A DNA stretch of 64,000 bases, from positions 2,294,001-2,358,000 of the forward strand of contig JALGAS010000001.1 of the NCBI GenBank assembly GCA_023078685.1, in the 5' to 3' direction. Below are positions 1 through 64,000 of the stretch, piece by piece. Every line of letters begins with the position of its first letter. Within the stretch, counting starts at the first letter, position 1. This DNA comes from Neopestalotiopsis rosae. Taxonomy: Eukaryota > Ascomycota > Sordariomycetes > Amphisphaeriales > Sporocadaceae. A program made the translations under genes and the position numbers. The notes beneath the pieces are model-generated. The model saw only the letters and a program-made list of their open reading frames with translations, had not been told where the DNA came from and ran no database searches.

Positions 1-800
1 CGAGGGAGTCTGTAGGTGATTCGCCAGAAGGCAGTCACAAAATCATCGCGCGGCTGAAAAATGCGCATCGCTAAGAGCCAAGATCTTATGTATATGAGCT
101 TGGAATTGCTGTCGGAGAGGCCGGGGCGAAAGGACACTATTGCCGGGCATGCTAAGAGCAACGTAGAGGAGTCGCGAACTGAAACCGCGTGGTTCGTAAT
201 GACACATGGGTTTAATGCATACATCGGAGAATGGGCATACGTAGCTTATGATATTTGTACAACGCGAGCTCTTGTCCAAACAATTCCCGATTGCTGGGAT
301 GTTGGTCGGGTGATGACGAGTAGCGAGCCATCCGGGTCCAGAGCTGAAGGCGGTCATGCATGGCTCTCTCTTACAAGGATGCTTAGGCGCGGCGGCGCTC
401 GTCCAATGTGATATACTTCAATAGTCACAGCAGTCCATCATTGCTGTGACTTCAAGATGTAATCGCGCATGGTCCGATGTGAACATCCATGGGATTTACA
501 CATGGTTCCATGAAACCTAACCCGGGAACATTGCCACAGGACTACCGGTAACTAACTATCGGATCCAATGGTTAATTGTTATCAAGGCTACTTCGTGGTC
601 CATGATCAGCCTGTTGGGTATTTTGGGGCATGAATAAGTCCATTAGCCCTAGCGATGCGATATCGCTAGTGTCTTCCCACAGTTCATTGAATTGTGAATA
701 GACGTGAGTATTATCTTATGCATTAGACATAATGAATTCGACTAACTAGGACCACAACTAGAAGGACCACATCGCTAGAACTCCTCGAAGCTATGCCGAA
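1..800. other. Gene-poor stretch, no supported gene
   Basis: Short open frames lie on both strands at 43-411 but overlap each other, have no recognisable motif and no splice context. I see nothing else that I can support before the first palindrome. Confidence 0.5.
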
Positions 801-803
801 TCG

Positions 804-826
804 GGATGTCAGTCAGACTGACATCC
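804..826. repeat. 23-bp palindrome, copy 1
   Basis: Arms GGATGTCAGT and ACTGACATCC surround the spacer CAG. Similarity between the arms continues imperfectly outwards to about 794-836, with GCCGAATC on the left and the complement of GCCCAATT on the right. It is one of four copies in the first 4.7 kb. This copy has CAG in the centre; the other three have CTG. Confidence 0.85.
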
Positions 827-947
827 TAATTGGGCAAAAAGTACTCATAGGTTTGAGTTGTGCTCGATCCACTCCTTTACTTGCATGCTGATAAGCACAT
901 TATAGTCGAACATGCTCGATGTCTCTAAGACACGGCAATAATAATAC

Positions 948-1664
948 GTGTGCGTGGCAACTAGAAAGCCTAGCTCACTTCCCTACTCTAGAATTGACGA
1001 CATTACATGTCTTGCCCGTCCCAATCTTTATCCACTTACAGTCTTGTTTCGTTCATGTATAGGGTCGAAAGACTATCTTCGCGACTTAGCATCTTCAATA
1101 ACACAAACTGAAGCCAACAGCCTTCTATACGAGTATTTACCCATAATCCGTTCTTTCGAGTCTATACTGATACTTCGCAGTTCTCCTGTTGTTGCTTTTT
1201 CTGAGCAAAACTTGCATAATGATGGAGAACGTAATCATACGATCCAGCCGGGCGCAACGTGGTTTCACCGGCCACAACACCACTTCGATGAAGGTTACTA
1301 TCTTCAGAAAGCTCCAGTCGAATACGCAACCGCTCGAGACGATCGAAACCCCCCGAAGAATTGAGGGAACGACAAATCATGACACTACGACTCAGTCGGA
1401 AGCAAGGTTGCTCAAGGAGGCAAATGACGAAATGCAGAACAATGTACGGAAGATACTCGGATACGATGAAGGACGCGAAACTTGTTGTGTCAGGAGCACG
1501 AAAATGATGATGTCTTTGAAGAAACATCTACGACTTATGATCCTACACGATATCGGGAAGGGCACCATCATGATCAAAGGCGCGAAACGCAAGATCTTGA
1601 CAGGCTTCAAAGGCACAACTCGTGGATAATAAAACAAGCTAGTCTTTTCTGTATCCCTCAATAA
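948..1664 (+). other. Possible decayed coding region in three frames
   Basis: Three overlapping frames take over from one another (948-1364, then about 1360-1629, then 1482-1664), each hydrophilic and protein-like only in its own part. This pattern would fit an old gene with frameshifts, but no domain is recognised and no convincing start or splice sites were found. It could equally be chance. Confidence 0.2.
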
Positions 1665-2447
1665 ATGGAGAATGAAAGAGATTACATCACATGATTACCC
1701 TGATACATCTGGAAAACTAGTGCTATAATGATCTCATTAATTGGAATGGAAACGACAATCCATCCATCAGGCTGGTCTACATCGCCGTGCGTTTGCAGCA
1801 TGTAATCGTGGCTCTTTCGCACGACAGTGTAGAGGGATCTCTCGACAATGCTGCAGCCAAAATTGTGCAACTAGAACCCGGCGACAAAGGAAATCCCCGA
1901 GGCATCCCTGCTTGTATGAGGCTTTGGTTCTCACGTGTGCGAGCAACAGGTAGTGATAGTCAATCGATTCATCGCTATTTCCATAGCAACTCAAGGCGTT
2001 TAGCACGAGCTGGTAGATCTTCTATTTCAGACGTGCAGAGACGGCAACTTGACCACCGCAGCTTATCAGTTCAGGATGGCCAGAAAACGTACAGAAACAG
2101 TTGCAAAACACTACCGATGGCGTATACAGGCTCCATGTTACGACTGCTTCAGAGCACCGTATCTACTAACATTAAAGATAGGTCAATAGCATCACCTTCA
2201 CGGTTTTACTTGAAATCGGCTATATTCGACACTCTTTTGTGTAGATTTCAAAAGAATGCTTGCGGGAAAGTCATGGTTCGTGTACCGAAGCAACCCAACA
2301 TTGCTGCTGTTTGAGAATTAGACTTATTGTACATAGCAGTACTGTCCCTTCGTCAGGAATGTTTGCTCAAATCCTGGCGGCGCTCTGGTCGCGCCCCCAA
2401 TCTGGTGGAGACAGATGTACTTCACAAACATTATTCTGGCCAGATTT

Positions 2448-2470
2448 GGATGTCAGTCTGACTGACATCC
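2448..2470. repeat. 23-bp palindrome, copy 2
   Basis: Same arms as copy 1 with central CTG. The right flank reads GCATTCGGTATAGCTT, matching the flank of copies 1 and 4 on the opposite strand, so the shared unit is longer than the core. Confidence 0.85.
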
Positions 2471-3100
2471 GCATTCGGTATAGCTTTGGGAACGTTCAAC
2501 TCATGCGACATTTTTTGTCCGCCAACTGGTCGGAGATCCTGGTCAGCCAGTGCACTAAATCAGTGGCCACAGCAACATGCATCGTTGCTGTGACGCGTAT
2601 CATATATCCCAGCGCACGCATGCGGCGCAGCCACTGGGGAGAGGACAATTCCCGGTGATATGACACGATGTTGGAATCGGCTGCAGCCCGCCACGGCAGA
2701 GGCTTGCGAGGTCGATTTAGATACAGTTTCAATCAATGATAAAGGCTGTTGCGTTCAACTTGTAATGAAAGGACACTCAATGTCGACTTCAAGCGATATA
2801 GAAAGCCCAGGCGGCGTCTGATTCGCTCCTGATGGTTGGTCTCGAATTTATTCGTAGCCGTGGAAGTGTATGTAATGCTTTGGATTCACCCAAAACGTTT
2901 CAAACTACCGGGAGGCGCTCATATGTCCTTGGCAGTATGCACAAACGCTTTCTAGGTGATAAATCTGGGATCATCAAGCGCGGTTGTATGGACACTCGTA
3001 TCATTGGGTAAGGAGCTGATCAGCTATGGGTCACGTCAGTGTGACCAAACCAGTGATTCGACATGTCCGTGCCACTTTGGTTGGCGGGTGGATCAGACGC

Positions 3101-3144
3101 CCGCAGACCGAAGATATCGTGGGGCCCTGGCCCCGGCTTTTCCG
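3101..3144 (+). repeat. CCGAAGATAT...CCCCGGC repeat, copy
   Basis: The sequence runs from CCGCAGACCGAAGATATCG through GGGGCCCTGGCCCCGGCTTT. Related stretches occur at 31454-31497, 31992-32031, 32591-32675, 33002-33051 and 34345-34424, in both orientations. It is probably part of a small non-autonomous element. Confidence 0.5.
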
Positions 3145-3471
3145 ATGTTGACATTGGAATCGATATCCTCACATCAGAAATAACAACACCAGCGATTAAT
3201 CAGGCAAGTGTGAACTCTCTCGTCCTATTGTTGGCAGTCCTTGGTTCTTAAGATCTTCGTACGCTGTCTGTTCGAAATACCAATTTGTAAGGTTTGCCGT
3301 AATCTCCACCACTAGAGTGCAGTCGACGTAGAATCCTCTTGCCAGTGTCTGCATCGCTTTGCTTTTCGTAGCCAAAGACGTGTTGGCCAAGGGATATCTA
3401 GACAGGGGTGGGCTCGTCTGTGCAAAGACATGCTCGTACCCACTGAACCTTCGTGAAGCTGTGCCAAATCC

Positions 3472-3494
3472 GGATGTCAGTCTGACTGACATCC
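3472..3494. repeat. 23-bp palindrome, copy 3
   Basis: Core identical to copies 2 and 4. Here the imperfect outer arms are best kept: GTGCCAAATCC on the left pairs with the complement of GGATTAGGCGC on the right, giving about 21-base arms. Confidence 0.85.
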
Positions 3495-3724
3495 GGATTA
3501 GGCGCATCGGCACCGCCCAAGATTATGGTACCCGGTCATTATGCCCATGGTTTTCGAGGCGCTTAGGGTAATCCCGGCTTGTATGCGACTGTTGCGGACG
3601 CCGTATAATACAGCCTCATCGAACCCACTACCAGTAAGAATCGCTTAACGACCAAGCTCGTGAACATCGAACCAACATATCCAGTCTGTGGCTCTCAGGA
3701 ACAGCCTTCTCCTCTTCATCCCAT

Positions 3725-3746
3725 CCCCCCCCCCCCCCCCCCCCCC
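3725..3746. repeat. Poly-C tract
   Basis: An uninterrupted run of 22 C residues followed by TCCGCCACACCC. A second, interrupted C tract lies near 44239-44259. Length in such runs is error-prone in assemblies. Confidence 0.9.
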
Positions 3747-4011
3747 TCCGCCACACCCACCAAACGTGATTGGGGTACGCTAGGGTCGCGTTGGCAAGCC
3801 GAGTGTTCTTTGGCGTCCACAGGTTTATTGTGATTTTCAGCGCTGCCTTTTCCATTCGTGGACAGTACAGCTTGATCTGCCTGCTAATAGTCGGAGGACT
3901 TGTCGCTCCCTAGGTTAACCAGTCTGGCGCTCTCAAAACGATTGAGAGCGCATGTAATCACCTCAGCTAGTCTGCCACCGTGCAGACACGCAATTAACAT
4001 CTGGGCAATAG

Positions 4012-4536
4012 TGTGACGAACTATACGGTCGGGTTTCTTAGATAAACCTGGAGTATAGATCTAATGGGGTTTATGCTAACAGGATGCGCTAGCCAAGAAG
4101 ATAACTGTACTGAGCAAAGGGTTTCGGCAGTAGTCTTAAAGGGATTCAGCGAATGCGACATCGTCTTAAGCCTTCGAATGCCATCACCTATGGGGAAGAT
4201 AGCCAATGCTTATTTTGCTCGCTGAAATCAATGACTTCATAGAGTAACCGTAGGAAATCCGTCCCTAATATATCCATTCATATCCCTCACTGCATGTTTG
4301 CACAGCTGTGCTCAGTTGACGTAGCATTGCCCTCGTTCCTGGATCTTATGGATCACAATGATCCCTGTGATCCATTCCAATGGATCATTGCCAAGGCTAT
4401 GATCCTGTCAACACTTGTCGACAGCTGGCGGCGTGGCTTGGGTCTTTGGCCAGGGTCATGGTCATTGCCCCGCAGCATGCCTTCTTAAGCGCCAACACAT
4501 TTGTTTGTCCTTCTGCAAGGGTGCATGTTCGTAACA
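4012..4536. mobile_element. Solo LTR of an LTR retrotransposon, with 5-bp target duplication
   Basis: The element starts TGTGACGAACTATACGG and ends GCATGTTCGTAACA, so it has TG...CA ends and a short terminal inverted repeat (TGTGACGAAC/GTTCGTAACA). It is flanked on both sides by AATAG (4007-4011 and 4537-4541), a perfect 5-bp target-site duplication. No internal retroelement genes are present, so it is a solo LTR left by recombination. A relative lies at 13267-13797. Bases 4301-4333 are absent from that relative and recur upstream of the gene at 23939. Confidence 0.85.
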
Positions 4537-4633
4537 AATAGGTCAGATCGGACTATCGTGTTTTCGGCAAGGGATTCGTTCAAGTGAGAGCTAGGCAGTG
4601 GAGAATGACACGAACATTGTTCTAGCCAAATGC

Positions 4634-4656
4634 GGATGTCAGTCTGACTGACATCC
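4634..4656. repeat. 23-bp palindrome, copy 4
   Basis: Core as in copies 2 and 3. Left flank AGCCAAATGC resembles copy 3; right flank GCTTTCGGCATAGCTTC is the complement of the left flank of copy 1. Confidence 0.85.
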
Positions 4657-4679
4657 GCTTTCGGCATAGCTTCAAGGAA

Positions 4680-4800
4680 GATGCAGCGAATGCGACATTG
4701 TCTTACCCTTCGGCCGCCATGGCGAAGAGGGGAAGAAGCTAAAAAAAATTTTGCTCGCTGAAATCAAACTTCATAGAGTGACACAGGTGTGTAGGAAAAT
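4680..4800. mobile_element. Fragment of the same LTR family
   Basis: This segment resembles 4149-4250 inside the solo LTR, sharing CGAATGCGACAT, TTTTGCTCGCTGAAATCAA, ACTTCATAGAGT and GTAGGAAA with small indels between them. No ends or target duplication are visible, so it is a degraded piece. Confidence 0.6.
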
Positions 4801-4926
4801 ATAGCATTACGTTTTCCTCCTTGCAACAACACTTCCACTTTTGGAAGTATGCGGCATACCTTCCCGGACGCTTGGAAGCAACTACGCCACCTCTTCCCGT
4901 TATTCGATGTACCTATAGTCTGGTCG

Positions 4927-6636
4927 ATGTATCTTCCACCCCGCACTCTTTTTGGCCCAGACGGTAAGGTCCAAGGGATAAAACATGCATATTTGTGTTC
5001 TGTCCTTTTACTGTAAACTCCTAGTCGCGATCACCATGACTGTTAACTAACTACAACTCAATCACAGCTGCACCACATCCGGAATTATTGAGATGTTTGC
5101 TGACAATCGAACTTTCAATATTGCCACCTACGCGGACCACCTGCGACGGCAACACCATAACAAAAGAGCCACCGCCAAGTGTCGCCAAAGCTTGGCAGGC
5201 TCTTCGTCGCATTCTCAACCCCGAAATGATGAAGATGGAGGCACTTTAGCTGGCGAAGCACAAATTGCTTCGCGTCAAGCGACTTGGTTGCATGGGCGCA
5301 GCAGGCATCACCCAACAGGGCTATTGACAACACCAACAGAGGTCCAAGCCTCCACGTCTAGTCTCGGGACTTCCAGGAGGCAAGCAACGAGAGGCAGTCA
5401 TACTACCACCAACCCATCAGGGACGGGGTTCGCTCGAAAGGAGTACTCCGAGACTGTTCACTATTGCCTTTATGTTATGAGAAGCTCTCTGCTACCCGAT
5501 ACGAGTGTAGAACCTGCTTGTTCACACCGCAACTTTGCAAACCATGTTGCCTTTTCCACCCCATTGGCCATGAGATCATGCTTTGCGGAGATTTCATCGC
5601 AGAGATTGAGAAATCATCTGTTGGGGATTACCACTCTGATACCCAGATGAGCGCCGATGGATCGGATGACTCGAGTCACTATATTGGCTATGATGGAGGC
5701 GGGCCTGCGGCTCAAAATGAAGAGGATCGCGAATGCCACAAGATTGGCAAAAGGGCTGGTGAGGATGTCATCGATGAGGATGCTTGCAGCGTAAATGGAG
5801 ACCTCCCTGGTCTTGGCACGAACGAAGCCACAGACGTTTTGGACACACTGTCTGAAGTTGAGGACGACAATGATCGCTTGGTGGACAGCAACTTCGATGA
5901 TGAGCTAACGGAAAACGAAAGGGATGCCTTGGAAGATTCACTGCAGCAGGCCAGAGGTGAGCTTGGACATGGACATCAGCGCTCTACAACAACAGACTCT
6001 AGTGAACCGGATCTTGGCACGGACTCTTCTGTTTTTGAAGAGGATGTTGAAGAAGACAGCCTGGGTGGTGGTCGTGTGGATGACGAACATCCTGGCGACG
6101 AACAAGACATCGAAATGACAGACGACGCGATACACGAAGAGAACGGAAGCTCCGGGGATGGTCATTCTTCCATCGACAACGCTATCCCATATGTCCAGCG
6201 CAATCCAACAAACCAAAGTAATCGAGCTCTGCCGACTCATGTTACCGTCACCTTCTCGATAGATGCTTTTTTGAACTTGCGAAGTTTCATAAACAAGGCA
6301 GCCTCCAGTATGGGCCTACTGATCCCCGATACGGATGTTTCATCCGGTCTCACAGGCAGTGTCGAGTACAACGAGCTATTGGACTTTGACTGTAACGATT
6401 TGGATTCCCGCGCAAACGAAGAAGTGTCGGCTCCTTCACGCACTACTTCGAAGCAGCTTCGACGGAAGCGTCTATCACAAAAACGCCCGTGGCTTGCTAA
6501 GGATGAAACTAAGCTTCGAGAATACAAGGCTAGAGGATGGACAGACCATCGCATTGGTATTGCTCTACAGAAGACGCCAGACGCGGTCAAGAAACAATGG
6601 AGAAAGCAAGATTCGGAGAAACGAGCAGGGATGTAA
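4927..6636 (+). pseudogene. ZZ-type zinc finger / Myb-like protein gene, apparently broken
   Basis: A possible first exon (4927-4963, donor GTAAGG) joins after an intron ending TAACTAACTACAACTCAATCACAG (5067) to a protein-like frame that meets TAG at 5247. The coding signal then moves to the frame of 5093-5470, which ends in a VHYCL stretch, and then to the frame that stays open to 6636. If one base is missing near 5468, the junction gives C-x2-C followed by RYECRTC, LCKPCC and HPIGHE, which is the Cys/His order of a ZZ finger. After it come about 300 acidic residues and a C-terminal Myb/SANT-like stretch (RPWLAKDETKLREYKARGW). The last frame has no ATG before the finger. It could instead be an intact gene with introns I failed to place. 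Confidence 0.45.
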
Positions 6637-7102
6637 ATAACAGCTCGTTCGGCTACGTTATCGAAATATGAAAGACACTTCATGCGATGTATGCGACACG
6701 ACGAACGACTACTAGTTATACTTGTGAAGACATGTTCTCAATGCTATACAGTTATACCTGGTTACAATTGGACTAACTGCTGAAAAGTTGTGATATCATG
6801 AAGGGAAAATTCTCATGCCAAGGCACTCCACATCTCTGTCGGCTTCCAATATATATGATCAATTATCAAGCTTGATTGGATACTCGCTGTAGAAATGGAA
6901 TGAAGATAACTACCCCTCATTAGATTTGCGTCTTGAAAGATTATTGCAAAGCACTGCCCTCAGCTGGAGACTTTCAACGTCTCTTGGTGCAAGCACATGG
7001 ATGCTCGAGGCAACAGAATCGGGGGCGGCGCCGCCCAAGGGAAGCTCGAGGCCCGCTACGACGTTTAAAGCTTCCGCCGCCAACCCTTTCCGAAAACTAT
7101 AC
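6637..7102. other. Intergenic between two broken genes
   Basis: AT-rich stretch containing presumed 3' ends of the plus-strand ZZ/Myb gene and the minus-strand gene. Nothing else is seen. Confidence 0.5.
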
Positions 7103-9976
7103 CTACGCATAGTTATGGACTTGTTCTAGAGCTGATACGATATGATCTGGGGGCAAGTCGGCGAACTTCTCGCACGTCTTGTCTAGTGTATCCTCATCAG
7201 CGCCGAAGCCATCGGCTGGATGTCCCAAAAGCTCAATATAGAAGTATGCCGCGCCGATCAGCTCTGCCTCATAAGCCTTGGGGTCCCAGCTGTGAGGGGC
7301 TGCGCAGTGCATGATAAGGTAGCCGTCTTCACCGAGGGCGGGAACTTTCTCTTGCTGCGCTCTCAGGAAACCTATCGCTTCCATCATGTCATGTTTTGTA
7401 GACTTCAAGTTGGCGTCGATGGCGATCTTCATCTTCTTTGACTCTTCTTGGACTGCATTTCTTACCCAAGTTTTCAAGTCTTGGCTAGAAGCGTTGAAGT
7501 GACTGTTGAACGTAAGAGTTTGTTCCCTCACAGCCTCCAGAATCTGTAAAGTCATTTTTGTATCCTTTGAAATGACCGATATCTCCTTCCTAAGGCTCTC
7601 GGCGACACCAGAGATACAATCTTTGAGTGTCGTGATTGTATGACTGACGGAGGCCAAGAGCGCTGCGGCGTCCCTGGCCTGCATATCCCTCCAACCTTCA
7701 TGATGTGCACTGAATTGGTTCATGAGATTTTCAGTAGTATCCATGATATTGTCAGTGATTTTTTTCCCGACGCGCTGTGTGGACATCTCGATCTCTTCAG
7801 AAAACTCGTCTTTGGTCATATCGCTGAGCTTAGAAACTTGGCGTGGCCTATCATTGATGTGAGTCTTTTTGGATGGTTTCCATGCTAGTCCAGCGAACGG
7901 CCTTTTCTTGCTTGGACTTGAAAAAATGGAAGAGCCGCGCATGCCAACTTCTGGAGAGTTCGTTGCCAAAGAAGTGCGACCACTGGGTGCAGCGGCTAAG
8001 GGACACCGTGGTGCAGGTGTTGAGCGAGGGTTGAATCGAGCCGGCGTGGCACTATCATGAGATGATACAGACAAGTCTTCAGTGGGTCCATCTGTGTCTG
8101 GCGCTGTTTTAGGGGTCATAGATCAGGCAGCGGTGAGGAACAGCACTGATTCGAGAGATTGTGAGAACAGAGCGGGAGTAGTGAGTCTCATGCGCTCAAC
8201 ATAAGGCTGGGTAATGTCTCCCAATAACTTGAGAAGACTTTTGCTGTGGCTCTCATCTAACAAAACATCCGTGGCATCATGTATGGGCAAGGGCGTTGTC
8301 GGCTTCATGGTAGACAAATCGACATTTCTATTACCATCGGCGTACATCTTGCTGAAGACCTGAAGTTGCCACTCCGTGAAAATGTCACGAAAGTCCTCTC
8401 GTGGCACAACGAGTTGTCGTAGCTGCCACCGTGTCAACTTCAGAATGGCAATGGCTTCCTCAGTAAGTATCCTTTCCTCGTGTGCACCCAGAGGAGATGG
8501 ACTGGACAGACTACTGCCTTGGTTGTAGGATTGTTTGGTCATTTGATTGGAAGCCTGAATCAAGATCTGGGTTCGGAGCTTCTTGAAGAGCATGATGTCT
8601 TCTACGTACTTGGAGAACCTCTCGCTCTTGATAACGTTGTTTAAATATGTAGCCATATGGCCAGAGAGGCGTTTCAGCAGTTGAGCCGATTGTGTGTCGC
8701 ACCCGAGACATGAAAGGAGCTGTGTGTTGACATTCGCATACTACATATAACCTGGCATGGTATAAAGGTCTCGAAGATCTGTTGAAGCAGTATTGGGTTC
8801 GTCGCGGCTGACTTCCTCTTCGTCCATGTCGGGGAGCATATAAACATCAGCCGTCGTCTCAGCTACGTCGGTGGCGTTGCAGAGATTATACAGGACTCTG
8901 AGGCTCTGCTGAAAGAGCGACTGCACAATGAGTTGTTCTTCGTAGTGAGCGGCCTTGTCAATGCGATAAACCCAATACTTGACCCAGCCGCCGATGATTT
9001 GGCTTTTGCCAGACAGTCTACAGGCCAACCAAACATGCAGCTCTGCCTCACTCTTCGTGCAAGGAGAATCTAGGTGCTTCCGGAGGGTGGAAAAAGCGTC
9101 GCGATCAATCGAATCAGGCGCCGGCGTGGGAACAGCTGTATGACTATCAGAGTATATGCTCTGTTCTTCGGTGTGCTCAGTCTCAAGCCCAGCGACAGTA
9201 ATATTTGGATCCCAGGACTTTAGACACGGTTTGATGTCTTGCCCAAGTTGCAGGAATTGATCGCCAAAAAGTATGTCGTAATCAACCAGTAATTCTTCGC
9301 CTGATTTCCGTACGTCTTCTCGGACAAAGGTACGTTCCAGGTTGTTTTGATTCAGTCCCTTCCAGAACCCTTCCTGAACGTCCAATTTCTCTCGAGGCAT
9401 GTCCAACATCCATGAGATTCGGAGACGTCCGAACCAATCTGTATATCTGGGGTCGGGGTGGGCGATGACAATCAAAGCCAGCATTCCCGCGGGCGAGAAA
9501 AGCATCGGTGCCCTGGTGGAGGCGAAGCGACGCTCCTTGCTCATTTCCTCAGCGTTGGCTTTTGCCGCCTGCAGAGCTTCTTCCCAAATGGTCCCCCATA
9601 TCATCCAGTCTTCTAGCTCTTTAAACGCCGCATCAGCGTCTCTTGTGAACTTATGCTTAGTCGAAGAGAATTCGCTTACGTGGGAGAGAAGATGCTGCAT
9701 AAGGTCTCGGCCACGAATGTGGGTGTTTTTGCCGGTAAGGTCTCGCTTGAGCTCCTCATGGTCGTGAAGTATAAGATACAGCTTAGCGAGCATCTGACCT
9801 CGCGCATCGTCTTAATTGCTTCGTTCCATTATCGCCCAGGCAAGTGACAGAAGCAGATCATCGTGCTTATTGTGCTTCATGTATTTCTTGGTGATCGGCT
9901 TCGTCAACAATTTGGACGATACGCAGGGAAACCAATTCGATGCGGACGCGTGGGGGCTCAGAGGCCTGCGTGACAT
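7103..9976 (-). pseudogene. Large unknown gene, one reading frame with three in-frame stops
   Basis: From an ATG at 9976 a single minus-strand frame runs 958 codons to 7103 without any shift, broken only by TAA (9814-9812), TAG (8743-8741) and TGA (8125-8123). The linkers between the pieces are open: AATTAAGACGATGCG, ATGTAGTATGCG and GCCTGATCTATG read straight through. I could not place an intron over any stop that keeps the frame. The frame is open a further 28 codons upstream of the ATG. Each stop is one C-to-T change from a sense codon (CAA, CAG, CGA), which fits RIP-like mutation or simple decay. The product would be soluble; the last third is Ser/Pro-rich and then helical with likely coiled coil. 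No family recognised. Readthrough or population-level null alleles are alternatives. Confidence 0.6.
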
Positions 9977-11235
9977 ACTGCGCTGATCATGGACAGTGTC
10001 GGATTGTAGTAAATCGCGATCCGGTGTAATCTGAACATCTCTTAGAGAATATGAAGGGAATTATGATGAGCAGAGGTCAGTAGAGCCATGCTGGAGCTGG
10101 AAGGGAAGGGTCAGGGGCAGCAGCGAATGTAAGGGATAGCGAAAGCAAGGAGGGATGAAAATTGAAAACCAAAGGGTTGGTGCAAGGGAAGGACGTTACT
10201 GGCTGGGTCAAGCCGTAGTAGATCCCGCGTCTCGGGACGAAAAAGCATTGTGCCATAACGTCCACCTTCACCATCACGGAAGCATGATTCAGATGGATTA
10301 GCTTCGCGCGTACCGTGAAGGTAGGTGGAGAAGGTAGGCAGGCCGGTCAATGACTCTGGAGAATGGATGTGCCGCCATAGGCGGTCTGACTGTCTCCCTG
10401 CGACGGCGACACAGCCTCCGACAGGTATTTCCGGGTTCGCCATCAGTTATATATCCAATTATGGCAGGGTACGTCAATCGGCCTCTAGGCGAATCGAGGA
10501 GCCTTCCTGGGTATCAAGCAGGCTTTCTCAGCTTGCGTACCCTTCTTCCGCGTCTATTAAGCTAGATAGAAGACCCACTAATCCGTACACACTGAAATGC
10601 TCCGAGATCAGAGACCTGTAGTTACTCGGAATGTCTACAAAATGCGCTGAGCCCGTATGTTGCGATGAACCCAAGATCGTGACCCGTATCAGCTATTTTG
10701 ACGTACGGAACCATTGGCGTTATCGATAATGTCTGACAACGATGAGGAAGGTAAGAAGCATCAACGAGTCCTCTTCAACCATCACCTTCGGAAGCCTCAA
10801 ATCATGTTACTTGAAAATGTCCACCATTTTAGTGAAGACTTCGGTGTTCAGATCTATACAGTGATCTACCGCAATTACAGATTCCACGTCTAACTATTCG
10901 TCCCGCCCGAGCGAGGTCTGGCCGCCACTGCCATCATGGAATTGTAAGTAGACATCAATGATGACTAAAGAAGATCCCAGAAAACATGCCCGTGAGCACA
11001 GAGAATAATAACTTTTGCCGACGTATGCGCGCAAGTGTTGCGACGACGGGAATCACCGACCGGAGGCCGGTACCAGTCTACTCATAGCCCCAATCTCAAA
11101 ATTCTGCATTGTCGTTGCACACATCGTGTCCACTGCGAACCCAATCCCCACGTCTGCGGGTTTGCGCGGGAAGTCTCATCATGCCTTCTGCCCCTGAAAG
11201 TGTTATGTTCGAGGCTGCTGATAGACCTTTGGCAG
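9977..11235. other. Intergenic
   Basis: Overlapping short frames on both strands at 10077-10621 have no motif or splice context. The segment 10890-11110 resembles 22430-22655. Nothing else is supported. Confidence 0.45.
10890..11110 (+). repeat. Diverged segment shared with 22430-22655
   Basis: Both copies hold CTATTCGTC, then GAGC(G/A)A and CTG(A/G)CCGCCAC, and about 110 bases later GCGCAAG, a GGGAATCACCGA-like stretch and GGCCG(G/T)TACCAG in the same order and spacing. Similarity is moderate and the limits are uncertain. The second copy runs into the NLR relic. Confidence 0.4.
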
Positions 11236-12418
11236 TCAGACTTTAGCATTGCTCGACAGTCTTCCATTCGCATCCCTTAAAAGCAAAGGGAAATCTTTCG
11301 CAAGATTGAATAGAGTTCCAAGCACGACAAGACAAAACCCGAGTATCGGACCCAGAATGGCGAATATAGTAAAGACATACGAAGCCCACTGAAATTTCGC
11401 ATCTTCCTGGAGACCATCTGTTGCGAGCCCGACTGACATAGCGGTCAGAACTAAGCCAACGAAGACGGTAGCTACAGCCATCCATTCAAGGTTATCGCGG
11501 AAAACATCGCTATAAGTATTCCAGCCGTCAAAATAAGGCTCGCAAAATGTAAGTCCTTTTAGTCGGTAGAGGAACCTGATACGAGAGATGCGAAGCTCGG
11601 CACGTGTAAACCGTGAATGGCTGTCCTCAGGCTTGCGGTTATTTATGAGTTCTCGTGCACAAGTCTTCCAGCTTTTCCAATCGATAGGTACGTCTTCAGC
11701 CTTTCGAGGTAAGAGTCGCTTATCGATGGCAATGGCAAAGTCGGTCTCTGAGGAAATAAGGCAAGTGTAACTGTGTAAGAAGCCGTATGCGATCTGCCGC
11801 ATCGTTCTTGGGCATTTCTGATCCACTGCGCTCTCGGGACCATTTATACTATTGTATACTGCTGCTTGTTGACGTAACTGACATATGCATCCATCCGAGC
11901 ATACCAGATGCTGCTCCCAGAATGTTGGGTCAAGTAGGAATCTTGGTATAGGTTTAATGTAGATTGAGTTCTGATCCCGAAGAAGGTGTAGCTCCATTCG
12001 GTCCGTAACTACAATTTGACGGCCCATCGCTAGGTGCATGTGAAGTTGTGTAGCCGGATGTTTTGCACCCGCGAACCACAGGAATCCTGGTATCTTCGCT
12101 AGGTCACCAAGTGATAGCTCCGTTTGTAGGAAGTTTGAAACGTCGATTGTAGCATCGGCGACAGCTCTTCGGCGCTTGTACGGTCTCTCGGCTCGTTCGA
12201 AATAATGATAGGTTGCGGGCAGATCATCCTCCTTAGCTGTAAGTTTACAAGCTGCGGCGTCAAAGATTGTATCGCCATTGGTCGTATCGGTATTGCCCTT
12301 GGACAGCAACTTTGTGCTATACTACAAAATATTGTTAATCAGGTCAATACGTCTAAATATCATTGAGTGATATACCTACAGGGCAAGCTGACGGGCCTGA
12401 TCGGTCTTTTCCTAGCAT
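11236..12418 (-). CDS. DUF6601-type fungal membrane protein
   Basis: Function unknown; probably a membrane protein with two C-terminal membrane segments. Exon 1 is 12418-12380, the intron 12379-12322 (donor GTAGGT, branch CTGATTAAC, acceptor TTTTGTAG), exon 2 12321-11236, giving 374 residues. The join is phase 0 and supplies the ATG that the long exon lacks. Recognisable family-like motifs are PGFLWFAGAKHPATQLH, QIVVTDRMELHL and IKPIPRFLLDPTFW in the first half, GFLHSYTCLISSETDFAIA in the middle, and then RDNLEW followed by hydrophobic segments VFVGLVLTAMSVGLA and VFTIFAILGPILGFCLVVLG. The family name is from memory of this motif order. The gene is intact and ends convergent with nothing close. 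Confidence 0.8.
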
Positions 12419-13266
12419 TTTCAAGCACAGAAAAACCACAATATCAATGAATTCATGGGATTTCTGGTAAATCAAATCAGATTGAAATTCAGCTTCCCAG
12501 TTGTGTGCTTCAATTCAAATGCGTTAAACAAAGACCAATAATAATGAATCCTTGCGCCCGTGGCATTGGTACTTGCTGGATCGAGTTTGATTCCTTTGGC
12601 GACCTTCTTGGTTGCTCATCGATGTGGCAGTCTTGTTTCCGACTCCGACACTAAAAAAAAACATATCACTCTCAACGTGGCCCACGTGCGAAGGACCAAA
12701 TGCTTTCAAGGATATGCCTGGCTAATGGGCATTGATAATCGTGACTCCACAATGCGACGAACCTTTCCAGTCTCCCGTTATTGTTAGTCGCCGGATTCAT
12801 ATCTCACAAAGCTGACCCACTTGGACCCAGGTTTTCACATTTACAGAAGTGTACCCGATTAAACGACCTCGCCAGGCCAAATCAGCAGCAGACACGCTCA
12901 AGTACCCCACTCCTTCAAGCGTATTCCGCCGAATCGGTGATATTAATTAAACCGGTTAGATTTTGGCTGATGGGGATCGCAACTGGCAGCACTCTAGACT
13001 GAATAGATGAGAGCGACTTGGTCGTTTAACCCGCTACTGCGTTTGGCGATATCTAGTCGGACACATAAAGGACTGCGATGTTAGTTGACAAATAATTAGT
13101 GTAAGCGATCTCAACAGGCTTGATGCTCGGGTTCGAGGACTTCATGATGGATACGTATATATAGCTATCTCAATTTAGCTTTTTTATTTTATTTTAGAGG
13201 CGCAAATTAGGACGTAGTTAGACTCTGACATTTTCATCTGATAGTTAAATGAGAAGAGAAACAGTC
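12419..13266. other. Intergenic upstream of the DUF6601-type gene
   Basis: It should contain the promoter of the minus-strand gene. No other gene, repeat or clear element is seen; small frames at 12524-13002 overlap on both strands. Confidence 0.5.
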
Positions 13267-13797
13267 TGTGACGAACTATACGATCGGGTTTCTTCGATAA
13301 ACCTGGAGTATAGGTCTGAGTGGGTTTATGCTAACAGGATGCGCTAGCCAAGAAGATAACTGTACTGAGCAAAGAGTAACTGAAGTGGTCTTGAACTGAT
13401 TCACAAGTGTAGTCGTCAAAGCGTATTGAATGCTTCACCTATGGGTAAGATAGATGCTTAGATTGATCACTGAGGTAATGACTGTCTATGTAACCGTAGG
13501 AAATCCGTCCCTTATATATCCATTCATCCCTCATTGATGTTGGTGTTGGATCACCATAGCAAACAGTGATCCATACTGGATCACCATTCCAAACCGTGAT
13601 CCATCCTTGGATCACTTTCCGAAAGCGTGATCCATTCCATGGCTCACGCGCCAAGACCGTGATCCTGTCAGCCAGGTGGTGGCAGCTGTCAGCTGTGGTA
13701 GGACGTGCGGTCCTTGTCTAGTGGTCTTGGGCCCCGCAACCTATCCGTTCAAGCGCCAACATTCGTTGTCTTCCTGCTAGGGTGCATGTTCGTAACA
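13267..13797. mobile_element. Solo LTR, second copy, with 5-bp target duplication
   Basis: The element starts TGTGACGAACTATACGATCGG and ends GCATGTTCGTAACA and is flanked by CAGTC on both sides (13262-13266 and 13798-13802). The first 110 bases are nearly identical to the copy at 4012, and the block GTAGGAAATCCGTCC and the 3' end are shared. The middle instead carries several GGATCAC/GTGATCC units. No internal domain remains. Confidence 0.85.
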
Positions 13798-13802
13798 CAG
13801 TC

Positions 13803-16058
13803 GTTGCGCTACGGATAATTCATCCTTGATGCGAACGCCAACCCTGTACTTGTCTTGAATCCACTTCGCCCTCTTTTCGCATAATCCTCTCCTCCACCCC
13901 ACTGCCAACAAAAATCCCAAAAAGACCCAGAACCTAATGCATTCTAGCCGCCTTTCTGTCATAAATATTTATGGCTAGCGTAGCGCTGGTAGGGCATTGA
14001 AAGGCTAGTCCTAGTAGGTCCAAAGACGCCCGGGTTACGACCTAGTTTCATATGGCACTAGTTCATTTTTGTTGATGCTCAGTCTCATTCTGGAACCATA
14101 AGGCTCCCGAGGAACTCGTGCGAGCGAGCCAACTTTTGCGTTATGGAATTGGAAACAGTCTTCAATGCAATTAATTTTATTGCTTTGAACAGCTAAGTCT
14201 TCGTTTCGAATCCACTGCATCGACCAATCAAAGTCTGTCTTCATCAAGACTGCTCCGCTGTGACTTCTCGGGTTTACCGCCTGAATATCCGAGCGGGGTA
14301 GGATCACGCTTACGCTAATTACCTGCATAGCTGCTGACGATTGATTATTTATCGTGTGCTGCACAATTCGGGCATCCTTAATTTGGCTACTTCTCACGCT
14401 CCGATCTTGCACTGGATACGGTACCCGTTTTTATAGGATATATAGTCAGTCGGTTTTTGCTTTGGCACTCTCGGGAAGATGAGGAAAAAATACTGCCTCG
14501 GGTATCGAAATAAAACGGAGAAGGGCTTGAAGCTGGATGTGCTGCACCTGCTTACTATTTTATTCTTGTTGTTCTCGGAACCCCAAGGGATTCGCCTTTA
14601 CTATCACTTATCCTAGAGTTTCGCTCAGGTGCAGCATTTTTTATCGAAGATTTCACTGCTCCTAAAACGACAGCTAATCGAAGCGTTTGATTCGACTTAC
14701 CTGTCACGGCGCTGGACGCGCTGCCGCTGGGCAGCTAGCGAAGGGACCCGGGCGCCAGCTGTGGGCGGCCCGGGTGGATCCCGCAACTGCAAATATCTTC
14801 ACCGATCTGTCGGAACCTGAATTGTAAAGTTAGCTCTTCGAGCTACGTCCTGTCAACTAACCTACCGTAACGGTGAGCCGTTACCTGTAGACCTGTCAGA
14901 CTGTAGAGAATATACTGCTATATGGCACAAGCCTATACTGCCTGCCCGCACCCCGTGACATTACCCACAAGTCATGAGGTCGTGGCTCCTTCGAACCTCC
15001 ATTTCTTCGGAGCGTTGTAGTATGGGTGCAGTCTGTCGGCTGAGATGCGCCTCTTACCGAACAGCGGCTATTCAGTCGCATTGATAGGCTTGAGGCAGTT
15101 TTCACAGCAAGGTCGGCCGTAGGAACTTCAGCTCCGTCCCATTATATGCACTTTAGCTAGTGATAATCGGAATAGGACTACTAGCCTAGAAGAGAAATCT
15201 CAGCGTTAAAGCATAATTACGATTTATTCTAGGCAAATAGTAATAACTCGCTCCCCTCTCCAAATAAACAACCATTAAAGACTCGTTTATACTAGTCATT
15301 AGATCCCGCCTTTCTAGACCGCCTTAGGCAGCGAGCCGACCCGCAATCCACCGGCTTATCAATGCGGGACAGATGGAGGCTGACGCTAAAGGACGGAACA
15401 CCTAAGGTCTTACTAAATTGGTCGGCTTGATGCGCCTCGCTCCTTCAAGCAGGCCTAGTGCGTATCGCGAACCGGCTTGTTGTTTGCTAGAAATGCTAGA
15501 AAATCCAAAATTCCGCTGTATCCGCACCCTGTCGAGCCTGTGCGGTCCCCAACGCTCAGCAGCCAAGCCCCTGATCCTTGTCAGGGCTGAAATGGAGCTG
15601 GTCTACTGGTGATCAATGAACTTGCTGCAGATCGTGTTCGTGACATTGAACTGGGCAATCGAAATCGGGCCGTAGGTGTCAAGCGAGCTGCAACAGTAAG
15701 TCAGAAAGCGGCAGAACAATCAGTGCAATTACCCGGGCCTAAAAGTGAATGCGTCAGGGATACGGACGTCGCTTCTTGTTGAGATGTATCGATCCACAAA
15801 CAGACTATTACATTACGACGTTTTTCTCCGCATCGTAGAGTTCGTTGACTGATATATGATCGTAGCCAACTACTAGCAGGCACAACAAACTCAGTCGATT
15901 CAGCCCGAGTAATTCACGCTTGGTATACCATTAATCGCAAGCCACCACATTGCTTCACGATCGATAATCCATCTATGTCTACTAGTTAGAGTAAGGCGCT
16001 CTCTCCGTTCACACTCTTTAGAAGTCTTCATGCTTACGGCCTGTACAGCTTCACCAAA
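13803..16058. other. Long gene-free stretch upstream of the NLR gene
   Basis: No gene found. There is a GC-rich patch near 14700-14790 and a TpA-rich patch near 15110-15310, mixed composition that would fit an old, mutated transposon, but no transposase motif or end repeat was seen. The last part should hold the NLR promoter; CTCTCTCCGTTCACACTC at 15998-16015 is pyrimidine-rich as in many fungal promoters. Confidence 0.4.
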
Positions 16059-19000
16059 ATGTTTGAATACTTTGGCCTTGCCCAGGTAGTCGTGCTCGCC
16101 ATAGCAACAGTGGTCGCCTATCGATTATGTCGCGAGAAACTCGGCCGATCTCCGTTGTCTTCTTACTCTCAAGTGCAATCACTCCCCCAAGAGCGTGCTC
16201 CAGCTGATAATGCAACCACTGCCCCACAACATCCTCGAGCCGTTAGTGTGCGCCCAGTTGACCCAGATCAGAGCCAGGCGGATGCGGACATCGACATCAT
16301 CGCTATTCATGGCCTCGACACGAAATCACCTGATACGTGGACTTGGCGAGATCCAAAGGACCCAGAGAGTCTTGGTGTCAACTGGCTCGCCGATAAAAAT
16401 ATGCTTCCGAAAGCAGCCGGCAAAGCTCATATATTTACCTGCGATTGGCCCGCGGACCTATTTGAATCCTCCGAATTCGAGCCGAAGCAGATCGAAGAGC
16501 TTGCAAGACACTTGCTAGCGGGTCTGCAAAGGCGACACTCGAGCTCAACATTCAGAGAACGGGCGAAAGAGCGCCCGATTTTCTTTATCGCATCCTGTCT
16601 AGGCGGTTTAATTCTAACGAAGGCGCTTACAATGGCTAGCGGAGAGTACGAGTCTCTTCGGAAGGCGACACGCGGTATTGTCTTTCTCGCTACTCCGTTC
16701 GGAGGTACGTCTTTTGCAGACATCGCTAGTTGGGCCGAATCGTGCTTGAAGATCATGGGATTTGCCCAGGGGCGAAGACTCACCCAGCTTCTCTCGAACC
16801 TCAAGGATTCCACATTCGGTCTTGTTGAGCTAAGGAAAGACTTCACTGTTTGTTGCGAAAAGCTTGGGATCCAGAGAGAGGTCTTCACATTCTACGAAAA
16901 GGGCAAGACAAATCTCTTACGCGGAAGAGTCCCATGGATATCACAGCTCTTGAACAGAAGCGAGGTGGTAGGTGTTGCACGGCTCTCGTCTCGACTGCAC
17001 TCCTGGTGCATTACAGGTGAAATCAATAGCTAACACCGCTTAGTTGGTCAGTTACAGTTCAGCAACTCTGGCGTTCGTGGAGAATCCTCTATCGCTTGAC
17101 CGGCACCACGTCTTGATGAACAAGTTCAGTGGTCCAGACGACCCTGCTTACAAATGCGTTAGCAGTAAAATACAAGAGATCCTCTCTTCCATACGAAAAG
17201 GCACCCTGATCGTACGAGCAGATGCTGCGATCCGCAAATCTCGTTATTCGAAAGACAATCTCCGAATCGAAAGGCTCTCTGGGGAACTGCTACCAATGAA
17301 AGAGTGCTATATCAACCTAGCGATCATCAAGCAGTCCCAAGAGGATGGGAAACGTTCAAGAAAAGATACTGGGTCAGCTTTGACTCCGTTCTCTCTCACA
17401 TCTCGACTGGATATCGAACGGCCTGTGGAAGCGATGGATATTACACTTCCCACACTTTTTGACGAACGTCACATTGGAGATGGTGAGAGAATGCAGCCAC
17501 GCCGGATTTTAATCCGAGGACGCGCTGGAGTGGGGAAAACAACATTGTGCAAGAAAATTGTTCACGACTTTACCTATCCACAGGACTCTGCACGCGGCGG
17601 CATGTGGAGTGACATGTTCCATCGTATTCTCTGGATACCACTGAGGAAATTGAAACAGCAACGGGGCCAGAGAAACGGTTACGACTTTGGAAACCTCTTC
17701 CACGAGGTGGTTTTCGACCAGGATCACGAAAAAGATCGCCACGCCGAAGCGCTCTGGGACGAGGTTCTCGATACACATGGTGCTAAAACTCTGTTTCTAC
17801 TTGATGGATGGGATGAGGTGGTTTATGAACAAGATCACATGTCGGACTTCCTCAAGATCCTCCTCAATCAGCCGCATATCATCATCACGTCTCGGCCCCA
17901 CGCACGCCTTCCATATTATGCAAATACGATGGATCTTGAGCTTGAGACGATTGGATTCAATCCAACGCAAGTAGCAAGCTACTTGGAGATGTCTATGCCT
18001 TTTCAAGCGGACCAAGTTAAATCCTTTCTCAGTGAGCACCAACTAATGCAAGATCTCGTGCGAATCCCGATCCAACTAGACGCACTGTGTTACATTTGGG
18101 ACAGCGCTGCGAGCAGTCTTCAATCGACACCAGAAACCATGACCGCTGTTTACATGGCCATAGAGGAAAGGTTGTGGAGGAAAGATATTGAGAGGCTCGA
18201 GAAGGAGAACAAAACGCTGGCTCGTGATGCTCCTAGATTCGAGATTGATGAGGGAACGGAAGGTGAGCGGTCTTTCCTCGAAACACTTGCCTTTACCGGA
18301 TTGTATAACAATCTGGTCGATTTTGGCGAACAGAGCCGTTTCGCAGTATTCAAACGCTTCCGCGTGAAGGATGCTCAACTCTCACAACTCTCTTTTCTAC
18401 GCACATCAGACGCATCAATGACCTCTTCGGAAAGAGAATATCATTTTATACACCTGACATTCCAGGAGTACTTTGCAGCACGGCATTTCGTGCACCAGTG
18501 GAAAGATTCGCAACCTCTCATGTGTCTTGGACCCAAGGACGGAGACGATGAGTGCGAGAAAATTTGTCATGTCACCTTTCTTCAGAAGCATAAATATGAC
18601 AAAAGATACGATATTTTCTGGCGCTTTGTCGCTGGCTTGATTGGAGCAGAACACAGCACGCAAGTACTCTCCTTTTTCGGCATGATTGAAGCAGAGCCCC
18701 GCGATCTACTAGGCCCGGCACATCAACGGCTGGTCATGCACTGTTTGGCTGAGGTATCATCGCAAAGTCAACCCATGGATTTTGTGCACACTCGGAAGAC
18801 GTTGGAGAGCCGGTTGTCGCAGTGGTTGCTGTTTGAATGCAAATTTATGGGAGACTCACAACTGGCAGGCGAGTTGGATGTTCCAAAACCATCACTAGAG
18901 ACGGCCCTAGATCAGGCAGACGAGGCGACAAAGCAAATGCTTATACAATCACTGGAGTATCGATCTCGAATTCCTTCGTGCGTCATAGAGCTTGCTACCT

Positions 19001-21579
19001 CATGGCTAGCAGGATGTGACGCTGAATATCCCGTCCTAGATATTCTCGAGTTGCTGCAACAATCAGAAGAGCTCCTATCCAACGATCTGCTTGAAGCTGT
19101 AGCAGAACATCTCCATGAAGAGGACCGGAAAATCAGAGAGGTAGCACTCTTGATACTTCAAAATCAGTCAGGTCTTTCGAACAAGCTGCTCCGAGCAGTC
19201 GCTCAGAAGCTCGGGGACGAAAACGTTTTCGTCCGAATAGCTGCTATTGGCATACTCGAGAAACAGGCGAGCCTGTCTGGATCGGTGCTTGAAGTAGTCG
19301 TTGGAAAACTCGAGGACGAAGACCCTTCCGTCCGCAGAGATGCTATTGACATTCTCGCGAATCGGGCGTGCCAATCAGAGGCGGTAGTCGAAGCAGTTGT
19401 TCTGAAGCTAGGGCATAAGAAATGTTGCGTCCGAGAGGCTGCTATTGATATCCTCAGAGGCCAGACGAGCCCGTCCGAGTCGGTACTTGAAGCAATCATT
19501 GGGAAACTCGAGAACAAAAACGCTTCCGTCCGAAGAGCCGCTATTAGCATACTCGAGAAACAGGCGAGCCTGTCTGAGTCAGTGCTTGAAGCAATCGTTG
19601 GGAAACTCGAGGACGAAGACGCTTCCGTCCGAATAGCTGCCGTCAATGCCCTCGAGAAACAGGCGAACCTGTCTGAGTCAGTGCTTGAAGCAATCGTTGG
19701 GAAATTCGAGGACGAAGACGCTTCCGTCCGAAGAGCTGCTGTCAATGCCCTCGGGAAGCAGGCGAGCCTGTCTGAGTCAGTGCTTGAAGCAATCGTTGGG
19801 AAACTCGAGGACGAAGACGCTTCCGTCCGAATAGCTGCTGTCAATGCCCTCGAGAAACAGGCAAACCTGTCCGAGTCAGTGCTTGAAGCAATCGTTGGAA
19901 ACCTCGAGAACAAAAACGCTTCCGTCCGAAGAGCTGCTGTCAATACCCTCGGGCAACAGGCAAGCTTGTCCGAGTCGGTGCTTGAAGCAATCGTTGCGAA
20001 ATTTGAGGACGAAGACGCTTTCGTCCGAGGAGATGCTATTAACATATTGGAGAATCATGCGATACTGTCTGAGTCGGTGCTTGAAGCAATCGTCCAAAAG
20101 CTCGAGGACGAACACCATTGCGTCCGGTATGCTGCTGTTAATACCCTCAAGAAACAGGTGAGCTTGCCTGAGATAGTGGTTGAAGCGATCGTTCAAAAAC
20201 TCGAGCATGAAAATCTTCCCACTCGATCTTTTGCTATTAGCATACTCGAGAAACAGGCGAGCTTGTCTGAGTCGGCTCTTAAAGTAATTATTGGGAAACT
20301 CGAGCATGAGAAGTCTTTCGCTCAATACGTTGCTCTTGGTGTCCTCGCGAATCAGGTGAGCCTGTCCGAGCCAGGACTTCAAGCAATCATTGGAAAACTC
20401 GAGGACGAAGACGCTTCCGTCCGAAGAGCTGCTGTCAATGCCCTCGGGAAACAGGCAAGCTTGCCCGAGTCGGTGCTTAAAGCAATCGTTGGGAAACTCG
20501 AGGACGAAGACGCTTCCGTCCGAACAGCTGCTGTCAATGCCTTCGGGAAACAGGCAAGCCTGTCCGAGTCGGCGCTTAAAGCAATCATTGGAAAATTCGA
20601 GGACGAAGACGCTTTCGTCCGAAGAGATGCTATTAGCATACTCGAGAAACAGGCAAGCTTGTCCGAGTCAGTGCTTGAAGCAATCATTGGAAAACTCGAG
20701 AACAAAGACGCTTCCGTCCGAAGAGCTGCTGTCAATGCCCTCGGGAAGCAGGCGAGCCTGTCCGAGTCAGTGCTTGAAGCAATCGTTGGAAAACTCGAGA
20801 ACAAAAACGCTTCCGTCCGAAGAGATGCTATTAGCATACTCGAGAAACAGGCGAGCTTGTCTGAGTCGGTTCTTGAAGCAATTATTGGAAAACTCGAGAA
20901 CAAAGACGCTTCCGTCCGAATAGCTGCCGTCAATGCCCTCGAGAAACAGGCAAACCTGTCTGAGTCAGTGCTTGAAGCAATTATTGGAAAACTCGAGGAC
21001 GAAGACGCTTTCGTCCGAAGAGATGCTATTAGCATACTCGAGAAACAGGCAAGCTTGTCCGAGTCGGTGCTTGAAGCAATCATTGGAAAACTCGAGAACA
21101 AAGACCCTGCCGTCCGGAGGACTGCTGTCAATGCCCTTGGGAAACAGGTGAAACTACCCGAGACAGCGGTTAAAGCAGTCGTCCAGACACTCAAGGACAA
21201 AGACTCTTCCGTCCAACGGGCCGCTACCAATTTTGTTAGAAGACAGTTGAGCCTGCCTGAGACGGTGCTGCAAGCAGTATCAGATAATTTGAAGGAGGTA
21301 CTTTCTGATCTTGATGAGGAAACCCCCCCAGCATTGCTGTCTGTTCTCAAGAGCAGGCCGCATTTAATTCTTATTTCCCTCAAGAGTGGCACTTTTGAAG
21401 ATTTATTCCGCTTCCTTCTCCAACAAAGCTTCCACGATCACTTAGCCATATACCACAATGAAGGCAAACTTTGTCTTGACATTAATGGTGTTGTTGTACG
21501 TTGTACAGGCCATGTCCCTATGTTTGACGTCAATGGGGTTAGAAATGCTCTGTGTGTTCCAGTAGCAATAGGTCCATAA
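16059..21579 (+). CDS. NLR-type STAND protein: anchor, hydrolase, NACHT, HEAT-like repeats
   Basis: Exon 1 is 16059-16967, intron 16968-17043 (donor GTAGGT, branch CTAAC, acceptor TTAG), exon 2 17044-21579; 1814 residues. Residues about 5-23 form a hydrophobic anchor. Residues 76-330 resemble the SesB-like alpha/beta-hydrolase of fungal NLRs: HGLDTKSPDTW, an elbow reading IASCLGG (Cys180 where Ser is usual), LATPFGG, and SLDRHH with the candidate catalytic His. NACHT follows, with Walker A GRAGVGKTT (462-470) and Walker B LFLLDGWDEV (553-562). Residues 979-1704 are 22 HEAT-like units of 33, then a partial unit and a 100-residue cap. In this family the repeats sense a ligand, NACHT oligomerises and the N-terminal domain acts as effector, often in allorecognition or death; that role is inferred here. 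The gene is intact. Confidence 0.9.
19069..21246 (+). repeat. 22 tandem 99-bp units coding HEAT-like repeats
   Basis: The unit is 33 codons, consensus (A/S)-x-LSESVLEAI-(V/I)-GKLE followed by DEDASVRRAAVNALGKQ. Units 1-4 and 10-13 are diverged, while most others differ by few bases; the units at 19564 and 19762 differ at one base in 99. Variation is concentrated at repeat positions 2, 12, 15, 17-19, 21, 24, 25, 27, 28, 30 and 32, with few residues used at each. No stop or frameshift occurs in 2.2 kb. Confidence 0.95.
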
Positions 21580-21656
21580 ATCCTGACGTGATCAATTAGC
21601 TATGTAACTTATACAGTACGTAGTGTTTGACATAGCAAATAGAATATTACATAACA

Positions 21657-22140
21657 GTATCCTGGCACAGAACAGTATCCCATTATAGAAAAGTACCCAC
21701 GGCACAGAAAAGTGCCCATCACTGAAGAGAAACAGAAGAGTGTCCCACAGAAGTATAACCCAGATAAACAGGACAGCAGATTAATGTACGTTGAGATTGT
21801 GTCATTCTGAAATCACCATTATGTTCTATTCAATCGTCGTACTTCGGAAGGGTGTCCGCTCTAGACTGTTGGAGGTGTAGTAGTTGTTGTCGAGATACAC
21901 TTGTGTGCTTTGGATACTCTTCTACGATACTCTTCTGCCTTACAGTACATACAACAGGGTTCCGTTGCGGAATTACGTGTACGTCGTGTAGCTCCCCTGA
22001 AATTCCTACCTTTATCGCACCAAATTACCCGGACATGACCATTGCAACGAGGGAATAACGCAAGCGACAATGGTAGACGGATCTGTGCCTCCAAGGCGCT
22101 CGCAGTCGACTGAAGAACCTCTGCATAAATTGAGCAAGCC
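21657..22140 (+). repeat. Dispersed CAGAAGAGTATCC element, most complete copy
   Basis: An arm of CAGAA(C/A)AGTA-type units (21657-21770) leads to GATAAACAGGACAG, a unique core (about 21790-21890, with GAAGGGTGTCCGCTCTAGACTGTTGGAGGTG), then oppositely oriented GATAC(T)CTTCTG units and a 3' part with ACAACAGGGTTC, GTAGCTCCCCTGA and GCAACGAGGGAATAACGCAAGCGACAATGG. The same parts recur at 27, 31, 40 and 57-58 kb. No coding capacity is seen. Confidence 0.7.
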
Positions 22141-22429
22141 AGTAATTTTTCCGTGCCCACCGGTCGTTGAATGCCCAAACTTTGTCCATATACACTAGGC
22201 CCAGACAGAAGCCATGTTCGCATACATATCATTGCTTTTGTCTAATATATACCTTTCTGCTTTTGTATCCCTACCTAGCTCAATACCTGATTCTGTGGCT
22301 CATCTGTCAGCCAGTAACTTCGCAAGGTAGAGACCTTTCCAGGCTTTGGCAATAAGCAAGTACCAATATTTATATTGGCTGGTCCCGATGATATGATTGA
22401 CGATTCATTTGTTTCTGTAGCATAATTGC

Positions 22430-22655
22430 CAATTCCACGTCTATTCGTCTCAGCCGAGCAAGCTCTGACCGCCACCGCTTCACGAAACTGTGAATTGACA
22501 CCAATAACGAAGAAACTCCAGGAAACACGCTAACTGGCACAGAAACTAACCTACCCATTACCAACGATCTATATCGCGGAGATATGCCAGCCTCGTCAGC
22601 GCAAGCGTAACAACGATGAGAATCACCGATCCAAGGCCGTTACCAGCCTGCTTCC
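22430..22655 (+). repeat. Diverged segment shared with 10890-11110
   Basis: Partner of the segment upstream of the DUF6601-type gene. It ends where the NLR relic frame begins (around CCTGCTTCCAAACC), so it may mark the breakpoint that removed the 5' part of the relic. Confidence 0.4.
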
Positions 22656-23360
22656 AAACCAATCCCAGAGCTTTATCTCGTCGCTGAACGCATCGTGTTG
22701 GACGAAGACTCGTCAGTACGATCTTCTGCCGTTCGAGCTCTAGGCAACCAGTCCACCTTGGCAGAGACTACCATGACTGCTTCAGTGGCGCTTCTCAAGG
22801 ACGAGGACTCGTCAGTAAGATATTATGCCGCCAAAACTCTAGGCAAGCAGTCCAAGTTGTCAGAGACTACCATGACTGCTTTAGTAGCATTCCTCGAGAA
22901 CGAGGACTCGTCAGTAAGATATTATGCCGCCAAAACTCTAGGCAAGCAGTCCACATTGTCAGAGGCGACCATGACTGCTTTAGTGGTACTCCTCAAGGAC
23001 GAGAACTCGTCAGTACGATATCATGCCGCTGAAGCTCTAGGCGAGCAGCCGAACTTGATGGATAATATCTTAGAGGCCCTGGAGCTACCGCTCGAATCCA
23101 AAACACGACCTACCTTTCGCAATCCTCAATATATGGAGCATCTTTATGAAAGTTTGCTGTGGCGAAGTTTCCGCGAACAATTTAGTTTGTACAGCCGCGG
23201 AAACACTTGTATCACTAACCAAACGTCCGGTTTCCGTAAAGCCGATCTTGAAGACGGAAAGAAGTTCCAAGACGCAATTTCGGACGGACAACGTAAGCTA
23301 AGGGAGAACTTGGGCTACAATCCTTGGGTACCTCTCGAGGGAGAAGATTATGCTGATTAG
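22647..23360 (+). pseudogene. 3' relic of a second HEAT-repeat NLR-like gene
   Basis: The frame lacks an ATG before its first repeat. It holds a half unit, then three full 33-residue units at 22752, 22851 and 22950 (for example SKLSETTMTALVAFLENED and SSVRYYAAKTLGKQ), then a cap of about 100 residues ending at a TAG. The cap shares the pattern LxxLLxxSFxxxxxxY with the end of the NLR at 16059. No hydrolase or NACHT part lies upstream; instead there are repeat elements. Read as the surviving 3' end of a paralogue cut by rearrangement. A short expressed repeat protein is possible but no start is evident. Confidence 0.75.
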
Positions 23361-23870
23361 TCAGTCGCTACGTTCCGGGAAAGCACTAACGTCGTCTGGA
23401 AGGTAAATTCCACCGAACTGTAGTGAATTACTATTATACAGTACAAGTTCAAGCTGCTCACCCGCGCCCGGTGACAATTGGCCATGATTAGGAAATTCAG
23501 TTGGTTCGTTAATGAGCTTAAGAATCCGCAATGCAATTGGCTATTCATCATCTAAGCAAAAAGACTCAGGCGTTGTAAGGATTTATGCAAGATATTTGAC
23601 GAAAAATGATAGAACATCACAAAATACATTGGGACCCAGAAACCGAATTCCCTCTAGTAGTGATAAATGACTTGTGCGCATGTGGCTGGTGACGGCTTAA
23701 TCAAAGGTACACAGAAATTATAAAGATACAAGCTGTGGCGTTGGGCCTGGGACTCCAACGTCCCGTGTAGGTTACGGCGGAGCTAGGAAGCAGCAGGGTC
23801 CATTACCGGAAATGGCACTGCAAGGAGGGAAAATATATATATATGTATTTATATCTATCATTGTAGAAAC
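23361..23870. other. Intergenic
   Basis: No gene seen. It ends in an AT microsatellite (TATATATATATATG near 23832-23845) just upstream of the next promoter. Confidence 0.5.
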
Positions 23871-23903
23871 CACAGCTGTGCTCAGTTGACGTAGCATTGC
23901 CCT
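23871..23903 (+). promoter_or_regulatory. 33-bp promoter-proximal segment identical to part of a solo LTR
   Basis: CACAGCTGTGCTCAGTTGAC plus GTAGCATTGCCCT is identical to 4301-4333 in the first solo LTR. It lies 35 bases upstream of the ATG at 23939. It contains a perfect 10-bp palindrome CACAGCTGTG (an E-box type core) and a TGACG motif. Whether it acts as a promoter element is inference. Confidence 0.45.
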
Positions 23904-23938
23904 TGTGATTCAAATCTTCAATCGAGACACTCGCAAGA

Positions 23939-24628
23939 ATGACCTCGAACTCTGGAGAAGAAGGAAAATCGGAAATATGTGGCTGTTCATACAATATCAT
24001 CAAGGTTTCTAAATGTCCCGGCAAAGACTATAACAGAAAAACAAAAATTACGACAAAATGTCAGCAAACATGGGAAAGATGCACTGGCGGTACGCACCAA
24101 GATTCATATGGCAATGTGCACCGCTTTGTTGATCTCAAAAGGTGCACGAGCCACCCAGCGGCCCCGCCAGATGGCTTTTACGGCACAGAGAAGGAGGCGT
24201 CGAATCCAGTTCCAACTTGGGAGGAATTGATGTGGAATGATCAGCAGGAATTACCTACTGCTGATGAACTCAGTATAGACCAATTTCAACAATCGCAAAT
24301 CACCTATCAAACGGATCTTTCTCACTTCACCTCTTATCACCATCGCTCATTGTCTGGAGACACCGATCCACTTTCAGGAGCTTTTCAAGATCTTACGGTA
24401 CATGACAACGCAAGTTCATCGACGTCTCTACCGATATATTCAGTAGTAGCTTGGTGGGATAAGAACGATGATGGTTGCATTTACTACAAGAACCCAAGCA
24501 CTGGAAAAAGGATACCCACAAAAAAGGATCAGTGGACACTGGTATCCGAAAAATGGCAATACACTAGCAGGAGGTCTGAGTGTATATTTGAGGCAGCCAA
24601 AATCCTTGACTCGAAGCCCAAGGCGTAG
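23939..24628 (+). CDS. Hypothetical protein, 229 aa, Cys-rich N-terminus
   Basis: Intact single-exon frame with ATG in good context (GCAAGAATGACC). The first 70 residues hold seven Cys (CGC, C-P-G, TKCQQTWERC, KRC) in a lysine-rich setting; the middle is acidic and Gln/Ser-rich; the C-terminal 60 residues contain SVVAWWDKNDDGCIYYKN and end basic. There is no signal peptide or membrane segment. I do not recognise the family. The codon-level continuity and hydrophilic profile make a real protein likely, perhaps lineage-specific. The promoter-proximal 33 bases are shared with an LTR. Confidence 0.6.
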   Translation: MTSNSGEEGKSEICGCSYNIIKVSKCPGKDYNRKTKITTKCQQTWERCTGGTHQDSYGNVHRFVDLKRCTSHPAAPPDGFYGTEKEASNPVPTWEELMWNDQQELPTADELSIDQFQQSQITYQTDLSHFTSYHHRSLSGDTDPLSGAFQDLTVHDNASSSTSLPIYSVVAWWDKNDDGCIYYKNPSTGKRIPTKKDQWTLVSEKWQYTSRRSECIFEAAKILDSKPKA

Positions 24629-25038
24629 CAGAGGTAGAGGCTATCGCAAGGGATGAGGGGCATTAAGCCAGGTGCAGCTTGAGAATTGATCAATTTACTT
24701 CATTATGTCACTGCTTTCAGTAGGGAGGCACATTCAACGGAATCCTTTCGACGCAGACCATGAAGTTATACGTTACTGTCGTGGGATATCGATGCTGGGA
24801 GCCCGGGCTCTCCTGGTATAGGCGAACGGCCTGCAGAGGTTATTCGTGGGCCGCGCTAGCACATCGCAGCTAACCCAAACGGGGGTAGTTTCGTACGCAC
24901 TGAATTATTTAACTCCAACCGCCCGTCCCCCACGTACAGTTGTTCATTAGGAAGTAAAACTTGATGAACCGATCTCTGGCTGCATGCTTTCAGCTTTAAC
25001 TTTTTCCGTATTCAATCACGCCTGACCATTCGCGAGAA
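24629..25038. other. Intergenic, presumed promoter of the 578-aa gene
   Basis: It contains the 3' flank of the preceding gene and a GC-rich patch near 24795-24900. No further gene seen. Confidence 0.5.
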
Positions 25039-26775
25039 ATGTCGATCAACCAGCAAAACGACCAGTGTCGCCAACTCCAAGAGGTCTACACCAAGACCGA
25101 GCGTTTGTGGGCGGCGCTTTTGAGGAGAGCAGAACAATCGCCTTCGGATTGTTTTTCTTGCGATTTTCGGCTCACAGATCTGCTAGCCCGAATGCCTGCA
25201 CTTCCTGACAGAATCCAAAATGGTCACTTACTTCAAGGATTTTCGACTTGGAGAAATGGGTCAACATGCCAACTTCAGAAGAAAACAGAACCGCCTCACA
25301 CGATTCCGCTGAGGTGCGGTAAACCTGTCTGGTGTGACGTGTCAGAAAAGACAGATTTTCAGTTGCCGGATCGCTATTTCAACAACGGCCTCACTTTGCT
25401 GGTCCTAGCCTGGTGCTACATTTTCAATGCCAGCCTTGCAGAAAGACAATGCTTGAAGTTGGAACATGTCTCTATTGAGCGCGTCCCAGATATATCGGTA
25501 GTAGAATCAGCAGGCCTGGCAACAAACATCAATTTAGATTATGCCTCTCAAGAGGAGACGTCTTTTTGGGCCGCTCTATTGAAGCCAAACGCCGTTTTCA
25601 GGGTGAACCGGGACAGATACCTTCCATGGACGATCGCGTTGACGAGCAAATCTGCACGACTTGTGCAGCGCACTGACAAACACGCATATAATCTGCCGCC
25701 AGCAGAGCAGGCTGCCAAGTACTTACAGAGGCTGTGCATCCGATTCAAGTTGGCCGAGCAATGTCATGCTGCGCTGGCTGTTGCGATTGTGTTACCATCT
25801 ATTCGGACCCCGGGCCCAAGATTTGAGATGATCGTGCTGCCACGACCGAGTCTGGATCCAATCAATGAAGTCTCTGGATACGCTTTGCCTGAGGGCTTTG
25901 CTCGACTCGACCACTACTTAACATTCAGCCTGTGCACATACGCAGTTCGCGGCACGATGGAGAGTGTATTCTGGCAGCCCAATATCTCTTGTGAGCTATC
26001 TGGAGCTGTACTTCATCCTATTTCCAAGACACTCACGCCGCTCTTCCAAGAAAGGCACTACGGACTATTGGCCAGACTATTTTCTCCCACCAAACAGGGA
26101 AGCCTATGGCTCGGTATGTTGATTTGCGGCCGAGGGTCTTGGATATTGGATGCTCTCAATCATTCATCATGGCAACATCTACATAGCATCGATGTGGCTG
26201 CCTGGACAGGAATTGCCAGTTCCTTCATGCATTTCGGGACCCAAGGAGCAGACCAGTCTGGTCACATATCAAGATCTGATGTTTGGCGACTGCGACATGA
26301 CCAATACCTAGAGTACTCAGGCCCCGAGAGTCAAGCTTACTCTCGAATTCCAACGTCTGGTTGGGAGCCCCCCGGCTACATGCGGTTGGAAGACCTGGAA
26401 ATCGAAATCCGCTCGCACGCTCACTGTAGCCACAAATGGATATATGAATCGTGGTCTTGGATTGGGCCACGCCATACCCTTAGCACAAATATGGGATATA
26501 GCAGCACATCATCAATTGCGAACTGCCCAATAAAAGTGTCAGCAAGTCCGCGAACAGATGATAGGGTGTTTGACCATGTTGAGCTGGAGGCCTGCTCGGC
26601 CATCGGAAACACAAACTCTAAAGTAGCATTCCAATGGTGTGCATGGCAGACTGAGAAAGGCTTCTCGTCTCTAGTATCATCCAGCCGGTATGACGAACCA
26701 GTGAAAATGGATAGAAGGGATGAGGACGGAGAACAAGGAGTTCTTGCATGGCTGGAGCTTCTGAGTGTACCATGA
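25039..26775 (+). CDS. Hypothetical fungal protein, 578 aa
   Basis: Long intact frame with ATG after CGAGAA. No signal peptide or membrane segment. Landmarks are a Cys-containing stretch (CFSCDFRLTDLL) near residue 40, GLTLLVLAWCYIF near 117, SFWAALLKPNAVF near 176 and RYLPWTIAL near 194, and Trp-rich segments around 440-475. I recognise the style of a widespread ascomycete hypothetical family but cannot give it a function. A degenerate copy of about 165 bases of this gene (26232-26400) lies at 38965-39130, which shows past duplication. Confidence 0.8.
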   Translation: MSINQQNDQCRQLQEVYTKTERLWAALLRRAEQSPSDCFSCDFRLTDLLARMPALPDRIQNGHLLQGFSTWRNGSTCQLQKKTEPPHTIPLRCGKPVWCDVSEKTDFQLPDRYFNNGLTLLVLAWCYIFNASLAERQCLKLEHVSIERVPDISVVESAGLATNINLDYASQEETSFWAALLKPNAVFRVNRDRYLPWTIALTSKSARLVQRTDKHAYNLPPAEQAAKYLQRLCIRFKLAEQCHAALAVAIVLPSIRTPGPRFEMIVLPRPSLDPINEVSGYALPEGFARLDHYLTFSLCTYAVRGTMESVFWQPNISCELSGAVLHPISKTLTPLFQERHYGLLARLFSPTKQGSLWLGMLICGRGSWILDALNHSSWQHLHSIDVAAWTGIASSFMHFGTQGADQSGHISRSDVWRLRHDQYLEYSGPESQAYSRIPTSGWEPPGYMRLEDLEIEIRSHAHCSHKWIYESWSWIGPRHTLSTNMGYSSTSSIANCPIKVSASPRTDDRVFDHVELEACSAIGNTNSKVAFQWCAWQTEKGFSSLVSSSRYDEPVKMDRRDEDGEQGVLAWLELLSVP

Positions 26776-26884
26776 TCTTACTGTACTTTACAAGCCATAT
26801 TACTCAGTCGTTTCGGCTCCTGCATTTCGAATATGGTAGGCCTTATAGTACATGGCATAATTTAAGATGGTGGTCTTCTCGCCA

Positions 26885-27420
26885 AGTACCAGTGTTGAGT
26901 ACGGACGATCCACATTCGGCGCTGACGCTGCGGTCCCTCGACCAGACCCACTTGGGATTGCTATCCATAAGTCCTTCAGCCGCCCAAAGAAACTTAAGCT
27001 CAAGAAGTACTTGGGGCGAGTGCTGAATGTGGCTGGCCGAAATACTATAGAAGCTGGTATACTCTTCTGTCCTGTTTGTCCAGTGCTACATAGACCATCA
27101 AAATTGGCTTCTTGTCTTTCGTCTCTCTTCTCGTCTCTGAGCACGGACGATCCATATCTGGCGCTGACCTTGATGTACCTCAGCCAGACCCACTTAGTAC
27201 TGTCATCCATAAGTACTTCAGTCAGCCAAAATCGGCTCTGGTTGACAAGCAATTTTCTACTGTCATGTTGATGATCTTTGACTTGCCGGAGTACTCATAG
27301 ATGACACTACCAAGTGGGTCTGACTGATGCACATGAATGTCAGCGCCAGATGTGGATCGCCTGTGCTTAAAGACAAGAGACGAGCGCCAACAAGAAGAAG
27401 CCGATTTTAATTCTGTCTGT
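26885..27420. repeat. Dispersed repeat Y, three units
   Basis: Units with GAGTACGGACGATCCA (26897), GAGCACGGACGATCCATATC (27138) and an inverted unit near 27330-27410 share the continuation CAGACCCACTT, CCATAAGT(A/C)CTTCAG and GCCAAAATCGGCTCTGG. Another copy is at 53770-53945. No long frame uses these units consistently. Confidence 0.6.
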
Positions 27421-27560
27421 ACTCTTGTGTGCTGGGCTACTCTTCTGTCCTACAGACAACAAGATTTCTATTCCGTAATTGTATGTATGACATGGAACTC
27501 TCCAGGCGTTCCTGCTTTTAGTGTCCTTGTTACAGTTGCAAAAATATGGCTACAAGTTCC
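27415..27560 (+). repeat. Dispersed CAGAAGAGTATCC element, 3' part
   Basis: GGGCTACTCTTCTGTCCTACAGACAACAAGATTTC is followed by GTAATTGTATGTATGACATGG and CCTGCTTTTAGTGTCC, matching the 3' part of the copy at 21657. Truncated. Confidence 0.55.
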
Positions 27561-28179
27561 ACTCCACAGAATTGCATCTCGTATGCCACCATCTTTGCCT
27601 CTATATAATCAAAACAGAGGCACTGTTGGCTCCACGATCTACGTGCGAGAAGCGGAACTACGATCCCACATATCTTCGGCTTGTGGGAAGATGGTCCACA
27701 CTTTTGGCGATATATAGGTTCTAGAGCTTGTAAAGTATGCAGACACTTCATGTAACATAGTCCCCGCCCTCCCCACTTGCTTCTTAACATGTCTTCGATC
27801 TCGCATACAAAGGACTATGGATCCAGCACTGAATACTAGCCAGGACATCCTCGATGACCGTGATTTAGATATACTACTTGTTGGATACTCTTCTGTCCTC
27901 CCTGGGACGTTTCCAGGACTGCCACTGTGGAACAAGAATTGAACTAGGTGTGGAGAAAAAGGCAGACAGAGGTAGAGAAAAGCACCAACACGTATGGGAC
28001 CATGGCTGTTTTCGGCCAAGTATATATGTGGTAAAGTTCGGGCATTCAACGACCGAAGCTGGTGTGGAAAAATGACCTTGGCTGGACCTTCCATCCACCT
28101 CAACCAGATCCACTCGGTACTGTTATTTACACCCAAAGCACTTGCTAAATTGCTTGTCAATCGTCATATACACACAATT

Positions 28180-28380
28180 GCGGAAGAGAACTTTTGTTGT
28201 CTGTAGGACGGAAGAGTAGTCCAACACAGAAGAGTAGTCCAACACAGAAGAGTAGTCCAACACAGAAGAGTACTCCAACACAGAAGAGTAGTCCAACACA
28301 GAAGAGTACTCCAACACAGAAGAGTACCCCAGCACAGAAGAGTACTCCAATACAGAAGAGTATCCGGTAGTATTAGCGGG
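28180..28380 (-). repeat. Tandem array of 18-bp units within the dispersed element
   Basis: About nine units of AACACAGAAGAGTA(G/C)TCC run from 28206 to 28370, next to the inverted ACAACAAAAGTTC element core. The frame across it on the minus strand reads YSSVLE/D repeats, which is a by-product of the 18-bp period. Confidence 0.85.
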
Positions 28381-28809
28381 AAAATGTCTACTCATGTCAC
28401 ATTCTCTCTCGAACGAGGCAGAACCAATTCCTCTACAACATAAACCGATCGTACACGGTAAAGGCGTTTGGAATGAGCGTGACATGTATCGATTAGACAC
28501 TTGTAGGTGTGTTGTTACAGTACGCAAATTCTTTCTGATCTGGGACGTGGAACATTACATCTCGGGATCGCAGTTCAATAGGGGGACTATCGCCTTTTCG
28601 CCTTAGTGACAAAGTTCTATCTGGGTGCGCTGTAAGCTTAGATAACGCTTGGTTTATGAGAGACGGCTAGTATGTTTTATGGCTTCCGGACGAATATCGA
28701 CCGTCAGCAACGAATATTTCTGGCAATTATATTGTTTTGGGTTGTTCGTCTGGCAAGGTACTATGTTTGCGCATTATCTAGGGACTCCGAGTACGATCCC
28801 CCTCCCAGG

Positions 28810-28850
28810 GTTCCGACCAAACCAACCCAAACCAACCCAAACCAACTTGA
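28810..28850. repeat. CCAACCCAAA microsatellite
   Basis: Three to four units of a 10-bp repeat (ACCAACCCAA). It is not telomeric. Confidence 0.8.
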
Positions 28851-29468
28851 AGAGCACATTGGTATTGGGTTACCATTAGTCATCATTGTCATCAGTAATC
28901 CAACCTCTTCGGTGGGCGAGAACATGTGTCCCTTCTGCTGACATTGGTGGCACAGCAATTGACAAACTTGCACAATAGCTAATCTATGCTTATCGTACGA
29001 AGTCGCGAATAGTGATATTCGAACAAGAACCTTTCTTCCTAGACGACTAAAATCACTGCCTGTTTCATCAAATGAATGAGCTTCTTCCAACGCGGTCTTC
29101 CGGCTCAAAAGCCTTGTCCATTATCAAGGCAGCCATGATTGTTTGTTGTCCTCAGCAGGAAAGGTGCCAAAATTGAAGTTGCTTAGCTTATTATGAGGTA
29201 GCTTTGGGGCTTCCCAGGAAATGTTATAATTATCCTTAGGTATCAACCAAATTCATGAGACTAGAGTTGGTCGCAAATCACGAGCAAACAGAACAAAACA
29301 TTCAATGGGTTACTATACGGGACGCGATACCCAGAGGGTAAGCGTCTCCATATATGACAGTCACATAGTCCCAGTGACCCCCAAATCGCCGAGCAGTCTG
29401 TATCGTTGAAATCTTGTGTAGGTTTGAAAGCGTTTCAAGTTCAGCTAGGATCATAAAGCATTGAAACG
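28851..29468. other. Intergenic
   Basis: Nothing supported. It should hold the promoter of the small gene that follows. Confidence 0.5.
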
Positions 29469-29865
29469 ATGCCTGGTATCGATCCATTGCACTTTACGAG
29501 GACCGACTCTGTTCCGGCATTCAGTACGTTCAGAGGTGACTTCTTCGAAATGCTATGATTGAGCCTAACTGACATATCGCCGAGGAGTCGAAGAGTATAG
29601 CGACGATACACACGAATCAAACCCGTCAGAAAGATCTACAGACGGCTCCGACGATGGCGAAAGCCTCGCAGATCTCGTTGCCGACGACACGGAGACGACC
29701 GTTTCGGAGGACAGCGGCGATGGCGAAAGCCTTTCCTCTGGCGAAGAAAGCACTGATGCAATGGATGATTTGGAGATGATGAAAGATGCACTCGAGAGTC
29801 TGGAGATCACCTGCATCAAGTTGCGAAATGTGGTTGAGAGACTGGAAGCGATACGACTACATTAA
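29469..29865 (+). CDS. Small acidic spliced protein, 111 aa
   Basis: Exon 1 29469-29523 (starts MPGIDPLHFTRTD), intron 29524-29584 (donor GTACGT, branch CCTAAC, acceptor CGAG), exon 2 29585-29865. The frame is kept over the join and the total is a multiple of three. Residues 20-75 are Asp/Glu/Ser-rich with two DGES motifs (SDDGESLADL and SGDGESLSSG), and the last 35 residues form an amphipathic helix (DDLEMMKDALESLEITCIKL). Neither exon was long enough to stand out alone. No family recognised; the CGAG acceptor is weaker than CAG, so the model needs transcript support. Confidence 0.45.
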
Positions 29866-30078
29866 AATGCTGACAGTTGTGTAATGGAGTACGAATGGCA
29901 GCGCTATATCTAGATACGTTTTCCCGTAAGATATTGTCGCCCTAGCATTCACAAAGCTTGATTGTATTAAATGGGAGCCCTGGATGCTCACCAGGCTTGA
30001 GAGTCACATGGATTCGATAAGACGTGCAATCACTTTCGGTTCCAACAATTTGGTTGACTTCAATATTATTAGATGTGT

Positions 30079-30965
30079 TTAGGCAGCGTCAACTATTGTA
30101 GGCATGCATCTGTCGGGTCTCGTTGGCATCTTCTTCAGCAGCCGTAAGATTCTACGAGCCAGAAATCTTCTGTTGAGCTGCGTTGGGTGCGCACCAATTC
30201 TCTGAGCCATTATATGAGTTTGGCCGCCACGATGCTGTACCGACGCTGCCTTGGCCGCCTTACGCGATTGTGCTTCAGCGCTTATATTACTTTGCCCTTT
30301 CGTGCGATAGCAAACCAAATCGTCCTCTGCGTCTGCCCCGGTCCTTTTGCTGCGCCTAGCGCTCATGAGGGTTTGGTATTCATCATCTGAGCCTCCTACT
30401 GTGTCTATAAGGTTAAATCAGCCCTGCTGTTGGTCTCATCACCGAACCTAATCTAAGGCAGCACATACTGTGGTTGGGGTTGCGCCTACCGGTGTGAACT
30501 GAGCTCGGTGATAAGGAATGTTGTGATGCAATATCTCCACCCTGGTTGCCGTTATCCTTATCACTGTCCGTCTCCTCGCGATAGCTAGGTCGTGGAAGGA
30601 TTCGTCGCTGGCGCATGCCGGCAGCATCAGCGCCTCCTTGTGAAGACCCCAAATCGGGTATTTTGGGAGTGGGGCGAGCTCGACCATTAGCTTTTTGACG
30701 ATTGCGCTGAAGAACCTTTGCGACCTGTTGACATCAGCACTGATAGTTCAATGTAATATGGCAGCTAACAACTACGAACCAGGCTGTTTAAATCTGGCAA
30801 TTTCTCCTCCTCAGGAAGATGTACCATGACCTCCATTCTATCGCAGGTGGCGTTGTAATACACAGCAAGGCTGAAGACATCGGCCTTTTCACCGAGAGCC
30901 TGTGTCTTACGCAGCAGCGATGGACCGCTCCTGCACAGTTTAATCTTTTGCTGCTTTGTATGCAT
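30079..30965 (-). CDS. MADS-box-like protein, 253 aa, three exons
   Basis: Exons 30965-30780, 30724-30469 and 30398-30079; introns start GTTCGT and GTATGT and end CAACAG and GACACAG. All joins keep frame. The first 62 residues (SLLRKTQALGEKADVFSLAV, then a VYYN and MEVMVHLPEEEK strand region) follow the order of a MADS/SRF DNA-binding core (basic region, KKAxELG-like helix, VDVAV-like strand). The rest is basic and low in order, with RRSKRTG and RRILRLLKK. A nuclear DNA-binding role is inferred. The gene at 33276 is a relative with the first intron at the same codon and of the same length. An 87-base piece of this gene recurs at 50752-50838. Confidence 0.6.
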
Positions 30966-31991
30966 GTTGTGTGTTTGGGCACAGTGAGGACAGAAAGTGC
31001 AAAATATGTAACAAGCGAAGAAGCGTTACGTACTTTCAGCAATCATAGTACACGGCAACGGCGAGGATAGGGACAAGAAAAAAAGTCGAGGAGACAGCAG
31101 CCATGAACTATTATATATCAAGAGCATATTCCGTGTACCACCTGGTCGGCATATCAATTCAATCCATGCAATACGAGATCGGCACGGTGAAGACGATTGT
31201 CTACGAAATTGATTTCTGTATCCATTCAGTGCTTTCTGTAACTTGGACGGGAGTCGGACGCAGTATCCACACGGAACACTCCAAGTCATGTACAGTTCCA
31301 TGCTGCTCTAGGACAGATGACAACGGCGAAAGTAATGGGATGTGGTACACACGCGCAGCGGAGCTCGGTTGTAAGATCCACATCGACGGTTTTGAATCCT
31401 TGTTGGTCTTCTCTTTTACCACGGTACGGTAAAATAACTCCACAATGATCATTCGAAAATCCGGATCTAGGGCCTACAATATTTTTGGTCTGCGGGGGTT
31501 TGAGTCGCAACCTACGAATGAAGTCCGTATTTGAGGTTCCAGGGCGCGTCCCGCGTCATAGTGGATAGCTACTGTACCTGTGAATCGGCAGACGGTAGTT
31601 ATGTCCCAACACTTTGGCACACTAGAAGCAGAAATGCCAGGGGAGCTCCACGACATACATACAATTCCGTAATATAACCCCTGTTGTCTGCAACACAGAA
31701 GAGTATCGTAGAAGAGTATCCCAGCACAGAAGAGTATCCAAGACACAGAAGAGTATCCCAGCGTCTATAGAATATTGAGCACAGCCTCAAAGCTCAGAGC
31801 TTGGAACAAATGTGCTGCAGTATCTCTCTAGATCAAGACCTGTAAATCGACGACTGCGCTGGGCATTGAAGGCTCATCCGCTTTACGATACTTCCAAGAC
31901 AAGTGATCTAGGAAAAGAGGCACATGCACACGATCATGATGAGCTACGACAAATATCCTGGCAAGAGTCATATGCGTCAAATTGCAGCAGC
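30966..31991. other. Intergenic between the two MADS-like genes, first part
   Basis: No gene supported. Frames at 31026-31510 overlap on both strands. Repeat copies are at 31454-31497 and 31600-31770. Confidence 0.4.
31600..31770 (-). repeat. Dispersed CAGAAGAGTATCC element, inverted 3' part
   Basis: Contains AGGGGAGCTCCACGACATACATACAATTCCG and CCCTGTTGTCTGCAACACAGAAGAGTATC, the complement of the 3' part seen at 27415 and 57270, ending in three CAGAAGAGTATCC units. Confidence 0.65.
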
Positions 31992-33051
31992 CCAAAGATA
32001 TTGTGGGCCTTAGCTCCGGCTTTCTGGACGTAGTACATAGTACGTAGTCTACGGAGTCTACGGTGATCGCCGCTTTGGACTAGGCAAGAGTAGCTACAGC
32101 GACGGGGAAGATCTGGCCGATGCGGGTCTTATGCCCGTATTCCGATACGTCAGTGTACCGCTTTCGATTGAACCAGGTAGAGAAGTGATTGCCTGACGAC
32201 ATGCCTTAGCTGCAGCGTAGGCATAGCATGGCCAAGATGAATCAACAAGACAAGCTAAGCTGTTGGCTAAACCCTAACTCACTCGTTCATAAATCCGTAG
32301 CTAGAAGATTAAGTAGTCGACACTTGACTGTGGCAGGCCATCTCCTGCTCCATTCCGTCTATTGAATGGCAATCCTAGCCTAAGCTGCAGCGACTGAATT
32401 ACTATAGTAGCGCGCGCATGCATGTGATTGGTTTGGATTATCTCTTACCATTAGTTTGAAAAGCTTGGTAGGGCAATACGCGTCTCATGATAATATCTGT
32501 GGGCAATCAGATTACCATGCGCATCGCCGATACCCACCTGATGTGGCAAGTTACAAGTCCCGGTCCAAAGGGGCAAGCATTGTAGATGGCACGGTCTACG
32601 TCCGGTCCGCCGGGGCTTAGGCCCACATATCTTCGGCTTGCGGATTTTAGGTCCACAATCCATGTCTTTGACTGGCGTTTGAGGATGTTTGTCTTCCATA
32701 ACCGCCGTTGGCGTGTTGGGACTTTCTCCCCTTGTGGGTCGTAGATCCCATTCTACGAACAAAACCACAAGGCCAATTTCGTACAATGTTTTACTTACTG
32801 TGTTTCCTTTTCCTTTTCCTCTTTGCTTCGAAGTTTTTATCTTCCGTCGTGGCAAAAACTGACCGTACTGATGACGAATGTCAGAATTTCAAATTTGGAC
32901 GCCTGACAGGCACGGAACCCTGTCGGCCAGATCAGATCTTTGTTGCCGTTTGTACTCTTACCTGGCTCATCGACCCTACCACGCACTGTAGATTCTACGG
33001 TGTACGTCCAGAAAGCCGGGGTCAGGCCAACATATCTTGGCCTTACGGGGA
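31992..33051. mobile_element. Possible 1.06-kb element with inverted ends
   Basis: The left end (31992-32031, CCAAAGATATTGTGGGCC then CTCCGGCTTTCTGGACGTA) and right end (33002-33051, complement CCAAGATATGTTGGCC then CCCCGGCTTTCTGGACGTA) are inverted copies. A further copy of the same motif lies inside at 32591-32675, so this may be chance pairing of a common repeat and not one transposon. No transposase is encoded. Target duplication was not evident. Confidence 0.4.
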
Positions 33052-33275
33052 TTGCAAGGGCTGGACTGATACTCATACTAGATGAGACATGATGCGTGAT
33101 CTGGACCTATAATAGCCCATAGCTGCCCCTCGCTCGAATCGAGCAGCAATGTCCTGTTCTGTCTCCTCGCAGCTAAGGTGTGTTATTCTACATTGCAGAA
33201 ATCCAAATATTGAAAGCCATACTCTTCAACCTGTTGTATTACACTGCCTGCCCCCGTCGTGACCAACCACCCAAC

Positions 33276-33828
33276 ATGCATACAAAACAACAAAAGACCA
33301 AAATGCGCAGAAGCGGCCCATCGATCCTACGGAAGACAGCTGACCTCGGTAAAAAGGCCAACGTCTTCAGCTTCACCGTCTACTACAATGCCATTACTGG
33401 TCGGATGGAAGCAAGAGTACACCTTCCCGAAGGGGAGAAAATACCAGATTTGAACAGACTGGTTTGTAATCATAAGCCACTGCTTCAAATGGAAGTGCAA
33501 ATGCCAACATCCGCAGGTTGTATTAGCTCTCCAGAGAGATCGCCGGAAAACCTCCACAGTTGCTGAGAATACATCAATCACTTGTGATGCCAAGCCTACG
33601 GAGACAGTGGTAGATAGGACGTTTCCAGCCCAACGTGTTCGTCACGCGAGCCAGTATTCATCTGCAAAAACAATAGCCGCCGCAGATCCGGCACCAGATA
33701 TGGAGACTGGCCCGGAAGGCTGGGCAGCGGGCAATGAGAGTCCCGAAGACGCGGAACCGGCTCCAACAGCTAAGACAAGTACCAAATCGATCATATCGCG
33801 CCTGTTCTTCAGTATGCTCCTGGCGTAG
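33276..33828 (+). CDS. MADS-box-like protein, 165 aa, two exons
   Basis: Exon 1 33276-33461, intron 33462-33516 (GTTTGT...CGCAG, 55 nt), exon 2 33517-33828. The first 62 residues (KMRRSGPSILRKTADLGKKA then VFSFTVYYNAITGRM) are collinear with the gene at 30965 and stop at the same Leu codon before an intron of the same length. Exon 2 begins with a basic helix (LALQRDRRKTS) as the partner's does (VLQRNRQKAN), then diverges to an Ala/Glu/Pro-rich tail. It is a paralogue of the minus-strand gene 2.3 kb away, in opposite orientation. A DNA-binding role is inferred from the MADS-like core only. Confidence 0.6.
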
Positions 33829-36800
33829 GACAGTCGGGCAGTACATTTGGGAGCTTTGAATGTGAATATGGTTACTTGGCCAGGAAAGGGTCGACTATAT
33901 GGTTGTACAGCAATAGGTTGCGGAACATGAAGTTCAGATGGGCGGAAGCGAGATACTGCGTCTGAAATCTGTGATAGGAAATGACTTTATGAACAAGTTT
34001 TGACCTTGGTTTGGGACATGTCTGTAGCCTCCAGAGTGAATCATAGAGCCGGGCGATCTACTTCAAGACCTAGAATGGCAGTTTCTTATGTTTATGGAAT
34101 CTTTATTTCTGGAAACTTGGACCTTTCGTTTCAAGAGCTGTGCTCAGCTGCCAAATGTTCGAGCCAGTACGTTGAGCATCGCCGGACAAGCTGACTTCCG
34201 CAGCCCAATGATATGTGGGCGCTGCACTAAATCACAGAAATGCCAGTAGCCTTATGAATTTTGTTTGCCCACTTGCAAGTATGTGGCCACTCACTACCAT
34301 AGGCGATGCGCTCGGAAGCCTCCTAAGCGGGCCTGCCTGTGCGTGAAGGACTTGAAATGTGGGCCTAAAACCCGCAAGCCGGGACTATGTGGGTCTAAGC
34401 TCCGGCTCTCCGGATGGAGGACGGAATACTGTAATGCTTGTCCTTTTGAGTCAGGTAAGAGTGGTAATATCAACAAGGGTTTTATTTGGATGATGCGGAT
34501 CTTATGACCATATCCCGCTGAGCTAGTGTAGTTTGTCCCGGCAGCTAGAGTAGCAGGTATTGTACAATGTGTCAAGTTCAAGTCTTGTTTTTGATCGGCA
34601 AGAACGGCAAAAGTACACAACATCGTTCAGCTATCGAATCAGGTACAGTAGTACAAACCACGGCCTTATTTTTCAAGATTCCCTTGCTAGGATCTGGCCG
34701 GCTCCAAGTGCCATCGGCCTCCTACAAGGTACGGCCCACTCAACTTAACTGCAGAGATCTGCACGGGCTTAATCACTGTTCCGCTACCTTCATTCAAACT
34801 GTATGGCCCGGCCAAGTCCAGGTACATAGTCTACAAGATCAAGAAGAGTACGCAGTTCTCTCTCTCCTTCCCCTGGGACCTTCCTCGGGCCCGAGATCAA
34901 ATTTGGAGTCAGAACTGGATTGTCCGTACAAGATATCTACGTCTTCAACAAAAACAACCACGAAAACCCACAAGAAACCACGTGCCACTCTCTTCCGACT
35001 CTAGATGTCGTCGTACCAGCATCTAGGACCTTCGTCTTTGTTGTCTCGTAGCCTCCACATATGTCTAATCAAGAGCGATGCGACTGCCCACCGAAATCTA
35101 CAAAACAGAGTGGTCCGACTTATTATCTTTCAACCTGTACGCACATTGTAGTGCTCCTGTCGTCCTACTATTGACTGCCTAGGCCTATCACCGCGAGCTT
35201 TAGCCGGTCTAGTTGTTCGAAGAGTTTGATCCGACTGCATGGATAGAATGGTCTCGATGTGGGAAAAGGCCCCCAAGGCTCCCCCATGGCAGCACGGTGT
35301 ATAGGATTCTGGTGAGGCTATTTGCAAAGGTATTTCCTTAGTCATTCAAAAACACCTGTCCCTTGCATTCCAATACCCACTCGGACAGGATCACTTGTTT
35401 TCATACGCAAGGTTGACTTCATACCAACGTACAGGTCAGGATCTAGAACCAACATAAGTGAACATAGCCAAATGCTGCAAACTCCTTGAGAAGTGGATCA
35501 TACGGCGCTAGGGACAAGACTCACCCATCAAAGATATATGTTGGATACACAAAGTTCGAGACGCGACTAAAGGCTTTCGATGAAAGAATTCAATATCATG
35601 GAAGAGACCATAGCTGGGGAAACAAGCTTATGAACGAAGATTATTCAGGCTGGACGACAGGTTTGGAAAGAGAGCAGTTGGCAAATAACAGCCATCGAAA
35701 CGGCGATGGAATTCCATGCAAAAGCAGCCAAATGATACTGCCCTCATAGACCAAAAAAATATGGGTGTTCAAGCTTTATTGAATCCAGCACGGTCTTCTT
35801 CACCAGCTGACGTTTGGTGCTAGACGACAATGTGATTGCCGCTGGATATGTCTGACTGTGGTCCAGGATCAGAGCTTAGTTGATTTTGTACTGTAAATAT
35901 ATTCTCTCGTATCCACCCTGCTTCGCCTATGCAACCTTGTCTTCGAAGTTCTCCATTAGACGTGCATTCATCAAGACGATAAGTCCGCATCCCATGATAG
36001 TTGCAGTAGGAATTTTCCGTGCTTAAGTACATGACCAGTACCCGCAGTGGTGGCCTGTTGCAATGACCTCGCGTCCTTCGCCATAAGTCTGGCGTCTAAA
36101 GAATCTTCGGTATTCCTCACGCCATGATTTTCATCCACAAGAAATGGCGAGAAGGTACGGAGGTATATTTGCCCCAGTCTTTACTTGTCTTCTGAATGCA
36201 TAGAGACATGTAGCGCTTGAGATACGACTTGTAGAATAGATGCCTCATTCCATACACCAACAGCTTGGAACGTATCATCGCCCCCTCCAGCCCTCCACGT
36301 CGTAATCACAGTCTATGGAAGATACAAGTAGCTGGGTGGCCTTGTTTCCAGCGGTGATGTCTTTTAGCTGGTGCGTTATTCGAGCTTTGAGGGCTGACGA
36401 TTTTAGGGGGTGGGGGTCATCGGCTTCATTGATTGATGTGCCGCGTACCGCGACGCACTGGCATGGAGGAGTCGCGCATGGAAGAGTCTTCATAGTCATT
36501 GTGTAGGGTTTGTCGATAGTATCAGCTAGTAATGTTTGAATCGCTGGCGCTTCAATTGCCACGTTTAGTTTGTTTTTTTGAAGGAGGGGGGTTAGGTGTT
36601 CTGTAGACGCAAGCTTGGGTGAAGACGATATGATGAGGGGTAATACAGATGTCAAGAAACCGAGTCGTGTCCACGTACACTGTAGAAGGAAGAAACATTC
36701 CCCGCCCCGAGCAAATCACTTATCCGCTCTGCGCTACCGCACACTTCTTGGCTGTTTGTGATCCACCAAGGTCACTGATCGTTCTCTCATTGCTTATCAC

Positions 36801-37536
36801 AATTGTCATGTCTGTCGGAAATGTAGCAACTTTCCACATCTCAACATATTTGTGAAATAATTTATGTACTGTGGTGGTGTAAATAAAACACCCCTAATCG
36901 AGTACCGATCTGATGGGGCCGCCCACTCGACAGCTGCCAAAGCGTGTACAAGGTCTCCACAAGTGGCTCCAAGCATGGCGTGGGTTTTTTCACTAACCCA
37001 TCCTACCGAAGCACATGTTTCTGAGGCTATGGACAGCCCATTCCCTGTCCTCAAGTGGCCCCGTTCTCCTGGGTCTAGTAGTCTGGAGGATACCTCTGCT
37101 TTCCTAAAGGAATTTAGTCTCCGAACTTGGCTTACGAAATGGTTCTTGCAATGAGGAGAAGGACTGTAAGGATATACTTTTACTGTGTAGAAGCTCGCAC
37201 CGTCCCACGTCTCTGACAGGCTCCATAATTCATTGTGTCAGCCTCGTGGCTGCCTAGAGTGGGGTCAAGGCCATAATGCTGCCAATTATGATGCTTGCCG
37301 ATTCTGAGAGGGGTCGGGCCACTTGACTGTCGTTCCACATAGCAATTCGGCTTTTTAGCGCATATAACTGGCCCATATTCTAATCGTTCCTAGCATGAGT
37401 CAGCGTTTGAGGGTTTTCTATTCTCCTACCAACTAGCACGCGACGAACAGGCATCCCGAGGCTAGCTGACGTGTGGCTCTAAGTTCGAGGTGCTGCTACA
37501 AACAAGACGATACGGAGCCCGCAAATCCAGGTCAAG
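33829..37536. other. Gene-poor stretch
   Basis: No gene I can support in 3.7 kb. Frames at 34567-35004 and 35486-35749 are hydrophilic but lack family, splice context or (the second) an ATG; the frame at 36275-36655 starts from TTG only. One repeat copy lies at 34345-34424. Confidence 0.4.
34345..34424 (+). repeat. CCGAAGATAT...CCGGC repeat, copy
   Basis: ATGTGGGCCTAAAACCCGCAAGCCGG then ACTATGTGGGTCTAAGCTCCGGC matches the complement of 32591-32675 over its whole length, so the repeated unit is at least 80 bases. Confidence 0.6.
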
Positions 37537-38434
37537 ATGCCATGCGATATTCCAAACAAAGGTGGCAAGCTGTCCGGTGTTTCCGATGGGTTGTCAGGCA
37601 CTGCTGGTGTCAGTGATACGACAGAGTTAGTGCTCGATGAACCAGACAACGTAAACTTGTGAGACGGATCACTGCAATTCCTCAATGACGGAGAGATCTA
37701 GCTAACCTTGAAGACACAGTCGTGTCGCCGGTATCACACCCACAGTCCTCGACTACAAGAACCTAGTTTGCCAGATTCACGTTCTGCGTGAACAGCTACA
37801 TCAGCTTAATACAGAAGTCCGACAGATGATCAATGAGGATACCGTCGCTTCAGCTGTCGAAATACAAGCAAAGCTGGATGAAATTGACAGCACCCAACAG
37901 CGTTTCTCGATTCACGCTGAACTCGCTGCACACATCGAGCAGCTCAATCCAACTCTGAAGGAGCATCGGCATCTCCATTCAGGACAAGGAAAAATAACAC
38001 AGCTCTTTGAAGCGGGAAAAACAAGCGAGAGTGTTTGTAAATGTCAATGCAACAAGGTTGCATTTGGTTCGGAGGACTTGATTAGTGCAGAGCGACATAA
38101 CGTATTCCAGGACATTACTATGGATGGCGATACCTATAATATTTCGGTTTCAACGGCAGGATTGCTTGTCACTGCTAAAAGAATCAACTTGGAAGGCAAA
38201 GCACGGCACGTTGGTGGACAAATCAGCGATGACAGTTATCAAGAAACCATAGCTGCCTTCACACAAGTTTCTATAGGACATCACGATCCATCGACAAGGG
38301 CCGATGGAGATCGCATGAAGACAAATCTCATTCAAGGGACAGACGGTGGAGGCTCCAGAGCAAGTCAATTTCAGGATCGTTATGGTCCAGGATTTAGGCT
38401 TTCTGCGCTGGGAGACACGACACCCCATACGTAG
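37537..38434 (+). CDS. Truncated STAND-associated N-terminal-domain protein
   Basis: Possible exon 1 37537-37625, intron 37626-37719 (donor GTTAGT, branch CTAAC, acceptor CACAG), exon 2 37720-38434; 267 residues. The first exon is the weakest part. Residues from about 45 form helical coiled coil (LREQLHQLNTEVRQM). The second half has FGSEDLISAERHNVFQDI, VSTAGLLVTAKRINLEGKA, GGQISDDSYQ and QFQDRYGPGFRLS, which I recognise as the C-terminal half of the fungal domain found at the N-terminus of STAND/NLR proteins and in stand-alone PigL-like proteins. The usual helical N-terminal half (MDPLSVxxSVxGL type) is absent, so this is truncated or a relic. No NTPase follows. Confidence 0.5.
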
Positions 38435-38964
38435 GATCTTGGCCGCCGTCCCACCTTGCTGTTAATTGACAGATTGTGTCCGATGCAGGGCAATACAATG
38501 TATGAAGAAGGCTTCTGCTCAGGGTCCGCCATAGCTTTGATCGATAATGGAGGTAATGGACAGCAATCTAGGTATGTAGGTTCTAGAGACCCTTCAAATG
38601 AAGTTCCTTATCCTTGTAGCCTTGTGAATTGGTCCTGAATTTGCCGCCCAAGACGTCAAGAAAGGTATCCTGGGTTATTCGGGGTTATTCTCTAGATCGG
38701 AATAAAAGTGATGCAAGGTGGGTTCTTGGACGCAGTCATTACTTACAATAATCGATTGGAACGTTTTCTGTGGATCGAGGTTGTCTATCTGGGGCGTGAC
38801 CTTTAAGGCTGGGGCACACATGGGCCACGATGAATTTCAAAATTATTTTAATAAGAACACTACTTACCCCCGTCAAAGTGCCTCATCAACCAAACGGAAC
38901 TTCGTACTGAAAGGCACGTAATCTTGATATCTCTGAGAGAACGATTACCCAGATAAGGGGAAGA
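38435..38964. other. Intergenic
   Basis: Nothing supported. Confidence 0.5.
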
Positions 38965-39130
38965 ATGAGATTTGGGTACCGCTTGTCCCAAGGGGCAGAC
39001 CAGTCTAAGCAATACCAAGACCTGATGGTTGGCGACTACGACATGACCATGGCCCCGAGAGTCAAGCTTACTCTCAAGCTCCAAAGTCTGACTGGCAGCT
39101 TTTCGGCTACATACGGTTGGAGACCGATAG
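38965..39130 (+). pseudogene. Fragment of the 578-aa gene
   Basis: About 165 bases match 26232-26400 in the 578-aa gene, sharing GGGCAGACCAGTCT/GGAGCAGACCAGTCT, GATG(G/T)TTGGCGACT, CGACATGACCA, CCCCGAGAGTCAAGCTTACTCTC and GGCTACAT(A/G)CGGTTGGA. About 17 bases are missing after GACATGACCA and the frame is not kept. No other part of the gene is nearby. Confidence 0.75.
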
Positions 39131-39205
39131 TGTCAACGTATCGTATTCAGGTGAAAGTCGCCGGCACCTTCTTGATTTGTGACTTCGTACTTCACCCACT
39201 CTCAA

Positions 39206-39675
39206 TCACTCGGTTGAATGTCCAAAGCTATTTAGTCTTTGTAACCCATGGCTAATAGCGTGATCTTCATTCCGACAGAACCTGTATTTCTTCCTCCATG
39301 TGCAGTTGTAACAAGTAACCTGCCATTCAGAGTCAGAACAATATTGTTAGTGGAGGGTGGGCAACTAACACATCTGCATTCCGCATAAACTAGAGCAAGC
39401 ATTTCCTCAATTTCATCGTGACACACAGTACATTGGGGCCGGATCTTGTCGTCATTACGCGTTATGATGGATTGCATCTCGTGGTACACGTGTGAAGTGA
39501 CATTGCGCAAGTCTCGACGGCATTGCCACATGACTTGCTTCAGGTTTGGCGTCTCATGGTATTGCGTTTGTTTAGATGGAAACTGGCGGGACAGTCGTTC
39601 AGACGAAGAAGATCTGATAGCAAAATAGGCGCGCACGAAGATGGCTATTTGTGCGAGACAAGTGTCGATATCCAT
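39206..39675 (-). CDS. Small Cys-rich, zinc-binding-like protein, 139 aa
   Basis: Exon 1 39675-39370, intron 39369-39320 (donor GTTAGT, acceptor GGCAG), exon 2 39319-39206; the join is phase 0. The Cys are spaced CTVC, then CRC, then after the intron C-YN-C and a further Cys eight residues on (TWRKKYRFC), a zinc-ribbon or RING-like layout that continues sensibly across the splice, which supports the model. The N-terminal 70 residues are helical (VMWQCRRDLRNVTSHVY). Family not recognised. Without the intron the frame reads on to an unrelated tail. Confidence 0.5.
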
Positions 39676-39839
39676 GTTAGGTGGAACTTTTTGAGGAGAA
39701 TTGCATGGAGAATTCTATTTTGAGAATGCGAGAAGTGCCCGCTTATATATAAGCAATAGCGATACGACTAGTGCTAGCCTGAAGTCATTGCAAAGCTAAG
39801 ACCTATTATTTTACAGTACTCTTCAATGCTGCGCTACTG

Positions 39840-41020
39840 TTCTGTGATAGGATGCTGTTCTGTATGGGATGTGATGGGATACTCTTTTGTGTTGAAAGAC
39901 TCTTCTGTCTTACAGATAACAAGTGTTTTGTTCCGACGATTCCGGGATTGCGTGTACGTCATAGAGCTACCCTGATATTCCTGCCTTTAGCGTACCAAAC
40001 TACCGGGACATGAACATCGAAACGAGAAAATAACACAAGCGACAATGTTAGACTAAAGAATATCTACATGAATTGAGCTAAGCAATAGCCAATACGATAT
40101 GCTTCCGGTCATGGAGTAAGGTAAGTACAAACACGATCGTGCCTACGTCTTTGTTTGTTCCCAACACAGAAGAGTATCCTAACACAGAAGAGTATCTCGA
40201 CAACAACTACTCCACCTCCAACAGTCTAGAGCGGACATCCTTCCGAAATACGACGATTGAATAGAGCATAATGGTGATTTCAGAATGACACAATCTCGAC
40301 GTACTATAGTATTCTGTCCTGTTTATCTGGGCTACTCTTCTGTGGTGATATACACTTCTGTGGTAAGACACTCTTCTGTGTCTCTTCTGTGATGGATACT
40401 CTTCTGTGCCGTGGGTACCTTTCTGTAATGGAATACTGTTCTGTGCCAGGATACTGTTCTGTAATTGTGATGGCAGCTGTCCAGCTCCAAGTGTCTAATC
40501 GATATCATGCTCTTTCGTCCGCAGAGTGTACAATGCCTCTTCCTTTGAATCTGGACTGTAAATGTAGCAACAACCACAAGATCTTGATCTGGTCGATGCG
40601 GGTCTGATGGCCGTATTCGGCTGCGGAAAAATATGCATCGGTCCTTTCCAAGATTTTCTAAATTAAAAAGAGAAAAAGAAAAAGAAATCAAAAAGGTAGA
40701 AACGGATGTGAGAAATCGACACAGTAGCCGACGGGAGTATTTTCTGTCTTGGAATACTGTTCGGTATTAAGATACTGTCCTGTGCTAGGATACTGTTCTG
40801 TGTTAGGCTATTGTTTCGTGTTACGATACTCTTCTGTGCTGTAGACAACAAGGATTCTTTTCTGGAATTGTGGATATATCGTGGAGCTTCCCTGAGAATC
40901 CCACCTCCCGTGTCCCGAAATGTCGGGTCATGAGCATCGCAGTATTGTAAGAAAATAAAACAAGTGACGATGGTTGACGGATCTGAGTCTCCAGGACACT
41001 TCCAGTATTGACCTATGAAC
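39840..41020. repeat. Cluster of dispersed CAGAAGAGTATCC elements
   Basis: Three pieces: a 3' part in plus orientation (39840-40110), a 5' part in minus orientation with the unique core and GATAAACAGG junction (about 40140-40500), and another 3' part in plus orientation (40730-41020). The minus piece matches 58040-58470 closely including GTGATGGCAGCTGTCCA. No gene is present across the cluster. Confidence 0.7.
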
Positions 41021-41424
41021 CTCTACTCGTGCCATTTTGCTCTTTGCTTGAATCGAACGACCTTTCCTGAGTCGCATCCTATATCTACAGTAATTTTGCT
41101 GTTCCGAGCGTTTTGGAGACTTATTCTGGTTTCGTGTTGAATCTATGATAGGACCATGATACAGAAAAAAGTGCAGGGATGTACAAAAACAAAAAATACA
41201 CAACCGGGTGACAAAAGCGTGCGACCCTTTAATGCCATGACAAATGTTACAGCTTTTTCCCCCTCAAGTTTTATCTCGAAAGAATCACCACTTGAGTATA
41301 AAACATAAGACTTATGTACTACTGAAACTTTTTTCGAAAATTTCTCTTATTATGTGCTATGTACATATATTGCATGGCTTGATCCCAAAGACAATACAAC
41401 TCAGTTCCTTTCCTACTGCTGATC

Positions 41425-42246
41425 ATGTCCTCATTACATGAACACATGCTGTCTCTGGTTACAACATTCGTTGTTAGTCAGAAAAACACAAGACATGTCC
41501 TCTATCATGCCGTCGCAAGATTTCGAAAGCCTTCGAGTGCTATCCTCTTCATCCACGTCCTGATTCCCAACCTAGAAATTCTGCGTTACTGGGCGCACTA
41601 CTTGTTTTATGGCTATCATGTCATACCCACATATTTCGACTTTGCGTTAATGGTCTTCCACTCGTGGACGAGCCACCATCTTGTGGCAAAGGGACATTAC
41701 GCAGGCCATAAAAATATTACACAGCCTGTGTTCCATGCGCAGATGCTACTGCGCTTGGCCATCTCTTTCTGCTCCGTTTTCCTCGGAAACCCTTCTCTGC
41801 ACTCGGCGACGATCAAAATCAATGCTGCAGCCTCGTATCCGAGGATACTCATATGGGCTGTCAAGAGGCTTAACATACTCCCAAAATACAAGGACGTCTA
41901 CGCGGCAGCTATGGTTATTGGTGGTCTGCTATCGATGCATGACTCGGGCGTTTTGTATGGACCGCAGATCTTCATTGCCTGTTGGGCTGGGCTATGCCTC
42001 CTCGAGAGGTGGGTAGCCAACGAGAGTGTTAACGCAGAAAGCAAAGCACTCGCATTCGGCAGATCTTCCGGTTATGGCATTATCAGAAAAAATGTCGTAA
42101 AGTTTCTGAGGACACTTGGTTTTGTGGATATGGACATCCTGAGACAAGGTCAGGTCAGCAACCTGCAGGTGAAGGGACTGCGGACGGCGGGCTCAGCATC
42201 AAGAATACCGGTTCCAGCACAAAGCATTCGAGCAAAGTTGGCCTAA
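41425..42246 (+). CDS. Integral membrane protein, 273 aa, unknown function
   Basis: Intact frame starting ATGTCCTCATTACATG. Hydrophobic segments at residues about 38-60 (AILFIHVLIPNLEI region), 62-85, 106-122 (LLRLAISFCSVFLG) and 163-192 (MVIGGLLSMHDSGVL, IFIACWAGLCLL) suggest four or five membrane spans. The C-terminal 75 residues are basic and soluble (RKNVVKFLRTLG). His-rich loops (HSWTSHHLVAKGHYAGHK) lie between spans 2 and 3. I do not recognise the family; the long upstream gap of repeats suggests an isolated gene. An upstream exon cannot be excluded. Confidence 0.65.
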   Translation: MSSLHEHMLSLVTTFVVSQKNTRHVLYHAVARFRKPSSAILFIHVLIPNLEILRYWAHYLFYGYHVIPTYFDFALMVFHSWTSHHLVAKGHYAGHKNITQPVFHAQMLLRLAISFCSVFLGNPSLHSATIKINAAASYPRILIWAVKRLNILPKYKDVYAAAMVIGGLLSMHDSGVLYGPQIFIACWAGLCLLERWVANESVNAESKALAFGRSSGYGIIRKNVVKFLRTLGFVDMDILRQGQVSNLQVKGLRTAGSASRIPVPAQSIRAKLA

Positions 42247-42688
42247 AGAGCATAGAGTCGCTCACAGGCCTAGCGGCAGTCATTCTGATTTTCTAGATTT
42301 AAGATGCACGGTAGTCCAACTGGGTCTCTTTAGCAGTACCTTCACCCAGCGCTCTACCGTCAAGTTACTTGAAGGCAGCACGATAGATCAATCGCATAAA
42401 AATTGGAACGATAACTATGCAATGCAAAATTACCGGTGATTATCCCGTCCGATCTATAGCTCCCTAAACCTCACATATTGCTAAACCCACTGAGCTCTCA
42501 TCCCGCCATGTCTTTCGCTATATGTCTTCAGCCCTTGCCACAGTTTGCAGGGCAATTCTTCCCGCTGCAGGATTCAGCCTATACCAAGATTTGTCTGTCT
42601 ACCAAAACGTGTACTTATCAACTCCAAAACATGAACACATTCCATCGGTGGCAGCCAGTCAGCCGATCGCATGACAAATCTTCATTGC
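42247..42688. other. Convergent 3' region
   Basis: Lies between two convergent membrane-protein genes. Nothing else is seen. Confidence 0.5.
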
Positions 42689-43321
42689 TCATACAGCCCG
42701 TTGTTGCCTCATCGGTTGTAGAAGCAATTTGTTATAAACAACATAGCCTACCAAGGAAACCAGTAAGCACGAGCCTTCTGCACTGACAGCTGCAATGGCA
42801 ATGGCGGACCATGCGCCCCCCTGTGCCGAGTATACATTCAGCAGTGTATTACCCAATCCCAGGAGCGAGTTCGAAAGTACAGGCCTATGTACTTGTGAGT
42901 TAACAGTACCAATCGAAATCTGAGGATTGAATGTAGATTTCACGCACATAACTATGCGATTCAGAACCCATATGTAGCTTTGTTTCCAGATCCACCATAC
43001 ATAACCCAGTGCTGCTGTGGACATGAAGAACAACATACTGGCAATGACGAGTAAGGGCGGATTCTTCAGAGCTTTGAGCGCAGGCTCGTTGCTCTGCAGT
43101 GCACTGCTGATGACTTCAGATCGACTGATAGAAGTGAATGTCGAGGGCAACACAAGAAACCCGGCCAGCAAGGACCAGCTCAATGCCGTACAAGCTGCCG
43201 CGTAGTACCATGGTACGGCCTGGTCGTTTTCGATGAGCATCTTAATGTACTGTGCCGATTTCGCCCGGTGGGCTCTCAGGCGTTCTTTCAGCAGTCGGCG
43301 AGAATCTGTGCTGGGATTCAT
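42689..43321 (-). CDS. Four-span membrane protein, 210 aa
   Basis: Intact single-exon frame with ATG at 43321. A basic N-terminus (LLKERLRAHRAKSAQYIKML) precedes four hydrophobic segments: AAACTALSWSLLAGFLVLP, LLVIASMLFFMSTAALGYVW, a weaker SNSLLGLGNTLLNVYSAQGG to AIAIAAVSAEG, and CLLVSLVGYVVYNKLLL. The layout is that of a common but uncharacterised family of small fungal membrane proteins. Convergent with the 273-aa membrane protein. Confidence 0.75.
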   Translation of the reverse strand: MNPSTDSRRLLKERLRAHRAKSAQYIKMLIENDQAVPWYYAAACTALSWSLLAGFLVLPSTFTSISRSEVISSALQSNEPALKALKNPPLLVIASMLFFMSTAALGYVWWIWKQSYIWVLNRIVMCVKSTFNPQISIGTVNSQVHRPVLSNSLLGLGNTLLNVYSAQGGAWSAIAIAAVSAEGSCLLVSLVGYVVYNKLLLQPMRQQRAV

Positions 43322-43845
43322 CGTAGTTGATTGATGAGTGGCTGGCCAGGAATGTTTCTGGGATGATAAGGTTCGGTATAATACTGAAATTGCAAGGAAG
43401 AAGAATTATATGTCCATAATTCGATCACGAATGGGTGCATAGAGGACAAGTCGTCCGGTTCTTTTCCGTGTCATTTCCGGCTCCAATGTACAATGGCCAA
43501 AAGTGAAGCTGGAGTTCATCAAATACGAAGCGGTGTACATAGGTCGCTTTAAAAGCATTCTGTTTTGGCATATTTTTGAAACTTATGGTCACAGTTTATG
43601 CTTTTCTCGGAAATAAGAAATTATTGTTACGTATCTCAGTCGTGGGTGTTGCATTCAAGCATATAAGTTTCCAGTACCCACGAGACCGGAATCAAGAGAG
43701 AAAAAATATACGAGAGATAGAACACGTAAAGATCCTGTCCAATCATTCTTGCTGCTCAATGTCTAGAATACCGAAAGGAAACACGCTTACAACATCTCAG
43801 TTCAACTAACATATTCACAGATACTGAGCGAGCCCAGCGCTGGCC
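43322..43845. other. Divergent promoter region
   Basis: Between the divergent genes at 43321 and 43846. TTCAACTAACATATTCACAG at 43800-43820 looks like an intron 3' end in the 5' leader of the plus-strand gene. Confidence 0.4.
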
Positions 43846-44148
43846 ATGGCATTTTCTGAGACCTCAAGCACTTGCTCCAATACAAGCGCTTTCTACTTGG
43901 AGGATTTCGCAAATCGTCTACCCACCAACGAATGCAACTCGGTTGTTCCACAGCAACAAAAACTCAGTGACGAGAATAAGAGTCTAAGATGGCAGGTTCA
44001 TGGATTAACCAACTGCTGGACCTCGATAAGCATGCTGCTATCAAGCATTAGTGGCGGGGCTAGCCATCTTAATAGAATACTGGATGAAGGAGAACTCGGT
44101 AGGGATCACGAGCGAAAGAAGTGGGTGGCTAATTGTACTCCATTTTAA
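43846..44148 (+). CDS. Small hypothetical protein, 100 aa
   Basis: ATG in strong context (GGCCATGGC), 25 bases after a good branch/acceptor pair (CTAACATATTCACAG), which suggests a spliced leader exon. The protein is Ser/Asn-rich with a short helical part (QQKLSDENKSLRWQV) that could be coiled coil. No family recognised. It may be a partial model. Confidence 0.35.
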   Translation: MAFSETSSTCSNTSAFYLEDFANRLPTNECNSVVPQQQKLSDENKSLRWQVHGLTNCWTSISMLLSSISGGASHLNRILDEGELGRDHERKKWVANCTPF

Positions 44149-44964
44149 ACTGATTCATTGATATTCATATTCGTTCCTGCTTGATAAAATTTGGAAGGGG
44201 CAATGCTAGGGGGTGAAGCAATCTATTCTGATCAACACGCCCCCTCCCCCCCCCCCCACTTACCTAGCTATCCGATTTTCTTGTTTTCGTCGAAAAATCT
44301 ACAAACTTATAGAATTTTGCTCAAGGGGACGATCGTTTACGAGAGTAGAGATAACGTGCAGATCAAGACTCTGGTGCCTTTCGATTAAGCCTCAAACCTG
44401 TGTGGCAGGTACCGTCGTGAGCATGCGGTTCTTCACTTCCTGTGCCTAGAGCCCATCCCAAGGCCCACCAACCGGGATATACACTGGAAGCCTTAACGGC
44501 AGTAGAGCTTATTCCCATCGGTGAGGCAGTAGAAGCCTGATCGTCGCGCATCTCTGCTGGAGATTGACCAAGTATCTTTTGAGAATGCTCCTGATCGTCC
44601 GTTGTTGTATTTCGCATGTTGGCGGTTCGTTGTTGTTCGACAACAAGAGCTGTCGCAGTCAGCCTAATGTGCTTGATTGAAATGCGAAAGCAGAGGGCAA
44701 GAGTCTCACATTGATTAACACTACAAGTTAAGTTGCAGAGTAGGTTCCCGGAAACAGCCGTGCTCCATCGCTATTTTTATGCGCGCAGAGATACTCGTGT
44801 ACTATAGGAAGAAGAGCGGGCGCATTCAGCAGGCATAGGGTGATACATAATGCCACTTCTAAAGTGACAGTTTGATGTAAGATTCCAAAATGGAACAGGA
44901 CGTTGATTCGATGCAGATTTACTGAGCCTTTTATTGTGGCTAATTGTGATGTATAACAAGACTG
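44149..44964. other. Intergenic
   Basis: Contains the interrupted C tract near 44239-44259. No gene supported. Confidence 0.5.
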
Positions 44965-45725
44965 AATACGTCTCTTTTTTGGATCAATGTGACTAGGATC
45001 ATTATTTACAACCGATGGCTAGAATTGGATGTTGCACGTCGAGCGACGAGAACAGATCGGTAAGAGGAGGAACTGGGCTCTGCCGTTGTATATAATATTG
45101 ACTCGAACGGATCAAAGCCTCAGAAAGGCTATGAAATCGATACACGCAGGCTGATAGATATCTATAACGTCCAATGGCAACGCGCGTTGAGTTAGCGACT
45201 AGAACATGGACCTTCCTGGAAACCAGGGTATACACCACCACAATTGCATGCTCTACCCATACATCCATGTCTCGAGATTTTATCGAGCCCTCTATTTCAT
45301 TGCAGTCCGCGTCGAATTCAAGTAAGCCGGGCGAAGGCTTCCACAATGAGACTCTTGTCCCAGTGTCGAGTCTAGTACAGACAAACCCCTCGACAACGTC
45401 AACTTCAAATGCTTCCTTCACGTATCACTTAATTACGCCTGTACCTACATCCGTATCGAGAGGGACTTCTTCTTCTAAGAGGACCATGGGGAAAATGGTT
45501 TTAGTCTTTGGTGCAGTATTGAATTTGGTTTTGTATCTATTCTGATCTCCTGATTATTGTACACTAGCACTTTTATCAGGCCAGCAAGGCAATTCTTCTG
45601 GTCTCTTGACGGTGTGTATATTGACTGCAGAGAATAAGCAGTGCGCAGAGATAAATCCCTTCGCGTGTTGTGTGATACTTCTAGGCTATCAACCTTATTT
45701 TAGCATATTTATGTATGTCGTCGTA
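44965..45725. repeat. Duplicated block, copy 1
   Basis: About 760 bases match 59100-59857 in the same orientation at high but imperfect identity, from TCTTTTTTGGATCAATGTGAC to TTAGCATATTTATGTATGTCGTCG. Copy 2 lacks 15 bases present here near 45263-45285. A third, 80-base piece is at 60262-60342. Confidence 0.85.
45174..45545 (+). CDS. Possible Ser/Thr-rich protein with hydrophobic C-tail, 123 aa
   Basis: Within duplicated block copy 1. The frame is rich in Ser/Thr with N-glycosylation sites (NETL, NASF) and ends with a hydrophobic stretch (MVLVFGAVLNLVLYLF), like the 3' end of a GPI-type wall protein, but it has no signal peptide at this ATG. In copy 2 the sixth codon after the same ATG is TAA. 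It may be the decayed end of a wall-protein gene. The opposite strand is also open, without an ATG. Confidence 0.3.
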   Translation: MATRVELATRTWTFLETRVYTTTIACSTHTSMSRDFIEPSISLQSASNSSKPGEGFHNETLVPVSSLVQTNPSTTSTSNASFTYHLITPVPTSVSRGTSSSKRTMGKMVLVFGAVLNLVLYLF

Positions 45726-46305
45726 AATTCTCAAAGCGGTGAATAGTTGTGGAAGGATATTGATAAAGCAATGTACTAGGGTCCAAAAATATCGAAGCCA
45801 TAATGATCTCAACTTTTCTCGAATTTTACTGCTTATTTAGGTTTTCAGGGATCGCATCAGATTTCTACAATGCGTGAAATGATTCAATAATTGACAGTTG
45901 CTGTAAACGACAGGGACAGCATTCGAAATCCGTGTCAAGAGTACACAACACTGTCTGCTAATCCAGGTCCGATCTTGCAAATAGAGACACTTGGCCGTGC
46001 GGCGTGAACTCGACGTCCATCGCTCTTTCTAATATTTCAAGTCACAGCGCCACCTTACGAAGCGGGGATTTCACTCGCAATCCATGTACTCATATATATG
46101 CTTTGAAGGTACTGAGCATCATGTGGATCCCAGCAACTCATCGATCGCATTATGAGATCCTGTCATGGATTGTACGAGAGCTACCACTAGAGGCTACTTC
46201 CGACTTAGATTATACTTGCCACCGTTTTCAATCCTTGGTGAGAGAAACCATCTGTGCGAAGTATCTTCTGAGGTAGGCTCTGGCTGGTCAGCTTTTCAGG
46301 CTACT
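45726..46305. other. Intergenic
   Basis: Nothing supported; the 90-residue frame at 46004 has no recognisable features. Confidence 0.45.
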
Positions 46306-48078
46306 TTATATCCAGCCCAGACTATTTTGGGAAAGTGCTGGCCGTGAGATGTTGGGAGTTTTATTAGAATCTTTCCATCGACTGCCCTTGTGAGTACGTT
46401 GGTTCGTCATCGAAGTATGTCCCTGGAATACAGCGAAAACGTTCCGGTGGATGGGCCCACGGCTACTTGCGGCAGGGTCGATTGCTCCCCGCATAGTCGA
46501 CGAGTCAGTGGCACGCAAGTTCGTGAGCGACCGTTTCTTCTTCAACCGGTAGCGTCGGGCAGCGACAATCGACAATCCACCACACGCACCTACAAGAGAC
46601 ACAGCAGCCATAACGATACCAACGGTCCTTCTTCTCTCTGCACTCGTTTGATTATTTGTCGTGTCTATGGTTGGCTCGCTCGTAGCTTCAACGGAGCCAG
46701 AAGTGGCTTTCGTGGATGTCACCAGGACCTGGGGGCTACTGTGGGACGAGCGGAAGCCCTGCGCTTGATCCACACTTGATGTATCAGTTTTCGTGTTTTC
46801 GGCACAGCATTCCGTCACTGCAGTGGAAGTTGTAGCATGCTCGGTCGAGATCCCTGTCCGCAGCATACCGCCAGTTACGAAGATACTGGACAGAGAAGCC
46901 GTGAGACTGTCTGTGGTCTCTGTCTCCCACAGCCCCCAACCGCCAAGATCTGCTACCGGAGTGATATTCGCGTCGGCAACATAATCGGTACCATCATTTT
47001 GCGTATGCTCTGGACTGAACGCTGAAAATGAAGGTTGCGCAACATCCATGAGCACAGTGCTCGCGCTAGTGACCGTATTGCTATATTGCAGTCCGAAACT
47101 TTTCATCATTGTTTTCGTTCCGGCATCAACTGTGCTTTTTGAAAACACATCATATGCAGAAGCGTCTTTGAATGGCGAAAATACAACAGTCTCGTGTGAA
47201 GCAGAAATGGCTGCGACTTCAGATAGGTCGGCAAGAAATGGTGAAAGAGCTCCAGTTGATGCATCAGTTTCTATGATTTGCAACGAGGTGGCGGACATCT
47301 TATTCGATGATTCAATGACGTATACCTCGCTCACAGACAAATTATTGAGTTGAGGTAGAATAGAGCTTGTTTCTCCCGTGCCTGAAACGGTCCCTTCTAC
47401 TGACGATTGTACATCCGATTGTTGTTTGAGAATTCCAGTCATTTGTACTCGCAGTGTCGAGGTTACGTCGTCCTGAACCACAACTGAGGATGTCGCAAAC
47501 AATGTTGGGACTGAAGGCGTTTCTCCCGTTAGCGTGGTTATGCCAAGAGTGCTGCTAGATGCTCTGAACGGCCTATCAGACACAATGAATGTGGAATCAG
47601 TTTTAACAGTTGCCAGGAAGGACCAATTATGATTTGTTGTAGTCGCTGAGGGCGCTGCGTGAGATAATCTTGCCATGCTCGAAGTTTGTATCTTAGTGCT
47701 AGTGCTACCTTTATCATCGGCAGAGCCGATATCGGATCGTGAAGTCCAAATGTCAGCGTTTGGCGGAGATGAAGTCCAGTTCCCGGGTTGAGTGCTTCCA
47801 AGGAGAGAAGAATATCGCGATGCAATTGTCATGTAGTTGTTTACAAAGTCGGCAGAGGACGAGTCAAGCGGGAAGGTTGCGATGCTGGATTCCCGGAAAG
47901 CTGTCGAACCTTCGTGGAAGAGTTCAAGTGGCTGAAGAGGCCTCCGCGTCGAGTTTGAATCGCCGCTGACTGGATTGCTAGGGAGGCCTGTGGTATTTGT
48001 AGGGACTCGATCAACACTACGTTCACAGAGAGCCTCATGTACCAGCAGTATCACGGCTACCATAGTCCGTTTTGCCAT
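46306..48078 (-). CDS. Mucin-like single-pass cell-surface protein, 590 aa
   Basis: I start at the ATG at 48078 because it opens a signal peptide (MAKRTMVAVILLVHEALC); the frame extends 25 codons further only to a TTG. A Ser/Thr-rich ectodomain of about 450 residues with many N-x-S/T sites is followed by one membrane span (TVGIVMAAVSLVGACGG to IVAA), an immediately basic stop-transfer stretch (RRYRLKKKRS) and a cytoplasmic tail of about 90 residues. This is the layout of fungal wall-stress sensors of the Wsc/Mid2 type, but no WSC domain or Cys cluster is present, so only the topology is supported. A role at the plasma membrane or wall is inferred. Confidence 0.75.
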   Translation of the reverse strand: MAKRTMVAVILLVHEALCERSVDRVPTNTTGLPSNPVSGDSNSTRRPLQPLELFHEGSTAFRESSIATFPLDSSSADFVNNYMTIASRYSSLLGSTQPGNWTSSPPNADIWTSRSDIGSADDKGSTSTKIQTSSMARLSHAAPSATTTNHNWSFLATVKTDSTFIVSDRPFRASSSTLGITTLTGETPSVPTLFATSSVVVQDDVTSTLRVQMTGILKQQSDVQSSVEGTVSGTGETSSILPQLNNLSVSEVYVIESSNKMSATSLQIIETDASTGALSPFLADLSEVAAISASHETVVFSPFKDASAYDVFSKSTVDAGTKTMMKSFGLQYSNTVTSASTVLMDVAQPSFSAFSPEHTQNDGTDYVADANITPVADLGGWGLWETETTDSLTASLSSIFVTGGMLRTGISTEHATTSTAVTECCAENTKTDTSSVDQAQGFRSSHSSPQVLVTSTKATSGSVEATSEPTIDTTNNQTSAERRRTVGIVMAAVSLVGACGGLSIVAARRYRLKKKRSLTNLRATDSSTMRGAIDPAASSRGPIHRNVFAVFQGHTSMTNQRTHKGSRWKDSNKTPNISRPALSQNSLGWI

Positions 48079-48928
48079 ATCGATGCTATACGGCGCTGAT
48101 AGGCACGATGTAGGCTTGCGCTGTAGAATCGCCGGGAGGTATGGAACGCTCAAACGAGCGCATTGAGGAATCGCTGAGCCGGTTCTAGGGATTTACTCGT
48201 AAGTTGCGTTTCTGGTGTATTTATTCCGTGATATGTGGTAACCGAGGGTCAAGAAATGGATCAATATTGTTTCTATGTACTACGTACGTATCCAAATGAA
48301 AGGCCCTAAAGTGCATGATTGAGTGTCAGGTACCATATTAGGTACTGTACCTGTATGATAGTGCTGGGCCACAACTTTTCGATCTCAGCAATCAGATTTG
48401 ACACATGATGAGCAAGTGTCCTAAAACGGATTTCACTGCCATTTCTGCCATTTTTGGCAGCTCTGAATATTGACTTAACGCAAGAATTCTGGGAGAATGA
48501 TCCATTGCGGATGTATTGAGATCTAAAAGTCGGGTTCTTTGGGGTTCGGCACGTTCGAGCATCTATATAGTGTATCATGTTCCTTGTCCAGACAGATCGC
48601 ACTGTTATACTTACATACAGTTGAAGAAAACGGCTTCCGCTTTTGCGGGGAAGAATTTACTTTCACAGCAGCCAATTTTGGAGCTTTAGGCTGACACAGT
48701 CCCAGCTGACATTTGTATGTGGGACTGTACGAATCAGGTACCTGATATGTACCATGGTTTTGCTTGTAGAATCAGACTCGAGATCCAAGAGGAGACAAAT
48801 AGATCCGCTTCAAATGATATGGTTCCCACGCGACAACCCAAGCTCCCTCGAAAGTCGAAACATTTATAAGTTGTACTCATCCACATGTTGGGGAGAAAGA
48901 TTACATGAAGATCAAAGCATTACACAGC
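48079..48928. other. Divergent intergenic region
   Basis: Promoters of the divergent genes at 48078 and 48929. Short frames on both strands have no support. GGTACCTGATATGTACCATGG near 48737 is partly palindromic. Confidence 0.4.
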
Positions 48929-49207
48929 ATGGCTCCTACCAGGCCTAGTAACCATCGCCCAGCAGTGGCACGTCTTTGTCCTCGGAATGCGAAGAAAAAG
49001 TTAACGACTCACCCCCGTCTTACTGATAAGGAGAAGGAAGAGATCGAGCAGAGGATGCTAGGGACAGACAAGGACAGACTGGCAGAGCTCATGGGAAGAA
49101 TGGTGCTTGACAGCGGTTCAGGAGATGCTGCAGCAGAAACTGCAAGGACCGTGCGTATCAAGCCACAAGATCTTAACATTTTGTATCTTACAAATTCGCA
49201 GGCCTGA
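48929..49207 (+). CDS. Small basic protein, 92 aa
   Basis: ATG in good context (CAGCATGGCTCC); an in-frame ATG eight codons upstream is weaker. The N-terminal 35 residues are basic (RPAVARLCPRNAKKKL), followed by an amphipathic charged helix (LTDKEKEEIEQRMLGTDKDR, LAELMGRMV). No membrane segment. Family not recognised. Confidence 0.45.
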   Translation: MAPTRPSNHRPAVARLCPRNAKKKLTTHPRLTDKEKEEIEQRMLGTDKDRLAELMGRMVLDSGSGDAAAETARTVRIKPQDLNILYLTNSQA

Positions 49208-50993
49208 ATAATTTTCAAAAAAGAAACAAAAACAAGGCAACAAGACTATCACACGACAACTTGTCGACCAATCAACAGTTGGCAACACTCGATCGATTAG
49301 TAGTTATTACATCTCGCTGGATCTTTCGGAATATCACTAAAAACACCCTTGTTTGTTACTGGGGAGATATATGCTGTGTCTTGTCGCTATAGATGAACAC
49401 TGTTGAGCCATGACTGGTGACTGTTGAGCATCAGTGGGTCTATTTCCGCGAAAAAAACTAGGTTGAAATGCGAATGCTTAGGTCGGACTGTTAGTTTTTA
49501 AAATATGCCACCCTTCGTATGCAATTATGACACGTCGGTGTACATGATCTTGTGCTCCGTAATGAACGATAAACCAGTCCTTCATTCTTATCATTGAATA
49601 CGCCGTGCGCCTATGTTCATAGCCATTACCTCATCAGAAGACATGTTTTTTCTAGAGCCGGACGCAGCCGGGTGCAGTTGTATTTTCGTTATCAAGGTCA
49701 AGATCATACAACTTACTAGTGAATACACTTTCTGCAATCTTTCATTAGAGAAAGGTTCATGATTGAAGGTGGTATTTCTTGTTGCAAGTGCTGCACACCT
49801 ATTGTTCCTCCATCTCTTATATAATTCGACCCTATTTAACTACCTGCCGGGGCTTGACCTCACATCCTGCTCTCCAGGTTCATAGATGTAGTCAGAGACA
49901 ACGCAAACCATTGCCAAACTTTCTACTGGGACTTTACAGGTTTTGCGGTGTTCCAACAACTAGGGAAAGATCTGTTTTGAGCCCTCCTGATTATTCGCCA
50001 TTTTAGTATCGAGTACGTTTCTGGCTCGCGGCTTTGAAAATATGGAAAGTTGACTTTCTAAACCGTGATATACGCTTCCCGACACAAGCGCTCCGCGAAT
50101 TGATCTCCGTCTGTCAGGTTCCGATTCCAAAGGGTCAATTGTAGGACATATCCAGTATCAGATACAACAGTATGAGCGCGACTGCCGATTTGTGGCTGGT
50201 TAAATTCAAGGCTTTTGTCATGTCATTTCATCTTCAGATTGGCGATGTCGGACGATCAACGAAGGGAAAAAAACAGAAAAAGGGTCCAGATTCGGTATTG
50301 AGCCTGAAGTGTTTCCATTCAAGGAGAGCAAGGGTCTGGCATACTCCCGGAGACATGTTAGTCATGAACAATTCCGTATTCGTCTCTGAGACAGCGGGCG
50401 GGCAAACTAGAATTCTGGATCGCTATCCACTGTGGTATGGAAAGGGCTTAACAACTTCAAATGTGGACTGATTGCATAAACTATTGTATACTGTGCTAAG
50501 TACTGAGTCTCCTTCCATCATGCTTTCGACTGTGCTACACTTGATATAAATGCTAGTTGGCTGCCCTAGGTACAGATAGCGAAATATTTTTAAGAAATCC
50601 CAAATCAACACATACATCTATACTACCGAAATGGCAGACAGAGCCACGCGCTATGCAGAACTTTATCAGCATATGTGAAGCTGTCAGCTTTCGAACCACA
50701 CACTCGACTTCTGTCACCTCAACGAGCGCGGAAGAATATGCGTAGACCCCTCATGAGAAGTTGGTATTCATCATCTGAGCTTCCTACTGTGTCTATAAGG
50801 TTAAATCAGCCCTGTCGTTGGTCTCATCACCGAACATTGACACAACGATGTCCTAATGTGACGACTTTTCTTTTTTCGCACAATCAATTTACGCGTCAGA
50901 GTCCTTGGCTCTGCTTGAAGCGGCAAGTCTGGGCGAATGGAAAGACTTTCGACTGTTATATTATCTTTGCGACTTTATCAAATCAGCACCCTT
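49208..50993. other. Gene-poor stretch
   Basis: No gene supported. It contains an 87-base fragment of the MADS-like gene at 50752-50838. The 99-residue frame at 50172 has ATG but no recognisable features. Confidence 0.4.
50752..50838 (-). pseudogene. Fragment of the MADS-like gene at 30079-30965
   Basis: TTGGTATTCATCATCTGAGC, CCTACTGTGTCTATAAGG and GGTCTCATCACCGAAC match 30373-30450, which spans intron 2 and the start of exon 3 of that gene. Because intron sequence is included, the copy came from DNA and not from mRNA. Confidence 0.75.
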
Positions 50994-53305
50994 TCAAGTG
51001 GTGTTAGTAAAGGACATCTTTTGTTTCTCTATGGAGGAACTGACCTTCTCCGCTACCGCATACACCACAGACTGAAGGTGTGCACTTGGTATCACTGGAA
51101 TAATACTGGAGTCAACGACACGCAAATTCTGAACCCCATAAACCTTTAGATCTGTACCGACAACCCCTCCGAGCTCTCGAGGCAACATAGCCAGCGTACC
51201 GCACGGGTGGCAACCATAGCCAATCTGGCTTCTGACAAGATCTTTCAATACCACTTGGTCGTCGGACATGAGGTTTTCGTCTAGGACTGGGTTCAAGTTC
51301 ATCATGGCAGATGTTCTCACGAGTTGTTGGTTCCATTGTAACCCCATCGACAGGGTATCTAGATCAAACGGATGTGCTCCGTAGCGAGGGTCAACCTCAA
51401 CGCCATCAAGAATGTCGCTAGATTTTGGATGGACGTAGCCACGAGAGAGAGGATGCTGCTGGGCGACTTGAATTGTTCCAATCGAGTCTGCCATAACTTC
51501 GATAGCACCTTGGGTCGGCGCACTCAACAACTGCAGAATTGCAGAATACTGAGCTTCGTATCCTCTGCGTAGCTGGTCTGTGTAGTCAGATGGTAAGTAG
51601 ACGCTGGCATTGTCAGTCGACAAATCTTGTAAGATAGATGGCCATGAGCTAGTGAGACGAGTCATCGGCAAGTAGCAAATTGCCTCCACGAGTGTTGCAG
51701 TGAGGGGCCCCGTTCTGTTGTCATAATACAAATCCCTCGCAAGCCGGAGTCTCTGTCCCGTCATTATTTTGGTGGTCAACAGTGTGGGAATGCTATCTAT
51801 TGGAATTGTCAATCCAAGTTATTAGCTGTGAAAGCACCAGCGGTAGTCCAAGGATGGCATACATTTGTAGGACGGGTCAATCATGGCATGATCTTGAAGG
51901 TTGTTTCCCACGCCTGGTGAGTCAACTATCAATGGAATTTCCAGCCTTCCCAGAGTGGCTGAAGGGCCAATGCCCGAAACTTGTAAGAGTGCTGGACTCC
52001 AGATGGCGCCAGCAGCCAAGATCACTTCTCGACGGGCTTTCGCGATATAAGTGAAGTTGCTGTCGTTTCGACCCACGAACTAAAAGAGACAGAGAAACCA
52101 AATTTCAGCGCCTGCGCTCCATCAGGGGAACATTTCAAGAGCGAACGGATGCTACTGACCGCAACTCCTGCTATCGTGACATGTGAATTGTTGGCCTGCT
52201 CGTTGAAAAGCAGCCGCGTGACAATCCTCTCCGTGGCAAGGTAAAGGTTGCGTCTGTTTATGGATCCCCTCAAATAAGCAGTCCTAGCATCGTAGCGAGA
52301 CTGATTCGACGGCGACAGGCTAAATGGAGGGACGGTTGTTCCCACATTAGCGCCAGACGACACATTATTATTGTAGTCGATGCCAAGCTCTTCGTTGGCC
52401 GCGATGAAGTTGCCTGTCTACATCATGAGCGATTGGTCTCTTCAACATTGGTTTGATCGAGAAAGGCCGTGTTGCTCCTCACTGAATTGACTGTATATAT
52501 AGTTGGGGTAGGCAAGCTTCACCGCCCCGTCGGACCCGTACGCGTAACCGCTTTTGTCGCTGGATGCATTTGACCATCCACAATCACCCAAGTTATCGGT
52601 GAAGGATTCGACCTGCCGTGCATGATATCAGCTGCTTGTTCCTTCTCAACTGCGACAAACCGCAAAAGTAAAGCAATAGCAATAGAAAGTCAACCTTTTG
52701 GAAATAAGGAATCATATCGTCCCACCCCCAGCCATCATTGCCGAGATCTCTCCACGTGTCGTAGTCAGCACGGGTCCCACGTGTCCATATCATCCCATTG
52801 AGAACCGTCCCACCACCCACCACATGGCCTTGGCTGAGCCTCCTTGGCTGATTATCAAGATAATTCTGCGCAACCGTGCTGATGTTCCAGTCATATTTTG
52901 ACCCTACGGTGGCACCGATCCTGGATGGGAGAACGACCGCCTCTTCTCGAGAGTCCCTAGGCAGAAGTTAGCTATCGAATGTGCCATTTGCAAACGATCA
53001 TCACACATCTGGCCTGCTTCAAGTAGTAGAACCGTTACTAGAAGATGAACATTAGTATTTGCCAAATTCAACTCTTGGGACGTTTCCTCCGCTTCCTCTG
53101 ATCTGTGCTCTGAGGCATATTCACCATCTCTGTTCTCAGTCAGCCGGTTTGCCACGACCAGGCCGGCCGGCCCAGCACCAACTACAATATAGTCATAGGT
53201 CGAGGGCAAACTGGAGATATCTGTTGCGGAGTCAAGCAATCTACCCCATGATAGCCGTGGAAGAAAGAATATCAAAAGAAAAAGGTGGCAATTGATGAAC
53301 AGCAT
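50994..53305 (-). CDS. GMC family FAD oxidoreductase, seven exons, 625 aa
   Basis: Exons 53305-53125, 53037-53007, 52956-52695, 52612-52483, 52413-52160, 52079-51863 and 51796-50994; introns 50-87 nt. Joins keep frame and total 626 codons. MLFINCHLFLLIFFLP is a signal peptide, so the enzyme is probably secreted or lumenal. The FAD-binding motif is YDYIVVGAGPAGLVVANRL, the GMC signatures GGGTVLNGMIWTRGTRADYD and GAIWSPALLQVSGIGP, and the catalytic region CHPCGTLAMLPRELGGVVG, with the second active-site His in SAHLQSVVYAVAE. The family oxidises alcohols, sugars or secondary-metabolite intermediates with FAD; the substrate cannot be read from sequence. No biosynthetic core gene is near. The start skips a longer upstream frame that begins from a later ATG-like codon. 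Confidence 0.9.
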
Positions 53306-55783
53306 TTCAGAGCAAGGGAAATTATGTTGAGATGCTGTCCAAGGGAGAACAGAACAGTATAGTGGATCAGAAGCTGTGACCTCCTGGTACGTATGAAAGC
53401 AAAGGCTGGTCACTCCACATGAGCTATTCTTTCCCTTGGCCCATAGATGATCCGTTTTTAGCTGCAAAGCTTCCAATGACGGAGAAGATCGTGCTGCAGA
53501 GCATATTGTGGATCTCAGATGTTGAAAAGCATATTCCAGTCCAAGTCAAATTTTAGACGTCGACTCGTCGCATTCCGTGCGGTTTTGCTTAGCCCCCTTC
53601 AAGCTGTCCACTAATTGACCTTGAAGTGCCGTTTCAAGAAGTAATGGAGCAAACTACGATCGAAGACCATTATAGGATGTTCAAGATCCAGACTAAGCGC
53701 GGTCCAAAAAGCTTTTTCTGTCTTCTGAAGCCTTAAAAAGCTGAAAGGATCTGACCAGTATACAGAGACTATCAAAATCGGATTCTTGTCTTTTGTCTCT
53801 CTTCTCGTCTCTGAGCACGGACGATCCATATTCTGCGCCGACCTATATGTACCGTGACCAGACCCACTTAGTACTGCCATAAATGAGTACTTCAGTCAGC
53901 CAAAATCGGCTCTGGTCAACAAGCAATTCTCTACTTTCAGCCTAAGTGCCACTGGCTTGCCGTATCGGACCCCAGCGGCAGCTTTTCGGATCCTGGTCAT
54001 CAAAGTGACCCATGCATCGCCAGCAGATGAATACGACATAGTTATCGAGACGCACGATTCATGTTCCCAGGACCAGGCGATGAACGGATTAGTACTTGCT
54101 TGTTGCAGACGCCGGGAAGGTCTCCTCGCTGATAGATGAGCTAGAGACATGTCTAGGACTACCGCCATGGAACAATACATTGAACAAGGTTGGAGAAAGA
54201 GGCAGACAACGATCGAAGCAGGCATTGAAAAATGATCCAGCTCTTCCGTCTTCCGTCAAGTGTGCTCGCTCGCTTATGCTTCTTCTAAGTCGGAATGTAG
54301 TCCGGGTGTTTATTGCAATGGACCCAAAGCGTACCGACCGCTCGACGAAAAAGCAGGACATGGAGCTATTGCTCTCTTATGTGGAGCCACAACGATCTTC
54401 CGGGCTCGGTTCTGCAGGGACGCGTTTGTCCTTATTTACAAGTACGGAAGGAATCACGTTGGCCATCGTCAAAGTTGGTCAACTTTGCGACAGCCCCAGG
54501 CCATTCTGCTTATCGCCGATTCGCGCCGCGTGTACGGAGTGGCTTTCCGGGGCAACCCTGCACCATTTCATCACAGGAAGGTCAATTTCGTACCAACATG
54601 GCTTGCGTTAGAAAACTCCAGCCTGAAGTTCCCAGCCCAATTTATGGCGCTAGAGGAGGTATTTTGATGCCAAAACGTCAACGAAGATGATTAGTATATG
54701 CGAGGAACTCCCCGGTGAAGAGCTTGGCCTTGAACGTGAGAAGCTGGGGATGGAACGGTTGTGTCCATGCTCATTGACTCAGTCTATTTACGATCGTGCA
54801 TGCCCTTCGTTTGTGATACAAACCGACTACTGATCAATAGCGATTGCCCACCATGAAGATAACGTGTTGGCGTCCGAAACCTTCGCCTCGGCTGTTATTT
54901 TCTTACTTTGCAAATAAAGAATGCGAGGATGTACTGCAAACCCTTGCGGCGACTCTTAGGTTTGTAATCAATTACCGTCTTACCTAACGTCCGCTTCATC
55001 CCATTATCACCCGATTGCCCAAAGCTTTAATTTGGAACTATTGGGATCACCTCTGTCGCTTTCTTCCGATTTATCCTCAGCGAAAGTCGCTCGAATGCCT
55101 TTTTGTCTAGCCGTCTGCTTCCGAGCCGTGCGGTGCAAAGGTACCAAAGAAATCCTTATGCAAAAGCATGAGGTAAGCGAGAAGGGGAAACGGGAAGGTT
55201 CGCTTGGGCGGCTGAGCACCACGGCATGAGCTGAGTCGTATGATGTGGCAGCATTAATCCATCCCTTCCCGCCTGGTCCGTTTACGCCGGTAAAGAAAGC
55301 AATGTCTTAAATATCCGTGAAGGGTGGGGGGACGGAGAAGAATTGAGAATGTAGAGTATGAGCTAAGTAAATAGGATGGAGATGAGTCTGCTAAAATACG
55401 GCTTCCTAATTTACTAATTGATGCAATAATGAATTGAGAATTACCATTATCGTTCTCGCTGTTGACGTCGGCTATGTCTCCCTACTGCTGTCTTTCCTGA
55501 GCCTAAATATAACTCTGCCTAAGATCTCAGGACAGGAAGCATAAGTACGATATCATCTCGCACTCCAGAAACAGCACTAGGTTCGTCGCTGGGAACTTTA
55601 AGTTGAACCTAGAATTGCACGCCTTTAAGTTAAGCACTGGAATTGCTAATCAGTTATCGTAGGTTCCCGCTTATATATCTTCGCCCAATGCTTCTCTCAA
55701 GAAAAGAAGTCATGAGATGGCATGGTGTTCAATCTTCCTCTGATTATATTGAACCCTCGAGGTTCCACTCGACTATAACGACA
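53306..55783. other. Repeat-bearing intergenic region
   Basis: Contains a repeat Y copy at 53770-53945 and a segment near 54100-54230 resembling 27850-27975 (GGACT(A/G)CC(G/A)C then GGAACAA and GGAGAAA-AGGCAGACA). Three overlapping plus-strand frames at 54096-54690 exclude each other and have no motif. Confidence 0.4.
53770..53945 (+). repeat. Dispersed repeat Y, distant copy
   Basis: TTTGTCTCTCTTCTCGTCTC, GAGCACGGACGATCCATAT, CAGACCCACTTAGTACTG and CAGCCAAAATCGGCTCTGG match 27085-27260 in order. Confidence 0.8.
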
Positions 55784-56617
55784 ATGACTTCTGTCGTCCA
55801 TATCAAGGAGATCGATACTGAAAAAAGTGTCACGACTATTACGGCATCACTCCAAAACACCAGCATTGAAGAGAACACAGTTTACGAGTTCATCGACACT
55901 CCTGTGAAACTGGCCTCGGTTCTAGACTCCATTAACGGCTTGCCAAGCTGCCCGCCATCTCTGTACATCGATTTGGAGGGAGAAAATCTTTGCAGACATG
56001 GCACTATTTCCATCATGCAGCTCTTCATTCTCCCTACCGAACAAGCTTATCTAATTGACATCCATACACTCGGGGAGACTGCCTTCATCACCGCCAGCAC
56101 GAACGGCTCAACGCTGAAAGATATTCTAGAATCCAACGATATCCACAAAGTATTCTTCGATGTCAGGAATGACTCCGACGCATTATACAGCCTATACAAC
56201 ATCAGCCTGCGAGGTGTCCAGGATCTACAATTGATGGAGTTGGCGACTAGACTTTTGGCTCCAAGATTTGTCAACGGCCTGGCTAAGTGCATTGAGAAAG
56301 ACTTGAAGCTTCCTACCAAGGAGCAGGCTGCCTGGAAAGATGCCAAAGAGAAGGGTGTGAGACTTTTCGCTCCGGAGCGTGGCGGTAGCTACGCAGTATT
56401 CAACCAGCGTCCACTCTCTGAGGAAATCAAGCTTTACTGCATCCAGGACGTCAAATTCCTACCACGGCTGTGGTTGCATTATGACAAACTGCTTACGAGC
56501 CAGAAAAGAGAGAAAATACTTGCCTTCTCTTCACAAAGGATTACAGAATCCCAGTCTCGGGGATATAAGCCTCATGGGAGGCAAAAGGCTTTGATTCCTG
56601 GTGGTTGGTTAGTGTAG
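55784..56617 (+). CDS. 3'-5' exonuclease-domain protein (RNase D/EXD1-like), 277 aa
   Basis: I start at the ATG at 55784, directly before the domain; an in-frame ATG at 55688 would add 32 residues and the frame has no other start. The DEDDy exonuclease residues are present: YIDLEGENL (Asp63, Glu65), FFDVRNDSDAL (Asp126) and YCIQDV (Tyr218, Asp222). RHGTISIMQL and YLIDIHTLG fit the EXD1-like branch. Such proteins trim RNA or DNA 3' ends or act as RNA-binding scaffolds; the complete motif set suggests activity. A 3' fragment of the gene lies inverted at 60540-60920. Confidence 0.85.
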   Translation: MTSVVHIKEIDTEKSVTTITASLQNTSIEENTVYEFIDTPVKLASVLDSINGLPSCPPSLYIDLEGENLCRHGTISIMQLFILPTEQAYLIDIHTLGETAFITASTNGSTLKDILESNDIHKVFFDVRNDSDALYSLYNISLRGVQDLQLMELATRLLAPRFVNGLAKCIEKDLKLPTKEQAAWKDAKEKGVRLFAPERGGSYAVFNQRPLSEEIKLYCIQDVKFLPRLWLHYDKLLTSQKREKILAFSSQRITESQSRGYKPHGRQKALIPGGWLV

Positions 56618-57269
56618 TAGTTATGATGAAATCTAGTCTGGGATCAATCGAACGATTTCATTTTGCAATTGCTGATAGTTACGCACTTTGAGTTCGGCAA
56701 ATCTTTAATACACTTTTCAAAGCTGCCGAGGGGCTTAAGTGAAATTATCTGCAGACGCAATATAAGTACAGTCGTGTACATGCTTCCTTAAGTGATGGGC
56801 TTTACTTTGCCAAGCCTACGTTAGGGCTTCATGAAGACGCCGTTGACATAAACTCAGGTTCTGAATAAAAAATCCTTACTCTAGAGGATTTACCATGCCA
56901 CGGATGATATTTGGCGTACCAGCGTTTTCGGCAGACCATAAAATTGATAAAAAGAGTCTTGCGTCCAATATTGCTGTTAGGGCGGGGGCTGAGTGCATAT
57001 ATCCCATTCCCTACGCACGACGACGAGAAGAGTCAGCTTATGTATTATCGCACTGCCTCGAAGCACAGGTAAAAGTACTAGGTACCGTCAGTGAAGTTGT
57101 TGCGAAAGCTGAAACTCGTCATCATGTTCCAGATTCGCAATATCGTATCGAACGAGCTGCTCGGTCCATGGCACGAGACAACCTTGCTTATCCATACCGG
57201 GACCTCCCAGGGCTTCGAGGCACTGCACCACATGTATTCCAGGCTTTAGGCTTTGAGGCTGTGCTCAAT
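56618..57269. other. Intergenic
   Basis: The frame at 56895-57278 has an ATG but runs into the dispersed element and has no recognisable motif; I do not call it. Confidence 0.4.
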
Positions 57270-58480
57270 AGTCCATAGACGCTGGGACACTCTTCTGTGT
57301 CTTGGATACCCTTCTGTGCTTCGGACAACAAGGGTTCTCTTTCGGAATTGTATGAATGTTGTGGAGCTCGCCTGAGTTTCGTGGTTTCGTGTACCAAACT
57401 GCCGGAACATGGCCATCGCAACGAGAAAGCAACACAAGCGACGATGATGCACGGATCCCGCACTTCGACGACAGTTCTAGCATTGGCTCAAGAAGCTCCA
57501 TTCATGTCACATGCTTTTTCGAACGAAGCAGAACAAGAGTATCCACCGCACAAAATGTATCATGCTCGTTAGAAGTCACTCGACTGGCCTTGAGCTCAAC
57601 TGTAGGCAATTCTGGTTCCGTTTCTCCATTGCATTACAGTGCTTGCAGTCATACTGTATGTTTTGAGGCTGTGCTCAATAGTCTATGAATGCTGAGATAC
57701 ACTTCCGTGGTGGGACATTCTTCTGTGGTGGGACACTCTTCTGTGGTGGGATACTTCTGTGTTGGGATACTTCTGTGTTGGGATACTTCTGTGTTGGGAT
57801 ACTTCTGTATTGGGATACTTCTGTGTTGGATATTCTTTTGAGCCTTGGATACTCTTCAGTGCTGGAATACCATTCTATGCTGCCATATTCTTCTGGGATA
57901 TTCTTTTGAAATACTCTTCTGTGGTGAGATACCATAGACGAGTCTGATTCTGGATCTCTATCCCAAACTCCCCACCACCCTCACTTTCTACGTAAGACCT
58001 CGAGCGTCTTGGCGAGTGCAAGTCATCTGATTTTGCCGTATGTACACACTTGCAGGTGGACAGCTGCCATCACAATTACAGAATAGTATCCTAGCACAGA
58101 ACAGTATCCTAGCACAGAACAGTATCCTAGAACAGAACAGTATCCTAGAACAGAACAGTATCCTAGAACAGAACAGTATCCCATTACAGAAAAGTAACCA
58201 CGGCACAGAAGACTATCCATCACAGAAGAGACACAGAAGAGTTTCCTACCACAGAAGTATATCCCACAACAGAAGTATATCCCACCACAGAAGTGTATCT
58301 CACCACAGAAGAGTAGCCCAGATAAACAGGACAGAAAACTACGTCGAAATTGTTCCATTCTGAAATGATCATGACGTTCTATTCAATCGTCGTATTTCGG
58401 AAGGATGTCCGCTCTAGGCTGTTGGAGGTGGAGTAGTTGTTGTCGAGATACACTTCTGTGTTGCATACTCTTCTGTGTTG
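57270..58480. repeat. Dispersed element cluster with long inverted simple-repeat arms
   Basis: A 3' part (57270-57480) is followed by an arm of 16-bp units GGGATACTTCTGTGTT (57690-57935), a spacer of about 145 bases, then an arm of 18-bp units CCTAGCACAGAACAGTAT (58078-58195) and further CAGAAG units to 58325 in the complementary sense, the GATAAACAGGACAG junction and the unique core (58340-58440). The motif TTTGAGGCTGTGCTCAATAGT at 57249 and 57661 marks element ends. Confidence 0.75.
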
Positions 58481-59099
58481 CATGTGGAACTTTGAAGATG
58501 ATAATTGTAAAGAGGCAACTTTGAATTGGAAGAAATAACAGGAGAGGTGTCATTTTGAGCATTAGAAGACGAAAGCGGCGTCCTGGAAATAATTGTGTAG
58601 GATGATGTTATTTTGTGTTCGTTCGAGCGGTTTCCGTACCTTGAATCGGAATCGGAGAGTGTTCACGAATATAAATATCCGTTAGTGTCTCAATCCATTT
58701 CTCTTCAACGACAACCCTGTATGATACTGTTAGTAAAAGTGACCAGCGTTCCTGCTTGGAGTTACTATAACTCCTCCAAGTGTTCAGAGTCCTATCCTCG
58801 GCGACTGAAGCGCGACCTGCTAGGTTGGTTAGTATACTTTGAAGATGTCTCCACTGTGGATCATTTATGTTTTCATCTTATTGTCTGTTACTCTCGCCGA
58901 TAGCTATAGTCGACCTGTCGCCGTAGCAAACTTGATCGTAGCTCGAACTGCCTCCAAGTTTGGTTTCCATTTTTCATCATCACGGTGCGTCTTTCCGCCC
59001 AGAAGAAACGAAACGCTTCCTCTCCTGTGTCGCGTACGGCTCATTTGATGCAGATTAATTCAACCTTCTTTTATGGTGTAAACGTGGTATACATCAACA
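58481..59099. other. Intergenic
   Basis: Nothing supported. Confidence 0.5.
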
Positions 59100-59857
59100 C
59101 CAAAAACATCTCTTTTTGGATCGGTGTGACTAGGGTCATCATTTCTAACCGGTGGCTAGAATCGGATATTGTGCGCCAAGCGCCGAAAATAAAACAGCAA
59201 GAGGAGTAACTGGGCTCTGTCATTATATATAAGATCGACACCGAACGAAACAAGGCCTCAGAAAGGCTATGAAACTCAATACACGCAGGCTGATAGATAT
59301 CTATAACGTCCAATGGCAACGCGCGTCGAGTAAGCGACTAGAACACGGACCTTCCTGGAAACCAGGGTATACACCACCACAATTGCATGCTCTACCCCTA
59401 CATCCATCGAGCCCTCTATTTTGTTCCAGTCCGCGTCGAATTCAAGTAAGCCGGCCGGAGGTCTCCACAATGAGACCCTTGTCCCGGTGTCGAGTCTAGT
59501 ACAGACAAACCCCTCGACAACATCAACTTCAAATGCTTCCTTCACGTATCACTTAACTACGCCTGTACCTACATCCATATCGAGAGGGACTTCCCCTTCT
59601 AAGAGGACCATGGGCAAAATGGTTTTAGTGTTTGGTGCAGTACTGAACTTGGTTTTGTATCTATTCTGATCGCCTTGATTATTGTACACTAGCACTTTTA
59701 TCAGATTAGCAAGGAAATTCTTCTGGTCTCTCTTGACGGTGTACATATTGACTGCAAAGAATAAGTAGTGCGCAGAGATGGATACGTTCGTGTGTTGTGT
59801 GATACTTCGAGGCTATCAACCTTGTAACATTATTTTAGCATATTTATATACGTCGTC
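59100..59857. repeat. Duplicated block, copy 2
   Basis: Partner of 44965-45725. GTCGAGTAAGCG here against GTTGAGTTAGCG in copy 1 puts a stop near the beginning of the plus-strand frame; the hydrophobic C-tail frame (59421-59669) is otherwise kept. Confidence 0.85.
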
Positions 59858-60539
59858 CGGTATGGGTGGACTTTTGTGCACTGCACGGTAGACGGAATAG
59901 AGGACATGTACGTGATAGATGAATTGCGGTGTTTCCTGTACACCAAATATCGCTGCCTGAGTTTTGGGGGAGTATCAAAGGGAGCCCACTGACTTATGAC
60001 CCCTGAAATAGTTCACGAATTAATGGTTAATCGGACTGGATTGGCTGATCTAGTTGTTCACGATTTCAATAACCAATGCAGCATGGCAAAGAGGTTGAAA
60101 CGGGAGGCGGAAGATGAATTGGTAGCTGATGTCGAAGAGTATCCTTTCGATGAGGCAGAGCAGGTGTGAGGGGCCATATCCTAAGACTTTACAGCAGCAC
60201 AGCGTTGAATGAAGAGGGTGGTCAATGAATTTGGGAATTCTTGGAATGACGGCTGCAAGTTCGCACAACGCGACCCTTGTCCCGATTTCGAGTCTAACAC
60301 AGATGAGCCCTTCGACAACATCAACTTAAAATGCTTCCTTCACGTACTTTTGGTTGGTATACACTGAAATGATAGATGATCCTTATTCTGTGTGGCTAAT
60401 AGATTGAGTAGAACCTTCAGCCCAAGTTGTGTGGTTTGATAAAGACGAGACACATTTATGTCAAGTTGAGGTCCGTCTTGGCACATCAAAAGTTCTATAA
60501 GAAAATAGGTCATCGGTTCGAATGTTACCAAATACACTG
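59858..60539. other. Intergenic with a third block fragment
   Basis: Bases 60262-60342 (GCGACCCTTGTCCCG to CTTCCTTCACGTAC) are a short third copy of the duplicated block. Nothing else is supported. Confidence 0.5.
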
Positions 60540-60920
60540 CTGGATAGTACGTAACTATCAGCAATTGCAAGATGAAATCGTTCGACTGATCCCAGACTGG
60601 ATTTTACCGTAACTACTACACTAACCAATCATTGGGAATCAAAGCCTTTCGCCTCCCATGAGGCTTATTATCTCGAGACTGGGATTCTGTAATCTTTTGT
60701 GAATAGAAGGCAAGTGTTTTCTCTCTTTTCTGGCTCATAAGCAGTTTGTCATAATGCAACCACAGCCGTGGTAGGAATCTGATATCCTGGATGCAGTAAA
60801 GCTTGATTTTCTCAGAGAGTGGACGCGTAGCTACCGCCACGTGCCGGAGCGAAAAGCCTTACACCCTTTTCTTTAGCATCTTTCTAGGCAGCCTGCTCTT
60901 TGGTAGGAAGCACGTCTTCT
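60540..60920 (-). pseudogene. Inverted 3' fragment of the exonuclease gene
   Basis: The minus strand reads RPLSEKIKLYCIQDIRFLP, LWLHYDKLLMSQKREK and ALIPNDWLV, matching the last 90 codons of the gene at 55784-56617 and its 3' flank to about 56690. The copy begins inside the coding region (GAGCAGGCTGCC) and has base changes, including the loss of frame near CACGTAGC. The Tyr-Asp part of the active site is kept but the domain is incomplete. Confidence 0.85.
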
Positions 60921-60955
60921 CTATGTTGTGAATTCCTCTGAGGCCTGACAGGTAG

Positions 60956-61420
60956 CTAATGAGAAAGTAGGATTCCTTCAGCTCCTACCACTTTTGCCAG
61001 ATCCAGCGAAATAATTTGACACGACAAGGTTCCCTTTCTCTTCAGTCTACACTCCCTTTGGATTCTACCTTTGTCATTATCAAGCGAGTTGACAGCTATC
61101 TTCTCCTGCTGCTGGAAACAAATGGGTGATGCAAGGACGTGTTTCTCTGCTCTCATACATTCTCCCAGATTGGTCATTGATAGATCGTTGTTACAGTCCG
61201 TGTTTGGCTGTTCGGATCGTCGCCTTTTTCTTTGCGATGCAAGCCATGATGTCGGGATCACGTCACAGAAGTTTCGCTTTCGTCTTGAGTGATCGATACT
61301 TTGTGGAGGCTCGCTGGCACGAGTAGGGGTGGCTTGGAGAATCTCAGGAGATGACCACAGAGGAATGAGCAATATCTGGTCATTGCCTTGCTTGTAACAG
61401 TTGATGGTGACGAGAGACAT
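60956..61420 (-). CDS. Hypothetical basic protein, 154 aa
   Basis: ATG at 61420, no recognised family. The middle carries two basic clusters (RRKRNF and SQRKRRRSEQ) that could be a bipartite nuclear localisation signal; the ends are mixed. The 3' end abuts the inverted exonuclease fragment, so the tail may be derived from the junction. It could be an exon of a longer gene or chance. Confidence 0.3.
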   Translation of the reverse strand: MSLVTINCYKQGNDQILLIPLWSSPEILQATPTRASEPPQSIDHSRRKRNFCDVIPTSWLASQRKRRRSEQPNTDCNNDLSMTNLGECMRAEKHVLASPICFQQQEKIAVNSLDNDKGRIQRECRLKRKGTLSCQIISLDLAKVVGAEGILLSH

Positions 61421-62765
61421 ATCGGAAGGAAACTGCAGCTACCGTAACAGTATTGCTCGAGATCAGGATCAGAGGATGGAAGGCGTGATGGAGGGGGGTT
61501 CGTGTGTGTAGAAAAGGAAGCACCGAAAGACAATGGAAGACAAATGCTGCGATGACATATTTATACATGAGTTCCGCAAGCGATCGGCTCAACTTATTTC
61601 CGTTCGAATACACGACTGACCTCTGTCTTGATTGCTGATGCTAGTGTGAGAGCACATTAATCATCAGGGTTCCCCTGGGAAGTATCATGGTTGGACGGGT
61701 TTGAGAGGAAGTTTCCAAGAAACACGAAAAGGGTAACTCGGATTCTGTCACTACTCGGCCTTCATCATTCTTCTGCGGCTTTCCGGTGGACATCTGGAAA
61801 GGTGGCCAGTACATGATTCCGGATCCTGTGACGGCAGCCGCAACGGGTGAAACGGTATCATAGCCATATGTTCTGCAACGAAATCAGCTTCCGCCTTTCT
61901 GGACTGGAATGGTATCCATTCCCGGCGCTGACATGATGATGTTATTTGCTGACTTATTGCATGCGAGGGGTTACCGACTTGCATATGAACATGTAGCGAC
62001 TCAAATCCGAAGCTGTCCATTATTATACGAATCTTCTGATGGCTTAACTTCGCGCCCGAGAATTCCTCCATCGATTATGGTGCTGCTTCTTTTACATCCT
62101 TTCCTGCTTCGTATTCTGTGAGACGAATCTGCACTTTTGGAACCGTTATTTCAATTTTGAAGTTGAATTCCATCTGGATGTGTTTCTGGAACCTGCCGAC
62201 ATCCCCTAGGCTGCCTATTTCTCTATATCCTCTTATGTATTCCCGAGACGATTATCCGTGATTGGGCAGACGTACCTAAGCAGCCATCCCGACTTAATGA
62301 TGCGTATCACAACGCCATCCTTGTCCACTCCTCTCGTATCGGTCCCGCCCCAGATGTCCAAAAGTATGCCTTTTCCGCTACGCGCACCGTCGCGGAGAGG
62401 TCGTAACATATACGTATATAATTGCATGATTTGGTGATAGAGAGGGAGTGCACAGCAGGATCGGGTGGTCATCGGTATATGTTCCTTTGAAGGTTCACGG
62501 CATGATTGATTAGCTATGAAAGTCAAATAATTCTCGAAGCATATATGCCTTCATTCATTTCAATGGATATTTCCTCGAATTTAGGATATGTATGGGAAAA
62601 TTAGGTTCTACACAAACGACCACAAGTTCTAGACCAGCTCGAGATTCCGCGCGGTCGGCAACATCCTGTCTGGCACGTATTGGCCCTGGGATCGAGTCCT
62701 CTAAAATATGTTGTAAATAAGTTGGCTGCCATCACAAAAGACTATTTGGCTAGAACTCAAGTTCT
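61421..62765. other. Gene-poor stretch
   Basis: No gene supported. Frames at 61751-62071 (minus) and 61909-62121 (plus) overlap and have no motif. Confidence 0.4.
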
Positions 62766-64000
62766 TTAACTCAACAGTCTATTTAGACTCTCGCCCAAAA
62801 CACCCTCTGCTAAACGCAAAGCCTTGTGGCAATCCGGCTCGGCCATCAACTGGCATCCGGTCAGCACAAGCTCTTCCCACATGACCTTCTCAATGTCGTA
62901 ACCAAAAGCCTTCATAAGACCTTCAGCGGGCCCCCAGAGCCGTTGCAAGCTTCCGGTAGCATTTTTCTCCCACAGAGGACTACCGTCCTGCAGAAGCAGC
63001 TCAACATCAAGCTTAACAATGTTGTTATGAATGAAGAATGGCTGAGCAATCACTTCCTCAGCTTCCTTGACCATAGTTCTGTTGGAGCTATCCTCGCCCT
63101 CGAGCCTCTTCACCTCAATCGAGTCCAATTCGAATCCTTTGCTGGATCTTGTCCCGGAGGTATGAAACAGTTCCCAGTCTTCCCTCGGATCTGCCTGCTT
63201 CATGCCAGCTGATCGCCACGTCCCGTTCAGCCAACGCCCCATGACTGTCACACGGCTCTTGACATCGTAGAAAGGTGCTTTGGCGACGAGCGCCGCGTGA
63301 AGGAATGTCTCCTTGTCGCCCTCGCCAGCGGCGCCTTGACTCAACATCGGGTAGTAGAGACGGGGGCCCAGAAAATTATAGTACAATGCAAGGAGCAGAT
63401 CGCGCGCATGCCGCGACTTATCGTAGAGCATAATGCCGGACTCTGAGCTCCTTCTCTCGGCCAGCTGAGGTACCGGTACATCTGCGATCTCGTAGGCCAA
63501 ATGGCTGACAGTGTTGGCCCAAAAGTCGGGCCAGACAACCATACCCGTAGACGTATATGGCTGAGACGCGAAGAGCAGATCCGGATTATGCGCCGGAAAC
63601 GCGTCTGCGTCTAGGAAGAGTATCTCTTGGAAGGGGGAGAAGAGTATTGCAAAGACCTTGAGCTGGTATTTCTCTTGTTCAATAGAAGGGGGCGCGACAT
63701 CGAAGAGCTCGGATAAGATGACGCACTGGGCGCCCATGGGTGGAAACAGCTCGTCGCAGACACGCTCGTCGTAGTCCCCTAGGGGTATCGAGAAATACCA
63801 CAACTGGCAACCTCGAGCCTGCTCGTCGCAGCATACGCAGAGAGAGTACGACCACTTTGAAATACTTCCCGCTTGCCGTCGTGACGACACCTCTAGTTCC
63901 CTGTTGGTATGGCAGAGTGGGCGCGAGCGTGTTGGTGATGTCGAGGTAAGACTTGTGGCTGCCTCTCAGGTAACTGACTGCCTCCTCTGGAAGCTGGGCA
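62766..64000 (-). pseudogene. GT71 alpha-mannosyltransferase, 5' cut by window, one-base frameshift
   Basis: From 64000 to about 63780 the minus strand reads, in one frame, LPYQQGTRGVVTTASGKYF and LRRAGSRLPVVVFLDTPR; from there to 62766 another frame reads YDERVCDELFPP, ILFLDADAFPAHNPDLLF (the DxD metal and sugar-nucleotide site), DFWANTVSHLAYE, SSESGIMLYDK, GDKETFLHAAL and PFFIHNN. Both are parts of the MNN2-type mannosyltransferase family (Golgi type II membrane enzymes that add alpha-mannose to N-glycans). The two frames join exactly if one G of the run at 63776-63779 (or a C-equivalent at 63782-63785) is removed. There is no GT-AG intron. Either a recent null mutation or a sequencing error; the membrane anchor lies outside the window. 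Confidence 0.8.

What the first reader, a model, noticed from the sequence alone, without database searches (positions are those of the whole stretch)
16059..21579. Intact hydrolase-NACHT-HEAT NLR with highly homogeneous repeats
The sequence shows a membrane-anchored alpha/beta-hydrolase, a NACHT NTPase with Walker A and B, and 22 in-frame 33-residue HEAT-like repeats. Fungal NLRs with WD, ANK or TPR repeats that are recently homogenised are known allorecognition or immunity candidates; a HEAT-like sensor array this uniform joined to a SesB-like hydrolase is less familiar. The inference is that this is a non-self recognition gene with a fast-evolving specificity surface.
Basis: partly seen in the sequence, partly recalled or inferred. 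Interest (0 to 1): 0.8.

Follow-up and report, generated by a model that had tools for sequence, protein, structure and literature searches.

The report
Fungal immune receptor with HEAT array
This is an intact fungal immune-receptor gene of a kind already described (a lipase-like domain, a NACHT switch and a row of similar HEAT repeats); its fresh feature is that the repeats vary most at positions that protein engineers also randomise to make artificial HEAT binders.

Summary
Exon 1 (16059-16967), a 76-bp intron and exon 2 (17044-21579) encode 1814 aa: hydrophobic N-terminal helix, hydrolase-like domain, NACHT, 22 in-phase 33-aa HEAT repeats, short cap. 120 homologues align through the junction. 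The 'less familiar' reading does not hold: motif FIHLTFQEYFAA makes it an N-NACHT NLR, and sesB-like/N-NACHT/HEAT, with 3-12 repeats among Podospora strains, is in print. Its uniformity is ordinary: 33 of 58 homologues with at least 4 readable repeats average 60% identity or more; this array 57-61%. Two points I did not find in print: variation concentrates at unit positions 6, 7, 10, 14 (less at 11, 18), the positions randomised on the concave face of artificial alphaRep binders; and the effector has a Cys elbow, ASCLGG, where 9 of 10 same-genome relatives have HS[LM]GG. Most likely an autoinhibited sensor whose repeats bind a polymorphic ligand and cluster a membrane-tethered hydrolase-like effector. 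Allorecognition is untested: no conspecific isolates were found. A new member of a known kind.

The parts
16059..16967 (+). Exon 1: N-terminal hydrophobic helix and most of the hydrolase-like domain (aa 1-303)
16086..16130 (+). Hydrophobic core of the putative membrane anchor, VVVLAIATVVAYRLC
   Evidence: hydropathy; coordinates
16590..16607 (+). Nucleophile-elbow position A-S-C-L-G-G; Cys180 at 16596-16598 stands where HS[LM]GG relatives have Ser
16968..17043 (+). 76-bp intron, GT...CTAAC...AG
17044..21579 (+). Exon 2: end of the hydrolase-like domain with invariant His325 (17107-17109), NACHT, HEAT array, cap, stop codon
17500..17988 (+). NACHT NTPase core; Walker A 17518-17544, Walker B 17791-17820
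18445..18480 (+). HETHS motif FIHLTFQEYFAA, diagnostic of NAIP-like N-NACHT
19111..21288 (+). 22 in-phase 33-aa HEAT repeats; most variable unit positions 10, 6, 17, 7, 14, then 15 and 11
21289..21576 (+). C-terminal cap after the array, containing FEDLFRFLLQQSF
22700..23447 (+). Separate 3' relic of a different N-NACHT/HEAT gene (about 4 HEAT repeats plus tail and some 3' flank), 83.9% identical in DNA to the 3' end of paralogue B at C1:2208 kb; not part of this gene

Best explanation
An intact sesB-like/N-NACHT/HEAT NLR of a filamentous ascomycete. Inferred mechanism: the N-terminal helix tethers the protein to a membrane; at rest the NACHT domain holds ADP and the receptor is inactive; the HEAT superhelix binds a polymorphic protein ligand (non-self or altered self) on its concave face; ADP/ATP exchange then drives oligomerisation, which brings the Cys-elbow hydrolase-like domains together so that they attack a membrane lipid or acyl-protein and start regulated cell death or defence. 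Specificity changes through unequal exchange or conversion among similar repeats plus diversification at a few positions per unit, above all 6, 7, 10 and 14. Shown here: gene structure, domain family, within-gene homogenisation, concentration of variation on the alphaRep-equivalent face. Inferred: membrane tether, catalysis, ligand, oligomerisation, cell death.
For: HETHS motif in 116 of 120 listed homologues, matching the published N-NACHT consensus. NLRP3 chains match exon-2 residues 76-539, NACHT and beyond (E 2.3e-8; profile E 3.6e-16). The model of homologue P0001 ranks ADP-bound NOD2, NLRP3 and NLRC4 first by Foldseek E-value, though at low TM-score (0.16-0.31 by query length). sesB-like/NACHT/HEAT with repeat-number polymorphism is published. 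pN/pS at unit positions 6, 7, 10, 11, 14, 18 is 1.34, 1.31 and 1.37 against 0.50, 0.45 and 0.63 elsewhere in the three arrays of this genome. Entropy at the six exceeds the rest in 25 of 25 homogenised homologue arrays, by Mann-Whitney p<0.01 in 18 of 25. The six correspond to alphaRep positions 18, 19, 22, 23, 26, 30, on the concave binding face.
Against: Lower bootstrap bounds of pN/pS at the six positions are 0.87, 0.99 and 0.88, so positive selection is not proven in any one array, and repeats are not independent. Two of the six are not regularly hypervariable: in the 25 homologue arrays position 11 is among the top eight in 5 and position 18 in 9. In the window gene positions 15 and 17, outside the six, vary as much. 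No isolates, expression data or ligand. The hydrolase-like domain has Cys in place of Ser and lacks the Asp306 seen in 84 of 120 homologues, so activity is uncertain, and no Pfam hydrolase match reaches its cut-off. The array model is single-sequence, mean pLDDT 76, and no coordinates were available to me, so the face is assigned by alignment to alphaRep.
Confidence: 0.75

Rival explanations
1. Neutral concerted evolution: the repeats are homogenised by unequal exchange and the variable positions vary only because they are solvent-exposed and tolerant.
For: pN/pS at the six positions is not significantly above 1 in any single array; exposed surfaces tolerate change (general knowledge).
Against: Helix-B positions 24, 25, 28, 29, 32, 33, which I take as exposed without a structure to prove it, stay more conserved: pN 0.153 against 0.355 in the window gene, 0.099 against 0.231 in A, 0.123 against 0.373 in B. 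In homologues the six exceed helix-B positions 24, 25, 28, 29, 32 in 24 of 25 homogenised and 15 of 16 divergent arrays.
Confidence: 0.25
2. Pathogen or endobacterial surveillance receptor, or a guard of a host protein, rather than an allorecognition (heterokaryon incompatibility) gene.
For: The guard hypothesis is discussed for fungal NLRs (PMC12881547, passages). Several sibling genes with distinct arrays sit in one genome.
Against: Nothing here separates it from allorecognition; published repeat polymorphism in the Podospora HEAT NLR fits both.
Confidence: 0.5
3. The N-terminal domain is a pseudoenzyme and acts as membrane tether or scaffold only.
For: Cys at the elbow and Ser instead of Asp306 in this gene; two metagenomic relatives carry ASSLGG, so Cys is not absolute.
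Against: The Cys180 and His325 columns are each 120 of 120 in listed homologues, more conserved than a dead site needs; dienelactone hydrolase is a Cys-nucleophile alpha/beta hydrolase (recalled, no call).
Confidence: 0.25
4. Gene-model artefact: exon 1 and exon 2 are separate genes or a pseudogene.
For: No transcript evidence is available here.
Against: 120 homologues align through the junction, though their own gene models are predictions; three paralogues show the same split; consensus donor, branch motif and acceptor.
Confidence: 0.03

Closest known systems
Fungal N-NACHT/HEAT NLRs with sesB-like N-terminus (Sordariales survey, PMC12258605; passages read)
   Same: HETHS FLHLT[FY]QEYFAA-type motif, HEAT C-terminus, sesB-like N-terminus
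   Different: This gene is from a fungus whose nearest named mannosyltransferase relatives are Pestalotiopsis and Neopestalotiopsis (81% identity), outside Sordariales (placement recalled). Whether the published sesB-like members share the Cys elbow I did not see in the passages read.
Podospora anserina Pa_6_7270 (sesB-like/NACHT/TPR(HEAT), PMC4986451, section 17 read)
   Same: Same architecture; highly conserved repeats; 10, 3, 6, 12 and 10 repeats in five strains, a sixth not determined
   Different: Here 22 repeats; I did not compare the sequence with Pa_6_7270
Homologue P0001, Pyricularia pennisetigena
   Same: 53% identity over the first 1000 aa, same elbow, N-terminal helix, NACHT, HEAT
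   Different: 1155 aa, only 4 near-full repeats scored
alphaRep artificial HEAT binders (PDB 4zv6, 3ltj; PMC3754942, passages read)
   Same: Four units of the array match 4zv6 (E 6e-39); same variable face
   Different: Engineered unit two residues shorter, no NACHT or effector; resemblance in working surface, not family membership
Mammalian NLRP3/NOD2/NLRC4
   Same: NACHT-region sequence similarity and best-ranked fold matches
   Different: Their sensor is LRR, not HEAT, and they have no hydrolase (recalled)
SERAC1/SesB Ser-type alpha/beta hydrolases
   Same: Sequence homology to same-genome relatives with an HS[LM]GG elbow (E from 2e-11); TPxxG and His motifs
   Different: Cys in place of the elbow Ser; the relatives were assigned by motif, not by a named family match

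Membership tests
Fungal N-NACHT NLR | NAIP-like HETHS motif FhHxxhQE[YF]hxA | tested here: met
   FIHLTFQEYFAA at aa 771-782; consensus from PMC12258605
Fungal N-NACHT NLR | P-loop NTPase with Walker A and B | tested here: met
Fungal N-NACHT NLR | C-terminal HEAT repeats | tested here: met
   HEAT_2 E 1.8e-62; helix pairs in the model
Fungal N-NACHT NLR | sesB-like N-terminal domain | tested here: inconclusive
   No Pfam model reaches cut-off; homologous to Ser-elbow relatives of the same genome; the published in-house sesB profile was not available
High-internal-conservation NLR (Dyrka 2014) | Repeats over 85% identical over at least 100 aa | tested here: inconclusive
   Many unit pairs are 86-98% identical in DNA, but the array mean is 57-61% aa and the published procedure was not reproduced
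High-internal-conservation NLR (Dyrka 2014) | Repeat-number polymorphism among isolates | not testable with these tools
   No conspecific found: best homologue 53%, nearest relative of one flanking gene 81%
SesB/SERAC1 serine hydrolase | Ser nucleophile in the elbow | tested here: not met
   ASCLGG; Cys in 120 of 120 aligned homologues; Ser in 9 of 10 same-genome relatives with a readable elbow, one GHCFGG, 3 of 13 unreadable
Heterokaryon incompatibility (het) gene | Allelic difference causes incompatibility | not testable with these tools
   needs crosses or isolates

The most novel reading that the evidence does not exclude
N-NACHT/HEAT NLRs are a natural counterpart of the alphaRep binder library: a fixed HEAT scaffold kept uniform by recombination, with four to six concave-face residues per unit diversified as a combinatorial binding surface, wired to a Cys-nucleophile hydrolase that forms a distinct effector subclass of the SesB-like family.
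Probability: 0.5. Interest if true: 0.6.

Novelty: new member of a known kind. Interest (0 to 1): 0.42.

Why it matters
The site-level selection mapping for fungal NLR repeats in the text I read covers one ANK and one TPR locus, and refers to earlier work on WD repeats; in Dyrka 2014 the HEAT locus is only a repeat-number column. A short list of candidate specificity residues per HEAT unit makes ligand recognition by this class directly testable, because alphaRep structures already show how that surface binds proteins. The Cys elbow predicts a different chemistry, or none, for an effector domain usually called a lipase.

Tried and rejected
Novel architecture: rejected after reading passages of PMC4986451, PMC12258605 and PMC3321046 and one section of the first. 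Exceptional uniformity: rejected, since 33 of the 58 homologues with at least 4 near-full repeats average 60% or more (the other 62 of 120 had fewer such repeats and were dropped), and the two nearby paralogue arrays are more uniform (74% and 70% aa against 61%). My first guess that variation lay on a convex side was dropped after the alphaRep alignment put the same positions on the concave face. RIP decay of the 22.7-kb relic: rejected; its indices (1.03, 1.0) are close to those of the intact paralogue B 3' end (1.03, 1.03). Rank correlation with the homologue mean failed because position 33 had no data; I then compared the six positions with the rest instead. Entropy profiles within the genome correlate only moderately: SELF-B 0.46, A-B 0.47, SELF-A 0.33 with p 0.06. 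Array A fits the six positions least: 27, 30 and 31 also vary, 10 and 18 little; random-column p 0.02 for A against 0.001 and 0.0005 for the window gene and B. PDB sequence and profile searches with the hydrolase-like domain found no hydrolase, nor did NCBIfam. Foldseek with the array model gave mostly generic HEAT solenoids at TM-score 0.40 or less by query length. Repeat-number contrast between similar homologues is suggestive only. For: Neurospora tetraspora P0084/P0098, core 96.4%, 4 against 8 repeat hits, while four Trichoderma proteins with divergent arrays (P0049, P0063, P0068, P0076) all have 1396 aa. Against: P0025/P0048 with uniform arrays have 9 hits each, and Trichoderma P0100/P0109 (97.1% core, low-identity arrays) differ by 198 aa. 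Pairs may be paralogues. The elbow scan by motif gave ASCLGG 115, ASCIGG 2, GHSLGG 1 and none 2 of 120; the odd ones are a long protein with an extra GHSLGG, one with CFGG and one with ASCLGG beyond residue 450, consistent with the aligned column being Cys in 120 of 120. Literature searches for the alphaRep link, HEAT-NLR selection and a Cys SesB showed nothing on them, judged from titles, abstract starts and the passages read; the library lacks most subscription papers, and the multi-term searches were coarse.
Full report
What is there. The window lies at C1:2294001-2358000 of a 53.77-Mb, 17-contig genome with at least 87 NACHT matches. A mannosyltransferase in the same window is closest to Pestalotiopsis fici and Neopestalotiopsis (81% identity over 83% of the query), which suggests Xylariales (placement from memory); with that one gene and the NLR itself (best homologue 53%) no conspecific protein was found. 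Exon 1 (16059-16967) and exon 2 (17044-21579) join over a 76-bp intron with consensus ends and a CTAAC branch motif into 1814 aa. The joint is supported because the 120 listed homologues (of 841 found) align straight through it and because paralogues L010, L011 and L012 carry the same split in two frames. The conserved His325 lies just downstream of the intron, so an unspliced product would lack it.

Domains. The first 19-23 residues are hydrophobic (mean 1.93; 38 of 58 homologues judged to have a complete N-terminus have a comparable segment). The following domain matches no Pfam hydrolase above cut-off (among 19 relatives Abhydrolase_6 appears weakly in 5, best E 0.0023). It is nevertheless homologous to other genes of this genome found with exon 1 alone (19 matches including itself and three paralogues). 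I fetched 13 of the 15 others. Ten showed a readable elbow: 9 have HS[LM]GG, three of them near-identical copies, and one GHCFGG. The window gene has ASCLGG. In the alignment to 120 homologues Cys180 and His325 are each 120 of 120. In a second, hydrolase-length search (277 found, 120 listed) 117 have ASCLGG, 2 ASSLGG, 1 no readable elbow. The acid of a triad is unclear: Asp306 is present in 84 of 120, Asn in 22, and Ser here. NACHT is at aa 456-618, and NLRP3 chains match exon-2 residues 76-539. FIHLTFQEYFAA (aa 771-782) is the N-NACHT signature. The AF2 model of homologue P0001 (mean pLDDT 75) ranks ADP-bound NOD2, NLRP3 and NLRC4 first, at low TM-score.

Array. Twenty-two 99-bp units (19111-21288) run in phase, helix A at unit positions 6-17 and helix B from 24. 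Mean pairwise identity is 72% DNA and 57% protein over 22 units, 61% protein over units 2-21; the best pair reaches 98% DNA. A short cap follows. A motif that I wrote after looking at such tails occurs near the end of 42 of 120 listed homologues against 2 of 2400 shuffled tails; similar tails are visible in paralogues A to E (by eye).

Where the repeats vary. Two paralogues 90-100 kb away carry their own uniform arrays with different repeat sequences: A, 23 units used, 74% aa, and B, 18 used, 70% aa. So homogenisation acts within each gene. Variation is not spread evenly. In the window gene the most variable columns are 10, 6, 17, 7 and 14, then 15 and 11. Of 120 listed homologues 41 have at least 6 near-full units, scored with a profile built from this gene's own repeats; 25 of them average 60% identity or more. 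In these 25, position 14 is among the eight most variable in 24, positions 6 and 10 in 23, 7 in 22, 5 in 16, 18 in 9, 11 in 5. Alignment to the artificial HEAT protein alphaRep-7 (4zv6) shows, over six of its printed units, variable columns at unit positions 6, 7, 10, 11, 14 and 18, with the spacing of the published randomised positions 18, 19, 22, 23, 26 and 30, which lie on the concave face (PMC3754942, passages). At these six columns pN/pS is 1.34, 1.31 and 1.37 in the window gene, A and B, and 0.50, 0.45 and 0.63 elsewhere. Bootstrap intervals at the six include 1 (0.87-1.89, 0.99-1.72, 0.88-2.02) and do not reach it elsewhere. Mean entropy at the six exceeds the rest in 25 of 25 homogenised and 16 of 16 less uniform homologue arrays, median ratio 3.3 and 1.9; by Mann-Whitney p<0.01 in 18 of the 25. 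The firm core is therefore 6, 7, 10 and 14; 11 and 18 are weaker. alphaRep side chains were themselves modelled on natural repeats, so the match marks the general HEAT binding face and is not an independent coincidence.

How it probably works. By analogy with animal NLRs and with PLP-1 and NWD2 (PMC12881547, passages), ligand binding by the array would release the NACHT domain, cause oligomerisation and cluster the N-terminal effector at a membrane. Whether the effector is a Cys-dependent hydrolase or a degenerate one is open.

What is known. Dyrka 2014 lists Pa_6_7270 as sesB-like/NACHT/TPR(HEAT) with 10, 3, 6, 12 and 10 repeats in five strains; sites under positive selection were tested for one ANK and one TPR locus, and variable sites were mapped in two further proteins. 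The Sordariales survey reports 70 N-NACHT NLRs among 4613, sesB-like as their only canonical N-terminal domain (53 genes), and N-NACHT exclusively with HEAT in fungi (passages). PMC12222747 notes highly conserved HEAT arrays (passages). The gene is therefore a new member of a known kind. I did not find the position pattern or the Cys elbow in what searches listed, nor in the passages read (included); I read no supplements.

Neighbourhood. At 22700-23447 lies a truncated 3' piece of a second N-NACHT/HEAT gene, 83.9% identical to the 3' end of paralogue B including about 87 bp beyond its stop. In this genome the N-NACHT/HEAT core is joined to two kinds of hydrolase-like domain: the Cys type (window gene, A, C, D) and a Ser type (B with GHSFGG, E with SHSFGG; exon structures of B and E not resolved).

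Noticed in passing
window 22700-23447: 3' relic of a different N-NACHT/HEAT gene (about four 33-aa HEAT units plus tail), 83.9% DNA identity to paralogue B at C1:2208 kb.
   Followed up: partly
window 28211-28362, 31710-31762, 39837-40838, 57701-58483; genome C1:1.49-2.77 Mb and C17:1.56-3.04 Mb: Dispersed 18-bp minisatellite (AGAAGAGTATCCCANCAC and variants). The 25 exact genome matches lie in these two stretches, 9 on C1 and 16 on C17, none on the other 15 contigs. The C1 stretch, extended to the NACHT match at 2.82 Mb, holds 8 of 87 NACHT matches against about 2.2 expected (p 0.0015, region chosen after seeing the data): possibly a fast-evolving compartment.
   Followed up: partly
G000 C1:2208-2220 kb (L010, L013, L015, L019): Neighbouring pair of N-NACHT/HEAT genes with long uniform arrays of two different repeat sequences; one has a Cys-type and one a Ser-type elbow.
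   Followed up: yes
G000 C1:2673-2677 kb (L011): Related gene with stops inside the matched stretches and few HEAT units; possibly a pseudogene or unresolved introns.
   Followed up: no
L028 (C11:5741800-5743100): A more distant relative of the exon-1 domain with GHCFGG, another Cys at the elbow.
   Followed up: no
P0084 and P0098: Two Neurospora tetraspora proteins with 96.4% identical cores but 4 and 8 repeat hits.
   Followed up: no
window 46306-48192 (-): 628-aa stop-to-stop frame, Ser/Thr-rich with a transmembrane-like stretch near its C-terminal part, no Pfam match at E 0.001.
   Followed up: no
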